Source: Spirogloea muscicola
Lineage: Eukaryota; Streptophyta; Zygnematophyceae; Spirogloeales; Spirogloeaceae
NCBI GenBank assembly: GCA_009602725.1
Contig: WELB01000079.1
Location: forward strand, 92,422 to 156,421
DNA: 64,000 nucleotides
Reading direction: 5' to 3'
Position 1 is the stretch's first letter. The number at the start of each line of letters is the position of its first letter. The translations under genes were made by a program, and so were the position numbers. The notes beneath the pieces are model-generated. The model did no database searches. It was given only the letters and a program-made list of their open reading frames with translations, and had not been told where the DNA came from. Below are positions 1 to 64,000 of this stretch, piece after piece.

Positions 1-430
1 CCTGGCCTGCGTCCGTTTCAGAAGCTGCTAGAGGTATGGAGCAGCAGCAGTGGCAGGAGGGGGCGCCCAAGGGAGCCGCGGGGCCTGGCACAGCGGTGGC
101 GGGGGCGGCGAGGAGGACTGAAGCCGCCGCCGTCGCCGTCGCCGGGCGCCACAACGGTCGGGGGCAGAAGAAAGGCTTGAGGAGGATGACTGGAGGAGCT
201 CGGCAGCCGGCAAGGCGCCCGGGCGGGGCTCCGGAGCCTGGCGCAGCTTTGAGCGGGGCGCCCGAGGAAGCCCCGCGGCCTGGCGCGGCCATGAGCGCGG
301 CGGAGCGAGCGCGCCAGCCGGCGGCAGCAGGGGGCAATGGAGCCGCCGCCGTCGCCGCCGGCAGCGGCGACGGCGGCGGCGCGAGTGGCGGGCGCGGGCT
401 CCCAACGGTCGGGGCCTGAGGGTGCTATGG
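1..430. other. GC-rich low-complexity stretch, no supported gene
   Basis: Rich in CGG/GCC triplets and open in several frames, which is expected from composition alone. Two roughly 90-base segments (near 85-180 and 265-415) resemble each other; both contain a GCCGCCGCCGTCGCCG run and later an AACGGTCGGGGC motif. The right end (about 412-430) already resembles the outer part of a LINE 3' UTR seen at 26600-26640. I see no family, splice structure or promoter to support a gene. Confidence 0.5.
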
Positions 431-431
431 T

Positions 432-835
432 AGAGAGGAGTGGCTGGCAAAGCCAGCCCAAAAAAAATGGACAATATCCCAAGCCAAAGAAAAGAGGAGC
501 CGAAAAAGAAGAAGAAGAAGTGGCACTCCCAAATGGGGCAAGGGCTGCAAAAAGCCAGCCCAAAAAAGAATTGACAAGGTTTGAAGGGGCCGAAAAGCCA
601 GCCACTCTTCTCTATGGGCGAGCACATTCTTCCGAAAAAGCATTGAGCAACTACAAAGAGAAGTGCTCGCCCATAGAGAAGAGTGGCTGGCAAAGCCAGC
701 CCAAAAAGCAACTACAAAGGGGTCTGAAGATGCTATATGGTAGAGCAGGGGGAAGAAAGGGCTCGCCCACAGAGAAGAGAGGCTGGCAAAGCCAGCCCAA
801 AAAGAATGGACAACGTCCAAAGCCAAAGAAAGAAG
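432..835 (-). mobile_element. Array of LINE 3'-end hairpin modules
   Basis: At least four modules lie in a row. On the plus strand each reads GCTCGCCCATAGAGAAG, then GGCTGGCAAAGCCAGCC, then CCAAAAAGAATGGACAA (432-510, 520-590, 657-735, 750-835); a piece in the opposite orientation lies at about 593-640. Read on the minus strand, the same order follows LINE stop codons elsewhere (for example 6860-6990 on +), so these are 3' UTR ends of 5'-truncated LINE copies. The antisense strand happens to stay open across the array. Confidence 0.8.
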
Positions 836-837
836 TT

Positions 838-940
838 ACAATACCCACGGGTGAGCAACAGCAGGTCAGAATAACTCGATGCGGGGAAGGAGGCGCTCCG
901 CTGAGACCCGGAGGCGGCGGCCAGAGCGCGTCCTGCGGAT
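838..940 (-). mobile_element. LINE C-terminal fragment ending in LTRGY
   Basis: The minus strand encodes a short stretch ending SASFPASSYSDLLLLTRGY, near-identical to the C-terminal ends at 6745-6859 and 7160-7284. It is followed by the hairpin module of the preceding array. The stop codon of the family is replaced by TGT here. Only the last 30 or so codons are present, so this is a 5'-truncated dead copy. Confidence 0.75.
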
Positions 941-947
941 GGATCAC

Positions 948-1325
948 TCAGTAGTTACGAGTGAGGAGCCTCCGATCCGACAGACTAGCTGCCGGGAAAC
1001 TATCCCCCTGACGAAAGCCAGAGGCCGCAGCGAGAGCACGGCCAGCACGCAGATGCAGAGCGTGGGCCATGGACCGCTGAAGGAATACAGACTGTCTCAC
1101 ACGGTAGACCTGGGCCCAGGAGCCAGCGGCGTTGAAGTCAGCCGGCTCGCCGCGCCTACGGGACACAGCCCGCCGCGCAAGCGTGGCCAGCAGGTCAAGC
1201 CACTGGGACCCGAGAGCCCCGTGTACGTCCACAGCCAAGGGGACGAATTCATCAGCAGGTGGGTGGTCGGAGTGCTTGGCCGCCTTGCTGCGAGCGGCCT
1301 TCGTGGCCGCGTGGCCAGCCCGCGA
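948..1325 (-). mobile_element. LINE endonuclease C-terminus, 5'-truncated
   Basis: The minus strand encodes an AGHA motif, then a segment ending in the family block DEFVPLAVDVHG, then LRAGRALAAASGFRQGDSFP and a terminal LLTRNY before the stop. The same blocks occur in the endonuclease end of the larger LINE at 3717-4150 (AGHA, then AAIDIYG) and in the copy at 2655-3038. About 125 codons survive. The upstream end stops abruptly at about 1325, where the 3' UTR of the next copy begins. Confidence 0.8.
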
Positions 1326-1339
1326 GGCAGTACAAAGGC

Positions 1340-1775
1340 AAGCACATCTAAGACCTAAATAACCTACAGCAGAATGACCCGCTCAGTAACCGCGGGTCAA
1401 AACATAAAGGTCGCTAATCGATGCCTGAATACTAGATGTCAGATAAGAAGCGCTTCTGCCATCAACTAGAGCTCGCCCAGCTTTCTGGTGCAAGGCATTA
1501 GCCTGGGCACGCTGCAAACAGGCCGAAACTCGTCGTCGCAAGAAAGACAGATATGCAGCTGGCAAGCACATCTCAGCCGGGAACACATCTGCACATCGTG
1601 TGTAGCCTAGATTGGTAATGTTGTGGAGGAGGGTGTGGAAACGTGGACCCAGACAGCCAACGGTGTCAACTGCAGCTGGCAGGAGCTGATCGCACCGGGG
1701 GTGGTCGGAGCAGTGCTGTAGCTTTCTCTGCTCTGCCATGCCCACTGCGTGGCCAGCGATGTGTGTCGATGCTGA
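1340..1775 (-). mobile_element. LINE family A tail with short 3' UTR
   Basis: The minus strand encodes the last 130 residues of the same protein as the LINE at 3640-6110 (from STHIAGHAVG to SDLYVLTRGY). The stop at 1383 is followed by a 3' UTR of about 40 bases that ends GTGCTTGCCTTTGTACT, the same 3' end as at 3640-3716 and 7620-7690. It is 5'-truncated, and hairpin modules of another subfamily abut its upstream end. Confidence 0.85.
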
Positions 1776-2040
1776 AAGAGAGAAGTGCTCGCCCATAGAG
1801 AAGAGGGGCTGGCAAAGCAGAAGCTGGCAAAGCCAGCCCAAAAATGAATGGACAATGTCCAAAGCCAAAAAAGAAGTGCCGGAAAAGGCGAGAGAAGAAG
1901 AGAAGAGCTCGCCCATAGAGAAAAGAATGGACAATGTCCAAAGCCAAAGGAAGAAGTGCCGAAAAAGAAAGGGCTCGCCCATTGAGGATAGGGATAGGGA
2001 TAGTGATAGGGGCTGGAAAAGCCAGCCCGAAAGATAGAAG
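1776..2040 (-). mobile_element. Three consecutive LINE hairpin modules
   Basis: Modules start at about 1785, 1905 and 1970 on the plus strand with GCTCGCCCAT. The first carries a duplicated GGCTGGCAAAGCCAGCC-type hairpin, the second lacks it, and the third has GGCTGGAAAAGCCAGCCC. GGACAATGTCC palindromes follow the first two. Head-to-tail order and loss of upstream coding sequence fit serial 5'-truncated insertions. Confidence 0.75.
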
Positions 2041-2225
2041 GCGCGCGGGGCGCATGAATTGATAGGGAGGCCAATTCAAGCCAATACATTGCCCGAAAAA
2101 GAATGAACAAAGTATGAGAAGGGGGCCAGGGGAAGCGTTAAAAAAAACAAGCACACGAAGAAACAAAGCAGCTACGAATCACTCAGTAACCCCTGCTAAG
2201 CAGCCGCAGATCAGAGATGCTAGGC
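2041..2225 (-). mobile_element. LINE tail (LRLLSRGY subfamily) preceded by a GCGCGCGGGGCGC module
   Basis: On the minus strand the coding end SDLRLLSRGY is followed by a stop, a T-rich stretch and GGCCCCCTTCTCATAC, the same 3' UTR as after the copy at 25985-26275. On its 3' side lies a second repeat module (2041-2095) with GGCGCGCGGGGCGCATGAAT and GGCCAATTCAAGCCAATAC, which also occurs at 6165-6225 and 7740-7800. Confidence 0.75.
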
Positions 2226-2475
2226 TCCTGGAAGAAAGAGCTCGCCCATTGAGGACAGGGGCTGGAACAACCAGCCCAAAAAAGAATGAACAAAGTACGA
2301 GAAGGGGGCCATGGGAAGCGCTAAGAAAAACAAGCACAAGAAGAAACAAAGCAGCTACGATTCACTCAGTAACCCCTGCTAAGCAGCCGCAGATTGGAGA
2401 TGCTACGATGGAAGGGGGTCCCCTGGCCAGAGCCAGAGGCAGCAGCGAGGGCTCTGCCGGCACGAAGGCCGAAAA
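2226..2475 (-). mobile_element. LINE tail (LRLLSRGY subfamily) with complete hairpin 3' UTR
   Basis: Read on the minus strand: a short C-terminal coding piece ending LRLLSRGY (to about 2372), a stop, the GGCCCCCTTCTCGTAC block, then GGGCTGGTTGTTCCAGCCCC and CAATGGGCGAGC (ending about 2235). One of the clearest examples that the hairpin module is the 3' UTR end of this LINE group. It abuts the copy at 2041-2225. Confidence 0.8.
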
Positions 2476-2551
2476 AGGACTACATGTACACTGTTAAGGA
2501 ACGAACAAACGATTTGAGATGGCGATAGATTTTGCTCTGGCGGCCCGAGGC
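2476..2551. other. Short spacer with a repeated GGAACGAACAAACGAT motif
   Basis: GGAACGAACAAACGAT followed by TGAGATGGCG (2499-2525) recurs at 8162-8190. It lies between LINE-derived blocks in both places and is probably part of another, unrecognised repeat. Confidence 0.4.
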
Positions 2552-2645
2552 AAGAATGTGCTCGCCCATAGAGAAGAGTGGCTGGCAAAGCCAGCCCAAA
2601 AAGAATGGACAATATCCCAAGCCAAAGAAAGAGGAGCCGGAAAAG
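2552..2645 (-). mobile_element. LINE hairpin module
   Basis: Contains GCTCGCCCATAGAGAAGAG, GGCTGGCAAAGCCAGCC and AATGGACAATATCCCAAGCC in the antisense order. No coding part remains. The next LINE fragment, in the opposite orientation, begins within 15 bases. Confidence 0.75.
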
Positions 2646-2654
2646 AACTACACT

Positions 2655-3070
2655 ACAGTCCAGGCTGCAGTCCGCCAAGCGGCGGACGCCAAGGAACGTA
2701 AATACGCAGACCACACGGTGGGCGACGACTTTGTTCCCCTTGCAGTCGACGTACACGGGGCCTTCGGCGCAAAGTGGCTCGACTTGCTTCACCGCCTGAC
2801 GCAGCAGGCCGCGGCCCGCCGCCACGGGCAGCAGGGCAAGCAGCCCGGCTTCAACGTCGCCGGATCCCTTGCGCAGGTCTTCCGCATGCGGTTGGCCGTC
2901 TCGCTTCAGCGGTCACTTGCGTTCGCGGTCCACTTGCGCGCAGGCAGAGCTTTGGCGGCGGCCTCCGGCTTCCGTCAGGGCGACGTCTTTCCCCCGGCTA
3001 GCTACTCCGACTTGCATCTCCTGACTAGAGGTTACTGAGCGTCCTCTGGCTGATGTCTTCGTCCTAGTCC
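2655..3070 (+). mobile_element. LINE family B endonuclease C-terminus
   Basis: Plus-strand reading frame of about 127 codons with KERKYAD, then a DDFVPLAVDVHGAFGAKW block, PGFNVAGSLAQVFRMR, VHLRAGRALAAASGFRQGDV and the end SDLHLLTRGY at 3036. The K-x2-Y-x-D pattern followed by F-x-PLAVD fits the distal part of the restriction-like endonuclease of early-branching LINEs. The 3' UTR is cut at about 3070 by another fragment. Confidence 0.8.
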
Positions 3071-3074
3071 AAAG

Positions 3075-3505
3075 GCAAGGAGCGGAAGTATGCAGATCAC
3101 CCCCCAGGCGACGAATTCCCGGCCCTTGCCATCGACGTCCACGGGGCTTATCGGCCAATTCTTTTAGGCTGGCTTTTCGCAGCCCTTGCCCCCATTGGGA
3201 GTACCACTTCTTCTATCACTTCTTCTAGCGGTCACTTGCGTTCGCGGTCCACTTGCGCGCAGGCAGAGCTTTGGCGGCGGCCTCCGGCTTCCGTCAGGGC
3301 GACGTCTTTCCCCCGGCTAGCTACTCCGACTTGCATCTCCTGCCTAGAGGTTACTGAGCGTTCTCTGGCTGACGTCTTCGTCCTAGTGCAAAGGCATGGA
3401 CTGTAGTGTAGTTCTTTTCCGGCTCCTCTTCCTTTGGCTTTGGATATTGTCCATTCTTTTTGGGCTGGCTTTGCCAGCCACTCTTCTCTATGGGCGAGCA
3501 CATTC
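3075..3505 (+). mobile_element. Mosaic of LINE fragments: endonuclease piece, hairpin, tail, hairpin 3' UTR
   Basis: Four blocks in order. First (3085-3160), KERKYADHPPGDEF then ALAIDVHGAY. Second (3160-3225), a hairpin module with GGCTGGCTTTTCGCAGCCC and CCCATTGGGAGTACCACT. Third (3228-3355), a near-exact repeat of the end of the previous copy. Fourth (3356-3505), its full 3' UTR with GGATATTGTCC, GGGCTGGCTTTGCCAGCC and TATGGGCGAGCACATTCT. Blocks 3 and 4 define the complete 3' end of family B. Confidence 0.8.
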
Positions 3506-3639
3506 TATCGGCTGGCTGGATCTCCTCCAGCGGCTTGCCCGGCAGGCCATCGGGCGGCGGCGGCCATTGGGGAAAAGATTTCGTGTATTTGAAACAAACG
3601 AAGGCCAGCCGGGCAGGAAAATTTCGTGTATTTGAAACA
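3506..3639 (+). mobile_element. LINE fragment followed by two TTTGAAACAAAC repeats
   Basis: GWLDLLQRLARQAIGRRR (about 3510-3565) matches the segment after the VDVHG block of family B. Then TTTCGTGTATTTGAAACAAA occurs twice (about 3583 and 3628). The same motif recurs at 18205-18240 and 32408-32435; at 3628 and at the 18 kb copy it lies next to the family A 3' end, so it probably belongs to a LINE 3' terminus. Confidence 0.6.
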
Positions 3640-6110
3640 AACATAGGCGAATGGCCAAGTACAAAGGCAAGCAAGCACATCTATATATCTACATAACCTA
3701 CAGCAGGTTGACCCGCTCAAAATCCACGGGTCAAAACATGAAGGTCGCTAACCGATGCATGAATACTAGATGTCAGGTACGAAGCCCTTCTGTCACCAAC
3801 TAGAGCTCGCCCAGCTTTCTGATGCAAGGCATTAGCCTGAGCTCGCTGCAAACAGGCCGAAACTCGACGTCGCAAGAACGACAAATATGCAGCTGGCAAG
3901 CCCATTACAGCCGGAAACACATCTGCACGTTGTGTGTAGCCTAGATTGGCAATGGCTTGGAGGAGGGTGTGAAATCGAGGACCCAGACAGCCATAGATGT
4001 CGATTGCCGCTGGCAGGAGCTGGTCGCATCGAGGGTAGTCGGAGTAGTACTGCATCTTCCTTTGTTCTGCGATGCCCACTGCGTGACCAGCGATGTGTGT
4101 TGACGCTGGACCTTTATACGCCTCAGTGACAACCACGTCGACCAGGGCCCGTGGTCCTCCACCAGGTTGTACGCCCACAATGTCAAGTGTGCGGCGATGA
4201 TGACGTCCCTGTGCGTCCGTGGTGATGGGCATGATGTTGTTGACTTCCACGACCGCACGGTAGCCGGCGTCGCGCATCAAGCCCGCGAGGGCATCGCGAA
4301 GGAGGTTGTGGATGCCCACCACTTCTGGTCCAGTGGAACATCTCAGCATGTGAGTGGCGAGCTCAGCACCCTCTGCACGGAAGCCACACTCGCACTGGCG
4401 CACCCCAATCAGGCAGTTGGGTGGGAGGCCGAGGAAGAGTTGAAGCGACGTCCGAAAGGCCTCGGAGCTGATGCTGAAGGCGTTGGCGACGGCGTGAGAG
4501 GTGATCCAATCCGTGGCACCAGGTGTGGCTAGAGAAGTAAGTCTTGCCAGGCTCCTTGGATTGTTCTCAATCTCTGGCAGCCTCCTCAACCTTCTGCGAC
4601 GCTCGTCTTCCACTGCCGTAACCAGCCTGGATTGTGCCCCTCTATCAGAAGCTTGGGCGAGGGCGGAGAATGGCGTGAGTAGGGGTTGGAGAGAGGGGAA
4701 TGCGCCGATGGCTGAGTCGCGGATGATCCTCAGGTCCTCTTGGAAGGGGAAGGGGCCTTCCTCCACATTGCGTACAGGGTCGTGGAGGCAGGGGAAGCGC
4801 GTGGGGAGCATAGAGGCGATCTGGTGCCAGCAGCCCAGGAAGGCTGCTTGCGCCGTCTGCTGCAACGACCGGCAGCCAAGGCCGCCCATGCGGGTGGGGA
4901 GGGAGGCCTGAAGGGAAGCTGAATCTGAGGGGAAAGATGAAGAATGTAGTAGGGATGCCAGGGACTGCAGAAGGGAGTCGTCATATTCCTTGTAGAGGTC
5001 CACCACCATGCCCAATGGGGCGACTGTCCGTTGCAAATAGCCAGCCCGTTGGCCGATGCAGCGCGTGAGGATGGCCAACGCCAGCTGTGTGTCCCCCAGG
5101 AGGGGAAGGGAAGGGAGGGGGGCGAGGTGTTTATGGAGGCGGTCCCGCAAGTCCACCGCCACGTGAGCTGGTGTACCGAAGGGGACCTTGAGGATGGCCA
5201 GCCCATTGGCAGGGGTCTGACAGCCGTGGGGGAGCTGGAGGTTGGAGGGGAGACCGCGTGGGGACCAGGCCACACTCTTGGACGGGCAAACCCGCAGGCC
5301 CATCAGGTCCAATTCGCGAACAAGCAAAGGGTAAGCCGCCATGACTTCAGCTGGAGGTCCAATAATGTGTGTCATCCGCGTAGGAAGGGAAGAGGAGGTC
5401 TGGGTGTTGGCTCTGGGTGCGCCGAATAGCCCGGCAGTGTGCCAAGGCAAACAGGATTGGGCTAAGGGGGTTCCCCTGGCGTGTGCCAGAAGATGACCAC
5501 AGCGTCTTCCACGACTCTCCGGCTTGCCACAGCAGCCGCCCTGGGCGGCCATAGGCCATGAGGAAAAAGGGTATAAGGGATGGGAAGTGGTCGCGCAGCT
5601 CCTCCATGATGACGCTGCGCTCCACTGTGTTAAAGGCGTTACTGATATCCAGCCCAAGGACCATCATTGAAGGGTCCACGTCAAGAGCAGCGCGGATGCC
5701 GTGAACGAGGGCCTCCGCCCCGCAGGACATGCCAGCTCCGAATTGGTGGGGCGACAGATGGATGGTCAGCTGGGGCTTCAGCACACTGCACACGGCCTTT
5801 GATACCAGCCGCATGACAACCTCCGTCATCGCAATTGGTCTCACACCGCCTGTTGGCTTCGCAAGGGCTAGCAGGGGGCTGGAGTTCAAGGCGTCGGCAA
5901 TGCGTGGTGGAATGGTAGCCCTGGCGATGTGCCGGCAGGTGGACAGGAAGAGGGAGAAGCTCCTCTCATCCCCATCGAGGAAGAGGTCCTGTAAGTGCTC
6001 AAAGAGCCATCCAGAAGGGCCTCCAGACACCATCCGGGGGGCTTTGGCCAGGGCCACACGGAGCGCCTCTCTATTTAATCTTGTTATTCTGCCTCAGTAG
6101 CCTCATGCAT
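3640..6110 (-). mobile_element. LINE family A copy with reverse transcriptase, CCHC finger and restriction-like endonuclease
   Basis: Largest mobile element in the window. The 3' end is a UTR of about 75 bases without a poly-A run, ending GTGCTTGCCTTTGTACTT. The coding part (separate entry) starts inside the RT domain; upstream of 6110 all frames are closed and no N-terminal domain follows, so the copy is 5'-truncated. RT plus a C-terminal endonuclease and no visible AP-endonuclease suits the early-branching R2/R4/NeSL-type LINEs. I saw no obvious target-site duplication, and no rDNA at the insertion site. Confidence 0.85.
3717..6100 (-). pseudogene. LINE polyprotein: RT, CCHC and restriction-like endonuclease, one frameshift
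   Basis: Two overlapping frames carry the protein. The upstream frame (6057-5347) has the RT blocks KPTGGVRPIAMTEVVMRLVS, FGAGMSCGAEALVHGIRAAL, the motif A block LGLDISNAFNTVERS, the motif B block GTRQGNPLSPILFALA and the motif C catalytic YADD near 5380. The frame then shifts, and the downstream frame (to 3717) carries the RT thumb, a CECGF...H-x3-C finger (about residues 415-436 of that frame) and an endonuclease domain: RRTLDIVG, then ALVDVVVTEA, then the K-x2-YY block before AAIDIYG. It ends SDLHVLTRGF. In the family, RT primes reverse transcription at a nick made by the endonuclease. The frameshift and missing 5' end make this copy inactive. Confidence 0.85.
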
Positions 6111-6144
6111 GACTACGTCTCTCTGGGGTGTTGTGGAGGGGGGT

Positions 6145-6710
6145 GGAGTTGTCGCAAGAGAGAGAAGGCGCGCGGGGCGCATGAATTGAAAGGGAGGCCA
6201 ATTCAAGCCAATACATTGTTCAGGCAGAGTCGAGTGCAGACTAAACAATGCTACATAATACGGAGACCTAATCTAAGGTACCTAAGATGACATTAGTACC
6301 CACGGGTGAGCACAAACAAATCTGACAAGCTAACTTGGGGAGCTGGAGTAACTTGGGGCGCAAGAGAGCCTCCGTGGCGTCGTTGGTAGTAGCCAGGGGG
6401 TCAGGGCGAAGGGCCTGAGCAGCCCGGGAAAGTTCTCCTGCCCTGCCAAAGCGTCTTGCCCGCGCTAGATTGCCAGCTGTGGACTGTTGAGAGGGCTGGT
6501 TGGCTGAACCATTGCGCGCCCGCCGCTGCGAGAGCACGACCCGAGCAGCTGCCGCACGCTGCTGAGCCAACTCCTCCCACTTTCCACTTGTAAAAGCAGC
6601 TAGTCTATCCTGGAAAGTCTTGCGGCCTCCGACACCGAAGGAGGGAAGATGGCCAAGAACAAGCTTGGGAAAGAGGATGTATAAGGCCCAGGCCGCCTCG
6701 TCCATGGAGT
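6145..6710 (-). mobile_element. Internally deleted LINE: N-terminal piece joined to tail
   Basis: Minus strand, 6705 to about 6350, encodes a segment with KTFQDRLAAFTSGKWEELAQ and GELSRAAQALRPDP, which resembles the region just upstream of RT in this kind of LINE polyprotein. It then runs, with a frame change, into the C-terminal end LSDLFVLTRGY (stop at 6292), so the RT and most of the endonuclease are missing. The 3' UTR ends with GGCCTCCCTTTCAATTCATG and GCGCCCCGCGCGCC (6165-6225), identifying the owner of the GCGCGC module. Confidence 0.7.
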
Positions 6711-6744
6711 CCGCTTCGATTCGTGCGAGGTACGGCGTAAGAAC

Positions 6745-6995
6745 CTTGGTGCACTCACGACGTGCCCACCCTGCCGATGCGGCCTCCGGGTCTCGGCGGA
6801 GTGCCTCCTTCCCTGCCTCGAGCTACTCGGACCTGATGTTGCTCACTCGCGGGTACTGAGCTTCCCTAGTATGTTGTCGTGATTGGTAGAGTAGAGGAGT
6901 CCTTCCTCGGCTTCTCATTCTTCGGCTTTGGACATTGTCCATTCTTTTTGGGCTGGCTTTGCCAGCCCCTCTTTCTTTATGGGCGAGCCTTCTTC
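6745..6995 (+). mobile_element. LINE tail with complete hairpin 3' UTR
   Basis: The coding end SASFPASSYSDLMLLTRGY stops at 6859. About 60 bases later come GGACATTGTCC, TTTTTGGGCTGGCTTTGCCAGC and TATGGGCGAGCC. This gives the order stop codon, palindrome, hairpin, GGGCGAGCC end in uninterrupted form. The upstream part (before about 6745) is unrelated to this subfamily. Confidence 0.8.
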
Positions 6996-7004
6996 TGCCG
7001 ATGG

Positions 7005-7320
7005 TGAGGGCAGGGGGGGCTGCCCGGCTTCAACGCGGCTGGCTCCCTGGCCCAGGTAATCCGGATGCAGCTCCCCATTGTGAGTACCACTTCGTTTTTC
7101 CGTGTCCCTCCAACGCTCCTTTTTGTGCTGGCTTTTCGCAGCCCTTGCCCCCATTGGGAGTGCCACTCATGCCGTCCACTCGCGTGCCGGCCGCGCTATC
7201 GCGGCTGCTTCTGGGTCGCGGCTGAATGCATCTTTTCCAGCTTCGAGCTACTCTAACCTGATGTTGCTCACCCGCGGGTATTGAGCTTCCTGTGGTTTCA
7301 TCGTGTCTCATTGTCTAGAT
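7005..7320 (+). mobile_element. LINE fragment split by a hairpin module
   Basis: LPGFNAAGSLAQVIRMQL (7020-7070) is followed by a hairpin module (GCTGGCTTTTCGCAGCCC, CCCATTGGGAGTGCCACT, 7120-7165) and then by VHSRAGRAIAAASGSR and SSYSNLMLLTRGY (stop at 7284). The module sits where other copies encode LQRSMARALHL, the same place as in the copies at 3160 and about 26905. Confidence 0.75.
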
Positions 7321-7399
7321 GCCTAGCTGTGTGTTTCCCTTCTTTTCGGCACCTGTTGTGGCTCTTTGTCCATTCTTCTCGGGCTGGCTTCTGCCAGGG

Positions 7400-7690
7400 C
7401 CTTTTTTCCTGTGCAGATGTGTTTCCGGTTGAGTTGGGCTTGCCAGCTGCATATCTGTCTTTCTTGCGTCGACGTGTTTCGGCCTGTTTGCAGCGTGCTC
7501 AGGCTAATGCCTTGCACCAGAAAGCTGGCCGAGCTCTAGTTGGTGGCAGAAGGGCTTCGTATCTGACATCTAGTATTCAGGCATCGATTAGCGACCTTTA
7601 TGTTTTGACCCGTGGTTACTGAGCGGGTCACTTTGCTGTAGATTATGTAGATTATGTAGGTCTATAGATGTGCTTGCCTTTGTACTTTTT
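7400..7690 (+). mobile_element. LINE family A tail with 3' UTR
   Basis: Encodes CADVFPVELGLPAAYLSFLR through SDLYVLTRGY (stop at 7622), closely matching the last 70 residues of the LINE at 3717. The 3' UTR ends GTGCTTGCCTTTGTACTT at about 7687. Upstream, a TTCTCGGGCTGGCTTCTGCC block suggests the copy landed next to, or inside, an older hairpin module. Confidence 0.8.
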
Positions 7691-7734
7691 TTCTACGGGC
7701 GAACGCATTCTTTCTTCGATAGTATGCCCGGCCT

Positions 7735-7960
7735 TTTAAGGAGAGAGAAGGCGCGCGGTGCGCATGAAATTAAAGCGAGGCCAATTCAAGCCATTACATT
7801 GTTCAGGCAGAAAATGCAGAAAGTGCAAAGAATGCAGCGCAAAGAATGTGGCTACATGAAAAGACGCCCTATACTAGGAGGGCCGGAGGTGCCACAGAGA
7901 AAGCGGCTGCTGAAATGAAAGAATCGGCTGTGAAATGCCAGCCAGATGCAGCCAGCCAGC
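7735..7960 (-). mobile_element. LINE 3' modules (GCGCGC type and GGCTGTGAAATGCCAGCC type)
   Basis: 7740-7800 repeats the GGCGCGCGG..GCGCATGAA and GGCCAATTCAAGCC block of 6165-6225. 7860-7960 holds GCGGCTGCTGAAAT and GGCTGTGAAATGCCAGCC, which recur at 25890-25960. The two belong to different LINE 3' ends lying side by side. Confidence 0.65.
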
Positions 7961-7964
7961 CAGA

Positions 7965-8160
7965 GCGGGGGGAGCCGTGCTGACGGGGGCCATGTCGACT
8001 CGACCGGTACCGCTTGTGGAGCTGCTAGAGGAGGTTGAGGAAGCAGCAATGGCAGGAGGGAGGGCGGGTGGGGGAAAGGAGGGTTGGAGGTGCCACACAG
8101 CGGGGAGAGCCGTGCTGACGGGGGCCATGACGACTCGACCTGTACCGCTTGTGGAGCACG
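7965..8160 (+). repeat. Local duplication, two 52-base copies
   Basis: GAGCCGTGCTGACGGGGGCC, then CATG(T/A)CGACTCGACC and GTACCGCTTGTGGAGC occur at about 7970-8022 and 8107-8158 with few differences. The 85 bases between are A/G-rich. No coding or terminal-repeat structure was recognised. Confidence 0.7.
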
Positions 8161-8475
8161 GAAGGAACGAACAAACGATGTGAGATGGCGCTAGTATGCC
8201 CGGCCGACCACGACGGCGCGCGTCGACCAAGAATGACAAGGCCCAAACTAGTTGGGAAAGCCTGTATCCTGCACCCGGCCAGCCTGACAGAAGAAGTGCT
8301 CGCCCATAGAGGAAGTGCTTGCTGAATTCTCAGAGCCGGAGCCCGGAGCCCGGACTGCCCCACCGCCGAGCTTGCTTGTCAGGAAGCCACAAGGACGCGC
8401 CCGAGGCCGAGACGCTGCGGCGACGCAGGCGAGCTGCGGCACGCTCGCCGTGGTTGGCCTCCAGAGGCGGCGGCC
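8161..8475. other. Upstream region of the oxidoreductase, with a partial hairpin module
   Basis: Repeats GGAACGAACAAACGAT (8162) from 2499, then unrelated sequence, then a GCTCGCCCATAGAGGAAGTG remnant at 8298-8320. The 150 bases before the ATG are GC-rich without a clear TATA box. Confidence 0.4.
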
Positions 8476-9738
8476 ATGGCGGCGGCCACGGAGCCGTCGG
8501 CGTCGGCGTCGCCGCCGCCGGTGCGCTTCGGCGTCCTCGGGTGCGCCAGGGTTGCCCGCAAGGTGGTGCGCGCCATGCACAAGGCGTCCGGCGTGGAGCC
8601 CCGCGCCGTGGGCAGCCGATCGCTGGCCAAAGCGCGCGAGTTCGCGGCCGAGGCGGGCCTGGCGACGGCGTACGGGAGCTACCAGGAGGTCCTGGACGAC
8701 CCGGACGTGGACGCGGTGTACGTGCCGCTGCCGACGGGCCTGCACCGCGAGTGGGTGGTCAAGGCCGCGGCGGCGGTCAAGCACGTCCTGCTGGAGAAGC
8801 CGCCGGCGCCAGACGCCGCGGAGCTGGAGGAGATGCTTGCGGCGTGCGCCGAGGCCGGCGTGCAGCTCATGGACGGCACCATGTGGATGCACAACCCGCG
8901 CGCCGCCGCCATGGCGCGGCACCTCGACGACCGGTCCGCCTTCGGCCGGCCCAGCCGCGTGAATTCCTCGCTCTCCTTCTGGGCTGCGGACGAGTTCCTG
9001 GCCACCAACATCCGGTGCAAGCCCGGCCTCGATGGGCTCGGGTGCCTTGGCGACGTCGGGTGGTACTGCATCCGCGCCGCACTGTGGGCCTTCGCCTTCG
9101 ACATGCCCCACCGCGTGGCTGCTCATCCTGACCCGAAGCTGAACGCCGCTGGAGTTGTCATGAGCTGTGGAGCCACTCTTACCTGGCCAGACGGCCGCGT
9201 GGCGGTCTTTGACTGCGGCTTTGATGCGCCATTTCGACAAAACCTTGAGATTGTCGGCACTAGAGCAGTCCTGGAGCTGAAGGACTTCATCATCCCCGTC
9301 AGGGAGGACGAATGCTCGTTCACAATAACCAGCGCAGTGGCTCTCAAAGACTTTTCCACATGGTAGTGGATATGCTGAGATGCTGCTTCTGCACGTAGAC
9401 TTGCTCTGTCTCCGGCCGCTCAAGCTAGACTAGGAAAATTGCTTTACTGCTGTGTTGCTCATGCTTTGTGTTGGTAGTGACCTTGATGAGGTGGTGTTGC
9501 CTGCAGGATCTCGAAGGAGGAGGTCAGTCACAAGGTACAGCTGAGGGTACCTCAAGAGGCGCTGATGCTCGAGAAGTTTGCTTCTCTTGTGGCGGGCATC
9601 CAATCGGGCCGCAGCAAAGCGGACCCACATTGGCCATCAATTGCTCGCAAAACGCAAGCAGTGCTCAGCGCAGTGGACCAGTCCATCAGAGGCGGCAGCT
9701 GTATGATACAACTGAATAGTGCACACGAGTCGGCCTGA
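8476..9738 (+). CDS. Gfo/Idh/MocA-family NAD(P)-dependent oxidoreductase
   Basis: Two exons, 8476-9362 and 9507-9738, joined by a 144-base GT-AG intron, give about 372 residues, normal for the plant family typified by Arabidopsis At4g09670. The N-terminal Rossmann fold starts with FGVLGCARVARKVVRAMH (dinucleotide-binding glycine motif, about residues 18-35). LLEKPPAP (about 110) is the family's conserved EKP motif, whose lysine takes part in catalysis. MDGTMWMHNPR and GLDGLGCLGDVGWY follow. The second exon supplies the SIARKTQAVLSAVDQS helix near the C-terminus. The family oxidises or reduces sugars or diols; the substrate cannot be told from sequence. The ATG at 8476 sits in a CCATGG context and begins just before the fold. 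No transit peptide is obvious. Confidence 0.9.
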
Positions 9739-10949
9739 ATCTGTCTTGCTTCTGCTGCGCTTTCTCCTTGTTGCAGTTAACTTCTTCTGTACTACAATCA
9801 CGCGGCCAATGAGTGCCGCCAGTTACTGTTTCCCCTGCACCTTGCACTTTGGCCGAGTCGTGCGGAAAACAAGCAATCTCACAGTAGGTCTCAAGTGCAG
9901 GCCTGCATTGTGGGTGCGTACAGTGGACTGAACTAAGGTGGGCCAGGCCTCAGAAGGCCCTCTCGACCAAGAATGCAGTACTTTTGGGCAAGATCGTTGA
10001 AGTCCGTGCCAGATATCGTTGCTCATGCAGGAGCGCTGTGTCAATCAGGAAGCGAGCCAGGCGGTGGCTACTGCCGCCCACTCGTCAGCCTCGGTCTTCC
10101 TATGCCTTATCTGCACCGTTTTCCATCAGAGCAGGCCAAACACAGCGGGTGGCTCTGAACTAGCCACTTTCCAGCATTTGCAGCATCTAGCACAATCTCC
10201 AGCTTGTCGTGTCGGTACAAAAAAGGCCCGGTGCGTCCCTGAACAAAAGCAGATCTCCTTCATACTTCTGCCATCCACAGCCACCTCCATCAGTGTTTAG
10301 ACACTCGGATTGTGGTGTGACATGGTTCTCCTTGTCTCTATTGGCTGACCTTAGGCTGCTGTCTTGCTGCTACTGAGCTGGGACAATCTGGCCAAGCAAG
10401 CTCCTCTGCTGACTCCCCCCCCAGCAGACTGTGCCACGTTCGTCAGGTGCCAGCCGCTCACAGCCATGGCTCCCCACATGTGGAAAATCGTAAGCAGCAC
10501 TGGGCAGGACGATTCGGCCGATGTGCTATTGCGAGATCCCACAACCGTCCCGTACATACGCGGATCCTGCACATGCGCATAGGGAGCCCCGCAGCCGCCA
10601 CCCGGGGCCGGCCTCATCCGGCAATGAGCAGAGTCTTATCGGCCGGCAAGCCCCCTGGCCAGGCAAATAGATGGTAATCTGCAGATTTCACAGGCCCGTG
10701 CTGCCCGCCGGCAGTTTTCGCACTCCAGGACTCCTACTGTTGACCCGCCCCCCTCCGGCGGCCCCGCCGCAGGCTGCGGACGCGCCGCCGCCGCCGCCGC
10801 CGCCGCGGCCGCCGCCGCCAGCCTGCCGCGTATGGCGGCGTCGTTGGCGTTGTCTACTCCACCGTCAGCAGTCATTGGTCATTCGACAGCGCGTCACCCG
10901 TCAGCTCCGCCCCAACGGCGTCACGCTTGTGCTGGACCCTACCTGTCGT
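9739..10949. other. Intergenic, no gene recognised; CCG microsatellite
   Basis: No conserved protein segment or RNA gene was found on either strand. A (CCG)n run lies at about 10782-10822. The first 150 bases probably hold the 3' UTR of the oxidoreductase. Confidence 0.5.
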
Positions 10950-11072
10950 CGCCGAAAGCGAGCGGTGCGCTTGAAATGAAAATGGTGGCCAATTTAATTC
11001 AGTACTTTGTCCAGGCAAAAGCTAGTGCACAAAGTATAAGGCTACATAAGACGAAGCCTTATGCTAGGGTGG
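10950..11072 (-). repeat. Diverged GCGCGC-type LINE 3' end
   Basis: GCGGTGCGCTTGAAATGAAA, GGTGGCCAATTTAATTCA, then GCTACATAAGACGAAGCC and GCTAGGGTGG parallel, with changes, the block at 7740-7880 (GCGCATGAAATTAAAG ... GCTACATGAAAAGACGCC ... CTAGGAGGG). It ends beside the single N at 11073, about 100 bases upstream of the GAUT start codon. Confidence 0.55.
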
Positions 11073-11176
11073 NGCCGCGCGCGCCGAGATGAGCGCGCCG
11101 CCGCGCCGCGCGTCGCTGAGGGCCAGCGCCGAGTGCCAGCTGGCGCGCCGGGAGGGCTCCACGGGCGTCGGCCGCC

Positions 11177-13764
11177 ATGAAGGTCCAGGTCTCGCCCGGG
11201 CGCCGCCGCATCACCATCTCCGCCAGCTCCGGCTTCCTGGACCCCGCGCTCCTGAAGCGCGCCGCGCGCTACTGGTCGTTCCGGTGGATCGTCTGCGGCC
11301 TGCTCGCCGCCTCCGTGCTCCTCACCTTCACCTTCCTGTCGGCGGCCGTCAGCGCCCTGGATGACATCCAGGACTGCAAGACCGCAGGTGCCGAGTGCTG
11401 TGAGACAGGCCCTGACGACCGCCTCTCAAGCTCTTCTAGCAAATGGCAATGTCCGGCTATAATGCACTTCTGATCTGTTCCAAGTTGGTGCCATCCCTTC
11501 ACAGATTGTATGTACTTTGGGCGGAAGTCATCGCCCGGCAAGCTGATGCCCAGAACAAGGCTGGTAGGCCTCTGGTCTCTCACGACTCCAGGCTTACGCT
11601 CATCAGCGTCCCAATGTTGTGTTCTGCTTGTTTGGCTCGCATGTGTAGCACAGGTGCAGAAGGCGTTGCTGCAACTCTTCTCACTCGGCAGGGTACTGCG
11701 CGCAGGGACGCCGCTGGCCAGATCCAGCCCCACTGGTTGCAGCACTCAAGGCGCGCACGGAGCTCCAAGCCTTGGACGACGAGATACCTGACACTATTGA
11801 TGACCTCATTGCACAGGCGACCGACTTGCAGTTCGATACCCCGACACTGGTCTTCAAACTGAAAGCCATGGTAATTCCATGTCCTTCCTCCAAGTGCAAA
11901 TTTATCTCTTAGACTTCTCCAACTTTTGCATTACCGGACCAGTTCTACTGAATGAATACACCGCATTGCCAGCTGTTAAATGACCAGCCTTTCATGCAAC
12001 ATGCCTATACGTGCTTCTGATGTTATAGCAGTCACGGTTGGGCTAGCGCCCCATCTTGCCAGCAAAGGGATGACCCGTGCTTGTTTTTCAGGTTGAGCTG
12101 CACGCAGAAAGGGCCCGGGTCGCCAAGCTTCAGCGAGCACTGTACAGGCACTTTGCGTCCAAAGGCATACCAAAGGGATTGCACTGCTTGGCACTCCGAT
12201 TGGCAAGCGAATATGCCGTCAATCCATTGGCCCAGAGACCCCTGCCATCGCCAGCTCTGCGTCCCCGCCTTTTGGACAAGAACCTACACCATCTGGTGTT
12301 GATAACGGACAATGTGTTGGCAGCATCTGTGGTGGTTGGCTCGACAGTCAGGAACGCGCTAACTCCAGAAGACATTGTCTTTCATGTTGTCACCGATGAT
12401 CTGTCATTCACAGCCATGCATGCGTGGTTTGCCACCCACCCACTTGAGCCAGCAACTATTGACGTCCGCAACTCCAACCAACTGGCCTGGTTGACCAAGG
12501 AGAATATCCCAGTGCTGGAGGTGATTGAGAGCTCCACCACTGTGCAGAAGCACTTCTATGGAGACCATTTAGAAGGAGTCAATCCTGCAGAGTTGCCCAT
12601 GGTGCTAGCTGCCAAGCTTCAAGGCCGCAACCCAAAGTACATATCCATCATGAATCATTTGAGGATGTACTTGCCTCAAGTAAGTGACAGTGAGCTTAGT
12701 GACCTGGACTTGCCAACCCCAACTTCACAGGCAAATGCTTCATGCTTCCCATTGTGTTGCATGCTGAACCTGTCACACGGTTGTGCTCACGAGAAGGACG
12801 TGAGCACCTACTTCGGTAATGCAACTGCTCTGGTCACAAGGTTGTGCTCGCAAAAAGGACGCGTGCACCTGTTCAGTAATGCCACTGCTTTCTCTGTGAT
12901 GTGTTTGATTACACTGAAGAGCTCATGTGCAGGTCTTTCCTGAACTGGACAAAGTTGTTTTCCTGGATGATGATGTGGTTGTACAACGCGATCTAAGTGG
13001 CCTTTGGCAAATCCCCCTCGATGGCAAGGTCAACGGTGCAGTGGAGACTTGCCATGGTCCTGACAAGTGGGTCATGTCCAAACGCTTCAAGATGTACTTC
13101 AACTTTTCAAGCCCTCTCATTGCTGCCCATCTTGATCCTGAAAAGTGCGCTTGGGCATATGGGATGAATATATTCGACTTGGCCGCCTGGCGGAGGTCCA
13201 ACATCACGCAAGTATATCACCACTGGGAAATGCAGGTTCCACCTTGTCTCAACCTTCATGCCATGGATTGACAGTCACAGACAAATGACAGCATAACAGC
13301 AGCTGGTTCATCTTGGGATGTGTATTTCCTAAAACTAAGTCAGCCCCTCCATGTTGGCTGAAGGCCTGTCAGTGGTTGCTTGTTCTTGTGGGCATCTATT
13401 GTCTTGCTTTCTCGTACCTCCTCAATGACTGCTTCCTGGCGGAAACAACCACTGAGTCCCACAAACATTTTCTGTGCAGAACCTGCAGGCGAACCTGACC
13501 CTGTGGCGCCTGGGGACTCTTCCACCTGCTCTGATTGCCTTTGATGGTCATGTGGCTCCCATTGATGCCGATTGGCACATGCTTGGACTTGGCTATCAAC
13601 CAGACAGCAACCTGGACATGGTAAAAGGTGCAGCTGTCATTCACTACAACGGGCCAGCCAAGCCGTGGCTTGACATTGCCATTGCTGACCTCCGACCTTT
13701 CTGGAGCAATCACGTGGACTATACAGACCAATACATGCACCAGTGCAACATTTTTGACTTTTAG
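11177..13764 (+). CDS. GAUT: GAUT-family (GT8) galacturonosyltransferase, GAUT13/14-like
   Basis: Five exons (11177-11387, 11692-11870, 12092-12679, 12933-13235, 13480-13764) encode 521 residues with all phases matching. The N-terminus (MKVQVSPGRRRITISASSG) and a single membrane anchor at about residues 33-58 (type II, Golgi) match the plant GAUT12-14 group rather than GAUT1 or GAUT8. The GT8 domain shows HLRMYLPQVFPELDKVVFLD with the metal-binding DDD (VVFLDDDVVVQ), NGAVETC, CAWAYGMNIFDLAAWR, LGTLPPALIAF, DADWHMLGLGY and the HYNG donor-site motif. Members add galacturonic acid from UDP-GalA to pectin or act in xylan synthesis. Intron 3 (12680-12932) stays open in the upstream frame and contains a tandem duplication. 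The presence of this clade is the main argument for a streptophyte. Confidence 0.93.
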
Positions 13765-14875
13765 GAAGACAGCACCACTGGGTCGAATTGCAGATACCAA
13801 CCACTTCACCAAGAGGCTCCAGATAAGCGAGCATGGTGTAAAGTGGCGCTTGATCACCAGGCGCACGGCCCTTGCGGCGAGCAGGCATCCGCCTCCCGCC
13901 AAAGGTGGCCTCAGGATACTCATATTCGTTTGTTCGTTCATTTATTTGGTCGCCGGGCAGCTCCCGAGCGGCGCTCTGGCTTAGGTCATTAGTGTGCGCA
14001 CAACTTATTCCATGGCAAGTCGGCCCCTCGGCAGAGTGCAGCACTCTTGCCGTCCAGGTGCTGTGCAGCTGCCTGTGCAGCACGGACAAATGAAGGAGGC
14101 GCTTGCCTGCAGCAAGTCGCAGAGAGATGAGAAGCTGTTCTGGCTGAAAAGAGGTGATGGCTGTGAAAAGCAAGCCCAAAAGATGATACAGATATCACAG
14201 TGATTGGCATGTATCAAGGAGCAGAGAGGAGGCTTGATGGGGACCAGCGGAATGCCGGGACGGGTGCTGTGCTTTGTTGCTTCTACGTTGCTTTCCTGAG
14301 TCGCTTCTTCATTGGTGGGTTGGCCTCTCACAATCATCACCTTCTAATAAGCTGTAAGCTTCTTCGTGAGGGCTTCTTCGTGAGGGGGCAAAAGCTGTGC
14401 ATGGCCAGCCCCAACGCGATAGACAAGGTCCAAAGGACTGTGAAAGCGCAAACCACTAAGGAAGCAGTGACCGTGTCAACCGGCCCCCTGCTGAGCAACC
14501 GGAATCGAAATTATTGGACTTCCTGCTCTGGCCGCCCTGTACCTGCACCTGTCTGCTATCATGATAGTTTTCTTGCTCTGCCTGCTCGTGCTAGCACAAA
14601 CAAACAGAAGACAGGAGAAGGGGTTGCTGAAGTGTTGAGCGCCAGGATCAGCGGGCCGTCGATGCCGCCGCCCGGCGGGAAGGCAAGAACTAACGGCTGC
14701 TGGTGTCAAAAGAGCGGCTGGTAAAGCCAGCCAGGTGCAGCCGGCGGGACGGCGAACCTTCGAATCCGAGCGGCTGCAGGTCTTACAGTGCACGAGCTCT
14801 GGTCCAGTCGCCATACCACTAACCGCCGTCGCAGGCCTTGCCGCCAGCGCCCCGCGGCGCGCCGCCGCCGCCGCC
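13765..14875. other. Intergenic with three diverged LINE hairpin modules
   Basis: Hairpin-like modules in antisense order lie at 14143-14205 (GGCTGTGAAAAGCAAGCCC), 14380-14440 (GCTGTGCATGGCCAGCCCC, then GACAAGGTCC) and 14705-14745 (GCGGCTGGTAAAGCCAGCC). The last is 130 bases upstream of the SMT1 start codon. No gene was recognised in between. Confidence 0.55.
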
Positions 14876-17824
14876 ATGGCGGATCCCTGGCGCGAGCGCC
14901 TGGGCCCGGCGGAGCTCGTGCGCGAGGCCGGCGGCGGCGTCGGCGCCGGCGGCGTCGCGGCCGCGGTGCGGGGGTGAGTTTCGTTGCTGGCGCTCGATGG
15001 CGGGTCTCCGACGGCAGGACATGGCGCGCGCGGCTGTGTCGACTGACGGATGCCTCCGCCGTCGCATGCCAGCTACGAGAGCTACCACGCGTACCATGGC
15101 GGCGACGAGGCGGCGAGGAAGAGCAGCTACACCGACATGGTGAGGCTCTCGCCGTCTGCCAATGCCAGCCAGTGCTGCCGTCCGGGCTTTCCGCATCACG
15201 TACGCAGGCTGTGGTGTCCGTAGCGCCTGCTACTGGGCGCAACAAGCGCTGCTGGTGGATGATCTGGGGACGTCAAGAGCACCACGGAGGCGTCACAACA
15301 TTTACGGCTCTGCCTGCGCTGCAGGTGAACAAGTACTACGACCTGGCCACCAGCTTCTACGAGTACGGCTGGGGCGAGTCCTTCCACTTTGCGCACAGGT
15401 TCTGGACATCTCTGCCGCTTCAAGTCGAAGCAGCTGCTTTGCAATGCCTTTTCATGCTTCTCCTACAGGTATGGCTCTGTCGCACTGAGCACTGTGGTGT
15501 TGGTTTTGTGGCAAGCAGGCACAGGAATGAGACACTTAGGGAGAGCATCAGGAGGCACGAGCACTTTCTTGCCTTGCGCCTTGGTCTGCGGCCCGGCATG
15601 AAGGTCATCAAAAGCCCACAATGTCTTGATCACGTTCGACCTTCGTACTCAAGCCCGCTGTTGAATCTTGAGTTGTTATACAAGATCATTTATCCATCAC
15701 TTTTTCCCCTTGACCCGGTGAGACATTGGCGGATCACATGTACTGTTGAGCTCCTTAGTGTGTCGTTCATCCACTTGTGACATCCATGGAAATACAAGGC
15801 ATGGTGACAACCTGGTGCACTTGACCTTAATGTCGTGGAAGACGGGTTGCCAGGTGCTGGATGTTGGATGTGGGGTTGGAGGACCCTTGCGAGAAATTGC
15901 ACTCTTCAGGTGTGGTGCAAAGCACGAAGTGTAGATCAGCTGCATTGCACCATTGAGGTGTGGTGCAAAGCACGAAGTGTACGTGAAGTGCTTTTGAAGA
16001 TGGCTAGGAACAAGATTGTTGTTCAGAGTGGCCATGTTTGCACATACCTTGATTGCTGTAGTGGAGACGTTTATTTGTATATACTTCAGACAGATTCTCT
16101 GGAATGAGAGATCTTTGACAGAGGCAGCATCCCTCATCTTTTGCAGTGGCGCTTCGGTCACGGGCCTGAATAATAATGCCTACCAGATCTCTCGAGGAGA
16201 GGTATTGAGCTTCAACCACATGACTTGACTTGCCCAGCATGTACTTGGACTAGAAGATACATATCTGGTCCTTATGTTCTTCATATAACACTTCTGTCAT
16301 GAGGCTTCTAGATGCATGGTCAGTAATAAACTGCCTTGAAACACATACCCTATACAGGTACTCAATAGGAAGGCCGAGTTGGACCGTTGCAATTTCCTGA
16401 AGGCCGACTTCATGAGCATACCAGTTGAAGAGGCAACCTATGATGCGGCCTATGCTATTGAGGCAACTTGTCACGCGCCGGACGCTGTGAGTGGATGTTA
16501 CATTTCCTAACAGCCAAGCAGACGAGAATGTTATATATTGTCTGGTCGACTTGGACAACTGCTCGCTCATTAGCCTTGACTCAGCAAGTGCATGTAGGTC
16601 TCGCCTGTCATCTTCTGCACCTAGGAGAGGTCTCCGTTGCTGCCCCTTCCCTGAGAGGAATTTACTGAAGGCCAGCACCCCTGAATCACAGTTTCCTATC
16701 ACCTCTCTTGCAAGGTGGCTTGCTACAGAGAGATCTTCAGGGTGTTGAAGCCTGGGCAATGCTTTGCAGCATATGAATGGTGCATCACAGACGCATACGA
16801 TCCCAAAAATAGGGAACATCAGCGAATCAAGGTGGTCATCAGACTGTCAGAATGATTTTTCTGTTATTTCCATATTTAGCAGTATCTCAGATTGACATTT
16901 CAGCATTGCACAGTGGCCTTACTGTGGCATTTATGTGGCAACATGTCAAACGATATTTCTTATGTTTGTTGATTGCTGTAGGCAGAGATTGAGCTTGGGA
17001 ACGGCTTGCCAGAAATTCGAACACTCAAGCAATGCCATGATGCTCTGATATGTGCTGGATTTGCGGTACTGATCATGCCACTCTCATGGTGCAGTCGGTT
17101 GCCTGGGTCCACAGCTGCTTCCTTCTTACAGATGTCAGAAATCATATGTTGAAGTTATATGGATTGTTTGGAAATTTTCATATGCTACTCTGAATTGTCG
17201 ACAATGTAGGTTCTGGAAGATGCGGATTTGGTAAAGACAGCAAAGGTCCCCTGGTATCAGCCCCTAGATCCAACGCACTTCTCCATCACCAACTTCCGAC
17301 TCACCTTCCTTGGCCGCAGCATTACTCGCGTGATGGTTTGTCACTCCTCACCTTCCACCTCCTTTTCCAGTCAGTCCTCATTGTCAGCTAGACAGATTCT
17401 TGGAAGACTGACTGACAAATGGATGCAATGCTGCTTGCTGGACTGAAAGCTTGATGAGGTCGTGATAGCCTGCACAGACATTCTCCCCACTACATGGCTT
17501 CCTCATTGTCGATTACAGTTTCCTGGTAGATAAGCATTGATGCCCATAACTTGATGTTGACTGGCAGGTTTGGACCCTGGAGAAGCTCAGTATAGCTCCT
17601 GCAGGAAGCTACCGAGTCGCGCAGTTCCTAGAGAAAGGAGCAGATGGTCTAGTCGAGGGAGGCAGGTGAGAGCCATTCTCCTCCGTCGAGTGGATAAGGT
17701 TCATTCTATGCTGCAAGAGGTTGGACATCCTTATGTATGAAGTACTGTCTGGATTGCAGGAAGGAGCTGTTCACACCAATGTATTTCTTCCTTGCAAGGA
17801 AGCCCTTGGCAGCCAAAAGCTAAA
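14876..17824 (+). CDS. SMT1: Sterol C24-methyltransferase (cycloartenol type)
   Basis: Twelve exons (14876-14973, 15073-15139, 15325-15398, 15519-15603, 15854-15909, 16147-16201, 16358-16486, 16715-16831, 16982-17065, 17210-17335, 17568-17665, 17761-17824) encode 350 residues, close to plant SMT1 (about 336); every junction is GT-AG and in phase. The sequence shows the sterol-binding [14 protein letters not shown] region, the SAM motif [26 protein letters not shown], the conserved EATCHAPD, the [11 protein letters not shown] block, PWYQPLD, and the C-terminal [12 protein letters not shown]. The enzyme transfers a methyl group from SAM to C24 of cycloartenol at the ER, the first committed step to phytosterols. 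Intron 5 carries a duplicated splice-donor region. Confidence 0.95.
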
Positions 17825-18385
17825 GCTTCACTTGATTCCACATAGCTGTTGGCAATCATATTAGTGGAACTCGAGGAGTTCCTGCTTCGCCAATGACCTT
17901 GCACGCTCTTATCATTCTTTGGCTTGGTCCTCATGGTCCAGCCCTTCAACAATCTCTAGATTTTGAGTTAAGCCCTGGAGAGACCAAGCTCTTCTTGAAG
18001 AAGAGGGGGCTGTGAAGAGCCAGTCCAGGCAAAACTATACAAAGTCCAAAGGGCCGAGAGGCTCTGAAACCACACGGCAATGCAAGTGAAAGCAGCTGTC
18101 TCTAAGAAGTTCTGAAGGGGGCGAGGGCTGGGAAGCAAGGAGCTCATCCGAGGGACAACTTTCGTGCATTTGAATAATCGAAGGCCAAAGTGGCCACTCA
18201 TCTTGAAGGGAAAAGATTCGTGTATTTTGAAACAAATGAAGGCTAAACGAAATGGCCAAGTACAAAGAAGGGGGCGAGGGGCCAGCCGAGAAGAGGAACG
18301 TGCGCGCCCATAGAGAAGAGGGGCTGGCAAAGCCAGCCCAAAAAGAATGGACAACGTCCAAAGCCAACGAAAAGAGAAGCCGAGG
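17825..18385 (-). mobile_element. LINE 3'-end remnants upstream of CDC20
   Basis: 18005-18070 holds a diverged hairpin (GGGGCTGTGAAGAGCCAGTCC-like) with TACAAAGTCC after it. 18150-18262 holds two TTCGTG(C/T)ATTTTGAA-like repeats and GGCCAAGTACAAAG (family A 3' terminus). 18298-18380 holds a well-kept module: CGCCCATAGAGAAGAGG, GGCTGGCAAAGCCAGCC, GGACAACGTCC. The first 150 bases after 17824 are likely SMT1 3' UTR. Confidence 0.7.
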
Positions 18386-18877
18386 GAAACGGCGGCCGCG
18401 GCGACTGACGGCGGCTCCGCGGAACGGCGACGCCCGCCCCGACCCCGCACGGCGGTCGGGGGCCACCCCGCCACGTGGCGCCCAGGAGCGCGCAGGCGGG
18501 CCCGCCAACTTCCCGTTGGCCCGCGCCCGAAAGCCCCCCCCCTACCTCCCTCCTCTCCCCCCCCCGTACCTCCCTACCCTCGGGCCTCTCGTGCGGCGGC
18601 CTTGGTCGAGCTCTTCTTGCTCTCAGTGATCCACACGCATGCCAGTGCTTGCCGGCACGCCCAGCGTTCCTGCGCCGGGCGCGCGGCTGCGGCCGCTCCG
18701 TGCTAAGCGCGCGCCGCCGTCGGCGCCGCCAGGTGAGTAGACTAGCGGCGAGCTCGCTTTGTCCTGACATTGCTTGCTCGTCTTCTCCGCTCCCTTGTTG
18801 GGGCCGCGGCCGCGGCCGCCATTCTCCCCCGCCCCCTTCCTCTCCTCCCCCTCCCCCTCTGGCACGTGAGTGACGTT
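18386..18877. promoter_or_regulatory. Putative promoter and 5' UTR region of CDC20
   Basis: C-rich, with a long pyrimidine tract (18535-18575). A GT donor-like site at 18733 (CCAG|GTGAGT) and an AG at 18886 could splice, but the exon pair is not in phase with the CDC20 frame from the ATG at 18639, so I treat this region as non-coding. No TATA box was recognised. Confidence 0.35.
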
Positions 18878-21146
18878 ATGTTGCAGACTCCGAGCAAGGC
18901 GCCGAGCCGATGGGAGCGCCTGGCGCTCGCCGACCGCGGCGGCAGCATCGGCAACGGCGGCACCTCCCCACTCTCCGCGCGCAAGACGCCGCACCGCACG
19001 CCCGGCCAGGTGAGGCGGTGCCTGCCATAGCGGCCTCCCGTGCGCTCGCTTGGATCGGGGGTCCGTCATCAGTCCAGCCGTGCAGGACCTTAGAGAGCGC
19101 TGGCCATCTTTCTTGCAGGGGGACCGCTTCATCCCTGCGCGAGCTGCCATGGACATGGAGGTTGCGCGCTTCAACCTCCTGGCTGACGCCAAGGAGAATG
19201 CCGGCGGCGCAGCCACTACCGGCGGCGCCGGCGCCGTTGCTGCTGCAGTCGGCGGCGGCGCCGCTGAGTATGTGACCCCTGGCAAGGTACGCCCGATTCT
19301 GCTCCAGATTGTGGTCTTGATTGCGGTCTTGTAGTCTTGGTTGTGGTCTTGACGCCGCAGCTCACCGTCCCGTCGCTGTCTGCAGGAGCACTACAAGCTG
19401 CACCTAGCGGACAACCTGCTGCGCGAGCCGGGCACGGCCTGCGGCAATGGCGGCGGAGGTGTCAGCCAGCGGCCGACTAAGATCCTGGCGTTCAAGCACA
19501 AGGCGCCGGCGCCGCCCGAGGGCTACGATGGCAGCCGAGCGCGCGTCCTCTACTCCCAGAGCGGCGCGGCAGGGGCCCGCGCCCCGCCGCGCCGGGCTTT
19601 CCGCCACATCCCCCAGGTTCGGCCGGTCCCCTGTCTGCCTTCGAGACAAGGACGCGCAGGGTGGGCGGTGATGCTCATATTGCGACCTTCTTGTGCTGAC
19701 GCCCATTGGTGCTTGCTTGGCGGCTGTCGCTGGCGTTGGTGGCAGGCGCCGGAGCGCATCTTGGATGCGCCGGAGCTCGTGGACGACTACTACCTCAACC
19801 TGCTGGATTGGGGCTCGCGCAACACCGTCGCTGTGGCGCTCGGCGGCGCAGTCTACTTGTGGGACGCCGCCTCTGGCTTCATCGAGGAGCTGAGCCGGTG
19901 TGCCGGCGAGAGCGACTACGTCACGTCCGTGGCGTGGGCCGCGGACGGCCGACACCTGGCGGTCGGGCTGAGCACCTCCGAGGTGCAGCTGTGGGACTCC
20001 TGCTCGCTGCGGCAGATCCGCACGCTCAAGGGCCACACCGCGCGCGTCAGCAGCCTCTCCTGGAACGGCTCCACCCTTAGCACGGGCGGCCGCGACAACC
20101 TGATCATCAACCACGACGGTGTGGAGTCGCTTCTGCACCGCCTGTCCTTGTTGCCCTCTTTCAAGAACACAGCAAGCGAGCTTGCCGAGCGGCGGCCTCT
20201 GCCGTATGAACAGCAACGCGGCAGTCAAGTTGCCTTGCTAACGGTAGTGAGTGCGTGGTGGCGCGCAGTGCGGGTGCGGGAGCACGTGACGGCGCAGCTG
20301 GCAGGGCACGCACAGGAGGTGTGCGGCCTCCGGTGGTCGCCGTCGGGCCAGCAGCTGGCCTCTGGCGGTAATGACAACCTGCTGCTGGTGTGGGACTCAG
20401 CCGCTGGTGGCAGCGGCGGGCCGCTCCACCGGCTCGACGCGCACCAGGCCGCCGTCAAGGCGCTGGCGTGGTGCCCGTTCCAGGCCAACCTGCTGGCGTC
20501 GGGCGGCGGCACCGCCGACCGCTGCATCAAATTCTGGAACACACACACGGGCGCTCTCGTCAACTCCGTCGACACCAACTCGCAGGTCTGCGGACAGCTA
20601 CTGCGGAGCGGGCCGCCGGCAGTGGTTGGACCGAGGTGCTCTTGTCCGGTGCTCGCAGCCGACTCCTGCCTGGCACCTGACCGTGGGCCTGCGACGAGCG
20701 CAGGTGTGCTCGCTGCTTTGGAGCCAGCACGAGCGCGAGATCCTGAGCTCGCACGGATTCAGCCAGAACCAGCTGTGCCTGTGGCGCTACCCCTCCATGA
20801 CCAAGGCTGCAGAGCTCACTGGCCACACCGCCCGAGTTCTCCACCTCGCTCAGGTCCGGCCGATGCCGCCGCTGCCATTCTTGCCTCTGCGTCACCATGT
20901 GCCTGCCGTGGGCGTTACAGAGGCCAAGCTCGGGCGTGGAGGATGAGACTAACTTAACAAAGCGGCGGCTGCATTGTTTGGCAGAGCCCAGACGGGTTAA
21001 CTGTGCTATCGGCGGCCGCCGATGAGACGCTGCGGTTCTGGAAGGTCTTCGGCCCGCAGGTCGAGGCGGGCGGCGCTCGGGCTGGCCGTGCCAAAGCAGC
21101 AGGCGAGGAGAAGAAGAGCGTGCTGCTGCGCGCCAACATTCGCTGA
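18878..21146 (+). CDS. CDC20: CDC20-type WD40 activator of the anaphase-promoting complex
   Basis: Seven exons (18878-19009, 19119-19286, 19386-19616, 19746-20118, 20269-20585, 20704-20853, 20985-21146) encode 510 residues in phase. Domains in order: the C-box DRFIPAR (about residue 46) that contacts the [34 protein letters not shown] at the start of the propeller; and WD40 repeats with [34 protein letters not shown] and [17 protein letters not shown]. The C-terminal Ile-Arg (IR) tail docks on [22 protein letters not shown] and [15 protein letters not shown] favour CDC20 over the CDH1/FZR branch. The protein presents mitotic cyclins and securin for ubiquitination. The start at 18878 ([11 protein letters not shown]) is the first in-frame ATG near the family sequence; an upstream start cannot be excluded. 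Confidence 0.92.
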
Positions 21147-22585
21147 GGGCGGCCACCGCCCCTCTCTTGAATCTGTGCACCCGCCAGCGGCGAATCGGCC
21201 CTCGTGGCAGCACTGCTGGTGGTGAGTGTGGTCACTGCAAGAGCAGTGATGACCATGTGCCCTTCTCGATCTTTGAGGAGCAGTCTCAAGGTAAGCGCAG
21301 CCAGCGCTCCTCTTGAGAATGATAGCTGGGAAAAGCAAGCTGCCTCAGCTGCTTTCATCACAGCAGCCCTGTGCTGCTTCTTGTGGAGCTGTCCTTAGTC
21401 CGGCATCTCGTGCTCTTGCATTGTGTGAAGACGCAGAAAGTAGTGGCTTGCAAACCCCACCTTCCTGACATTGTGCTGTGACACTGCTTGGTTGTAGGCC
21501 CGACAATTTGGGGTGCAGCCCTGCGGGGGCGGAACCCAATCATGCATGCACCACGGCATGCGGACACAGTGCAGCTTTGTGCTGCTCCCATGAATCGCCA
21601 CTGTGCTCCACTGGCATTGGTCAATGCCACCACCTCAGCAATATGTTGATTTGCCGGCCTGCCAGCCGGCGCAGACATCCATCCCCACCCAGAACACCAG
21701 CAAACTTCCAGACACCTGCTCCACGCCCCCCTTGCGACCTTAATCTAGGCCAGAGGTAGAAGCTAGGGTTGCTGCTTCATAAGCCGAGCAGACATAAGGG
21801 CATGGAGTACATTAGTGTGAGATACCACATCTCAGCCTGGAGATAATCGGCATGGCGGCTGCAAAGACGTGAGTAGTAACACAAAGCTTAGCTCACACGA
21901 CCTGGCATGCATTTTGTGCGGGCATTGGCACACTTTCTGTAGCAAGAGCACATTGCTTCCTTGAGTAGCGCTTACACTTTGTTGTGTATGACAACCTTGG
22001 CAGAACAACTCAGGCGGCCGGCCTATTTTATACATAGCGCATGCGCTTGGCTTTTGCGGCTGCCAAATCTGCAGCTATAGCGTACACATATGGCTTTCCT
22101 AGGAGTCGACAGCGATGGCTGTTGTGCTGCTCTGCAACAACATGCATCCTTGTGGCTGCTGCATCGAGTGTATATTGCTCCTAGTCACCTAGAGCACGCC
22201 AGAAGCACAAGCCACAGAAGTCAGATTAGTTCATAATAAGGCATTTAGGTGTCACCTTCGGCTTTAGTTGCTTATTTAACAGGACACCACTTCTTGGAGT
22301 TGAGGCTTGTGAGGTGCATGCTGGGCTGGCACCTTCCCACCACCCTAGCTCTTGCAAGATCAGTGTTTGCGTGAGCAATTTAACCAACCTTCCTTGACGA
22401 GCTGGGCGAGCTTAATGGCGGCGCGCCGGAGCACTCCCGTAGTACCTTTGCCGTCTGTGCTGCCGCTGCTAGCCTTTTGCCTGGCCTTCCCGCGGCCGTG
22501 ACTGCTGCTCGCAGCAGCTTGCAGGCCCGCTTTGGCCGCTGCTGCAGCAGAGAACCAGCACATGCATGCATGAGACTGGCTTGAC
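21147..22585. other. Intergenic, nothing recognised
   Basis: Moderate GC with no LINE hairpins or protein segments that I can identify. Probably holds the 3' UTRs of the convergent CDC20 and WRC genes. Confidence 0.5.
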
Positions 22586-24876
22586 TTAGTCGGCCAGGTG
22601 CACATGGCCGCCACAGCGGCGCAGATTGCAGTGCCAACTGCAGGCAGGCAGCCGGAGCTCACCGGCAGGGCGGCTCTTCTTGGCGAGCGCGTGAAGCCAG
22701 CGGGAGCGAAGGTGGTAAGCGCACAGCCGCCGGCCGGGCTCTGCTGCGTCGTCGCACTGCCATCCCTGCCCCGACGACTTGGCGCACCGCTGCTCGTCTG
22801 CACCGCCTGCTCCACGCCTGACGGTGCCTCCAACGGGCTGCTGCGTACGGCTTACTTCCGCGCTCCTCATGGAGCGCGCTACTCCCCGCAGCACCTTCTC
22901 GTGGTGCTCGCACAGCCTGCGGCCGCTGGGGATCGGCAGCAGGCAGCGACTCCGGCCCCTCCCAGGCCGCAGCTGGAACGAGCACAACCCGGCCTTGCCG
23001 CTGCTGCCGCCGGCAGCTTGGGCAGCAGCATGCAGCACTGCAGGCACGCCGCCGTGACGGCCACCTCGCCCACTGCTGCCTGCCTCGGCTGAGCGGCGGA
23101 ACTGGGCGGCAAGCTGGGCCGCCTTGACTGCCGCCACAGCCCGCCGTGTTCCGACGACCGGCACGAGTGCAGCTGGTGCTGTGCTCGTTGGCTCTTCTGC
23201 TGCCATGCCCGCAACCGCCACCATCGCCTCTGCTGCTGTCGCCGTTCCTGCTGTTCCAAATGCCACCGCTGTCGTCTGAGCCGCCTGTAGTGGAGCTGCT
23301 CCGGCAGTCACCTCACGCCCGTTCGGTGCTGGTGGGGTCGCCGTGCTGTGGTCGCCACCAGCACTTTGTGAGCTATGGCACTGCACAACCATCGCCGCAG
23401 CTTCCCTGCCTCTCTGCTCGCCATCCTCGGCCTTCTCGGTCGCGCCGCCACTGTTGGTCTTGTCACTGCCGAGGCTGCGTTTACTGCCGCTGCCTCCGCT
23501 TGCCAGCTCTGTTGCTACCTCCGGCAACATTTCCGGCCTGGCCTCTGCTTCTAGCGGCCGAGGCGCACACGATACTCCTTGCGTCATGCCGGCCTGGCCA
23601 GAGCTGCAGCTCTCTAACGTCGCCGGTTGTCCGCCGGCCGGCCCCTGCTTGGCAGCCTCGGGGTTAGTCGGCCCTGTTGGGCCATCCGACACACTACCAG
23701 CTGCGCCCCCGGTCGACATTGCCCTCTCGCCATCCTCGACTGCTGCAACATCTTCCGGCGCAAAGGCGTTGACATCCTCCAACCTTGGATGCTCACTCTC
23801 GTCAAGCTCCTGCTTCACTCCAGGTTCCACTTGCTCATATTCGTCGTTCTGGGGGACGGTGCGCCGATGGGGCACCTTGCTGCGGGCACGCCGGCTGACG
23901 CTGAGCGCCGCGATGTCCACCACCATGACCTCTATTCCGCCACTGCCGTCGCCGCCGTCATCGGAGGCCGGCAGCCCACGCCGGCGGCCTCGGCCAGCGC
24001 TGCCGTCCTCCTCCCACTCGCCGCCCAGCAGGTGCCGAGGCCGCTTCCGCTGCCGTGGCTCGCGGCGGGGAAGGATGCCGGCTCCCGCTTCCGGCTCCTC
24101 CTCAGCGCCCCTTGCCAGCACCTCGCTCCTCGCACCTCCCTCCTCCCCCACCTCCTCCTCCCTCCTCCCCCTCTCCTCCATTCCTCCTCCCTGCCTCTCC
24201 ACCATACTCGACCCGTCAACGGCAGCACCGTCGGTAGCGGCCACTGAGGCCTGGTCAGCGGCGGGAGCGTGAGCGGCGGTGCCAGGGGCGGCGAGCTCGT
24301 CGGCGGTTACATCGTCGTAGACGCCGGGGCTGACAAGGGCAGTTGCTGGTCCACCCACTGTCATGCGGCTAGTCTTAAGTGCCGGCTGCTCTGTATGCGA
24401 GACAGCCGCATAAGCAGCCACGGCATCAAGAAATATATGCGCCATGTCTGCAACGGCCTCTGGTGACACCAGCTGCTCCGACGGCAGCGTCTCTGGAGCA
24501 CCGACGACGGGCTCCTCTGCGGCGGCGGCCGTACTTGGCGCCCTGTCCTGCGGCATGCACAGCTCCACCGCCTCGAGGGCGGCTGCCGGCGGCTCCGCCT
24601 TCGCTTCGATAACCAATGCTGACCGCACCTTCGCATCCGGAGCTGCATTGTCTTCCTTCTCGTCGGCCTGGCCCACACTCAGGACCTCGGCGAGCACCGG
24701 CGCTCCCAGCTGCGGCGCCAGGCCTTGGCTGGACTGGACCGCAGCCGGCGGCGGCACCTGGCCAGCGAGAGCCGCCGGCTCTGCGGCACTCGGAGGCTCG
24801 CCCCTGGCATCGGGCCTCGCCGGCTCCCACGAGCAGCCGGCGGCGACCTCGCCGTCGGCCGCCGCCAGGCCGAGCG
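22586..24876 (-). CDS. Large low-complexity protein with two C-terminal WRC-type zinc fingers (partial)
   Basis: Open for over 760 codons on the minus strand and continuing into the assembly gap, so the N-terminus is unknown. Most of it is Ala/Gly/Pro/Glu-rich and probably disordered, with basic patches (PRQRKRPRHLLGGEWEE; RRARSKVPHRRTVP). Near the C-terminus are two Cys3His fingers. The second (about 22786-22712) is C-x9-C-x10-C-x2-H, exactly the WRC spacing, with a GWQC core; the first (about 22984-22905) is C-x12-C-x10-C-x2-H with GRRLCEHH. WRC is a plant DNA-binding or nuclear-targeting motif best known from growth-regulating factors, which also carry a QLQ domain; no QLQ is seen in the sequenced part. 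A nuclear regulator is an inference. No intron is needed across this stretch. Composition on the opposite strand also leaves long frames open, so cDNA support matters. Confidence 0.6.
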
Positions 24877-25769
24877 NNNNNNNNNNNNNNNNNNNNNNNN
24901 NNNNNNNNNNNNNNNNNNNNNNNNNNNNNNNNNNNNNNNNNNNNNNNNNNNNNNNNNNNNNNNNNNNNNNNNNNNNNNNNNNNNNNNNNNNNNNNNNNNN
25001 NNNNNNNNNNNNNNNNNNNNNNNNNNNNNNNNNNNNNNNNNNNNNNNNNNNNNNNNNNNNNNNNNNNNNNNNNNNNNNNNNNNNNNNNNNNNNNNNNNNN
25101 NNNNNNNNNNNNNNNNNNNNNNNNNNNNNNNNNNNNNNNNNNNNNNNNNNNNNNNNNNNNNNNNNNNNNNNNNNNNNNNNNNNNNNNNNNNNNNNNNNNN
25201 NNNNNNNNNNNNNNNNNNNNNNNNNNNNNNNNNNNNNNNNNNNNNNNNNNNNNNNNNNNNNNNNNNNNNNNNNNNNNNNNNNNNNNNNNNNNNNNNNNNN
25301 NNNNNNNNNNNNNNNNNNNNNNNNNNNNNNNNNNNNNNNNNNNNNNNNNNNNNNNNNNNNNNNNNNNNNNNNNNNNNNNNNNNNNNNNNNNNNNNNNNNN
25401 NNNNNNNNNNNNNNNNNNNNNNNNNNNNNNNNNNNNNNNNNNNNNNNNNNNNNNNNNNNNNNNNNNNNNNNNNNNNNNNNNNNNNNNNNNNNNNNNNNNN
25501 NNNNNNNNNNNNNNNNNNNNNNNNNNNNNNNNNNNNNNNNNNNNNNNNNNNNNNNNNNNNNNNNNNNNNNNNNNNNNNNNNNNNNNNNNNNNNNNNNNNN
25601 NNNNNNNNNNNNNNNNNNNNNNNNNNNNNNNNNNNNNNNNNNNNNNNNNNNNNNNNNNNNNNNNNNNNNNNNNNNNNNNNNNNNNNNNNNNNNNNNNNNN
25701 NNNNNNNNNNNNNNNNNNNNNNNNNNNNNNNNNNNNNNNNNNNNNNNNNNNNNNNNNNNNNNNNNNNNN
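24877..25769. other. Assembly gap (893 N)
   Basis: Run of N. The right edge is a poly-C tract (25771-25794), suggesting the gap arose at a homopolymer or GC-rich sequence. Any reading frame spanning it is not reliable. Confidence 0.98.
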
Positions 25770-25884
25770 GCCCCCCCCCCCCCCCCCCCCCCCCACTCCC
25801 CCTCCTTCACCTGGCTGGCTACCACAGCCGCTTTCTTGGCATCAGCAGCCGCGTTCATTCATGAAGATTGACCTCCACCGCCCC

Positions 25885-26420
25885 CCATTCATAATGGGAA
25901 GAAAGCGGCTGCTGATATTGAAGAGTCGGCTGTGAAATGCCAGCCAGATGCATACAGGTGTTCATGACGGAGCCAAAGAAAGAAGTGGCACTCCCAAAGG
26001 GGGCACTGGGCGCTCGGTGGCTTGAGCTACTTAACCAGCTCGCCCGCCACGCAATCGCCCGTCGCTTCCATGGTGAACCGGTAGACTTTCCTGCAGCCGG
26101 GTCGCTGGCGCAAGTGTATCGCATGCGCTTGGCCGTCTCGCTGCAGAGGTCCATGGCCCGTGCGCTACACCTTCGTGCCGGGAGAGCCCTCGCTGCTGCC
26201 TCTGGCTCTGTCCAGGGGACCCACTTCCAGGACCCTAGCCTCTCTGATTTGCGGCTGCTTAGCAGGGGTTACTGAGTAATTTGTAGCTGCTTTCTTTCTT
26301 TGTGTGCTTTGGTTTCTTAGCGCTTCCTCTGGCTTCCTCTGGCCCCCTTCTCGTTCTTTGTTCATTCGTTTTTGGGCTGGCTTGTCCAGCCCCTATCCTC
26401 AATGGGCGAGCCCTTTCTTC
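25885..26420 (+). mobile_element. LINE tail (LLSRGY subfamily) with hairpin 3' UTR
   Basis: 25890-25965 holds GCGGCTGCTGATATTGAAG and GGCTGTGAAATGCCAGCC (module of another subfamily). The coding part, about 26005-26273, has LGARWLELLNQLARHAIARR, AAGSLAQVYRMRLAVSLQRS, LRAGRALAAASGS and LSDLRLLSRGY. The 3' UTR runs TGAGTAATTTGTAGCTGC, GGCCCCCTTCTCGTTC, GGGCTGGCTTGTCCAGCCCC, CAATGGGCGAGCCC (to about 26412). This is the best complete example of this subfamily's tail. Confidence 0.85.
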
Positions 26421-26564
26421 AAAGGGGGCAAGGGCTGCGAAAAGCCAGCCCAAAAAGAGAAGAAGTGGCACTCCTAATGGGGGCAACGGCTGCGAAAAGC
26501 CAGCCCATAAAGAATGCACAAAGGTTCAGAGGGGCCTAAGAGCGGTGAGCAGCTACAAAGAAGA
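26421..26564 (-). mobile_element. Two tandem hairpin modules of the CCCAATGGGGGCA type
   Basis: GGGGGCAAGGGCTGCGAAAA then GCCAGCCC (26423), and AAGTGGCACTCCTAATGGGG then GCTGCGAAAAGCCAGCCC (26463-26505), followed by AATGCACAAAGGTTC. Same type as 520-590 and 53960-54070. Confidence 0.7.
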
Positions 26565-26738
26565 AAGTGCTCGCCCATTGAGAATAGGGGCTGGAACAAC
26601 CAGCCCGAAAAGGGGCCTGAGGATGCAATGGTAAAACAGGGGGAGGATGGATCACTCAATAAGTACGAGTGAGGAGCCTCAGATCCGACAGACTAGCTGC
26701 CGGGAAGCTATCACCCTGACGAAAGCCAGAGGCTAGGC
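26565..26738 (-). mobile_element. LINE tail with complete 3' UTR
   Basis: The minus strand encodes SGFRQGDSFPAASLSDLRLL then TRTY and a stop (26660), followed by CATCCTCCCCCTGTTTTACC, GCATCCTCAGGCCCC, TTTTCGGGCTGGTTGTTCCA and CAATGGGCGAGCAC (26566). The coding end matches the copy at 948, and the UTR matches the remnant at 412-432. Confidence 0.85.
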
Positions 26739-27120
26739 AGACAGGGCGCCTCAATACCCCCGTGCCAGCAGTAGGAAGTCAGATGAGCTGAGGGGAGGAA
26801 GAGCAACCCCGCTGCGCAAGCCAGAGGCTGCTGCAAGTGCGCGACCAGCCCGGCGATGCAAAGCAATCGCACAATGAAGACTCTTCCAGTACAGGGCAAT
26901 GGCTGTGAGTGGCCAGCCCAACAACGGAGGGAGTGGAAGGGGCCACGAAAGCGCAAAATTATGCAAGTCCCCCAATTTACTTGTAAAGGCAAAGCCACGC
27001 ACCTTACAGCACAGGTGCAGCCGCATCAGGCTGTTAGAAGTCAAGGCAGTCAAGGCTCAGGGTTTGGAGTGAGGGTGCATAATGGAAAGAAATGGCTCGC
27101 CCATAGAAACAGAGGGGCAT
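26739..27120 (-). mobile_element. LINE tail interrupted by a hairpin module
   Basis: The coding end LHRRAGRALAAASGLRSGVA through SSDFLLLARGY (stop near 26752) is followed by GAGGCGCCCTGTCTGCCTAG, also seen at 47693-47715. Upstream (26893-26935) lies a module with GGGCTGGCCACTCACAGCC. A further remnant, GCTCGCCCATAGAAACAGAG,is at 27090-27112. Confidence 0.7.
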
Positions 27121-28042
27121 GATAGGAGGCGGCTGTATGTCGCCTTAATGTTGAGGCTGTGGGACCTGTGATGCAGTTTAGAACGTCAGTAGGGACATTG
27201 CCACAGAGTCCACGTGACAAGCGAGGCTCTCACAGCCGTAGAACACCCTGGACATCATGCCATGTCTCCGAGAAAAGGCTCCGGAAAAGGCTTCAGCAAA
27301 ACGGCAGGCTGCTGCAGCTCTGCCTTCACACTGTGGGCCTCTGCAATTCCTCCCCCGCTGCCTACTTGCGGCTTTCATCCTGACAGAGTGCGCTATTGCC
27401 ATGCCTCATCTCATGGACTCAGACAGCGCGGCCAGCAGGAGCGCATGGCAGACAGATTAAGCAGAGCTGAAAGGCACCTCCAGCAACCGCCACAGAGGCT
27501 AACATCCATTATCAACAGTTAGAGTGGTCTTTGGGCTGCGCCGCTGCTTTGGCGCCCAGCCTGGCCTGGCCCTGCCCAACCCACCCGCTCCAACTGCATC
27601 GTATTGACCACCTATGACTGCCAGCGTTGCTTGCAGGCAGCCTTCACTGCTGGCCTGCCGAACACTCAGTTCAGCACACGTGCCTGGATTCCCACTTTCA
27701 ACAATCTCCTACAGCTTAACCGCACCAGAATGCATTCCTTCCATAGTAAAACTTTCACTTTACATGTCGCTGAGTGCAGGCCATGGCAGACTTGCTGGCC
27801 CTGAGCACAGCCCCCCAGGACAGAGTTCTGACCAACCAAAGGAGGCAAGCACGCCTGCAGTGCATGGACTGTCCTGCTATACAACGACGCCACCACAAAA
27901 ACCTCTCTAGGTCTTCTGAGGACTGCAAGCTGCAAGAAAATGGCGGCAGATATCTGAACAACCGCCGTGAGTACTCGGCAGCGACCTGGAGGAGAGTGGG
28001 CGAGCCTTTGGCGTTGCAGAGGCCAGGTCTGGGGCCACTGGC
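27121..28042. other. Intergenic, nothing recognised
   Basis: No LINE tail, gene or RNA was identified. The 3' UTR of GAPN should lie at the right end. Confidence 0.5.
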
Positions 28043-31000
28043 TTAGCCCATAGAGTAGGAGGCTGTCGGGAGATTGATCACAGTGCTCTTCACTTTGGTC
28101 ATCATGTGAATGGAGTTGGTGATGCCCTGCGAGCCAATGCCGCTGTCTCGCAGACCCTGGCCAGCAGCCGCAGCAACACATTGAGGGTCAGACCTGCCGA
28201 CTTGCTACACTGGCATGCAAGACCCTGCCACTCCCATCGCCACTCAATTGTTGCTAATCAAAGTCCAGTTCTTTTTGAACAGATGTTTCAGTTGTGCTGC
28301 CGATGCTGCATTACAAGGACTCACCTGGAAAGGGAAGTGGTCGGGACCCCGCGCCGGTGCAGAGTTGATCTGCACTGTTCCTGTCTCCATAGCGTCGCTG
28401 ACCAGGATGGCCTTGTTGATGTCCCGCGTGAATACGCAGCCCTGCAGTGGGCCGCCGAGTGTAAGTCATCATGCTCAACAACCCTAAACCCTAAGACGCC
28501 TGCCAGAGTACTGATTTCACTTAACCTACACTCGAACCACCATAGATAAGCAGGACCTTTATCCCATCTGCAGCGGCAAAAGTCCACAACTACAACCACA
28601 TCCACGTGCACATCCACATGACAACGTGGGAGGACGACCCTGAGTTGCAGCAATATAGCAAATGGTGCAGTTCGTGAGAGTAGGGGTTTGAGGAGAAAGC
28701 CAGGTCAAGTGCGTTGACCATGCTACAGGGGCCTCAATTGAGCACCTGAAGAGCGTAGTTGTTGGCATTGCAGTGGTGAATGCCCTCCTCGACCTTGGAA
28801 ATGCGGATGATGGGCATCACAGGCCCAAAAGGCTCCTCCCATGCCAGCCGCATGTCAGGCCGCACGTTGTCAATCACCAACGGCCAGATCAGATTGTGTT
28901 CCCGCTTGTACTCCTGCATCAGTGACCATGGCATAAGCAACCGGCTCTTGTTGCAACTTCAGAGCTGAGACTCCCAAATATGCCAAGGAGGCCGCACCTC
29001 AGTGAGGGCTTAAAGTACTTGCCTGGCAGAAGGTGGCACCTTTCTCCTTGCAGTCCATGACGAGACCCTCTATGAAGTTTGCTGACGATTCGGAGATGAC
29101 AGGCGTGATGTCGCAGTCATCCTCAGGGCGCCCCACCTTGAGCTTGGCCACCTTGGTGTTGACCTTCTCCACGAGCTCATCAGCCACCGACTGCATGACG
29201 AGCACCACCTTGATAGCGGTACACCGCTGCCCACTGCACAAACGACCCACAGTTTACCATCAGCAGGTGTCAATGACCTGGCGGGATACAGTTCGACAAT
29301 GATCACAGCATTGTCTGGAGCAAAAAAGACATGAGCGTCCATATTTGCAATACAAAATTGAAGGAGGCCAACTTCAGGGAGGACAGAGAGGGTGAGAGGA
29401 CCTGTAGGAGAAGCCGCCCTTGATGATGTTCGCGGCGGCAAGGTCAAGGTCTGCGTCCTCGAGCACGATGCAAGCATCCTTGCCTCCAAGCTCCATCTGC
29501 AGCGGGATCATATTGGCCTTCCTCGATATGGCAATGCCAGTGTCTCCTCCAGTGAAGCTGCCCCCAAGCGACTCCCCTCACTAATCAGTACATCTTATGC
29601 AAGGAGTAGTATGCTGTCAATTTTGTCAGTCTTTGAGAAATTTAGCTGCCATTTAGCAGCTGCTAGCTGCTCCATAGAGAGCAGATGTATGCTTCATCAA
29701 AAGCGAGACACTAAGAAGGGGCCGAGCTCAAGACCTGATGCAGTTGATGCTCGGATGCTGCGTCAGGAAGTCACCAATTTCGGAGCCCTTGCCAGTGACA
29801 GCGCCAATGAGGCCCTTGGGGAAACCAGCCTTGATGAAGCAGTGCACCATGTGGAGAGCAGACACAGCTCCCTACAGGCATACATCAATTCTGCTTAGCT
29901 TCTGCGGCCTTAGCAAATCCCAAATGAACTGCAAGTCACTGAGTAAGTCGTAGGCACTCCTCGTGCAACGGTGACCTCTTATATCCTCTGATTTTTCCTT
30001 TGTAAAATACTCCACATTCTAAATCTTAATTGCCATCAGAAGGAAAGGGCTCGCCCATAGAGAAGAGGGGCTGGCAAAGCCAGCCCAAAAAGAATGGACA
30101 ATGTCCAAAGCCAAAGAAAGAGATGCCGATCAGAACCACAACGGTCCCTAGTATTATCAGCACACTTGATGTTTGTCAAAGTTGCAGAATTTCAAGGATG
30201 ATGTTGTGTATTGTGCACCTGGGTTGGTGGCTTCAGGACAACAGCATTCCCGGAGATGAGAGCAGGAGCAAGCTTGGACACAGCAAGGTTGACTGGATAA
30301 TTGAAGGGAGGAATGCAGAGAACCACACCCAAAGGAATCTGCAATACACCAGCACCTGCGATGCTCAGGACGTGGACACCAGGTAGTGTCACTGGGTTGC
30401 ATGATTCGCGAATCAAGATAGGCCACACCCTCACCAGGCGAAAACAGGGGTTAATATGGCTTCACGAGCTACCAGCACCTACGAGACGGTAAAGTACAAT
30501 GGCTTACCTTCGATGAAAGACAGAGCTTAGTCCGGTCATTGCCAGGGAAGCTGTCACCTGTGAGAAACTTGTTCTCGGATAGAATGCGCACCCCCTCCTC
30601 TGCACAATATGATATCAGGTCACCAGACCTGACAACCTGCAAGGTGATAAGTCTGATATTAACAGCAGTGCAAATGACAACATTGGAGAAAGATAGAGCT
30701 CCATGAGCTCTTGAAACAGGGAAGATGTCCTTTTCACAGAAGCTCACAGGTATCTCTCCCAAATAGTTACATTCTTTGAAGAAGTACAACAAGATATGTC
30801 ACGTCAAATACAAGTGCTGGATTCAAGCAGGCATTTACTTAGCGGTATGATTGTAAGTAACATGCTTCCCATGTATGTGCAAGATTTACAGACCTCAGTC
30901 ACCGAGTCCTTGGCGGGCTTTGCCACCTCCTTGACAAGGCAATCTGCGATTGGGCCTTTATTCTCCTTGAGTAGAGCGGCAGCCTTGTGCAGCAGCTCAG

Positions 31001-31709
31001 CCCTCTTCCAGAGAGGGGTCTTGGCCCAGGACTTCTGCGCAGCCTTGGCTGCGTCGATGATGGCATTCACCTCGTCCTGGGTGCACGCTGCAGAGAGTAG
31101 TAGCTGCAGCCAAGATCAGGCAAGCAGCTCGCTCCAGCTGGCGGAGTTTGGTGAAGCAATCTGCACGTATGCTGGAGCTGCCGCAGCTTGGTCATCGCTA
31201 GCAGAAACTGAGCCACTGAATAGCACCCATTTGTGCAGCTGCATTTGGTACCCTGAATTACCCTTCACTGCCATCAGCTGCAGGCTGCCATTGAGTCTCC
31301 ACTCACACTGACCACTATTGGCAGCTCAGACAGAAAACCAGTGCTTCTAATGCACGCCTCTCAAATACAGGCCATGTCCACGAGAAATTGGCGAGTATCG
31401 AACGTGCAATCGAATAATGGAGTACCCGGGCACCGAAGCCTCGCCACAGTCGATTTCAGAGCTACGAGCTGCCAGCGCCAATTCCAACCAAATGTCGGCG
31501 CAGCCACAACACTAGAGCAGGCGCCAGAGCGATCGGGGGCAGGCGGCGGAGGCGCTCGCACCCTGGACCTTGAAGGCCACGTCGCGCGTCGTGGGGTTGA
31601 TGATGTTGACGGTCTTGCCGGACGCCGAGGTCTTCCACTCGCCCTCGGTCAGGAACTTGTACGCGTCGCCGCCCGCCAGGATCTCCTCGAAGTACCCCGT
31701 CCCCGCCAT
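28043..31709 (-). CDS. GAPN: Non-phosphorylating NADP-dependent glyceraldehyde-3-phosphate dehydrogenase (ALDH11)
   Basis: Ten exons on the minus strand (31562-31709, 30894-31087, 30508-30636, 30219-30338, 29735-29871, 29402-29557, 29023-29233, 28746-28913, 28325-28441, 28043-28156) encode 497 residues, the usual length. It starts [20 protein letters not shown]. Recognisable blocks are [31 protein letters not shown]-like [41 protein letters not shown], the catalytic Glu in MELGGKD and the catalytic Cys in [32 protein letters not shown] and the SYSMG end. The enzyme irreversibly oxidises glyceraldehyde-3-phosphate to 3-phosphoglycerate, making cytosolic NADPH. All introns are GT-AG except intron 7, which starts CAG|GCAAGT (GC-AG). 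Intron 4 contains a LINE hairpin module. Confidence 0.96.
30041..30132 (-). mobile_element. LINE hairpin module inside GAPN intron 4
   Basis: GGGCTCGCCCATAGAGAAG, GGCTGGCAAAGCCAGCCC, AATGGACAATGTCCAAAGCC and GAAAGAGATGCCGA in antisense order, well preserved. It lies in the intron between exons 4 and 5, in the same orientation as GAPN. Confidence 0.85.
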
Positions 31710-32028
31710 GGCGCCCGCGGCGGCGAGATCGGGCGCGCAAATCGCGGCGGGCGCGGCGGCGGCGGCGGCGGCTCTGGAAAGCGCGGGGGGCGACAATTCA
31801 CGGCGGCCGGGCAGCCCCAGGAGGGGGCGCCGCGTGGCGCGGGCAGCTGGAGAATTAATCCACGGATCTGATCACGCTTGAAAAGCGCAGACCGGCCGCG
31901 CCGACGGCCGCCCCCGGGGCGCCCCCTTCGATTTGCCGCGGGCTGCCCGGTCTGCCCGGGGAGGAAATCCCCGCCCTTGCCCCGCGCGGGGGTTCGAACC
32001 CTCGACCCCCCAAACGGCACGGCCGCCA
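31710..32028. promoter_or_regulatory. Possible bidirectional promoter between GAPN and a plus-strand exon
   Basis: Only 319 bases separate the divergent start codons. The stretch is GC-rich with a GGC triplet run at 31751-31772. No TATA box was recognised. Confidence 0.35.
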
Positions 32029-32130
32029 TGGCGCCGCGCGGCCTGCTGGCGGCCGTGCTGGCCGGCGCCGCGCTCGTGGCGCTGCTCACCGTTCGCGACG
32101 ACGTCGCGCTGCTCGGCCGCGCCGCCGTTG
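32029..32130 (+). CDS. N-terminal signal or membrane-anchor exon of an unknown protein, cut at an N
   Basis: From the ATG (GCCATGG context) the frame reads MAPRGLLAAVLAGAALVALL then TVRDDVALLGRAAV before the N at 32131: a short basic start, then a hydrophobic stretch of about 15 residues, like a signal peptide or type II anchor. Beyond the N the frame enters LINE-like sequence, so the rest of the gene is missing or displaced by the join. The protein family cannot be named. Confidence 0.4.
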
Positions 32131-32695
32131 NGAGCACATGCGTACATTGGAAGAGCTCTTTCTTCTTTCACGAAGCAGGCTGGCATGCCAAAACCAGAGG
32201 AATCAAGAATATTAAGCTCATCCAAAGGGGGCGAGGGCTATGACAAGCCAGCCCGAAAAGAAAGGACAAGGTCTGAAGGGGCCGGCATTTGCTGAAACAT
32301 AAAACGCAGCAAGTATCACAAAGGATGGTCATTTAGTGACATTGGCACTATTGACGTGGGTGCAAGTTGCCACCCTCGGACGACCATCATGACAGGAGAG
32401 AAGAATTTTGTGTATTTGAAACAAACGAAGGCCAAAGGCCAAGAGAGAAGAAGAAGGTCTTGCAAAGGGGGCCATGGCTGTGAATGGCCAGCTTAAAGAA
32501 AACAGTAGCATTGCTGCAATCACAAGCTGTGACAGTGACAATACTTGGCACCCTTTGCACATCAAGGTCCGCAAGCTTATTGCTCTGCCAGCTGCCGTGG
32601 ACCTGCAATCCAAGCCAAATCCAACCACGCGTAGCAAGGCTCCGAGCCCATTCCTGGGCGGCGGTGCGCAAGTTCGCAGTGCCGCATGCTGTTCG
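32131..32695 (-). mobile_element. Diverged LINE 3'-end modules
   Basis: 32225-32285 has GGGGGCGAGGGCTATGACAA then GCCAGCCCGAAAAG and GGACAAGGTC. 32405-32440 has TTTTGTGTATTTGAAACAAA. 32465-32500 has GGGGGCCATGGCTGTGAATG then GCCAGC. The region downstream of the helicase stop also has to hold its 3' UTR. Confidence 0.6.
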
Positions 32696-35600
32696 CTACC
32701 GCTTTGTGGGTTTGGAGCCTCCTCTGCGGGCTCCTCCCCGGGCGGCCGGCTTCCCCCGGCCGGAGCTGCCTCCGCGGCTGCTTCCGCCGCGGCCTCTGCC
32801 TCGCATGCCGCTCGAGCTTCCTCCTCGACTGCTGCCGCCACCACCGCCTCTGCCTCGCGTGCTGCTCGAGCTTCCTCCTCGACCGCCCCCCTCCCCTCCT
32901 CTCCCTCCTCCCCTTCCTCCTCTCCCACCTCCCCCCCTCCCTCCTCCCCTCCCTCCTTCCCTCCCTCCTCCGAGCTCCCGGTGTCGGCCACCGCCCCTCC
33001 CGCCGCCTCGCTTGAGTGCCCTCTCTCGCTCCTTACGGACCTCGTCCACGCTCCGCAGCTCACTACGGACACTGGCATTGGGAGCCATGCCACCGCGCCC
33101 CCTGCTGGCCCCGCGGCCTCCGCGCCTGCCCGCCCCTCTGCCGCCGTAGCTCGTTCCTGCAACATGCCCAACACAGACGACGTTGCGTGAGAGTGTCATC
33201 GCTCATCAAGGACTGCTGACTGTAAGAGTCCGACAACACCCATCAAGTCATTGCCTTGTCGAGGTATCTCCGTGCAAGGCATGCTGCACCTGGTGTTGCC
33301 GGGCCGTCGTCGCCGCCAGAGGAGACGCGCATGTGGGTCTTCTCCTTCCACTTTTTGTAGATGCCTCTGTCGTTTGCCAACGCCTTTGCGCCGCTCTCGG
33401 TCCTCACCTGCGAACAAGATTTACCACCACAAGCGCTATCAAACAAGTGCACAGTCTTCCCATTCCAAGCCCATCGTGGCTCTTGGTTGGCCCTTCATTA
33501 GACTACAAAGGGCAAGGATTCTCAGTACATGATGTAAGTTGCAGAGCTCCTCTCAAGCCAAGTCGCCTCCTTCAAGCGGCTAACAAAGAACATTGCGAAG
33601 TCATCTGCAGGTTGTTTGACACTAACCTTCCCAGATGCTGAAACAACCTCGCCAGCGTGCAGCTTCACAAACTTCTTATTCTTCTGCAAATGTGCAAGTC
33701 GTGGAGAAACCACCATAAGTTGCAGTACGCCATACCCTGGTTGGAGCAAGCATTACCCTGACAGAATCTGCACAGACCTCCAAATGCACGGCGGGCAGTG
33801 AACAGCAAGATGAAGCTATCTTCAAAAGGTATCACAAATGGCATCCCATGTACCGACACCCATATAATTATCTAATACAGTGTTTACTTCAGGCAGAAGG
33901 TGGTGCGGACCTTGTCCCAATGGTACGTCGCGCGGCGGCGCTTCTCCCCCTCGGCATCCTCAGGCACAAGATCAAGAACCTCCATGTCAATCCTGTGAAT
34001 CAGATTCCAAGCGCGGAGCCATTCCAGCTTCAGCTGCAGTAGCTGAAGAGATGCCAGATCCAGCTGTGGACATTGTTAAGATGACCACCAGGTGCCAGGA
34101 TCTCAGCAAAAGTTCCCTACCTATTGCGATCGAAGCTCTCACCCTTGCTGGCGCCTCCTCTAACAGAGAGGCCCATCTCTGACAGCTGCCAAAGAAGAGG
34201 CCCAACTCTTGTCATTACACCATCAGCTGGAGATTTGCTGCATGAGAGAGCCCAAAGCAAGCTGCTGTCGATGTGCTACATGACCACCCTATGCACTCAA
34301 AGTCTCCACTAAGTGCCATTCTCAGTCTGTGGAGTCATGCACCACACAACCTTGCAGCTGTGGATGAATTTGTGGCATCTGCAAAGGCAGAGTTATGTGC
34401 TTGTCCACCAATTTGTATCAAGTTCAAGAAGGACATTGCAGAAGCAGCCCATCATATCGCAGCTCCAATGACTCACTCTATTGGCTGGGACGGGATTGAT
34501 GAAGTTCTCGGCGTCCCGGAAGTTGGTCTGGACATGCTTGACTGCTGCCATTGTTGAGGAAGGAAATTGCCAGTGCCATAAATGGACTGTAAGTTGACAT
34601 CAAGTTACACTTGACCATGTAGAGACTGCCCAGGCTGCCGGCTCAAAGGCTGCCTCTCCTACATCTAGCAAGCTTGCTCGCTATTGGCAGGTGAAGGCCC
34701 CTGCAGTGTGGTACATCTCCACAATGCTAATATGATGAAGTGAAGCATTGTAGCTTCATGGATCTGTATATTTGTGTAACTGTCTGGGATACTTGACATT
34801 TATCGACACACAACCCTTTGTGGATGGATGTTACCTCCTCGCTTCCGCTTTCTTGTTCCATTTGCTTTTGTGGCTTCGTCCCCAACTGCTGCTTGTCCTC
34901 CTAGATCCTCCTGCTGAAGTAAGGCAGTTCGAAACGAGCTTGTCATTGGCCCTGCTTGTGACAAAATAAGCCTGCTTGCATGAGCCTACACATACGAGCT
35001 ATACACAAATAGATACGTTGATCTGGTGAGTGAGCGAAAGGTCTAACAAATCCCTGATAGTCCTTCAATAGCTCATACGTGTCCCTTACGTTCCAGCTAC
35101 ATTGTAGAGGACATCACTCAGCATGCTCTCTGAAGGCAAATGCCTGAAGTGTGAAAAAGCGACGTGGCGGCTCTATCAAGATGGGCCTCAAGGACGGCCT
35201 AAAGCAAACATTACCTCGTCGTACGAATCCTGGTGAGACAACCGCCTCTCCTCCCGCTTGCGCACAGCGGCAGCGATGGCTGGCGCGTGCACCTCGCGCT
35301 TTTTCCGCATAATCTCCAAGGAGCCTGAGGACGCCACCCTCTGGCCCAGACCCCAATTTTGGCCATCAAGAGAGATGAGCAACTCATAAAGATAGACCAC
35401 TATTGCATCACTTGTTCCTGACATGGCTTGCAGACTCGTCATTTCCAGGCGGTCTCGCCAAGACAAAGCTGAAAAATTATCAGTGTGTCTCACCTTCTGG
35501 CCTGCCCGTTTGGAGATGTCGCCTTCAGCTTCGAGGACTGTGTGTCGCGGCCTGCAAAGCACCAAATATCCATGTTGGAAGGCTAGCAGACAGTCTAGCT

Positions 35601-38180
35601 AACAGGCTAGCTGACAGTCCTCGAAGGTGGGCAAGCTGATTACTGTGCCCTGAATCTGTAAGAGATATTTTGAGTGCTCCCAAGTGCTCACATTTCACCG
35701 TGAACAATGACGCAAACTTGTGGCTACATAGCTCTGTCAATTGCTGGTGCAGCAACTAAGCGTGCCTTCGAAAGAGACCCATACTCAAAGTCACTGGCAA
35801 CAGGTATAGAATAAGCAAACAGAGAGAAAGTCCACGAACCGAAAGGCCTTGAGGTGCTCAGCGAAGGCGGCGGCAGCCTCCGTCTGGTCCTGCTCCTTGC
35901 GGAAGAGCGGGTGGAGGCCCTCACGGGCAAGGCCCTTGGAGCGGGCGACGGACTCCGCAGACGGCGCTGGCCGCGTCTTCGAGTAGAGCCGGAAGGCCTT
36001 GGCTGCAACCTTCTGGAGAATCGCCAGCGCGCCAATGCTAGCATGCAGGTCGCGCACGTGCTCCATGCCGGCGTCCAGCTCGCGCTGCGGGAGGCGGCCG
36101 TACACCGTCTCTCCACGGCTCGCCGCGGCGTCCGCGGCGGCCAGCACCGCACCGCCGGCACTGGCGGCAACCTCGTCCTCGGCAGGCGCCGATCGCAGGC
36201 CCTTTGACAGAAAGAGGTGGAGGTCGAGCAGGAACGGGAGCTCGTCCCGCGTAAGCAAGGAGTAGGCTGTCCCGAGGCGGCCGGCACGCGCGGCGCGCCC
36301 CACGCGGTGCACAAACAGCTTGGGCCGCGGCGGGAAGTCGTAGTTGATGACGTTGTCGAGCAGCGGGATGTCGATGCCGCGCGCCGCGACGTCCGTGACG
36401 ACCAGGAGCGCCGTGCGCCGTGCCCGGAACTTCGCAATGTGGATCTTGCGAGCCGCCTGGTCCATGGACCCGTAGACGACCGACACGGCCACGCCCTCCG
36501 CACCGAGGAGCTCGGCGACGTACTCTGCGTGATACTTGGTGGACACGAACACGATCGTCTGCTGCCCCGCCGGCACCACCTCGTGCACTAGGTGCAGCAG
36601 CGCCGCCGTGCGCTCGTCCCGTCGCACTGTGAAAAACGCCAGCTACAAACACACGGGCCGCATGCAAGCATGTCAGTGCTACTACGGTTGCCACGCGGAT
36701 CTTCTCAATTGCAAGGATGCGTCGCACGGGCCACCTTGAGTGGCACTGGCGTGGCCATGGGGGTTTGCGAGAGGCCGGACCTGCAGGTCAGGGCTGATCT
36801 TGGTCTCGGTGTCGAGGCGCACGAGCTGCGGGTCGCGGAGGCCCGCGCGCGCAAACTCGGCCAGCAGGGCGGGCAGCGTAGCGGAGAAGAGCGACGTCTG
36901 GCGCGACTCGGGCATGCGCGCCAGGATCTGCCGCAGCTGCTCCGCAAACCCCATCTCAAACAGCCGGTCCGCTTCGTCAAACACCACGTACTCCACGCTG
37001 GCCGCCGCCGCAGGTGCGCCCCCACCAGCCGGCCGTCAGAACTGGCCCGCAAGTCAGCGCCGTCAGGCTGCAGGCATCTGAGTCCTGGTCGGCACAGTGC
37101 AGCTACTTCCGCTACAGGCCCGACAGTTAGAGGTAACTCCTAAACCACAGTTACGAGTTTTTAGCGCTAAGTACAGGGTTTAGGGGTTCGAATATCAAAT
37201 TGCAAACAAGAGCTAATGTCTGAGATTAGCGAAGTAGCTTGGCGGCGAACTAGGGGTGGGGCCGGACCTGCGGAGGGTCATGTCCTCGACCTCGGAGAGG
37301 TGGTGCATGAGCCGGCCGGGCGTGGCGACGATGATGTCGGGGCTGCCCGCCAGCGCCTCGAACTGCGCCTCCATGCTGTCGCCGCCCACCAGCACGACCG
37401 CGCGGAGGTCGGTGTACCGCCCCAGCTCCCGCACGAACTTGAAGGTCTGCCAGCCCAGAGTGTCAGCGGTGCCCCCCCGTCAGAGCCGCAGGCGACGTTG
37501 ACGACGACGAGGGCAGAAGGGGTTTAAGGCGACGAGGGCAGAAGGGGATTAAGCCCACCCAGAAAGGATGGAGTGTGTATTGAGCGACGGAGGGCCTGAG
37601 TGGATAAGTACAAAGGCAAGCACATGACAGGTGTACATCGCCTGCAGCTAAGCTGACACGCTCAATAACCAAGGAAGGGGTTTAAGCCCACAAGCGCTTG
37701 ACAGCTGTACATGGCCTGCTGCTAAGCCGACTCGCTCAGTAAGCCAGGAAGGGGGTTTAAGGCCACCCAGAGAGACCACCAGCACCTGCAGCGCGAGCTC
37801 GCGCGTGGGCGAGAGGACGACGGCGCGGGCGCCAGGGCCGGGCGCGTGGGCGCGCAGGCGCTGCAGGAGGGGCAGCAGGAAGGCGGCGGTCTTGCCGGAG
37901 CCGGTGCGGGCCATGGCCACGACGTCGGCACCGGCCAGGAGGCGCGGCATGGCGCGCCTCTGCACGGGCGTCGGCACGCGGTACCCCTTACGCCGCACGC
38001 CGCGCAGCAGCTCCGGCGCCAGGCCCAGCGCCTCGAAGCCCATGCCGCCGCCGCCGGCCTTGGCTTTGCGCCGCGCCGCGCCGCCGCCGCCGCCGAAGTC
38101 CGCCACGCCGCCCGCACCTCCCGCCGCCGCCGCCGCCGGGAACGGCGCCGGCGGGCCTCCCTCGGCTCCGCTGTCGTCCT
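32696..38180 (-). CDS. DBP10: DBP10/DDX54-type DEAD-box RNA helicase (plant RH29)
   Basis: Thirteen exons on the minus strand: first visible exon about 38180-37786, then 37268-37446, 36781-36997, 35840-36642, 35494-35551, 35215-35340, 34835-34913, 34477-34544, 34121-34185, 33911-33992, 33627-33683, 33290-33407, 32696-33156; junctions are in phase. Helicase motifs: [12 protein letters not shown] (Walker A), [57 protein letters not shown] and [10 protein letters not shown]. The C-terminal part ([59 protein letters not shown]) marks the DBP10 branch and ends in an RGG-rich tail. The family acts in the nucleolus in 60S ribosome assembly. The start codon is unresolved: upstream there is a GCC run with an N at 38183 and then a MITE. 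The start of the 68-base exon at 34544 has an in-phase alternative. Confidence 0.93.
37600..37760 (-). mobile_element. Two LINE family A-like 3' ends inside helicase intron 1
   Basis: On the minus strand 37672-37605 reads TTATTGAGCGTGTCAGC, then a 3' UTR ending GTGCTTGCCTTTGTACTT, the family A terminus, with at most two residual codons of coding sequence. 37740-37695 repeats the TTACTGAGCGAGTCGGC start and GTACAGCTGTC. Both lie among small repeats of AAGGGGTTTAAGCCCAC. Confidence 0.7.
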
Positions 38181-38183
38181 CAN

Positions 38184-38220
<37 letters not shown>

Positions 38221-38343
38221 GGGCGGCGCTGGCGCCAAAGCCCTGAACCCCGGTGCCGGCACTCGGGCCCGACGAGACGGCGACGAACTCCAGGGGCTGC
38301 CAGCCCGAGCACGTTCCGTTCGACCCACCGCGGCGGGACCTAA

Positions 38344-38484
38344 GGGCCAATCTACACTTGCCCGGTCGCTCCCGGCCGAAGGGTACGTGTCGCGCGTTGT
38401 ATGGACGTCTGGGGTCAAGGCCTTGCCAATGTGAGGCCAAGACGAGGCCAATAAATGACCGACCGGTCTAGTGTAAGTTGGCCA
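38344..38484. mobile_element. MITE, copy 1 (141 bp, PIF/Harbinger-like)
   Basis: Terminal inverted repeats of about 28 bases: the left end starts GGGCCAATCTACACTTGCC and the right end, reversed, TGGCCAACTTACACTAG. Flanked by TAA on both sides (38341-38343, 38485-38487). TAA duplications and G-rich ends suit PIF/Harbinger MITEs; no transposase is present. It lies upstream of the helicase first exon. Confidence 0.8.
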
Positions 38485-38487
38485 TAA

Positions 38488-38628
38488 GGGCCAATGTACA
38501 CTTGCCCGGTCGCTCACGGCCGAAGGGTACGTGTCGCGCGTTGTATGGACGCCTAGGGTCAAGACCTTGCCAATGTGAGGTCAAGACGAGGCCAATGAGA
38601 GACCGACCTGGCAAGTGTAAATTGGCCC
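38488..38628. mobile_element. MITE, copy 2 (141 bp), adjacent to copy 1
   Basis: Same length and very similar sequence to copy 1 (GGCCGAAGGGTACGTGTCGC and CGTTGTATGGACGCC are shared). It starts GGGCCAATGTACACTTGCC and ends TGTAAATTGGCCC. TAA lies between the two copies and again at 38629-38631, so the second element inserted at the duplicated TAA of the first. Confidence 0.85.
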
Positions 38629-38755
38629 TAATAATCCCACGCAGCTCTAGAACCCTAGACTGAGTCCACACCCCCTCGCCCACCACAGCGGCGCCGGCCC
38701 CGCCGCGACTTGCGCCGCGACTCCCGCAGGGCCTCGCCTCTCAGCAGCGCCCGGC

Positions 38756-38787
<32 letters not shown>

Positions 38788-38824
38788 AGATTTAATCGCC
38801 GGGCCGTGCGGCGCGGCGGCGGCG

Positions 38825-41800
38825 ATGAGCTACCACGAGCCTTTCCGGAGGTCGGTGGGCGTGCAGCGGGCCATGCCGTTCCATTCTCGCACCGCTCCCG
38901 CCATGGCCCTGGCGACCGCCGAGGCCCTGACGGCGGCGGCGGCGGCGGCGGCGGGCGCAGGCTGGTGAAGCTGATAGCGCGCATGTTCTACACGGAGGAG
39001 CTCCCGGTGCGCACCAAGTCCAAGTCCGACAAGTCCGACAACCAGGGCATCGCCGTCGTCATCCTCGACGCGCTGGCCAGGTCCGCCGCCGCCGCCGCCG
39101 CCGCTGCCGTGTGAGCCTGAATCCCGTGTCTGCAATGAGTGGGGGCCCTGACGGTGGCGCTGCCTTCCTCCCCCCCCAGGCGGCAGTGGGTGAAGGAGGA
39201 GGAGCTCGCGCGCTTCCTGAAGCTGCACCCCAAGCAGGTGCGCCGCGTCATGCACGTCCTCGAGGAGGAGCGCCTCGTCATCCGCGTGCACCGCCGCGAG
39301 GTGCGCGCCGCAGCCCCGGCCCCCTGGCTCCTAACCCACAATTCACAATTCTTAATCCGCATTCCACAATCCATGATTCATGTTTCATAGTTCATCAATG
39401 AATGCTGCCGGCAGAGGCTCCACGCCGCACGTCTGCCCGGCCCTGCTGCCTGCCCTGCGCCGCTGCTGAGGGCTGCAATCTGTGCCGAGCCAGCGTCTGC
39501 CGATATGGGCGGGAAGCTAGCAAGCCTTGCTTTGAGCATGCCCCTTGTGCTCCTCGGCCGTCCTTGCGTTGCCCGAGCAAAGGGCTGACGCGCCAACGCA
39601 GCTTGTTGGGCGCTTGCTGCCCAGACGGTCAAGTTGACCGCCAAGTACAGCGCCGCCGTGGCAGCGACGGCCAGCGACGAGCAGCAGGAGCGGCACGAGG
39701 ACGGCGCTGAGAAGGTCAAGATGCACACGCACACCTACTGCTGCCTCGACTACGCCCAGGTGCCGTCGCATACGGCACGCACCATTCGCACAGCATCCGC
39801 TCTTTGCCCTTCCCGCTGTTTGGGGTCAATGTCTCAATACTGCCCGTGCTGTACCAAGGCCCCCACCCAAGCGTCTCGTCCGCAAAGGTTGAGGGGTTCA
39901 CATGCTGCCACCAGGTGCGTTCTTCGAGCAGATCATCGATGTAATCCGGTATCGCATCCACCGCGCAAAGAAGAAGCTCAAGGACGAACTCGAGGATCGG
40001 GACACTATACAGGAGTACCTCTGCACCAACTGCGCACGCAGGTACGACAGCGGCACCCTTCAAGTGGGGTGACGCATAAAAATCCGGAGAGGACACAATA
40101 TGAGAATTGCTTGGGAAGACTTGTTGACCTTGTTGGTCAGTGGTTGATGTTCATTACAGCTCAATAGCTGCAATTTCAATGTCAGACATTGTGAACTAAA
40201 CTCTATACCCAGTTGCCATTGTTGAGATTTTCGTTGGTCCTTATTTTTCTTTCTTTCTTTCTTTCTTGATTCTTAGACAGTATTCTCAAATACCTCATCT
40301 TGTCAGCTGATTATGTTGCTTAGATGATGAGCGTTTGCATCCCGGTTGCCGCAGGTTCTCAGCCTTTGATGCACTTCGACTCATCAACCCATCCGATTTG
40401 ACCTTCCACTGCGAGGTCTGTGACTCGGAGCTTGTGGCTGAGGCTGACAAGCTGGCACAGGATGCCCTGGGCGACAATGAGGACCACGCAAGGAGGCGGC
40501 GGCGTGAGATGCTCAAGGACATGTACGAGAGGCTTGAGGTGAGGAACCTGCTTGACAAATCGTGGCAAGTATCAGATGGTAGTGATGGGCAAGCTTTTTG
40601 GAGTAAGCATCACAGTCCTCAGTCATACAATGATGAGTTGCTGTTGGTCAGTATCTTGACTTGCATAACACAGTACGTACCGGTGCCGCTCAAGAAATGC
40701 AGTCAAGCAGGCTTTAGATTTCAAGGGGCATATGACCGAATCTTAGATTGCTTGCTCTGTGCAGCGGCAATACAAGCCTCTCCTTGACCAGCTGGCGAAA
40801 ATAAAGGAGCTGACGCCCCCAGATTTTGGCACACTTGAGCAGTGGGAGCGGCGAGCAGTTGGAAGAGGCCCTCGTGTTGTTGCCGACGATGGCATTATGC
40901 AGATTGACAGCAAGCTTGGCGCGGCAGGCGGCGGCGCCTATGCTGCACCCATGCCCTTCTTGGGCGAGACAAAGGTGCAGCAAGTGCACTGCCCTTCCAT
41001 GGTTGGGACGTCCAGTCTGCCGCGTGCATTGTGGACTGATGACAAGGCGCATGGCTTCACATTTGATTGCATATGTTATGTCCAGCATGAGTTCACATTC
41101 TTGGCTTGAAGTTTGATGGTTTGGTTATGGGGAGATGTCTCTGCATATGGATCTATGACTATCTTGTTCCTGTCTTTCTGTCATGTTTATTCACTTGGCC
41201 CCTCATCATAAGCCTCGGGCTATGTTAGCCTGCCTCTAACATTGCTGACTGCTGGCTGCACTCTCTCTGTGCCATGGCGTGTCGCTGTCGGCAGGTGGAG
41301 GTGAACCTCGATGCCTCTGGCGGCGTCAAGCTGGAGGGAGGTGAATCTACGTCAGCGCCCCAGAAGATTGTGCCGGAGTGGGCGCGGCGGCAGGGCATGA
41401 ACCTTACCGCCGCCCAGCGGGGGGAAGCGGAGGTTGACGTCAAGCCCACCATTGTGGAGGAGGCAACTCCTGCTGCGAAGGTGGAGGAACTGACGGAGGA
41501 GGAGAGGGAGGCGGCCGAGAAGCGGCGAATACAGGTCAGCGGGATCATGCTGTCGGCCTCGCTCAGCTTACTTCCAGCAAGTGGTGGCTGCTGCTTGTTT
41601 CTAGCCCGGTCTTTCACAAGCCTTGCCAGTGGGAGGATGACAAGATGGAGGCTTGCTTTTCAGGCTTGCTTCGCTGCTTCGCTTCCTTTGACTGGCTAAC
41701 TCATTGTGTGCAATGTCACGCGTGCCCAGGAGGAATACTACAAGGCCTACTATGCGCAGATGATGGCAAGGCACCAAGCCATGATGGCTGCACCCACGAC

Positions 41801-42176
41801 GGGCTCTGCCGAAGCACCACCCGCGAGCCCCTTGCTGGAGCCAAAGCGCGAGGTGGGCTCGAAGGTGAAGCGGGAGATGCGTGAGGAAGAGGGCGAGGAA
41901 GGAGAGGAAGAGGAAGAGGACATTGAGTGGGAGGAGGGTGGCGGCGAGGCCGATGCCGGACCATCTGCCTCGCCGGCAGGCCCGGCTTCTGGTACTCCAG
42001 CTTCGGCCAACGGCGGGTCCAGCCCTGCTGAGAGCAGCCTCAAGGGCCCCGCCAATGGAGTACACCCTGGCGACGGTGCAGAGGCCGGCGGGCTGGAGCA
42101 GGAGCCCGGCCTTGCGCATGCTGGCGTAGACAACGATGACGACGATGACGAGAACTACTACTGGGAGGAGGCTTGA
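38825..42176 (+). CDS. GTF2E1: Transcription initiation factor IIE subunit alpha
   Basis: Nine exons (38825-38850, 38961-39080, 39180-39300, 39625-39759, 39932-40041, 40355-40538, 40765-40974, 41295-41534, 41730-42176) encode 530 residues in phase. The N-terminal winged helix (LVKLIARMFYTEE; AVVILDALAR; ELARFLKLHPKQVRRVMHVL) is followed by YCCLDYAQIIDVIRYRIHRA and a C4 zinc ribbon, CTNC...C-x2-C in FHCEVCDSEL. The C-terminus is very acidic ([18 protein letters not shown], ending NYYWEEA), as in the family. TFIIE recruits and regulates TFIIH at Pol II promoters. It is divergent from the helicase gene, with about 600 bases and two MITEs between. Intron 5 holds a (TTTC)n run. Confidence 0.95.
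40243..40266 (+). repeat. (TTTC)n microsatellite in TFIIE-alpha intron 5
   Basis: About five perfect TTTC units, within the long intron 40042-40354. Confidence 0.85.
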
Positions 42177-42500
42177 GAAGCCTGCCACAGACCCTTTGGT
42201 CGTCAACATCGGTCAGGGCCCAATGCAAGTCCTTGCAAGGCGGCCACAGAGAGCGTGCGAGCGAGTGTGTAGAAGCCTGTCGTCCATCGGTGCTCGCTAC
42301 TCGGGTTGTTGAGAGTTAGCTGGGCTGGTGGCATGTGCGATGGTGAGTCCCGGTTCTCAGTTAGCCAGCCAGCAAAAGTCCCTCTCTTCCCTCCTTGGGC
42401 GGACTCCCTGCTGCTGGTGCCAACTTGCGGCCGCTGACTGGGTCACGAAGTGGCCAACTGGCTTGGCAACCTGCGGGACTGAGTGATCTGCACGTACTCT
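42177..42500. other. TFIIE-alpha downstream region
   Basis: Likely 3' UTR and spacer; no repeat or gene recognised. Confidence 0.5.
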
Positions 42501-42504
42501 GGTC

Positions 42505-42845
42505 TTCAGGCCTGCTATTCTTTTCGGGCTGGCTTTCCACAGCCCTCGCCCCCCTTGGATCGGCTTATTTGCACTTGTTTCTGTTGCCGTTCCCTTGTGA
42601 CCTTCTCCATTCACGTTGCTCTAGCCTTTGACAGCATAAGTCTTCCGATTTAAGGCAGTGGCTGTGGAAGGCCAGCCCAAAAAGAGTGGACATAGCCATT
42701 GCCCCCAACGCAAGAGCTATTTTGTTATCGAAGGAGCCTCTCTCGTTAGCGCTTCCCCTGGCCCCCTTCACGTACTTTCTTCATTCTTTTTTGGGCTGGC
42801 TTTTCCAGCCCTTATCCTCAATGGGCGAGCACTTTCTTCTCTCGT
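42505..42845 (+). mobile_element. LINE hairpin modules in both orientations
   Basis: Sense module at 42515-42570 (TTCGGGCTGGCTTTCCACAG then CCCTCGCCCCCCTTGG). Antisense module at 42645-42700 (GGCTGTGGAAGGCCAGCCC, AGAGTGGACATAGCC). Sense module with full order at 42760-42845 (CCCTTCACGTAC, TTTTTTGGGCTGGCTTTTCC, CAATGGGCGAGCAC). The entry strand is that of two of the three modules. Confidence 0.75.
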
Positions 42846-43370
42846 TCTTCACGATTTTGTCAGGGGTCCGGCTCTGGGTTCAGGATGCAGGGCTTGTCGC
42901 TATGAGGTCGGTAACCCAGGTTGGGCGTCTTGGGAGCCTGGTTAGGACCACGGTGAGGACCGGGGTGACGGGGCCGTGAGAGTTCCCGTCACGGCGGGCC
43001 GTTAAGCCGGGCCCGTTAACCCAGGGGCCCCCGCGGGCGGCCTCTCGTCCGGCGGTAAGCGGGAGGCTAGTTGTCAGTCAAACACTAACGGGAAGCAGAT
43101 TAATTGACACTTAATGATAATGGATCAATTAAAGTCTCACTGGCCCCCTAACCGGCACACCTTCCCCGCCAAGCCCTAGCGACTTGGACATCCGGAATCG
43201 CCGCCGGCCCCGCCGCCGCCGCCAGGAGACGCGGCCGCCGCCTCCGCCGCCGCCGCCGCTGACTCCGCGAAAAAAAAAAAAACTGCCGCCGCCGCCGCGG
43301 CCGCGGGACGCCCGTGAGCCCGGGGGGACCTCTGCGGAGGCCGGCGTAGCCGGCGCGGGGAGCCGCCGAG
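42846..43370 (+). promoter_or_regulatory. Putative promoter and 5' leader of delta-COP
   Basis: Contains an AT-rich island in GC-rich surroundings, with the inverted repeat TTAATTGA / TCAATTAA (43100-43107, 43125-43132), then a GCC-rich stretch broken by an A run (43269-43280). The leader probably includes the GC-rich part up to the ATG at 43371. Confidence 0.4.
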
Positions 43371-46300
43371 ATGGTGCGCGGCACGATCTTGAAAGGCTGC
43401 TCATGGTCTCGGTGACAGCACCTGCGTCGTTTCACCAAGCGTCTGCTGACTGCGGCTGCGGCGCATTTGCGGGGCCGGCTGCTTGGCGTGCAGGTGGTCC
43501 TGGCAGCCTCCATCATCAGCAAAACTGGAAAAGGTCAGGCACACTTGTAATGGCAGTTCACAGTCGTCGATAGGCTGTCAGAGCGCTGCCATGCTTGCAT
43601 TGTCTCGCCTGGTGTCGGTTGTGGCTCCGGCAGCAGTCCACGATCAGCCATGCAGAGATGCAGAGGAGGAATCAACGCCCTGCTAATGCAGGCCGTTGAT
43701 CGCCGCGGCTACGAAGGCAGGCTCACCGACAGCGTCGCATCTAGGATGTCGGCCTGTGCACGATCGCCAGCCGCCTGAAAATCTGAATGGCCATGCGAGA
43801 TTCGTCGACCTGTGCAGCCTTGGTCTCGCGGCAATTTGTGGACATGTCTAGGATCCGCATCGAGGGTCTGCTCGCTGCATTTCCCAAGCTGGTGGGGAGT
43901 GGCAAGCAGCATACGTATGTCGAGACGGAGAACGTCCGCTACGTGTACCAGCCTCTGGAGACACTGTACCTCCTGCTCGTGACCAACAAGCAGAGCAACA
44001 TTTTGGAGGATTTGGACACCCTCCGCCTCCTCTCAAAGCTCGTATCCACCAATCTCCTTTCCTTTCTCTTCGCAGATCACCTGGATCACATTAAGAACGA
44101 TCTCTTAGCAGTCACTATGTGATCAGTTTGTGTGTGGAATTCAAGCTGCCCCAGCACTATCGCAGCCGACTGAGAGGAGAGTCCAGCTGCACACTGCGAT
44201 GATGTCTTCCTTGTTCACTTGCAAGTCCGCTCCTTAACCAGCAGCAGGTGCCTGAGTACTGTCCTGGCCTGGACGAGGAGGGCATTAGCAAGGTTGCGTT
44301 CGACCTCATCTTCGCTTTCGATGAGGTCCTGTCACTTGGAGTGAAGGACAATGTTACCATTGCTCAAGTGAAGCAGTACACAGAGATGGAGAGTCACGAG
44401 GAGAAGTTGCACAAGATGATCATCCAAAGCAAAATACAGGACACCAAGGATGTTATGAAGCGGAAGGCCATGGAGATTGATAAGAGCAAGGTGCGCGGCT
44501 GTTGGTGGCATCCCACTCCTTCGTGTGCACTATCTCCAAGTGCAGTCTCCGAGCATGGCCTGCTGGTGCTTGGTCTTGTTGTCCGTCGCTTATCCATTCT
44601 TTGATTTTGGCAGGTGGACAAGAAGGTGGAGAAGGCCGGCTACAGCGCTCTGAGCTCCATGGGATCGGGGCCTGTGTCCATGAACAACGGCTTCAATGAC
44701 AACATCCACTCTGCTGGCAACAGCTTTGGTGGCGCTGGTGGCTTTGCACCATCACAGGCCAGTAATGACTACAACAAGAACAAAGGTGAACTGCAAGGCT
44801 GCTTATCCTTCTGTTAGAGCTTGTCTGTCTTGTTTGCAGCACCTTAAGAACATTGAGGAGCATCTTGCAGGGGCGACTTGGACCACCATAAGCGTGCAGT
44901 CTTTCCTGCACACGTGTGCAGTCACATAATCGTGCAGTGGTTGCCACCGTGACTTCAAGCATCTAATGACATTTGTCCTTCTGTGGTCTTTGTGCAGGTC
45001 GCCCGTTGGGAGCTCCGCCGAAAGGGATGGGTATGCAGCTGGGCAAGTCACAGAAGACCAACCAGTTCTTGGAGTCGCTCAAGGCTGAGGGAGAAGTGAT
45101 CGTAGAAGATTCTGTAGCTGTTCCTGCTGCTGCAGGAGCGTTAAGATCTGCCCCACCATCAACAGACCCAATTACAATAACTGTAGAGGAGCGGTTGGTG
45201 GTGGTGCTGAAGAAAGATGGAGGTCTGGAGAACCTTGAGGTGCAGGGGACAATGGCGCTGGAAGTGCAACGAGAGGAGGATGCATACATCCGAATCCAAG
45301 TAAGGCAGTGGTCTGCGTGCCTGCCTGTTCTCCTCTGCTCTACTTGCTGGCAGCATATACGTCACAGCACGAGTAGCAGCAACTGCTTGCAATTCTTGCT
45401 GCAGTCTATAGTTCAGGGGACGGTCTTGTGCAAGGAATGTCCTTCTCTCTCAAAGAGTTGGGAAAAGTGGCTGCCGCAAGAACAAATGCTGCCAGCTCCT
45501 TGATCCAGCCAGCTGACTCTGAGTCGGCAATGTACACTGTCTGACTGCAACTGGTGCCAAGATGCTGTGGAATACATCCTGGTTAACGTGGCCTGCTGCT
45601 TTTCATCCAATGGTTCCAGACCGAAGGCGGCAGTGATAGGAGTTTCCAATTCAAAACACACCCCAACATTGATAAGGCCTTGCACGCCAATGAGAGTATA
45701 CTTGGCCTGAAGGATCCAAGTCGGCCATTCCCAACTGGAAGCCCACTTGGCATCCTCAAGTGGAGGATGCAGAGCAAGGATGAGACTCTTGTGCCACTGA
45801 GCAGTAAGTCAACACAGCACACTCCCTGTTACTGTTACGGTGCATTCCATGACACGATTGATGTTGTACAAATTTCGTCTCTTGCAGTATGCATCTGTAC
45901 TTGGACCATTAAACTTGGTGGTCAGATGAGTCAGCTGACAATGTCTGTTATTTTGGCAGTCAACTGCTGGCCCTCTGTTTCGGGCGGTGCATCCTACGTA
46001 AACATTGAGTATGAGGCTTCCAAGCGCTTTGACCTTCAGAATGTACTGATCTCCATCCCCTTGCCCGCACTTCGAGATGCACCAACCATCAACTCTGTTG
46101 ATGGCGAGACAAGGTTTGAGCTATTCACCAAGTCCAGGCCTAGACGGTCAGCAGCCAACTGTTTTGCACTTCAGCACGGTCACTTGGTGATGATGCTGAT
46201 TTCACGGCCAAGTCTTCTTGAAAGTATGTGCTTGAGGATGATTCAGTATCAAGTGCAAAGCCCATATGCTTTCTGTCATACGGCGTGTATGCAGAGGGTC

Positions 46301-46961
46301 AATTGTGTTGTCTGCAGATGTCAGAGCTGAGTCAGGTCAAGATGGATGGCTTTGCAGGTACAACAGCAGGCGATCACAACTTGAATGGAGCATTGACTTG
46401 ATCGACAACACGAATCGCAAGTACGTGTTGAGCCTGTCGCGCTGCTTGTCTGGTACTCTTACTGAAATTGCACGCAAATACCACGCACTCGTTGATCACG
46501 CAGCAGCCATACTAGAATGTGCTTTGTGACCAAGTGTTGCTGAGTACTTTGCAGTGGATCCTTGGAGTTTGTTGTGCCTCCTTCCGATCCAGCAGCTTTC
46601 TTCCCGGTAGATGTAACTTTCACCGCCAGCAAAACGTTTTGTGATGTCAAGGTGAGCCTCCATAACGGGGCCGCTGCAAACTGAGCAGACCTGCCATGCC
46701 AACTTCATGAACAGATGATATAGCCTGCGCTTTGTGTTTGTCCCCTGGTGTGACTATTATCTTGCTAATAGCTTACACAGCCTTTGACAATAGTCGACTC
46801 AAGGAGCTATGGTGGCGGAGGCCTTTGGCGCTTGATTGCCTAATCGTGTTGGAGTACTGCGAGCTGTGCAGGTTGCCTCTGTTGTGCAAACAGGTAATGG
46901 CCAACCAGCCAAGTACGCAGGACGGACGCACTTGCTCGTGGAGAGCTACCAAGTTGCTTAG
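43371..46961 (+). CDS. ARCN1: Coatomer subunit delta (delta-COP)
   Basis: Eleven coding exons (43371-43373, 43494-43533, 43818-44041, 44248-44490, 44614-44785, 44998-45299, 45620-45803, 45960-46113, 46358-46420, 46555-46651, 46872-46961) encode 523 residues in phase. The first coding exon is only the ATG; exon 2 continues [13 protein letters not shown]. The longin/adaptin-like N-domain ([54 protein letters not shown]) is followed by a Gly/Asn linker, [12 protein letters not shown], and the mu-homology domain ([58 protein letters not shown]), ending [11 protein letters not shown]. Delta-COP is part of the COPI coat that returns cargo from Golgi to ER. Confidence 0.95.
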
Positions 46962-47690
46962 TTCAGAGTACATGCAGCAGAATCATGTGAATGATCCCTG
47001 ATGCTGGGCACGAGGCGCAGCAGCATATAGAGTGCCTCTCCTGGACCATGTCAAACGTGGTTCCTGTTTGCCGAGGGCGGTCTGTCTGTTTGTATTGGCA
47101 TGCCGCTTTGCGCCAATACTCATGCGTGTCTGTAACGCGCTGGTAGATTTCCTGGTGTGAGCACAGTGCTTCACCACCTTGCGCAGCTGGGCAGCTCAGT
47201 CCTCCTCTTTGCTAATGACTTGCTAACAGAGACTGAAGCGTGCTGTGAAGCACCTCTGAGTTGTGGTACATGACTGTCAGTCACCGACACTGATTCATCC
47301 CGAGCATCTCAGCAGAAGGTCGTCTGGCGCCTGCTCCTGGAGAGGATTGCTCAGTTGCAGGATTACCAACTGTCTTAGATTGTCGAGGAAGGCTCCGTAA
47401 GAGGCGACTCTGTGGCACTGTGCTCTGAACTCCCGCAAGGCGGCCACTGCTCCAGGTGCCGGCGCAAGCACAGCCAGCAGCGTAGCTCGCAGTGGTTGCC
47501 CAGGTCGCCTTGCGCTTCAACTCGGCCCTCTGAGGCCGGCTGGTCGAGAGGTGACTCACAAACACAGAAGGAGGAAACACAGGAGGAAGCCCTTCCCAGG
47601 AAGAATACGGCTGCTGATATCGAAACAGAAATTGTAGAAGCCAGTGAGGTGCGTACAGAGTGTGTTCGTGACCAGAGTAGCGGAGCCACA
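46962..47690. other. Intergenic; one LINE-like motif
   Basis: No gene recognised. 47595-47615 has ACGGCTGCTGATATCGAAAC, a piece of the same module as 25895-25920. Confidence 0.4.
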
Positions 47691-47935
47691 GGCTAGGCAG
47701 ACGGGGCGCTCCTAGTACCCCCGTGTCAGTGGTAGGTGCTCTCAGTACCCCCATGTCAGCAGTAGGAAAGAAGAGTGCGGCTGCTGGTATTGGAGGAGCG
47801 GCTGTAAAAGCCAGCCAGGTGCATACAAAGGGAGGCAAGAACTAGTGCGTAAGTTGGTGCTACAGGAAACGAAGCCCTATGACAAGGTGGCTAAGGCATC
47901 GGTGTGACGTTAGTTACCACAGGTGAACACATGAA
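47690..47935 (-). mobile_element. LINE tails, short and diverged
   Basis: Minus strand, three coding ends: HLHVFTCGN before a stop at 47909, and further on LLLTWGY (about 47748) and LTRGY (about 47721) each followed by a stop. The first has a 3' UTR with GGCTGGCTTTTACAGCC and AATACCAGCAGCCGC (47770-47830). GAGCGCCCCGTCTGCCTAG (47693-47712) is shared with 26732-26752. Confidence 0.65.
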
Positions 47936-48028
47936 GATGCCTTTGAAAGACTCAGCGAAATGCAGACAAGAAACGGGAGGGACAGTGGCTGTCTCAGAAC
48001 GGCTCAACGCCGACGCCGCCCTGGCTGA

Positions 48029-48169
48029 GGGCCAACTTACACTCGGTCGGTCGGTCACGGCCGAAGGGTACGTGCTGCGCGTTGTATGGACGCCCGGGGT
48101 CAAAACCTTGCCAATCTGAGGCAAAGTCGAGGCCAATATGTGACCAACCGACCAGGTGTAAGTTGGCCC
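48029..48169. mobile_element. MITE, copy 3 (141 bp)
   Basis: Exactly 141 bases like copies 1 and 2. Ends GGGCCAACTTACAC and GTGTAAGTTGGCCC are a perfect inverted pair, and the interior keeps GGCCGAAGGGTACGTG and GCGTTGTATGGACGCC. The flanks are TGA and TCA, an eroded or imperfect TNA duplication. It lies 115 bases upstream of the protease start codon. Confidence 0.82.
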
Positions 48170-48283
48170 TCATGAGAAGCGCTTCAGCCGAGCTAGTCAG
48201 CGCCCGTTGACCCGTTGACCAGTCGACCCGTTGACTCGGCGCGGGGCCACAACTCGGCCTCCGCCGCCGCCGCCGCCGCCGCC

Positions 48284-51200
48284 ATGCCCCCGCCGCCCTC
48301 CGCGCCGCGGAGTGACGACGGCCCTGACCTCGATCGGCGAGCTGCCGCGCGGCTGCGGCGCAGAGGCGTCGCCGGCGGCGGCGGCGGCGGGCTTGCCGAT
48401 GCCGCTGTGGCCCCGAACTTCACGGCAGGTAGGCGAGAGTGGCAAGCTGGCGAGCTCCCCCAGCTCATGCCCCAGCTCATTTACATCCCTTTGTAACAGG
48501 CCTTGAGGGGCTTTGCACTTAGCGCCTCAGCTTGGCAGAGCTATCGGTGTTTCGTAACTAGTGGTTTCTGTATGCATGCACATAAAGGCTGGAACAATGT
48601 TTGCTTCTGTCTTGTTAGGCGCCATAGCTGCTATGGCTCAGAATAAGATCGAGTGGACGCCAAGTGGTCAGTCTGGGAAAGGCCTCAAGCGAGGAGCAGC
48701 TGGCTTGTCGGGCCTTCTCGTTGTCAGTAGCACTGCCTCTGCCGCTGACCTGCTGCCTCTGCTTCCGTGGGGCACAGAAGCGCCGCTGTCGTTGCGCCTG
48801 ACGCACCGCCTGGGGCCCGAGCTCCAGCAGCTCCTCCGTAGGCACGGGAGAAGTGTGAGTTTCTCTCCCAAAGGCGCGACAGTACCTCCCTCTGTCCCAC
48901 ATTGTGGTGTCGCTCTGACACTCTGCACCTTGACCTCAATATGGGCATCCAGCAGCTCCTGCTTGTGATAACTGCATGAGCTGCCTATCCTGTATAGCCT
49001 GCTTAGCCTTCTCAGTGCTGACTATGAAGGGCTACATCGAGGCAGGTCGTGCATCTCATGAATCTCGAGTTTCTCTGCAATCCAGCTTCGTTGCGTCCCA
49101 GCAATGACCCATTTCTGGAATTAAACTCAGAGCTAGCTCTGTGTATTTCACGGAGGATGCAGCTGCACGCGGTCCTTCTTGAGCGCGATCTGAGGAGGTC
49201 TGAGGACCAGGGCAGGAGGATTCTCGCGGGCAAGCATCCTCCTGGCCAAGGACACCACAGTGAGGGGACAGGGCACCATGGCCTTGCCGGCTCCAGCGCC
49301 AGCGGCAGCTTTGCCTTGGTGGGAAAGACGCACCCCAACGGGTAAGCCAAACACCGTGCTGATGCCTGGATGACGTTGAAGTGCCAAGGAGTATGCTTGA
49401 GGACTTAGTTGATTACAGCACCAGGGACTGCTCTTAATGTGGCTGCTGTGATCCTGACAGGCTTTACTACGCCGAAGTTGGGATCGGCACACCGCCCCAG
49501 CACTTCAAGGTTGACATTGACACTGGCAGCAACCTGCTCTGGGTCAACTGCCAGCCTTGTGCCAGATGTACCGTCTCCACCAACAAGGTCCTCTTCTACA
49601 ACCTGTAGTAGACCTTTTTGTGGGGGCAGCACAGCTAGCACCCACCAAATTTATTGTGATGTCTCATGTGACAATGAGCTGATTACGTGCTAATGAGAGA
49701 GCTTTGAGGATGATGCAGGATCTAAAGCCTACACTAGCAAGACCCTTTGAACCCCGCCAATCGTCCAGCAGTGCTGTGGTTGGATGCAATGACAAAGTCT
49801 GCACGGCAGCTGAGCCCACTCTCCTCACTCAGCCATGTAGCCTGTAAGCTGCCTTCGAAACACAAGCCTTGTCATCTTGGCAGTAACTTTTATGACATTG
49901 ATGCGTTGACACCTCTGGCCTGGTAAGAATGCATGGCAAAATAGGCAGCACCTTCACAAATTTCTATGCTGCAGAGGGCCACATGTGTATCTCAAGACCA
50001 CCACCTCATAATTGAGGTATTCAGCATTCATGCTTTCTGGTTTAAAATGTCCAAGATGCCAACTCTTACAATGTTGCGCGAGCATTACAGCACAGACATT
50101 GGCTGCATTTACAAGGTTACCTACGGTGACCAGAGCTCGTCGGCTGGTCATCTCCTACTGGACGTTCTTAGCTTCCCCGTAGACAAGCGAGCCAGCAGAG
50201 GGCTCCCCGTTCTTTTCGGGTATTGCTCACCAGTCGTTCTTGTTTCTCAGAGATGGCTGTACTGCTTTAGGAATGTCTTGCCCTTGTTTTATAGATGGTT
50301 GTAGGGTTGTGACATTGTAGTTGTGGCTTAGCATGTAATAAGAGGAATTGTGTGTTTTTCTGTGCCAGCTGTGGCCAACTGCAGACTGGCAATCTGTACA
50401 ATGGGCTCGGTTTCACCTACTTTCAGGGAGTGGACGGGATCATGGGTTTGGGTCGAGGTTCTCTTGCCCTCCCTGCTTATCTTTCTCAGAAGCTCAAAAG
50501 CCTCGGTCTAAGGTAAGGCGCCTGAGCTCAACTGAGACATGTGCGCATTACCTATGACTCACCATTGCTGTACCTGCTTGCCTTGCCAACCTTCAGACTC
50601 ATGGTGCCTGCTGCTATGACTCAGCAAGGTATCCTGTCGACTTCTGTCACATTTCTCTAAGTTGTTCTCTTCTGCTGTTGACTTGCAGTGACGTCTTTGC
50701 CATCTGTCTTGGAGGCGAGGCTGGTGGTGGCCTCTTGCAATTTGGTGCAGCTCGGATCCCAAGTAAAGGTGTCGTCTATACTCCTTTGCGAGCAGATGCC
50801 AGGTAGTGAGCTCTTGGCACTGCCAAATTGCTCCTTGGCTATGAAGCTCACTGATAATTTATTTGCTGAGATGTGCTAATGGCAGTCAAGTGCAATGCTG
50901 ATGGATCCTTCTGGACTTCAGGGATCTGTGGAGAGTTAGCTTGTTGAGGATGAGTGTGAGGGGAGTTCCTCTTCCTGTCTCCTCGTCTGCATGCGGATCC
51001 ACTGTTCGGGGCAACTGCATCTTTGACAGTGGTCAAACATATTCAAGCCTTTCTCCAGTTCTTCAAGCTGCACTGGTGAAGGCAGTGAGTTACAATCCTA
51101 TAGCTCGTCATGCATCATTGTAATCTAAGTGACCTGATCCTCATCAGGTTCCTTGCAGTAGAGGACCCACACTGAAACTTCCTATTGCATTTTCGTGTCC

Positions 51201-52604
51201 GTATTGTATGTTCTGCAATAGGTGGTAGTGCTTTCCGAAGATGATGATGATGAGTTTCCCAGATGAGTTCACCAGCTGACTTCATATTCATGTTGCCACG
51301 ATTGGCTATAACGCTTGACTTTGGGTTGTCATTGTCACAGATCAGATCTACAGTAGGTACTGTACCTACTGTTGACAACCCCCAGGAAGCTGCCGCCTCT
51401 GACGATTTCGCCAGCCTCTGCTTCCCAACCAATGCCACGTACATTTGCAGCTTGCCTTTGCTTTCCCCTCCGATTGTTGCAGTCATGGCTCTGGTGGGAA
51501 TCATGGCTCTGGTGGGAATGATAAGGAGGATAAGCACCTCATCAAATAGGATGTGCGTAAAGCACGAAAGGGCATGCTTCACATGTATTAGGAGATGCAG
51601 CTTCAAAGGCAAGAACCTATCTAAGTTTGAGATAGGCTTTTGATTATGATTCTTCAGTGGTGCTCACCAGTGGCCTATTTGTTAGATCAAGCACAAACAT
51701 TCATAGGACTGGCTGATTCCTTCTGCTTCTCATGGTGGACCACTTGTTTGCACCTCATGACACAGAACCAACATAGCTGGCCCCTGCCTGAACTGCAAGA
51801 TGAAACGTGCAGATCAACAAAAAAGGGCAGTGCTTATTGATACCTGTTTGATTGTATATACTGGTATAACCAGCCTGAGCGCAGGGAAGCTATTGGCTAG
51901 ATTTCCAGCGATCAACTTGCAGTTTGATGGCATTGGCCGCTTTTATAACATCCCTCCTTTGAGCTACACATACACGCAGGACTCTGGCGTAGGATTCTTT
52001 GCCTGCTTGACCTTTGTGCTAGAGGAAGATATTGATTGATTGATCACAATAGAGCAGCAGTTGTCTTTGACAGGCAGGTTTGTCATTCTGATTGATGCTG
52101 TATATGGGTTTTGTTTGCTTATGTCAAGGGATTTGCTTCCAATGTTGCACTGTTCCACCTTGACACTGAGGCGTGCTCCGTTTGCAGAATAAGGACTATC
52201 CATGGCTTTGCACACGCACATTTCCTGCAGCCACTTCTGACGGGATTGTGGTAGTGGTTGGAGGTACATTCTTCACTGTGCATGTATGACTCGCACAATA
52301 GGCATTGCCAGCAATGTTGCACTCTCTGCGGACATGTGAGGATTTGCAGCTGCTGAATTCAGAGGTTGCATGTTACTGCAAATCTGTCCGCATACATGGT
52401 GAGTTCTGTTCCCTCGGAAGACCTTACAAACAAAGCGAAGCAAGAGCCTAGGATAACAATAAAAACCTGACAGGTCATCATGTTTCAGATTTGTGGATGC
52501 GTAATTTTCTGGTAGTCCATGATCGAGGGAACAACCGCTTGGGTTGGACGGCGCAGACTTGTGAGCTGTCCTTACTCTTGCACCTCAGGTCAAAGCACAT
52601 CTAG
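48284..52604 (+). CDS. A1-family (pepsin-like) aspartic protease, plant type
   Basis: Thirteen exons (48284-48428, 48619-48854, 49163-49341, 49461-49587, 49719-49843, 50091-50178, 50343-50512, 50689-50802, 50922-51084, 51386-51438, 51901-51988, 52188-52263, 52489-52604) encode 559 residues in phase. First catalytic site [14 protein letters not shown]; then the Cys-rich block [41 protein letters not shown]; second catalytic site [13 protein letters not shown] (usually DSGT or DSGS, here DSGQ); [10 protein letters not shown]; and the end [25 protein letters not shown] is typical of the plant A1B group. There is no plant-specific insert. The first about 130 residues are Arg/Ala/Gly-rich, with only a weak hydrophobic stretch ([15 protein letters not shown]), so routing is unclear. 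Exon boundaries rest on frame and homology; the small exon 51386-51438 is the least certain. Confidence 0.85.
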
Positions 52605-53195
52605 TGTCTTATTGCTGGCAGGTAGGTGTAGCCGCCATGGAATGAGGTCAGAGCTCGATGTGGGCAATCGGGGTTGCCTCGTCTCTTTGCTCATGTGCCT
52701 GTTCTTGATGTTCCCTCCATGCACACTCTGTGCAGGTGCTTGACCAAGTGCAGGTGCATGACCAGCGCCACACACAAGTCAATCCAAAGGTGCCATCTGC
52801 ATGGTAGGCGCACAAGAGGAGGCCCAGGCATTGTCCTGCCACTTATCTGACCGGCAGAGATGCACCTTAATCCTGCATTCAGCTCGTCAAGAGTTGGTTG
52901 GCCATGGTGTAGGTCACGATTGCCGAGGGTGCTATGCTGGTCGTGCACTACAGATCCTGCGCTCCACTGAAACCAGGCTAGCACTCTTAGCACGATAGCA
53001 TTAGGGGACCGCTTGTGAGGCATGCCTATGAGCCGCTCCCTGCTTAGCTCAGCTCCAGCAGGGCCCATAGGCATTCCTCGCAAGCGCTCTCAAGCTTTTG
53101 TACGCCAACGTCTGGGACGTATTTAGTTCGCCAGTGCTTTCTCTGCTGACTGGCGGCCTTACTGACTCGCTTCACGCCTCCAACTCGGGGCTCCC
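52605..53195. other. Intergenic, nothing recognised
   Basis: No gene or known repeat seen; probably includes the protease 3' UTR. Confidence 0.45.
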
Positions 53196-53590
53196 ATGAC
53201 GACCGTGCCTGACTGGGTGACAGCCCAAGAGGGAGAGTGGAAAGGGAGGCAGTACAAGGACCAACACGCTGGAGACCGTTGCCATCCGTGCGGCACGGAC
53301 ATCTCCGGCGGCTACGCCTACAGGTGCTCCTCCCTCCACCAGCTTCTTGCTGAGCAGGTCATCACATGCCGCCATAGTGGGGGGCCCAGCTTGGGGCATA
53401 CCATCGTACTGCAGGCAAGCTACAGTATGCAGCGCTTGCTGGGCTGCATCGCCCGCAGTGCCTGGTACTTCAAGCGACCATGGCGGCCCCTTAGCCAGGC
53501 CCCCAGCTTTTGTGGCAGTGCTGTGGCTCTGCAATTTAGCCTATACGACTTGTGTGTGCTCACTCGTGGTACTAAAGCAACCCTCCACCC
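53196..53590 (+). mobile_element. Diverged LINE endonuclease C-terminus with a long open frame
   Basis: A frame of about 125 codons ends LYDLCVLTRGT, and its spacing resembles the other tails (a CHPCGTDISGG block in the place of F-x-PLAVDVHG). Residue identity outside the ends is low, so it represents another subfamily or an old copy. The stop expected after LTRGY is lost. Confidence 0.5.
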
Positions 53591-53629
53591 GTCCTTCGGC
53601 CTATTTCCGAGCCCCTCCTGACATAGGGC

Positions 53630-53925
53630 TTCGCCTTGTCATTCTTTTGTGGGCTGGCCCTTCAGCAGCCCTCTTCGGCCCCTTTGGAGCTATTTCTTCC
53701 ACATTGCGTAGCCCCATCGTTCTGCACTTTCTTTGCCTTACCATGCAACAGTAAATTGGCTTGGATTGTCCTGCCTTTTAGAAAGAAAAAAAGCCTTTTG
53801 GCTTTTGGCAAATCGCGCGTCTTCTCCTGCGGCGGCGGTTTCCGTCAGGGCGACGTCTTTCCCCCGGCTAGCTACTCAGACTTGCATCTCCTGACTAGAG
53901 GTTACTGAGCGCCCTCTGGCTGATG
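53630..53925 (+). mobile_element. LINE hairpin module followed by family B tail
   Basis: GTGGGCTGGCCCTTCAGCAG (53650) with CGGCCCCTTTGGAGC is a diverged hairpin module. 53835-53906 encodes GGFRQGDVFPPASYSDLHLL then TRGY, nearly identical to the end at 3036, with TGAGCGCCCTCTGGCTGATG after it. Confidence 0.75.
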
Positions 53926-53929
53926 TCTG

Positions 53930-54070
53930 AAGAAAGGGCTCGCCCATAGAGAAGAGGCGCTGGCAAAGAAGAAGAAGTGGCACTCCCAATGGGGGCAAGG
54001 GCTGCAAAAAGCCAGCCCAAAAAGAATGGACAATGTCCAAAGCTAAAGAAAGAGATGCCGAAGAAGGACT
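53930..54070 (-). mobile_element. LINE hairpin modules
   Basis: GGGCTCGCCCATAGAGAAG (53937), AAGTGGCACTCCCAATGGGG then GCTGCAAAAAGCCAGCCC (53973-54018), and AATGGACAATGTCCAAAGC. Two subtypes are joined. Confidence 0.75.
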
Positions 54071-54109
54071 ACAACACCAAACACAACAACACAGTAGGGA
54101 AGCTCAATA

Positions 54110-54200
54110 CCACGAGTGAGCCACAGCAGGTCAGAATAGCTCGATGCGGGGAAGGAGGCGCTCCGCCGAGACCCGGAGGCGGCGGCGGCGGCTTAGTCCT
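54110..54200 (-). mobile_element. LINE C-terminal fragment
   Basis: The minus strand encodes SASFPASSYSDLLWLTRG, matching 838-940 and 6745-6859; the terminal Tyr and stop codon are changed. Confidence 0.7.
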
Positions 54201-54375
54201 AGTCCCCAGGCATGGACTGTGGTGTAGTTCTTCTTCTCTATGCGAGCCCTCTCTTCTTTCTATGGGCGAGCCCGTTCTTCTTTTTCGGCACCTCTTTCTT
54301 TGGCTTGGGATATTGTCCATTCTTTTTGGGCTGGCTTTGCCAGCCACTCTTCTCTATGGGCGAGCACTTCTTCCT
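54200..54375 (+). mobile_element. Family B 3' UTR with hairpin
   Basis: CATGGACTGTGGTGTAGTTC, GGGATATTGTCC, TTTTTGGGCTGGCTTTGCC and TATGGGCGAGCAC repeat the 3' UTR at 3390-3505. CGAGCCC / GGGCGAGCCC pieces just before it indicate an older module. Confidence 0.8.
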
Positions 54376-54662
54376 GCTCCTGCAAAAATTCAACAGGGCT
54401 GCCTTTGCACAGACTCTTATAGACATCAGAGGCAGCCTGCCTAAGCAACCACGGCGGGGCTTGCCACCGCTTGAGCGGAGCGACCGACAGTGTCACAGTG
54501 GAGCGCTGGCGCCACGATGACCCCGGAAGGCTTAAACCCCGGGGTTTAAGGGCCTTGCTCTGCCCAGAGCCCGGGGGGCCTCCCACCGCCACCTCGCCTC
54601 CTGGCGGCGGCGGCGCGAGGAGCGGCGGCGGCGGCGGCGCGAGGAGCGGCGCTGGCGGCGGC

Positions 54663-55028
54663 NNNNNNNNNNNNNNNNNNNNNNNNNNNNNNNNNNNNNN
54701 NNNNNNNNNNNNNNNNNNNNNNNNNNNNNNNNNNNNNNNNNNNNNNNNNNNNNNNNNNNNNNNNNNNNNNNNNNNNNNNNNNNNNNNNNNNNNNNNNNNN
54801 NNNNNNNNNNNNNNNNNNNNNNNNNNNNNNNNNNNNNNNNNNNNNNNNNNNNNNNNNNNNNNNNNNNNNNNNNNNNNNNNNNNNNNNNNNNNNNNNNNNN
54901 NNNNNNNNNNNNNNNNNNNNNNNNNNNNNNNNNNNNNNNNNNNNNNNNNNNNNNNNNNNNNNNNNNNNNNNNNNNNNNNNNNNNNNNNNNNNNNNNNNNN
55001 NNNNNNNNNNNNNNNNNNNNNNNNNNNN
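54663..55028. other. Assembly gap (366 N)
   Basis: Flanked on the left by a (GGC)n-rich stretch (54600-54662) and on the right by an A homopolymer (55029-55048). Confidence 0.98.
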
Positions 55029-55182
55029 AAAAAAAAAAAAAAAAAAAAGGCCGGTCGCCGGCCCGAGCCGCTTCGCGAGGAAGGCGGAGGCCTCCCTGCC
55101 GCTGCCGCCGCCTCTGACGGCGCCCGCTGAGGCAGCCGGCAGGCGGGATGGCGGCGGCGGCGGCGGCGGCAGTGTCGCAGGC

Positions 55183-58100
55183 ATGGCGAGCTACTCCGAC
55201 GCGGCCAGAGTTAGGGCGGCGGCTCCACTGCCGGCCGCGCAGGCCGTTGCAGCAGGGGCAATGAGCGAGCGTGAGGAGATCCATCTGGAGAACCAGGCGG
55301 CCGTCGCGGCCATGTCGCCGGAGGAGATCGCGGACGCGCGGGCCGAGCTGCTGGCCAGGCTCCCCGCGCCTGCGCTGGCGATGATCCGCCGCCGGGCGGC
55401 CGCCGCTGGCAGGGGCTCTGAGGGGCCCCCGCCGCCGACTGCCATTCCTGGAGACGGCGTCAGCGCAAAGCCGGGCCAGAGGCCTTCAGTCGAGCGGGCA
55501 GAGTTCAAGTCGCCGACGTACGATCTGGGGACCAAAAACCAGGCAGCGCCAGAGGAGGAGGCTGTCGTGGAGGAGGCGATGGAGGAGGACGACGACGGCG
55601 GCGCAGCTCAGTGGGTCGGCCGTGTGGAGCGCGTGCGGCGGCTGCGGTTCTCGCTGGCCGGGGAGCCCATGGCCGCCCAGGCGGCTGCCGAGGTGGAGCA
55701 GGCGCTCGGCCTCGGCGCGCTGCCGCCCCCGCTTCCAGGCCAGTGCTCTGCGGCGGCAGCCGACGACAGCATGAATTTAGGATTCAGGGTTTCAGGGGAC
55801 TAGGATTTGGGTTAGGGTTTAAGGGTTGTAGTTAGGCACTCTCCTGCGCTCCGTCCTCGAGCGCCCATGTGAGGCTTGCCGTTGCAAAGGCAGCACGACG
55901 ACTTTCCGCGGGCTGAATGCTGCTAACCATGTCCTTCACCTGCTGGCTCCGCGGTGCAGATGGCAGCGATCCCGCCGCCGCCGTCAGCGAGCGGCTCGCT
56001 GTAGAGCGAGACCTGCTGCGCGCCGAGGGCGACCCTGCCCGTGGTGGCTACTCGCTTAAAGAGGCAACCATCCTCAGCCGAAGCTCGGTGAGCATCCATT
56101 GGTCAACACTCTGCCCTTTCATGGCTCCCGGCAAGCATACAAGCATGCGCTCTTCTTCTGTCTCCACCATTTGTGCGCTAGAATGCTGGCGGTTCATAAT
56201 GCTGGCGGTCTATGCTTCAAAGTCAACGGCTTAGGAGCTCTTATAAGGTTGAGGGCTTAGCAGCTCTATCAAGGTTGCAGCGACGAGAGTTGAATTTATG
56301 CAGGAGCTTGCCCTCTCTGCTTTCCTGGTCAAGTAGTGCTTTCCTGGTTAAGTAGTGTTGTGAATGCTCAACCTCACTCTTTTCTTTTTCATGAATGGAA
56401 GCAGGACTGGAGGTAGAGCTGCGTGTCCAGCTTGCTGACAGTTACTCTCTCAACTGCATCTAACCAGGTGGCGGGCCAAAGGGCTGCCGGTCTGAAGCTC
56501 ATTACCGCCGTCCTGTCAAGGGCCACCACCGGCTTGACGCAGGGAGGGCCGGCAGAGGGCCTGCCATTGCCTGGAGGACCGGCTGGGGATTGTGGTGCTT
56601 CCGCGCCTTCTGAGGCTGCTGCAAGTTCAGCGGACTGGCCGGCCATTTGGGCATACACAACGGGGCCGCAACTCCAGCTAACTCTCATCCTTCGGTAAGC
56701 TGCTGCAGCTTACCAGAAATTTGTATTCGATAATGCAATCATTTGCAGGATAGTCGAGGTACTGGCGGTTTTGGTCATACGGTGGTCACACTTGTGCAAC
56801 CATTGTCCGACCAGAGGAGTAGCCTGAGCCCTTGTGTTTAGGGACATCTGCTGTAATCTTCTGTAGTACTTTTCAAGCTTGACTTGCTTAGCTTTCTGTA
56901 TCCACTTGCAGCCTGGCATAAGAGGCAGTGCCCACTCTGCCCACCTTAGATAACATCGTCCAATGCGCGGTAATTTCTACGGAGCACAGGGCTGCAAGTG
57001 TTCACATGACATCTGCAGCTCGTGGACAGGATGGCGCTGGATGACAACAGCGCGACAGTCCAGCTGGGGGCTGTGCACGCACTGCACGCGCTACTCTGCT
57101 GTGCTGCCAACGAGGCATACTTTGACAAGCTCGAGGTTTGCAGCTCTTGCCCCGAGCTCCTCCTCCGCACATTTCGCGCTACAACCAAAATGCCACAACT
57201 AGCTTGAATTATACCTCAGCTACACCTCAACTTTGTACCTTCTGCTAGACCTCAGGTCTTAGCAGCCTGACTTCTTCATGTCCAGGGTTGCTGCATAAAA
57301 TTGTCTTGCTTGTCATCCTTCTGCTGCTGACCGCTGTGGTTCATTGACTGTTATTTCCGGTCCCCTCCGCAGTGCCAGTGGAGAGGAGAGGAGGTCGTGG
57401 CCACGTGCCCAATCTTTCGCCGCAGGAAAGCCTCAGCACGCGAGTACAGCGGTGGAGCGAGGTGGAAGGACAATGTGAAGCCGGAGGATTTTGCGCCTGC
57501 TCTTGGCGCGGCAGCTGAGATTGAGGTGGAGGCCACGAAGGGCGTCGTGGGTGCCACAGAAGCGGGGAGGACGGTTGCGAGCGACGCGGACGTCGCAAGC
57601 CGGGACGTGGTAGCCGGCCTCATCCGCATGGGGGTGCTGCCCCGGATCCGGTACCTCCTGGAGGTCTCACCTCCCCTGCTCCACTATCAATGCTCCGCCA
57701 CCATACCTTGCCATGTTGCTCCTGTTAGTGATGTATGTAGCTATGTGGCTGCCAACAAACTAATGAAGCTCTGAGCTTGACTCTGACCTCCACACAAATT
57801 CTGCCTCTGGAACATTGTGCTGTGAGTGTGTTCAGGTCGTTCAGCTGCCGGCAGCAGACCAGCCCTTCATTGAGATACTGGTTGCCATTGCCCGGCACTC
57901 AGAGGCGGCAGCTGCAGCCGTGCTCGACTGCCCGCACCTGATCAATGCTCTGCAGGCGCGCTTCCTGAGAGCCAGCATCAACACAAGTGCGACCGCCATC
58001 ACCATCAAGCTGCTCAAGGTGTCTCTCATTTCCATGGTCTCTGTCCATGGCAGTCCTGCCACATGCATGCGCGAACACTGTTAATCTCCATCTCGTGGGC

Positions 58101-60932
58101 AATCTGCATAGACCATCCTAATGGTAGTAATTGACACTGTCATCCTTGTCCTCCCTTGGCTTAGGTACTGTGTCAGGCCAGTGCGGCCTGCGCAGCGCAG
58201 CTGGCCACCTCTGGGCTCCTCCACCTCGCCGTCTGCCATCTCCTGCGACAGTCCCCGCTGGCGCAGGCGCCTGGTGTCCGTGGCCGCGCTGCGGCGCTGG
58301 CACCCAGTCCAGCGCAGCAGCCCAGTGTCGCAGTCGAAGGCCTCCGCTTGTGGCGCGTGTGCCTGCAGTACCGCTTCGGCCGTGCCGACCTGTCGGATCT
58401 CTACCCGCAGCTCTGCCTCTGGGCCACAGCTTCGGACGCCGGACCGCCAACGTCAGCGCTAGCTCGGGAGGCCTACTTGGCGCTCGAGGCGCTGAGCCCC
58501 GCCCTTCCCAGGCTCCGCCGCCTCCCGCAGGGCAGGGTGGACCCTTCGTCAGGTGTTGCAGGCGGCCACTTCAGTTGGCAGATGGCGCTGGCCCTTGTGG
58601 ACAGCGCGCTCGACTGGCTGGTGCCCAATGCGGTCACGGCGGCAGCCGGCGGCGGCGTGGACGGCCTGGCAGCCATGGCGGTCGTGGTGCACTTTTTGGC
58701 CACCGTGTGCGCGCTCGGCTTGCCCGAAGGAGCGCCGCAGGACGAAGGTCTGGGGACCGACGAAGCAGGCCGTCATGGAAACGGCGGAGCCTGGCTGCCG
58801 CCCTTCCTGGGCGAGGTCCGCGAGCGCCTCGCCGCCAGCGGCCTGCTGGACGGCGCCCCGCTTCAGACGCTCCTCGCCGCGTCTGCACAGAGCGGTGACA
58901 ACGAGCTGGCTCTGGCGGCCACCAGCTGCTTGCATGGCGTTCACCGGCTGGCGGTGGCCCTGCCGCTGCCGCAGGGGCACGCCGACCTCTCTGAGCGGCT
59001 ACTGAGAGCCTTCGGGTCGGCTCTGCTGGAGAACCGTGCGCCCCTGTCGGCGTGCACGGTGGGCGGCCGTGGTGGGCCAGCGCCGGGCCCCGGCGTGGGC
59101 TGGGGTCGGCGGCAGAGTGGCGATCCCCAGTACTGGTCTCTGCCGACCGCCGTCCTGCAGGCCAAGGCCCGCGTCGCCGCCGATCTGATGGAGACGACGG
59201 GTCAGCAGTCGGAGCCTGAGCTGGCAACAGGTCGCAGCTTGAGCTACTGTGATGCGCCAGACGGGCGGGGCAACGAGGACGGAGGTGCCGTGCGGCACTT
59301 TCGCTTCAAGGTCGGGCTCGCAGTCGCAGGCCTGGCGGGGCCGGGCGACAGCGCGCTGCTTGCGAGGGTGCTGCTGTCGGCTGTTCTGGACGAGCGAGCA
59401 CTCGGCGATCTGCTGGAGCAGCTTGCGTCGCACATGTCGCTGGATGGCGCCGGTGGCGAGACTTCGGCGCTCGCTGCCCTGCCGGCCCGCATCAGGAGGC
59501 TTCTGCTCCCGCACTACGTCACGGAGTGGTTGTCAGTCAAGGAGCGGCCGCAGCGTGCCGCCGTTACGGAAGCCGGGGATGTGCAGCCCGGCGGCCTGGC
59601 ACCAGTCCCCGAGGCGGAGGACGAGCACGGTGCTGAGGCAGAGGCGGCTCCAGGGCGGCTGGCGGAGGCGTGGGTGGGCCAGCGGCTGCCGCTCCCAGAG
59701 CACTGGCTTCTGAGCGCCCTCGCCGCCCCTCGCGGAGCCGACGGCGGCGCATCGGCCGCGGACGTGGTTGAAGCTGGGCTGGTCCTCGCGCTCTGCACTC
59801 TGGAAGCTGGCTGGCCAGAAGGCTCGCCGGTGTTCTCGGTGCCGCAGGTCCTGCACGGCCTCTCGCAGGCGTTTGTGGCGAGCGATGGCGTCATCGCAGG
59901 CGGGCTCGCGCACAGCGCGGTGCTCGCCTTGCAGGACTGGTGCGGCCGGCATTCGCTCACTGGCGTCTGCTTCGGTCCCTCCTACGCCACAATGGCGGAG
60001 CAGCTGGCGAACCACTTCTCGGACACTTCATACGGGGATCGATTGTATGGTCGTCAGGTGGCAGTGCTGCTGGCTCCGCCGGTGGCGTGCGCGGAGGTGC
60101 GCTCGGCGACCTGGCAGGCGCTGGCCAACTCGGGGAGCCTCGCCCTGCTCCCAGACCTCGCCGACTGCTTCTTCGCACCTGACAGCTATCTGTCTCTACC
60201 TCAGGTGCGATTCGACAAGCGCTAATAATGCAAGATCCTAAACCCATATAGTAAAAATCTGGAACCCTGACCTATGACTATGAGAGGTGTGCAATCCGTA
60301 CATCTTCCATAGTGGTTCTCGATTTCGGTACATTTTTCATCAAATGCATCTGCTCAAGCCTTGGACACATGAAAGCAGAAACAATTTGTCAATCTTATTC
60401 AGACTATGGCTCTTGCAAATGGCAGGAAAGTGCTGCAATGCTCGACCTGTACGTGTCTGCATTCACGTCAGGAGCGTGGAAAAGAGCCCGCAGCAATGCA
60501 CCCTCGATGACTCATACTCTGGCACTCCACTATACTTGCATCTTCCTTTTCCAAGACTGGCCAAGTATCAGCTCGGAGGACGCGGCCAAGAGGGTCACTG
60601 TCATCAGCAGACTCTTGAGAGCCACTGCATCTCAGGTCCTCTGGCCCTTCTCTTTCCCTGCATGCATGCTGCTACTACAATCTGCTATAGCCAGGACGCC
60701 AGGTAAAAGAGTTGCATCTCTATAGCATCAGCTGCTCTTAAATGTCGCTTTTAAATGTTGAGTGCAGAACGCTGTTCTTCAGCTCGTCAGCTACAACCCC
60801 CCACATGGGCAACTGCAATTGCTGCCAAACATCGAGCGCATCCGCCTCCTGGACAATGCGTGCATCAGTTCACCCGACATTGCATCCAACTTGGCAAAGC
60901 TGAGGCTCTCACTTGAGTCCTCAGGCTCCTGA
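55183..60932 (+). CDS. RPAP1: RNA polymerase II-associated protein 1 (RPAP1/MINIYO)
   Basis: Nine exons: 55183 to about 55788 (end uncertain), 55960-56087, 56468-56694, 57030-57135, 57373-57663, 57836-58018, 58165-60204, 60426-60635, 60768-60932; about 1,310 residues, in the size range of plant MINIYO. The N-terminal domain has REEIHLENQAAVAAMSPEEI then ADARAELLARL; the RPAP1 C-domain region has VRRLRFSLAGEPM, RDLLRAEGDP..GGYSLKEA and DVVAGLIRMGVLPRIRYLLE. The exon 7 part includes GLRLWRVCLQYRFG. A long alpha-helical region follows, ending with LLPNIERIRLLDN. The family helps assembly and nuclear import of Pol II; in Arabidopsis IYO triggers differentiation. An ATG at 55261 (MSEREEIH) is an alternative start. 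No donor in exon 1 gives the phase exon 2 needs, so that junction or the sequence there is in doubt. Confidence 0.9.
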
Positions 60933-61525
60933 GCAGCTGAGCTTGAGGATCGTTGCTGCCGTTCATGTCTGCCTGACTGGTGGCTTGCAGCCTATTTTGG
61001 CTGAGGAGCTCAACAAACCTTGTCTAGCTGAGAGCATGGCTTGCTTCTAGACTCCTGCAATCATGTGGCATGTTGCGTCTTGCGTGTGTTACTTGCACTG
61101 GTCAGTCAAGTCTTGATCAGGCAACTACAACAGGGCATGCAACGGTCTTGCAAACACCGTGGTTGTGTATATACAGTACAATCTGGTCAAATAATAGCTA
61201 GTTGACTTGGTTGTAAGGGCAAGTTTGTGACAAGCCAAAGTAACCCAATGTGACCTGCTCAACCATGGCCGAATGTGGGCCAAGGATTTGAGGGGTTGTG
61301 CCGAATGTCGGCAACAAGTCAGCACTTGCCCAGAAAAGGTATGGGTGAGCTTCTTGCCAACCACAGTACCAAATTATGCTACATAATTGTGACTGACAAA
61401 GCTGGGGTCTGTACCTGTAAAGGGTGAGGCCATAAGCTCATTGGCTCAAACTACAGTCTATAGAAAAATTCTTTTTTCAGGGAACATGTTTACTCCCAAA
61501 CTTGGATCTTTGCCAGCCAAATTGA
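60933..61525. other. Convergent intergenic region, nothing recognised
   Basis: Between the RPAP1 stop and the ABC transporter stop on the other strand; probably two 3' UTRs. No repeat family members seen. Confidence 0.5.
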
Positions 61526-63965
61526 TCATTGCGGGACTGCAACCTGAGCCCTGCTGTAGAGGGAGGCGTAGCGGGAGTTGGCTGTTGCGAGTAAGGAAGC
61601 ATGGTCACCCTCCTCCACAATCGTCCCCCCCTCCAGCACTAGGATCCTGTCTGCCCTTTGAATAGTGCCCAGTCGGTGAGCAATGACCAAGACCTGGCGC
61701 AACATGTACACAAACTCTAGCATGGTGATTGGGCAGTCAGCATACAGCAGAGTGCACATACTTATTTTGATGACATACCTAGCAGCCACGAATGAACAGT
61801 AAGGGTAAGCACATTGAAGGGAAACAACCAGATTTGTCAAGTCAAGCCAGCGCTTACAGTTCTTGTGCTCATAAGCCTCTCAAGAGCTTCCTGGACAAGG
61901 CCTTCTGACTCATTATCCAGAGCAGACGTAGCTTCGTCCAATATAAGTATCGAGGGCTCATGGTAGATGGCTCTTGCAATTGCTAACCTGGAGTATGGAA
62001 GCGTGCGACATGGGTCAGAAGAGAATCGTTCAGCGAAGCTTCTGTAAGCAAGATATTCTGGGTACGCCCGAAGTTCCGCATTGAAAACGAATAGTATGCT
62101 GTCTAGTCACAATATTTATGTCAACCCCTTGACTCCGCGACACTGCATGCCACATCTTGGCCAACTTAAGCACTGACCTCTGTCTTTGTCCTCCGGAAAG
62201 TGACGTAGCTCTATCTCCTAGATGCGTATCATAACCTTGAGGCAACCGAGCAATGAAGCTGTGCGCATTGGCTAGCCGCGCACAGGTCTCAATTCTTGAA
62301 GGATCCACATGTTCTGGGAGGACACCATATGCAATGTTTGCAGAAACTGAACCCGTGAATAGTACCTATATAACAGGCAGGGTTAATAGCTTGACTTGCT
62401 CTGAGTATTATAGCACAATATAGGATATCTTAGATCGGTGTCAGCCACACTTTAGTTATCATACTTAAGCCAGTGACATACTTAAGCCAGTGAAGCTGAG
62501 CATATGACACTGGGCATGCCTAAAGACTCACTGTATCCTGAGTCACAATGCCCACAGCCTGCCGAAGGCTCTTCAGAGTAACGTCCCTTAGGTTATGGCC
62601 ATCGACAGAAATACTCCCTGTAATCAGTACAGAGACACAGTCCTATAGTGCTCAGCAACTCTGCACACTCTCAACAGCAAGTGCTTTTGTCCAGTGACAA
62701 ACAGGCAAGCTTCTTGGTGTACGCAGTCAGCTTGGCTATTGTCAGCAACTCATATAGTGGGCAGGATGAACCCTTTGAACAAGGGTTCACGCCCTCCTCT
62801 AACTCAAGGCAGGCGTGAGGGACCTGATTGAGTGATGCCACCCGGTGTCTGATGTCAGAGTGACTTATTAAGACAAATCGATCAACGATGAAGTGCTCAC
62901 CTAGTACAGGATCGTAAAGACGGAGTGCAAGCTTGACCAGCGTTGTTTTGCCTCCACCAGAAGGCCCCACAATGGCGACGGTTTCCCCGGACTTGACTTT
63001 CAAAGTCAATGCAGATAATATCCACGGTTGTCCTATTTCATAGGCGAAATTGACATTCTCAAAGGTAATGTCTCCTTGCACTGATCTCAGCACTGTGGCC
63101 CCATCCTTCTCCACCACCTGACATTAACAAGAATGCAACATGGAAGTGACTGGAGCAGTCTTCGCAATGCCTTGTCTAGCCAAACTTGCATAGCATGTAT
63201 GTCCAGAATCAAGTTGTTGTTCTAAAGAGCGCACCATAATGTCCTGGGATGACTGGTGACACTTCGAAGGACTTACTCAACAAAACAAGGTGTACACATA
63301 CAACCAATGCCAATCCTTCTGGAGAGCACAGTCAGGAGCTGTAGGATGATGTATGACCTTTGGAGCCAGGGTCGCAAGCGCAAGCAGTCGCTCAATTGCA
63401 GGTTCCCCTTGCTTGATCTCATTGTACGCGCTCCCAACTGACTGCACTTAGCTATCCCACAAGTACACGAGAACAAATCAGGGCTTCGCAGAACTCCCGA
63501 GGAAAACACAACACAAACAATTGTAGGCTGTATTGACTGTATACAGCCTGATTGTTTTGTATTGGCCTGTAAAGGGTGCCACGACAAGCTTGCTTTCCTC
63601 CAACTTTACACTAACAACAATGTTGGCAAGTACGAAGATCTAGATGTTCTAAGTTCAAGGAAAGTGACAGGGTGCAACTGAGGCGATGTTGACACCTGTA
63701 TGGGATCAATGAGGAAGATGAGGGACGTGAGGAACGAAACCATGCCCTGCCCGGTGAACGTGCCCCTGGAGATGGCCCAGGTCCCCACTAAGAAGAGCGC
63801 CAACACGGTGAGCGCATAGACGCCAGTGATGACCTCCGGGATGAAGGCCTTCATCTTCCGCTTACGCAGTCTGGCAACACAGTCTGTGGCTGCGAGCGCC
63901 TCAAACCGGCGCTCCTCGAACTCCTCTGCTGCGTGGGCCTTGACAACAAGCGCCGCACCCAATAC
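61526..63965 (-). CDS. ABCB half-transporter, ABCB29-like (3' part; continues beyond the window)
   Basis: Visible exons on the minus strand: 63696-63965, 63358-63441, 62901-63117, 62532-62617, 62178-62365, 61858-61987, 61526-61693, all in phase. The first contains the last membrane segments ([35 protein letters not shown]). The nucleotide-binding domain has Walker [16 protein letters not shown]-loop [12 protein letters not shown], signature LSGGQRQR, Walker [13 protein letters not shown] and switch His [13 protein letters not shown]. The link [16 protein letters not shown] and the order of blocks resemble Arabidopsis ABCB29 (ATH12), a plastid-predicted half-transporter; localisation cannot be checked because the N-terminus lies outside. 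ATP hydrolysis drives export of an unknown substrate, presumably as a dimer. Confidence 0.9.
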
Positions 63966-64000
63966 CTGAAGAAAGGACGGTGGGCTTGAAGTATGGGCGA

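Follow-up and report, generated by a model that had tools for sequence, protein, structure and literature searches.

Positions 6860-6995 of the window (the whole 64-kb stretch of DNA that was analysed) form, in full, the 3′ UTR of an RLE-like LINE in a photosynthetic eukaryote, and the last ~70 nt would probably serve as a template signal with a protein-bound hairpin. These last ~70 nt run from TTGTCCATTC through a T-run, a hairpin with a GGCUG/CAGCC stem, a CU-rich spacer and GGGCGAGC to the end UUCUUC. The tail has a fixed 3′ end and a hairpin that is shared between families and conserved in its arms, and the copies display a T-rich target preference and an early break-off. By analogy with known elements, the hairpin appears best read as the recognition hairpin of a stringent-type LINE, with a stem fixed in sequence and a variable loop.

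The insertion at 6779-6995 and the LINE that received it

A 5′-truncated LINE copy of 217 bp lies on the forward strand at 6779-6995 and is 100% identical to the 3′ end of the full-length copy L016 of the same family (W). It holds the last 26 codons of the ORF (...SDLMLLTRGY*), the stop codon and the complete 136-nt 3′ UTR, which ends in GGGCGAGCCTTCTTC. The 8-bp direct repeat TGCCGATG, read from the sequence and by script, is found on both sides of the copy (6772-6779, where the last base is ambiguous with the element, and 6996-7003), and therefore the copy arrived by retrotransposition. A preliminary description of this DNA had proposed a fixed order of parts after the stop codon, and this order is confirmed on the forward strand: the TGA of the ORF at 6857-6859 is followed by the GGACATTGTCC block at 6930-6940 (its GTCCATTC part is kept as sequence and covariation gives the pairing no support), by a T-run, by the hairpin GGGCTGGC-TTT-GCCAGCCC at 6950-6968, which the MFE structure of the 3′ UTR contains, and by the conserved ATGGGCGAGCC block at 6979-6989, between the hairpin and the 3′ end. 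The element terminates with TTCTTC at 6990-6995, after which the sequence differs from copy to copy (40 copies compared).

The W copy sits within the pre-RT part of an older minus-strand LINE of another family (v). This pre-RT part (6271-6822, 40% identical to W protein 435-565) also holds the tail of a third family. The reverse transcriptase part of the v element is at 5350-6093 (PF00078, E 3.4e-16; 49% identical to W), and the rest of the RT, the linker, the knuckle-like motif and the endonuclease part are at 3720-5663 (42% identical to W, frame broken near 5370), a piece that alone gave no Pfam match; its 3′ UTR at 3617-3716, on the same strand, is without the GGCTG hairpin. The tail inside the v element belongs to an RLE-like LINE family (ix) and covers 6163-6295 on the minus strand, with its stop TAA at 6293-6295; the segment 6158-6228, which includes part of this tail, matches 7741-7811. 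Host gene pieces are also seen in the window, namely a GFO/IDH/MocA oxidoreductase at 8326-9363 (+) and a helicase C-terminal domain at 35794-36642 (-).

The full-length element and its protein

The genome searched comprises 153 Mb in 471 contigs and has 68 matches to PF00504 (light-harvesting protein genes). At least 40 genomic copies, the window's own included, are identical over the whole 136-nt query; as 40 copies were scored among 859 candidates, each being required to match the 136 nt, this number is a floor, and shorter copies are missed. In all 40 copies the flanks diverge straight after the last base of the query. An exact 40-mer covering the hairpin and the tail occurs 117 times in the genome, and 0 times when read backwards. 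Three copies (L016, L020 and L035) are full length (~4.3 kb); their open frame has 1390 codons and their 3′ UTR is identical, and open frames of at least 1386 codons were present in 6 matches at 99-100% identity. The comparison with intact LINEs, which the preliminary description had suggested, is thus favourable, since these full-length elements carry the hairpin.

The single ORF of W encodes two N-terminal zinc-finger-like motifs (recognized by eye), a reverse transcriptase (PF00078, RVT_1, E 2.4e-13) and a putative C-terminal endonuclease signature. With a six-row profile the best solved relatives were R2 proteins (E 1.6e-6; chains 9nl2 and 9dou), LINE-1 ORF2 being next at E 0.029; a search with the W protein as single sequence gave no solved structure at E<=0.01. 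In the available text of PMC5678591, the restriction-like endonucleases of LINEs are described by a PD...D plus KX2KY pattern and a CCHC knuckle of the form CX2-3CX7-8HX4C. Read by eye, the endonuclease signature is RRxDLV...DVV in W, ii and vii (other families of the genome), where the P of PD is replaced, and the KX2KY-type motif is KEKKY in W, KEIKY in ii, KLHKY in vii and KERKY in iii, with KMQYY in v and KERHY in ix. No profile match was obtained for the restriction-like endonuclease region. The C-terminal knuckle-like motif of W and ii is CX1CX12HX3C and does not fit the spacing published in that text, because of which we use the label RLE-like and name no clade. Going by its protein sequence, W is an RLE-like LINE with an R2-like RT. 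Like R2 and other RLE LINEs, as far as these are described in the accessible parts of PMC5678591 and PMC4640811, it has a single ORF with zinc-finger-like motifs, an RT, a knuckle-like motif and a KX2KY-type signature read by eye, and its 3′ UTR is without a poly(A) end. It differs from RLE LINEs in the knuckle (CX1CX12HX3C instead of the form given in PMC5678591), and from R2 and RLE LINEs in being dispersed at C/TTT-like sites instead of restricted to rDNA or some other single gene. The site-specific insertion of the R2 clade into 28S rDNA was not seen for the 40 copies, which lie on 35 contigs with unlike flanks; W is therefore not R2 in the strict sense. It may be noted that the genome contains at least 150 RVT_1 matches, many of which score far above the W and v elements, with several open frames of >1,200 codons, and which represent other RT groups; W copies and the RT of the window are absent among the 150 best PF00078 matches.

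Hairpin conservation across LINE families

The C-terminal 241 residues of W, used as a query, matched at least 155 sequences with identities of 69-100%, 150 of the 21,657 first-look candidates having been scored; from these matches the 3′ UTRs of 20 relatives were taken, chosen by protein identity (69-96%) alone. The module is in place in 17 of these 20, including L069, which has lost 5 nt from the 3′ arm. Of the remaining three, L061 has a nested tail and then the start of its own module, which runs off the end of the stretch, and L057 and L066 are interrupted before the position of the module. The hairpin core also occurs in family vii, whose LINE (in L042) is 51% identical to W over 182 residues and has GGCTGGCATTTCACAGCC ~30 nt from its end. 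The proposal that several LINE subfamilies have this 3′ end in common therefore holds. A tree of eight C-termini places W, ii, iii and a fourth piece together (100/99), with vii as their nearest neighbour (90/89) and ix and v outside this group (the root is at the midpoint, for drawing only). The 3′ ends of the related families v (38% identical to W) and ix (45%) are without the hairpin. The case that the preliminary description had counted against its reading, intact LINEs with a 3′ UTR lacking the hairpin, thus holds in part, for v and ix, and full-length W is not among them. The stem-loop near the 3′ end that characterizes stringent-type tails is accordingly common within and between families, with v and ix as exceptions.

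Over 18 3′ UTRs, a set that contains near-duplicates, the hairpin arms are the best-conserved part, with mean pairwise identities of 0.91 and 0.86, as compared with 0.74 for the loop, 0.82 for GGACATTGTCCATTC, 0.78 for the T-run, 0.68 for the spacer, 0.83 for ATGGGCGAGCC and 0.41-0.47 upstream of the module. The loop varies in letters and in length (UUU, UUG, UUCU, UUGUU and others). These values support a hairpin whose stem is kept as sequence and whose loop varies. One may ask if young and closely related families alone make the arms look conserved, as the W copies are almost identical and near-duplicates occur among the 18 3′ UTRs; yet the arms stay at 0.86-0.91 where the upstream 3′ UTR has fallen to 0.41-0.47, and vii, at 51% protein identity, keeps the same core as W though its flanks can hardly be aligned with those of other families, so that we give this explanation a very slight probability.

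Covariation and folding

The covariation tests used an alignment of 29 rows, made up of W, 11 tails selected by protein, the iv-type tail that is nested in L061, and 16 modules of the window picked out with the GGCTG/CAGCC pattern. Six of the 17 protein-selected modules were excluded, namely L054, L055, L058, L063 and L068 (near-duplicates or old copies) and L069 (damaged 3′ arm), and 33 rows were brought down to 29 by taking out two that lay on the wrong strand, another whose spacer was altered and another whose upstream part was unrelated. A second, model-fitted set was taken from the best 150 of 198 matches, which gave 108 distinct copies. All five antisense variants of the hairpin quoted in the preliminary description are present in the window. 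Its statement that the GGCTG/CAGCC stem is nearly always kept agrees with the core being paired in 29 of 29 representatives, but 16 of the 29 had been picked by that very core and L069 had been left out, so the count has to be read with this selection. Its further statement, that the stem changes partly with compensation, did not stand: two-sided change was seen in 0 of the 5 core pairs in the 29 rows and in none among the 108 copies. In the 29 rows the five pairs are GC in 29, GC in 29, CG in 28 with one UG, UA in 28 with one UG, and GC in 28 with one GU; in the three one-sided changes a wobble pair remains each time, a suggestive pattern in numbers too small to carry weight. Of the 29 rows, 10 have lost the outermost pair, and in 3 both of its sides have changed (GC to UG).

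For the hairpin and palindrome together, the share of paired cells in the 29 rows was reached in only 19 of 500 shuffles, and four covariation measures were at the level of shuffles (reached by 163 to 349 of 500). For the 108 copies the covariation score was 0.037 against 0.042 for shuffles. The covariance-model test over genomic copies, which had been put forward as a check, therefore gave no significant covariation and did no better than shuffles, in a set that holds few independent changes. As the core stem is without compensatory change, the conservation of the arms could reflect sequence recognition, use at the DNA level or descent. For the palindrome GGACATTGTCC, 73% of cells pair in the 29 rows and 81% in a set of 24 rows; as a hairpin it was rejected, since 256 of 500 shuffles were as high on the 24 rows and no covariation was found. 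An outer helix between TTGTCCATT and AATGGGCGA, suggested by one fold, was also rejected: the two can pair (mean duplex -6.5, as against -3.7 when the letters are shuffled; 95 of the 108 modules could be parsed), but cognate partners at -6.50 do not differ from swapped ones at -6.49, 139 of 300 swaps being as low, and no two-sided change was found in this helix.

The stem of the hairpin folds in the 3′ UTR of W (whole-UTR z -2.85) and in the consensus. Whole-3′-UTR folds of six tails gave z from -2.99 to +1.02 and are not consistently stabler than shuffles, the value of +1.02 belonging to the hairpin-bearing tail of vii. In some folds the start of the 3′ UTR pairs with GGGCGAGC. The hairpin of W lies 27 nt from a fixed, non-poly(A) 3′ end, at a distance that is similar in other module-bearing tails, and this position would also suit a signal for 3′-end formation or stability of the LINE RNA, of the terminator or histone stem-loop kind, instead of a handle for the RT. 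Against this, Rfam 15 gave 0 matches in the window at the curated threshold and, in five tails, only RyhB at chance level (20.3 bits, with the cut-off at 55; E 0.63). The histone stem-loop is unlike this hairpin in distance and sequence. We regard such a 3′-end signal as unlikely on the whole; the two roles are not mutually exclusive, and recognition of the hairpin by the RT, argued from analogous elements, is a plausible one.

Module numbers and 5′ ends

The window was said to hold at least 25 modules, and the covariance model finds 34 at E<=0.01. Modules of the iii type are located at 753-821 (-, 84.2 bits), 2552-2620 (-, 86.2 bits), 3439-3506 (+, 84.5 bits), 30041-30109 (-, 91 bits) and 54305-54373 (+, 83.2 bits), and those of the ii type at 2232-2301 (-, loop TTGTT, 76 bits), 26350-26419 (+, 77 bits) and 42769-42838 (+, 77.3 bits). 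A further module is at 18294-18362 (-, 85.9 bits), and one of the vii type, a family ~51% identical to W in protein whose LINE is found in L042, is at 25899-25969 (-, 41.6 bits). The module at 53972-54041 (-, 76.5 bits; nest to 54066) looks chimeric because an iv-type tail is apparently set in the loop of a iii-type hairpin, as read from the sequence. Positions 54229-54283 contain tandem ultra-short tail pieces (CTATG...CGAGCC...TTC) with no hairpin. In the genome, GGGCTGGN5CCAGCC occurs 7,729 times forward and 7,713 times in reverse (1 and 0 for the backwards pattern) and GGCTGGN7CAGCC 13,549 and 13,519 times (19 and 30 for the control); forward and reverse matches are partly the same places, and the counts refer to the patterns, so that a single match need not be a tail. 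A regular expression extended into the flanks gave 94 matches in 315 kb against 0 on the reversed sequence; another, flank-anchored one was discarded as too loose, with 66 matches in control sequence.

For the comparison of 5′ ends, 26 of the 40 W copies were used, those free of an adjoining run of N. Their unbroken 3′ piece measures 141 to 4,304 bp; it is at most 300 bp in 18 of the 26 and ~4.3 kb in three. Among the 18, L034 and L042 resume past a gap or insertion to >0.7 kb and L025 to 285 bp. In the ii and v families as well the start points are spread and most matches end near one place. Because the 5′ starts are scattered and the 3′ end is fixed, the tail is a remnant and not a unit with a 5′ end of its own, and the earlier idea that the 3′ end spreads as an independent unit is not supported, the copies being LINE insertions with scattered truncation points and a fixed 3′ end. 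The same evidence bears on the tail as a SINE-like unit that spreads alone. Although the hairpin is very frequent, with 21,278 forward matches of the two patterns in 153 Mb, no fixed 5′ end exists in W, ii or v, and ARAGORN found no tRNA gene in the window (a degenerate tRNA-like head is still possible); we therefore rejected this reading, which seems hardly probable to us.

In the other 14 of the 40 copies (L009, L011-L014, L023, L024, L032, L037, L038, L040, L043, L045 and L046) the 5′ end coincides exactly with the edge of a run of N, which in eleven cases lies 202-238 nt from the 3′ end. These ends look like assembly breaks, because the abutment is exact and L009 has more W sequence beyond the gap, and they were set aside for the statement on 5′ ends. 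The hairpin was also considered as a stop for the RT; the exact counts of 150, 139 and 117 (3′ end; with the 3′ arm; with both arms) do not fall sharply at the stem base and led us to reject this, the counts being weak since mutation and later insertions are mixed in.

Target sites and nested tails

The first base past the element is T in 36 of the 40 W copies. Target duplications of at least 4 bases without overlap were found in 5 of 26 copies against 0.5 expected from shuffled partners, several of them reading C/TTT, in a count that rests on an ungapped script and has misplaced breakpoints in 4 of the 26 (L022, L025, L034 and L042). In 22 of the 40 copies the 3′ flank lies within another LINE 3′ region, in 21 of them in the same orientation. 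For comparison, such a region was hit by 214 of 2,000 positions drawn at random from the window and by 33 of 734 drawn from 3-6 kb upstream of W copies; the LINE families under study also supplied the library of LINE 3′ regions for these flank tests. In L015, L030 and L038 the 3′ flank starts in the loop of another such hairpin. Of the window positions reading C/TTT or C/TAT, 169 of 750 fall in a LINE 3′ region (143 in the same orientation), and of those reading TTC/TTT 40 of 67, all in the same orientation. Because TTC/TTT positions give the same rate as the W copies, a short C/TTT-like preference, for which tails are rich in sites, suffices to account for the nested tails, and one need not suppose that the hairpin itself is targeted. 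Neighbouring window modules within 300 bp are in the same orientation in 9 cases and in opposite orientation in 6, so a head-to-tail order is not strict.

The landing of new copies in old tails might itself be thought to make tails alike, the conservation being then one of DNA, and the 22 nested flanks, with three in a hairpin loop, would be in line with it. But landing in an old tail leaves the source element unchanged, and the short target preference already explains the landing, for which reasons we find conservation at the DNA level scarcely credible. It may also be noted that in L042 (oriented, 5201-6136) a W copy, whose ends overlap by 4 bp, encloses a vii element of ~637 bp, and vii was thus active after W; another W copy, in L025, contains ~29 nt of a vii tail.

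Returning to the hairpin as a recognition signal, the protein of the element would most likely grip the hairpin stem of the template RNA, and the U-rich 3′ end would be placed on the nicked target, where target-primed reverse transcription would start. The target would be cut next to C/TTT. As many copies stop after 0.15-0.3 kb, the tail is what always remains.

Comparison with known systems

Binding of the hairpin by the RT and its use for initiation are inferred from the work on R2, UnaL2 and ZfL2. In the available text of Hayashi et al. (PMC4176376), the stem of two stringent-type zebrafish LINEs is recognised generally and the loop specifically, and the pattern of a frozen stem with a varying loop seen here is the one described there. 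The likeness with eel UnaL2 and zebrafish ZfL2-1/ZfL2-2 lies in a short stem-loop near the 3′ end, whose recognition in those elements has been shown by assay (PMC4176376, same part of the text). The zebrafish elements are L2-clade LINEs, whereas W is RLE-like and its stem, known from sequence, is near-invariant across many families. With plant L1 and a monocot SINE (Ohshima 2013, PMC3747384, as far as its available text goes) the likeness is a 3′ hairpin common to related retroposons. A conserved CGAG is found there 3′ of the stem, as CGAG is found here within GGGCGAGC; in plant L1, however, the stem varies with compensation and the loop is kept, which is the reverse of the W-type hairpin. 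The accessible texts of the literature searched, which did not include Repbase, contained no description of this hairpin that we could find, and the family itself may already be catalogued.

A wider reading would be a guild of RLE-like families with one sequence-fixed stem as a common template key and family-specific loops. Families may then copy each other's tails, the tail DNA would offer C/TTT landing sites, and recognition together with targeting would build the nested tails and the >21,000 hairpin sites; this is a tentative picture that we rate as rather doubtful. The experiments on 3′ recognition in the available texts of the cited work were on animal LINEs, and here a large natural collection is provided in a photosynthetic lineage, with intact elements. 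The frozen stem with a varying loop is the pattern that the bipartite stem/loop model predicts, here in an R2-like element, and the collection could help to find out which template features such a protein recognizes and why many copies end within 0.3 kb.
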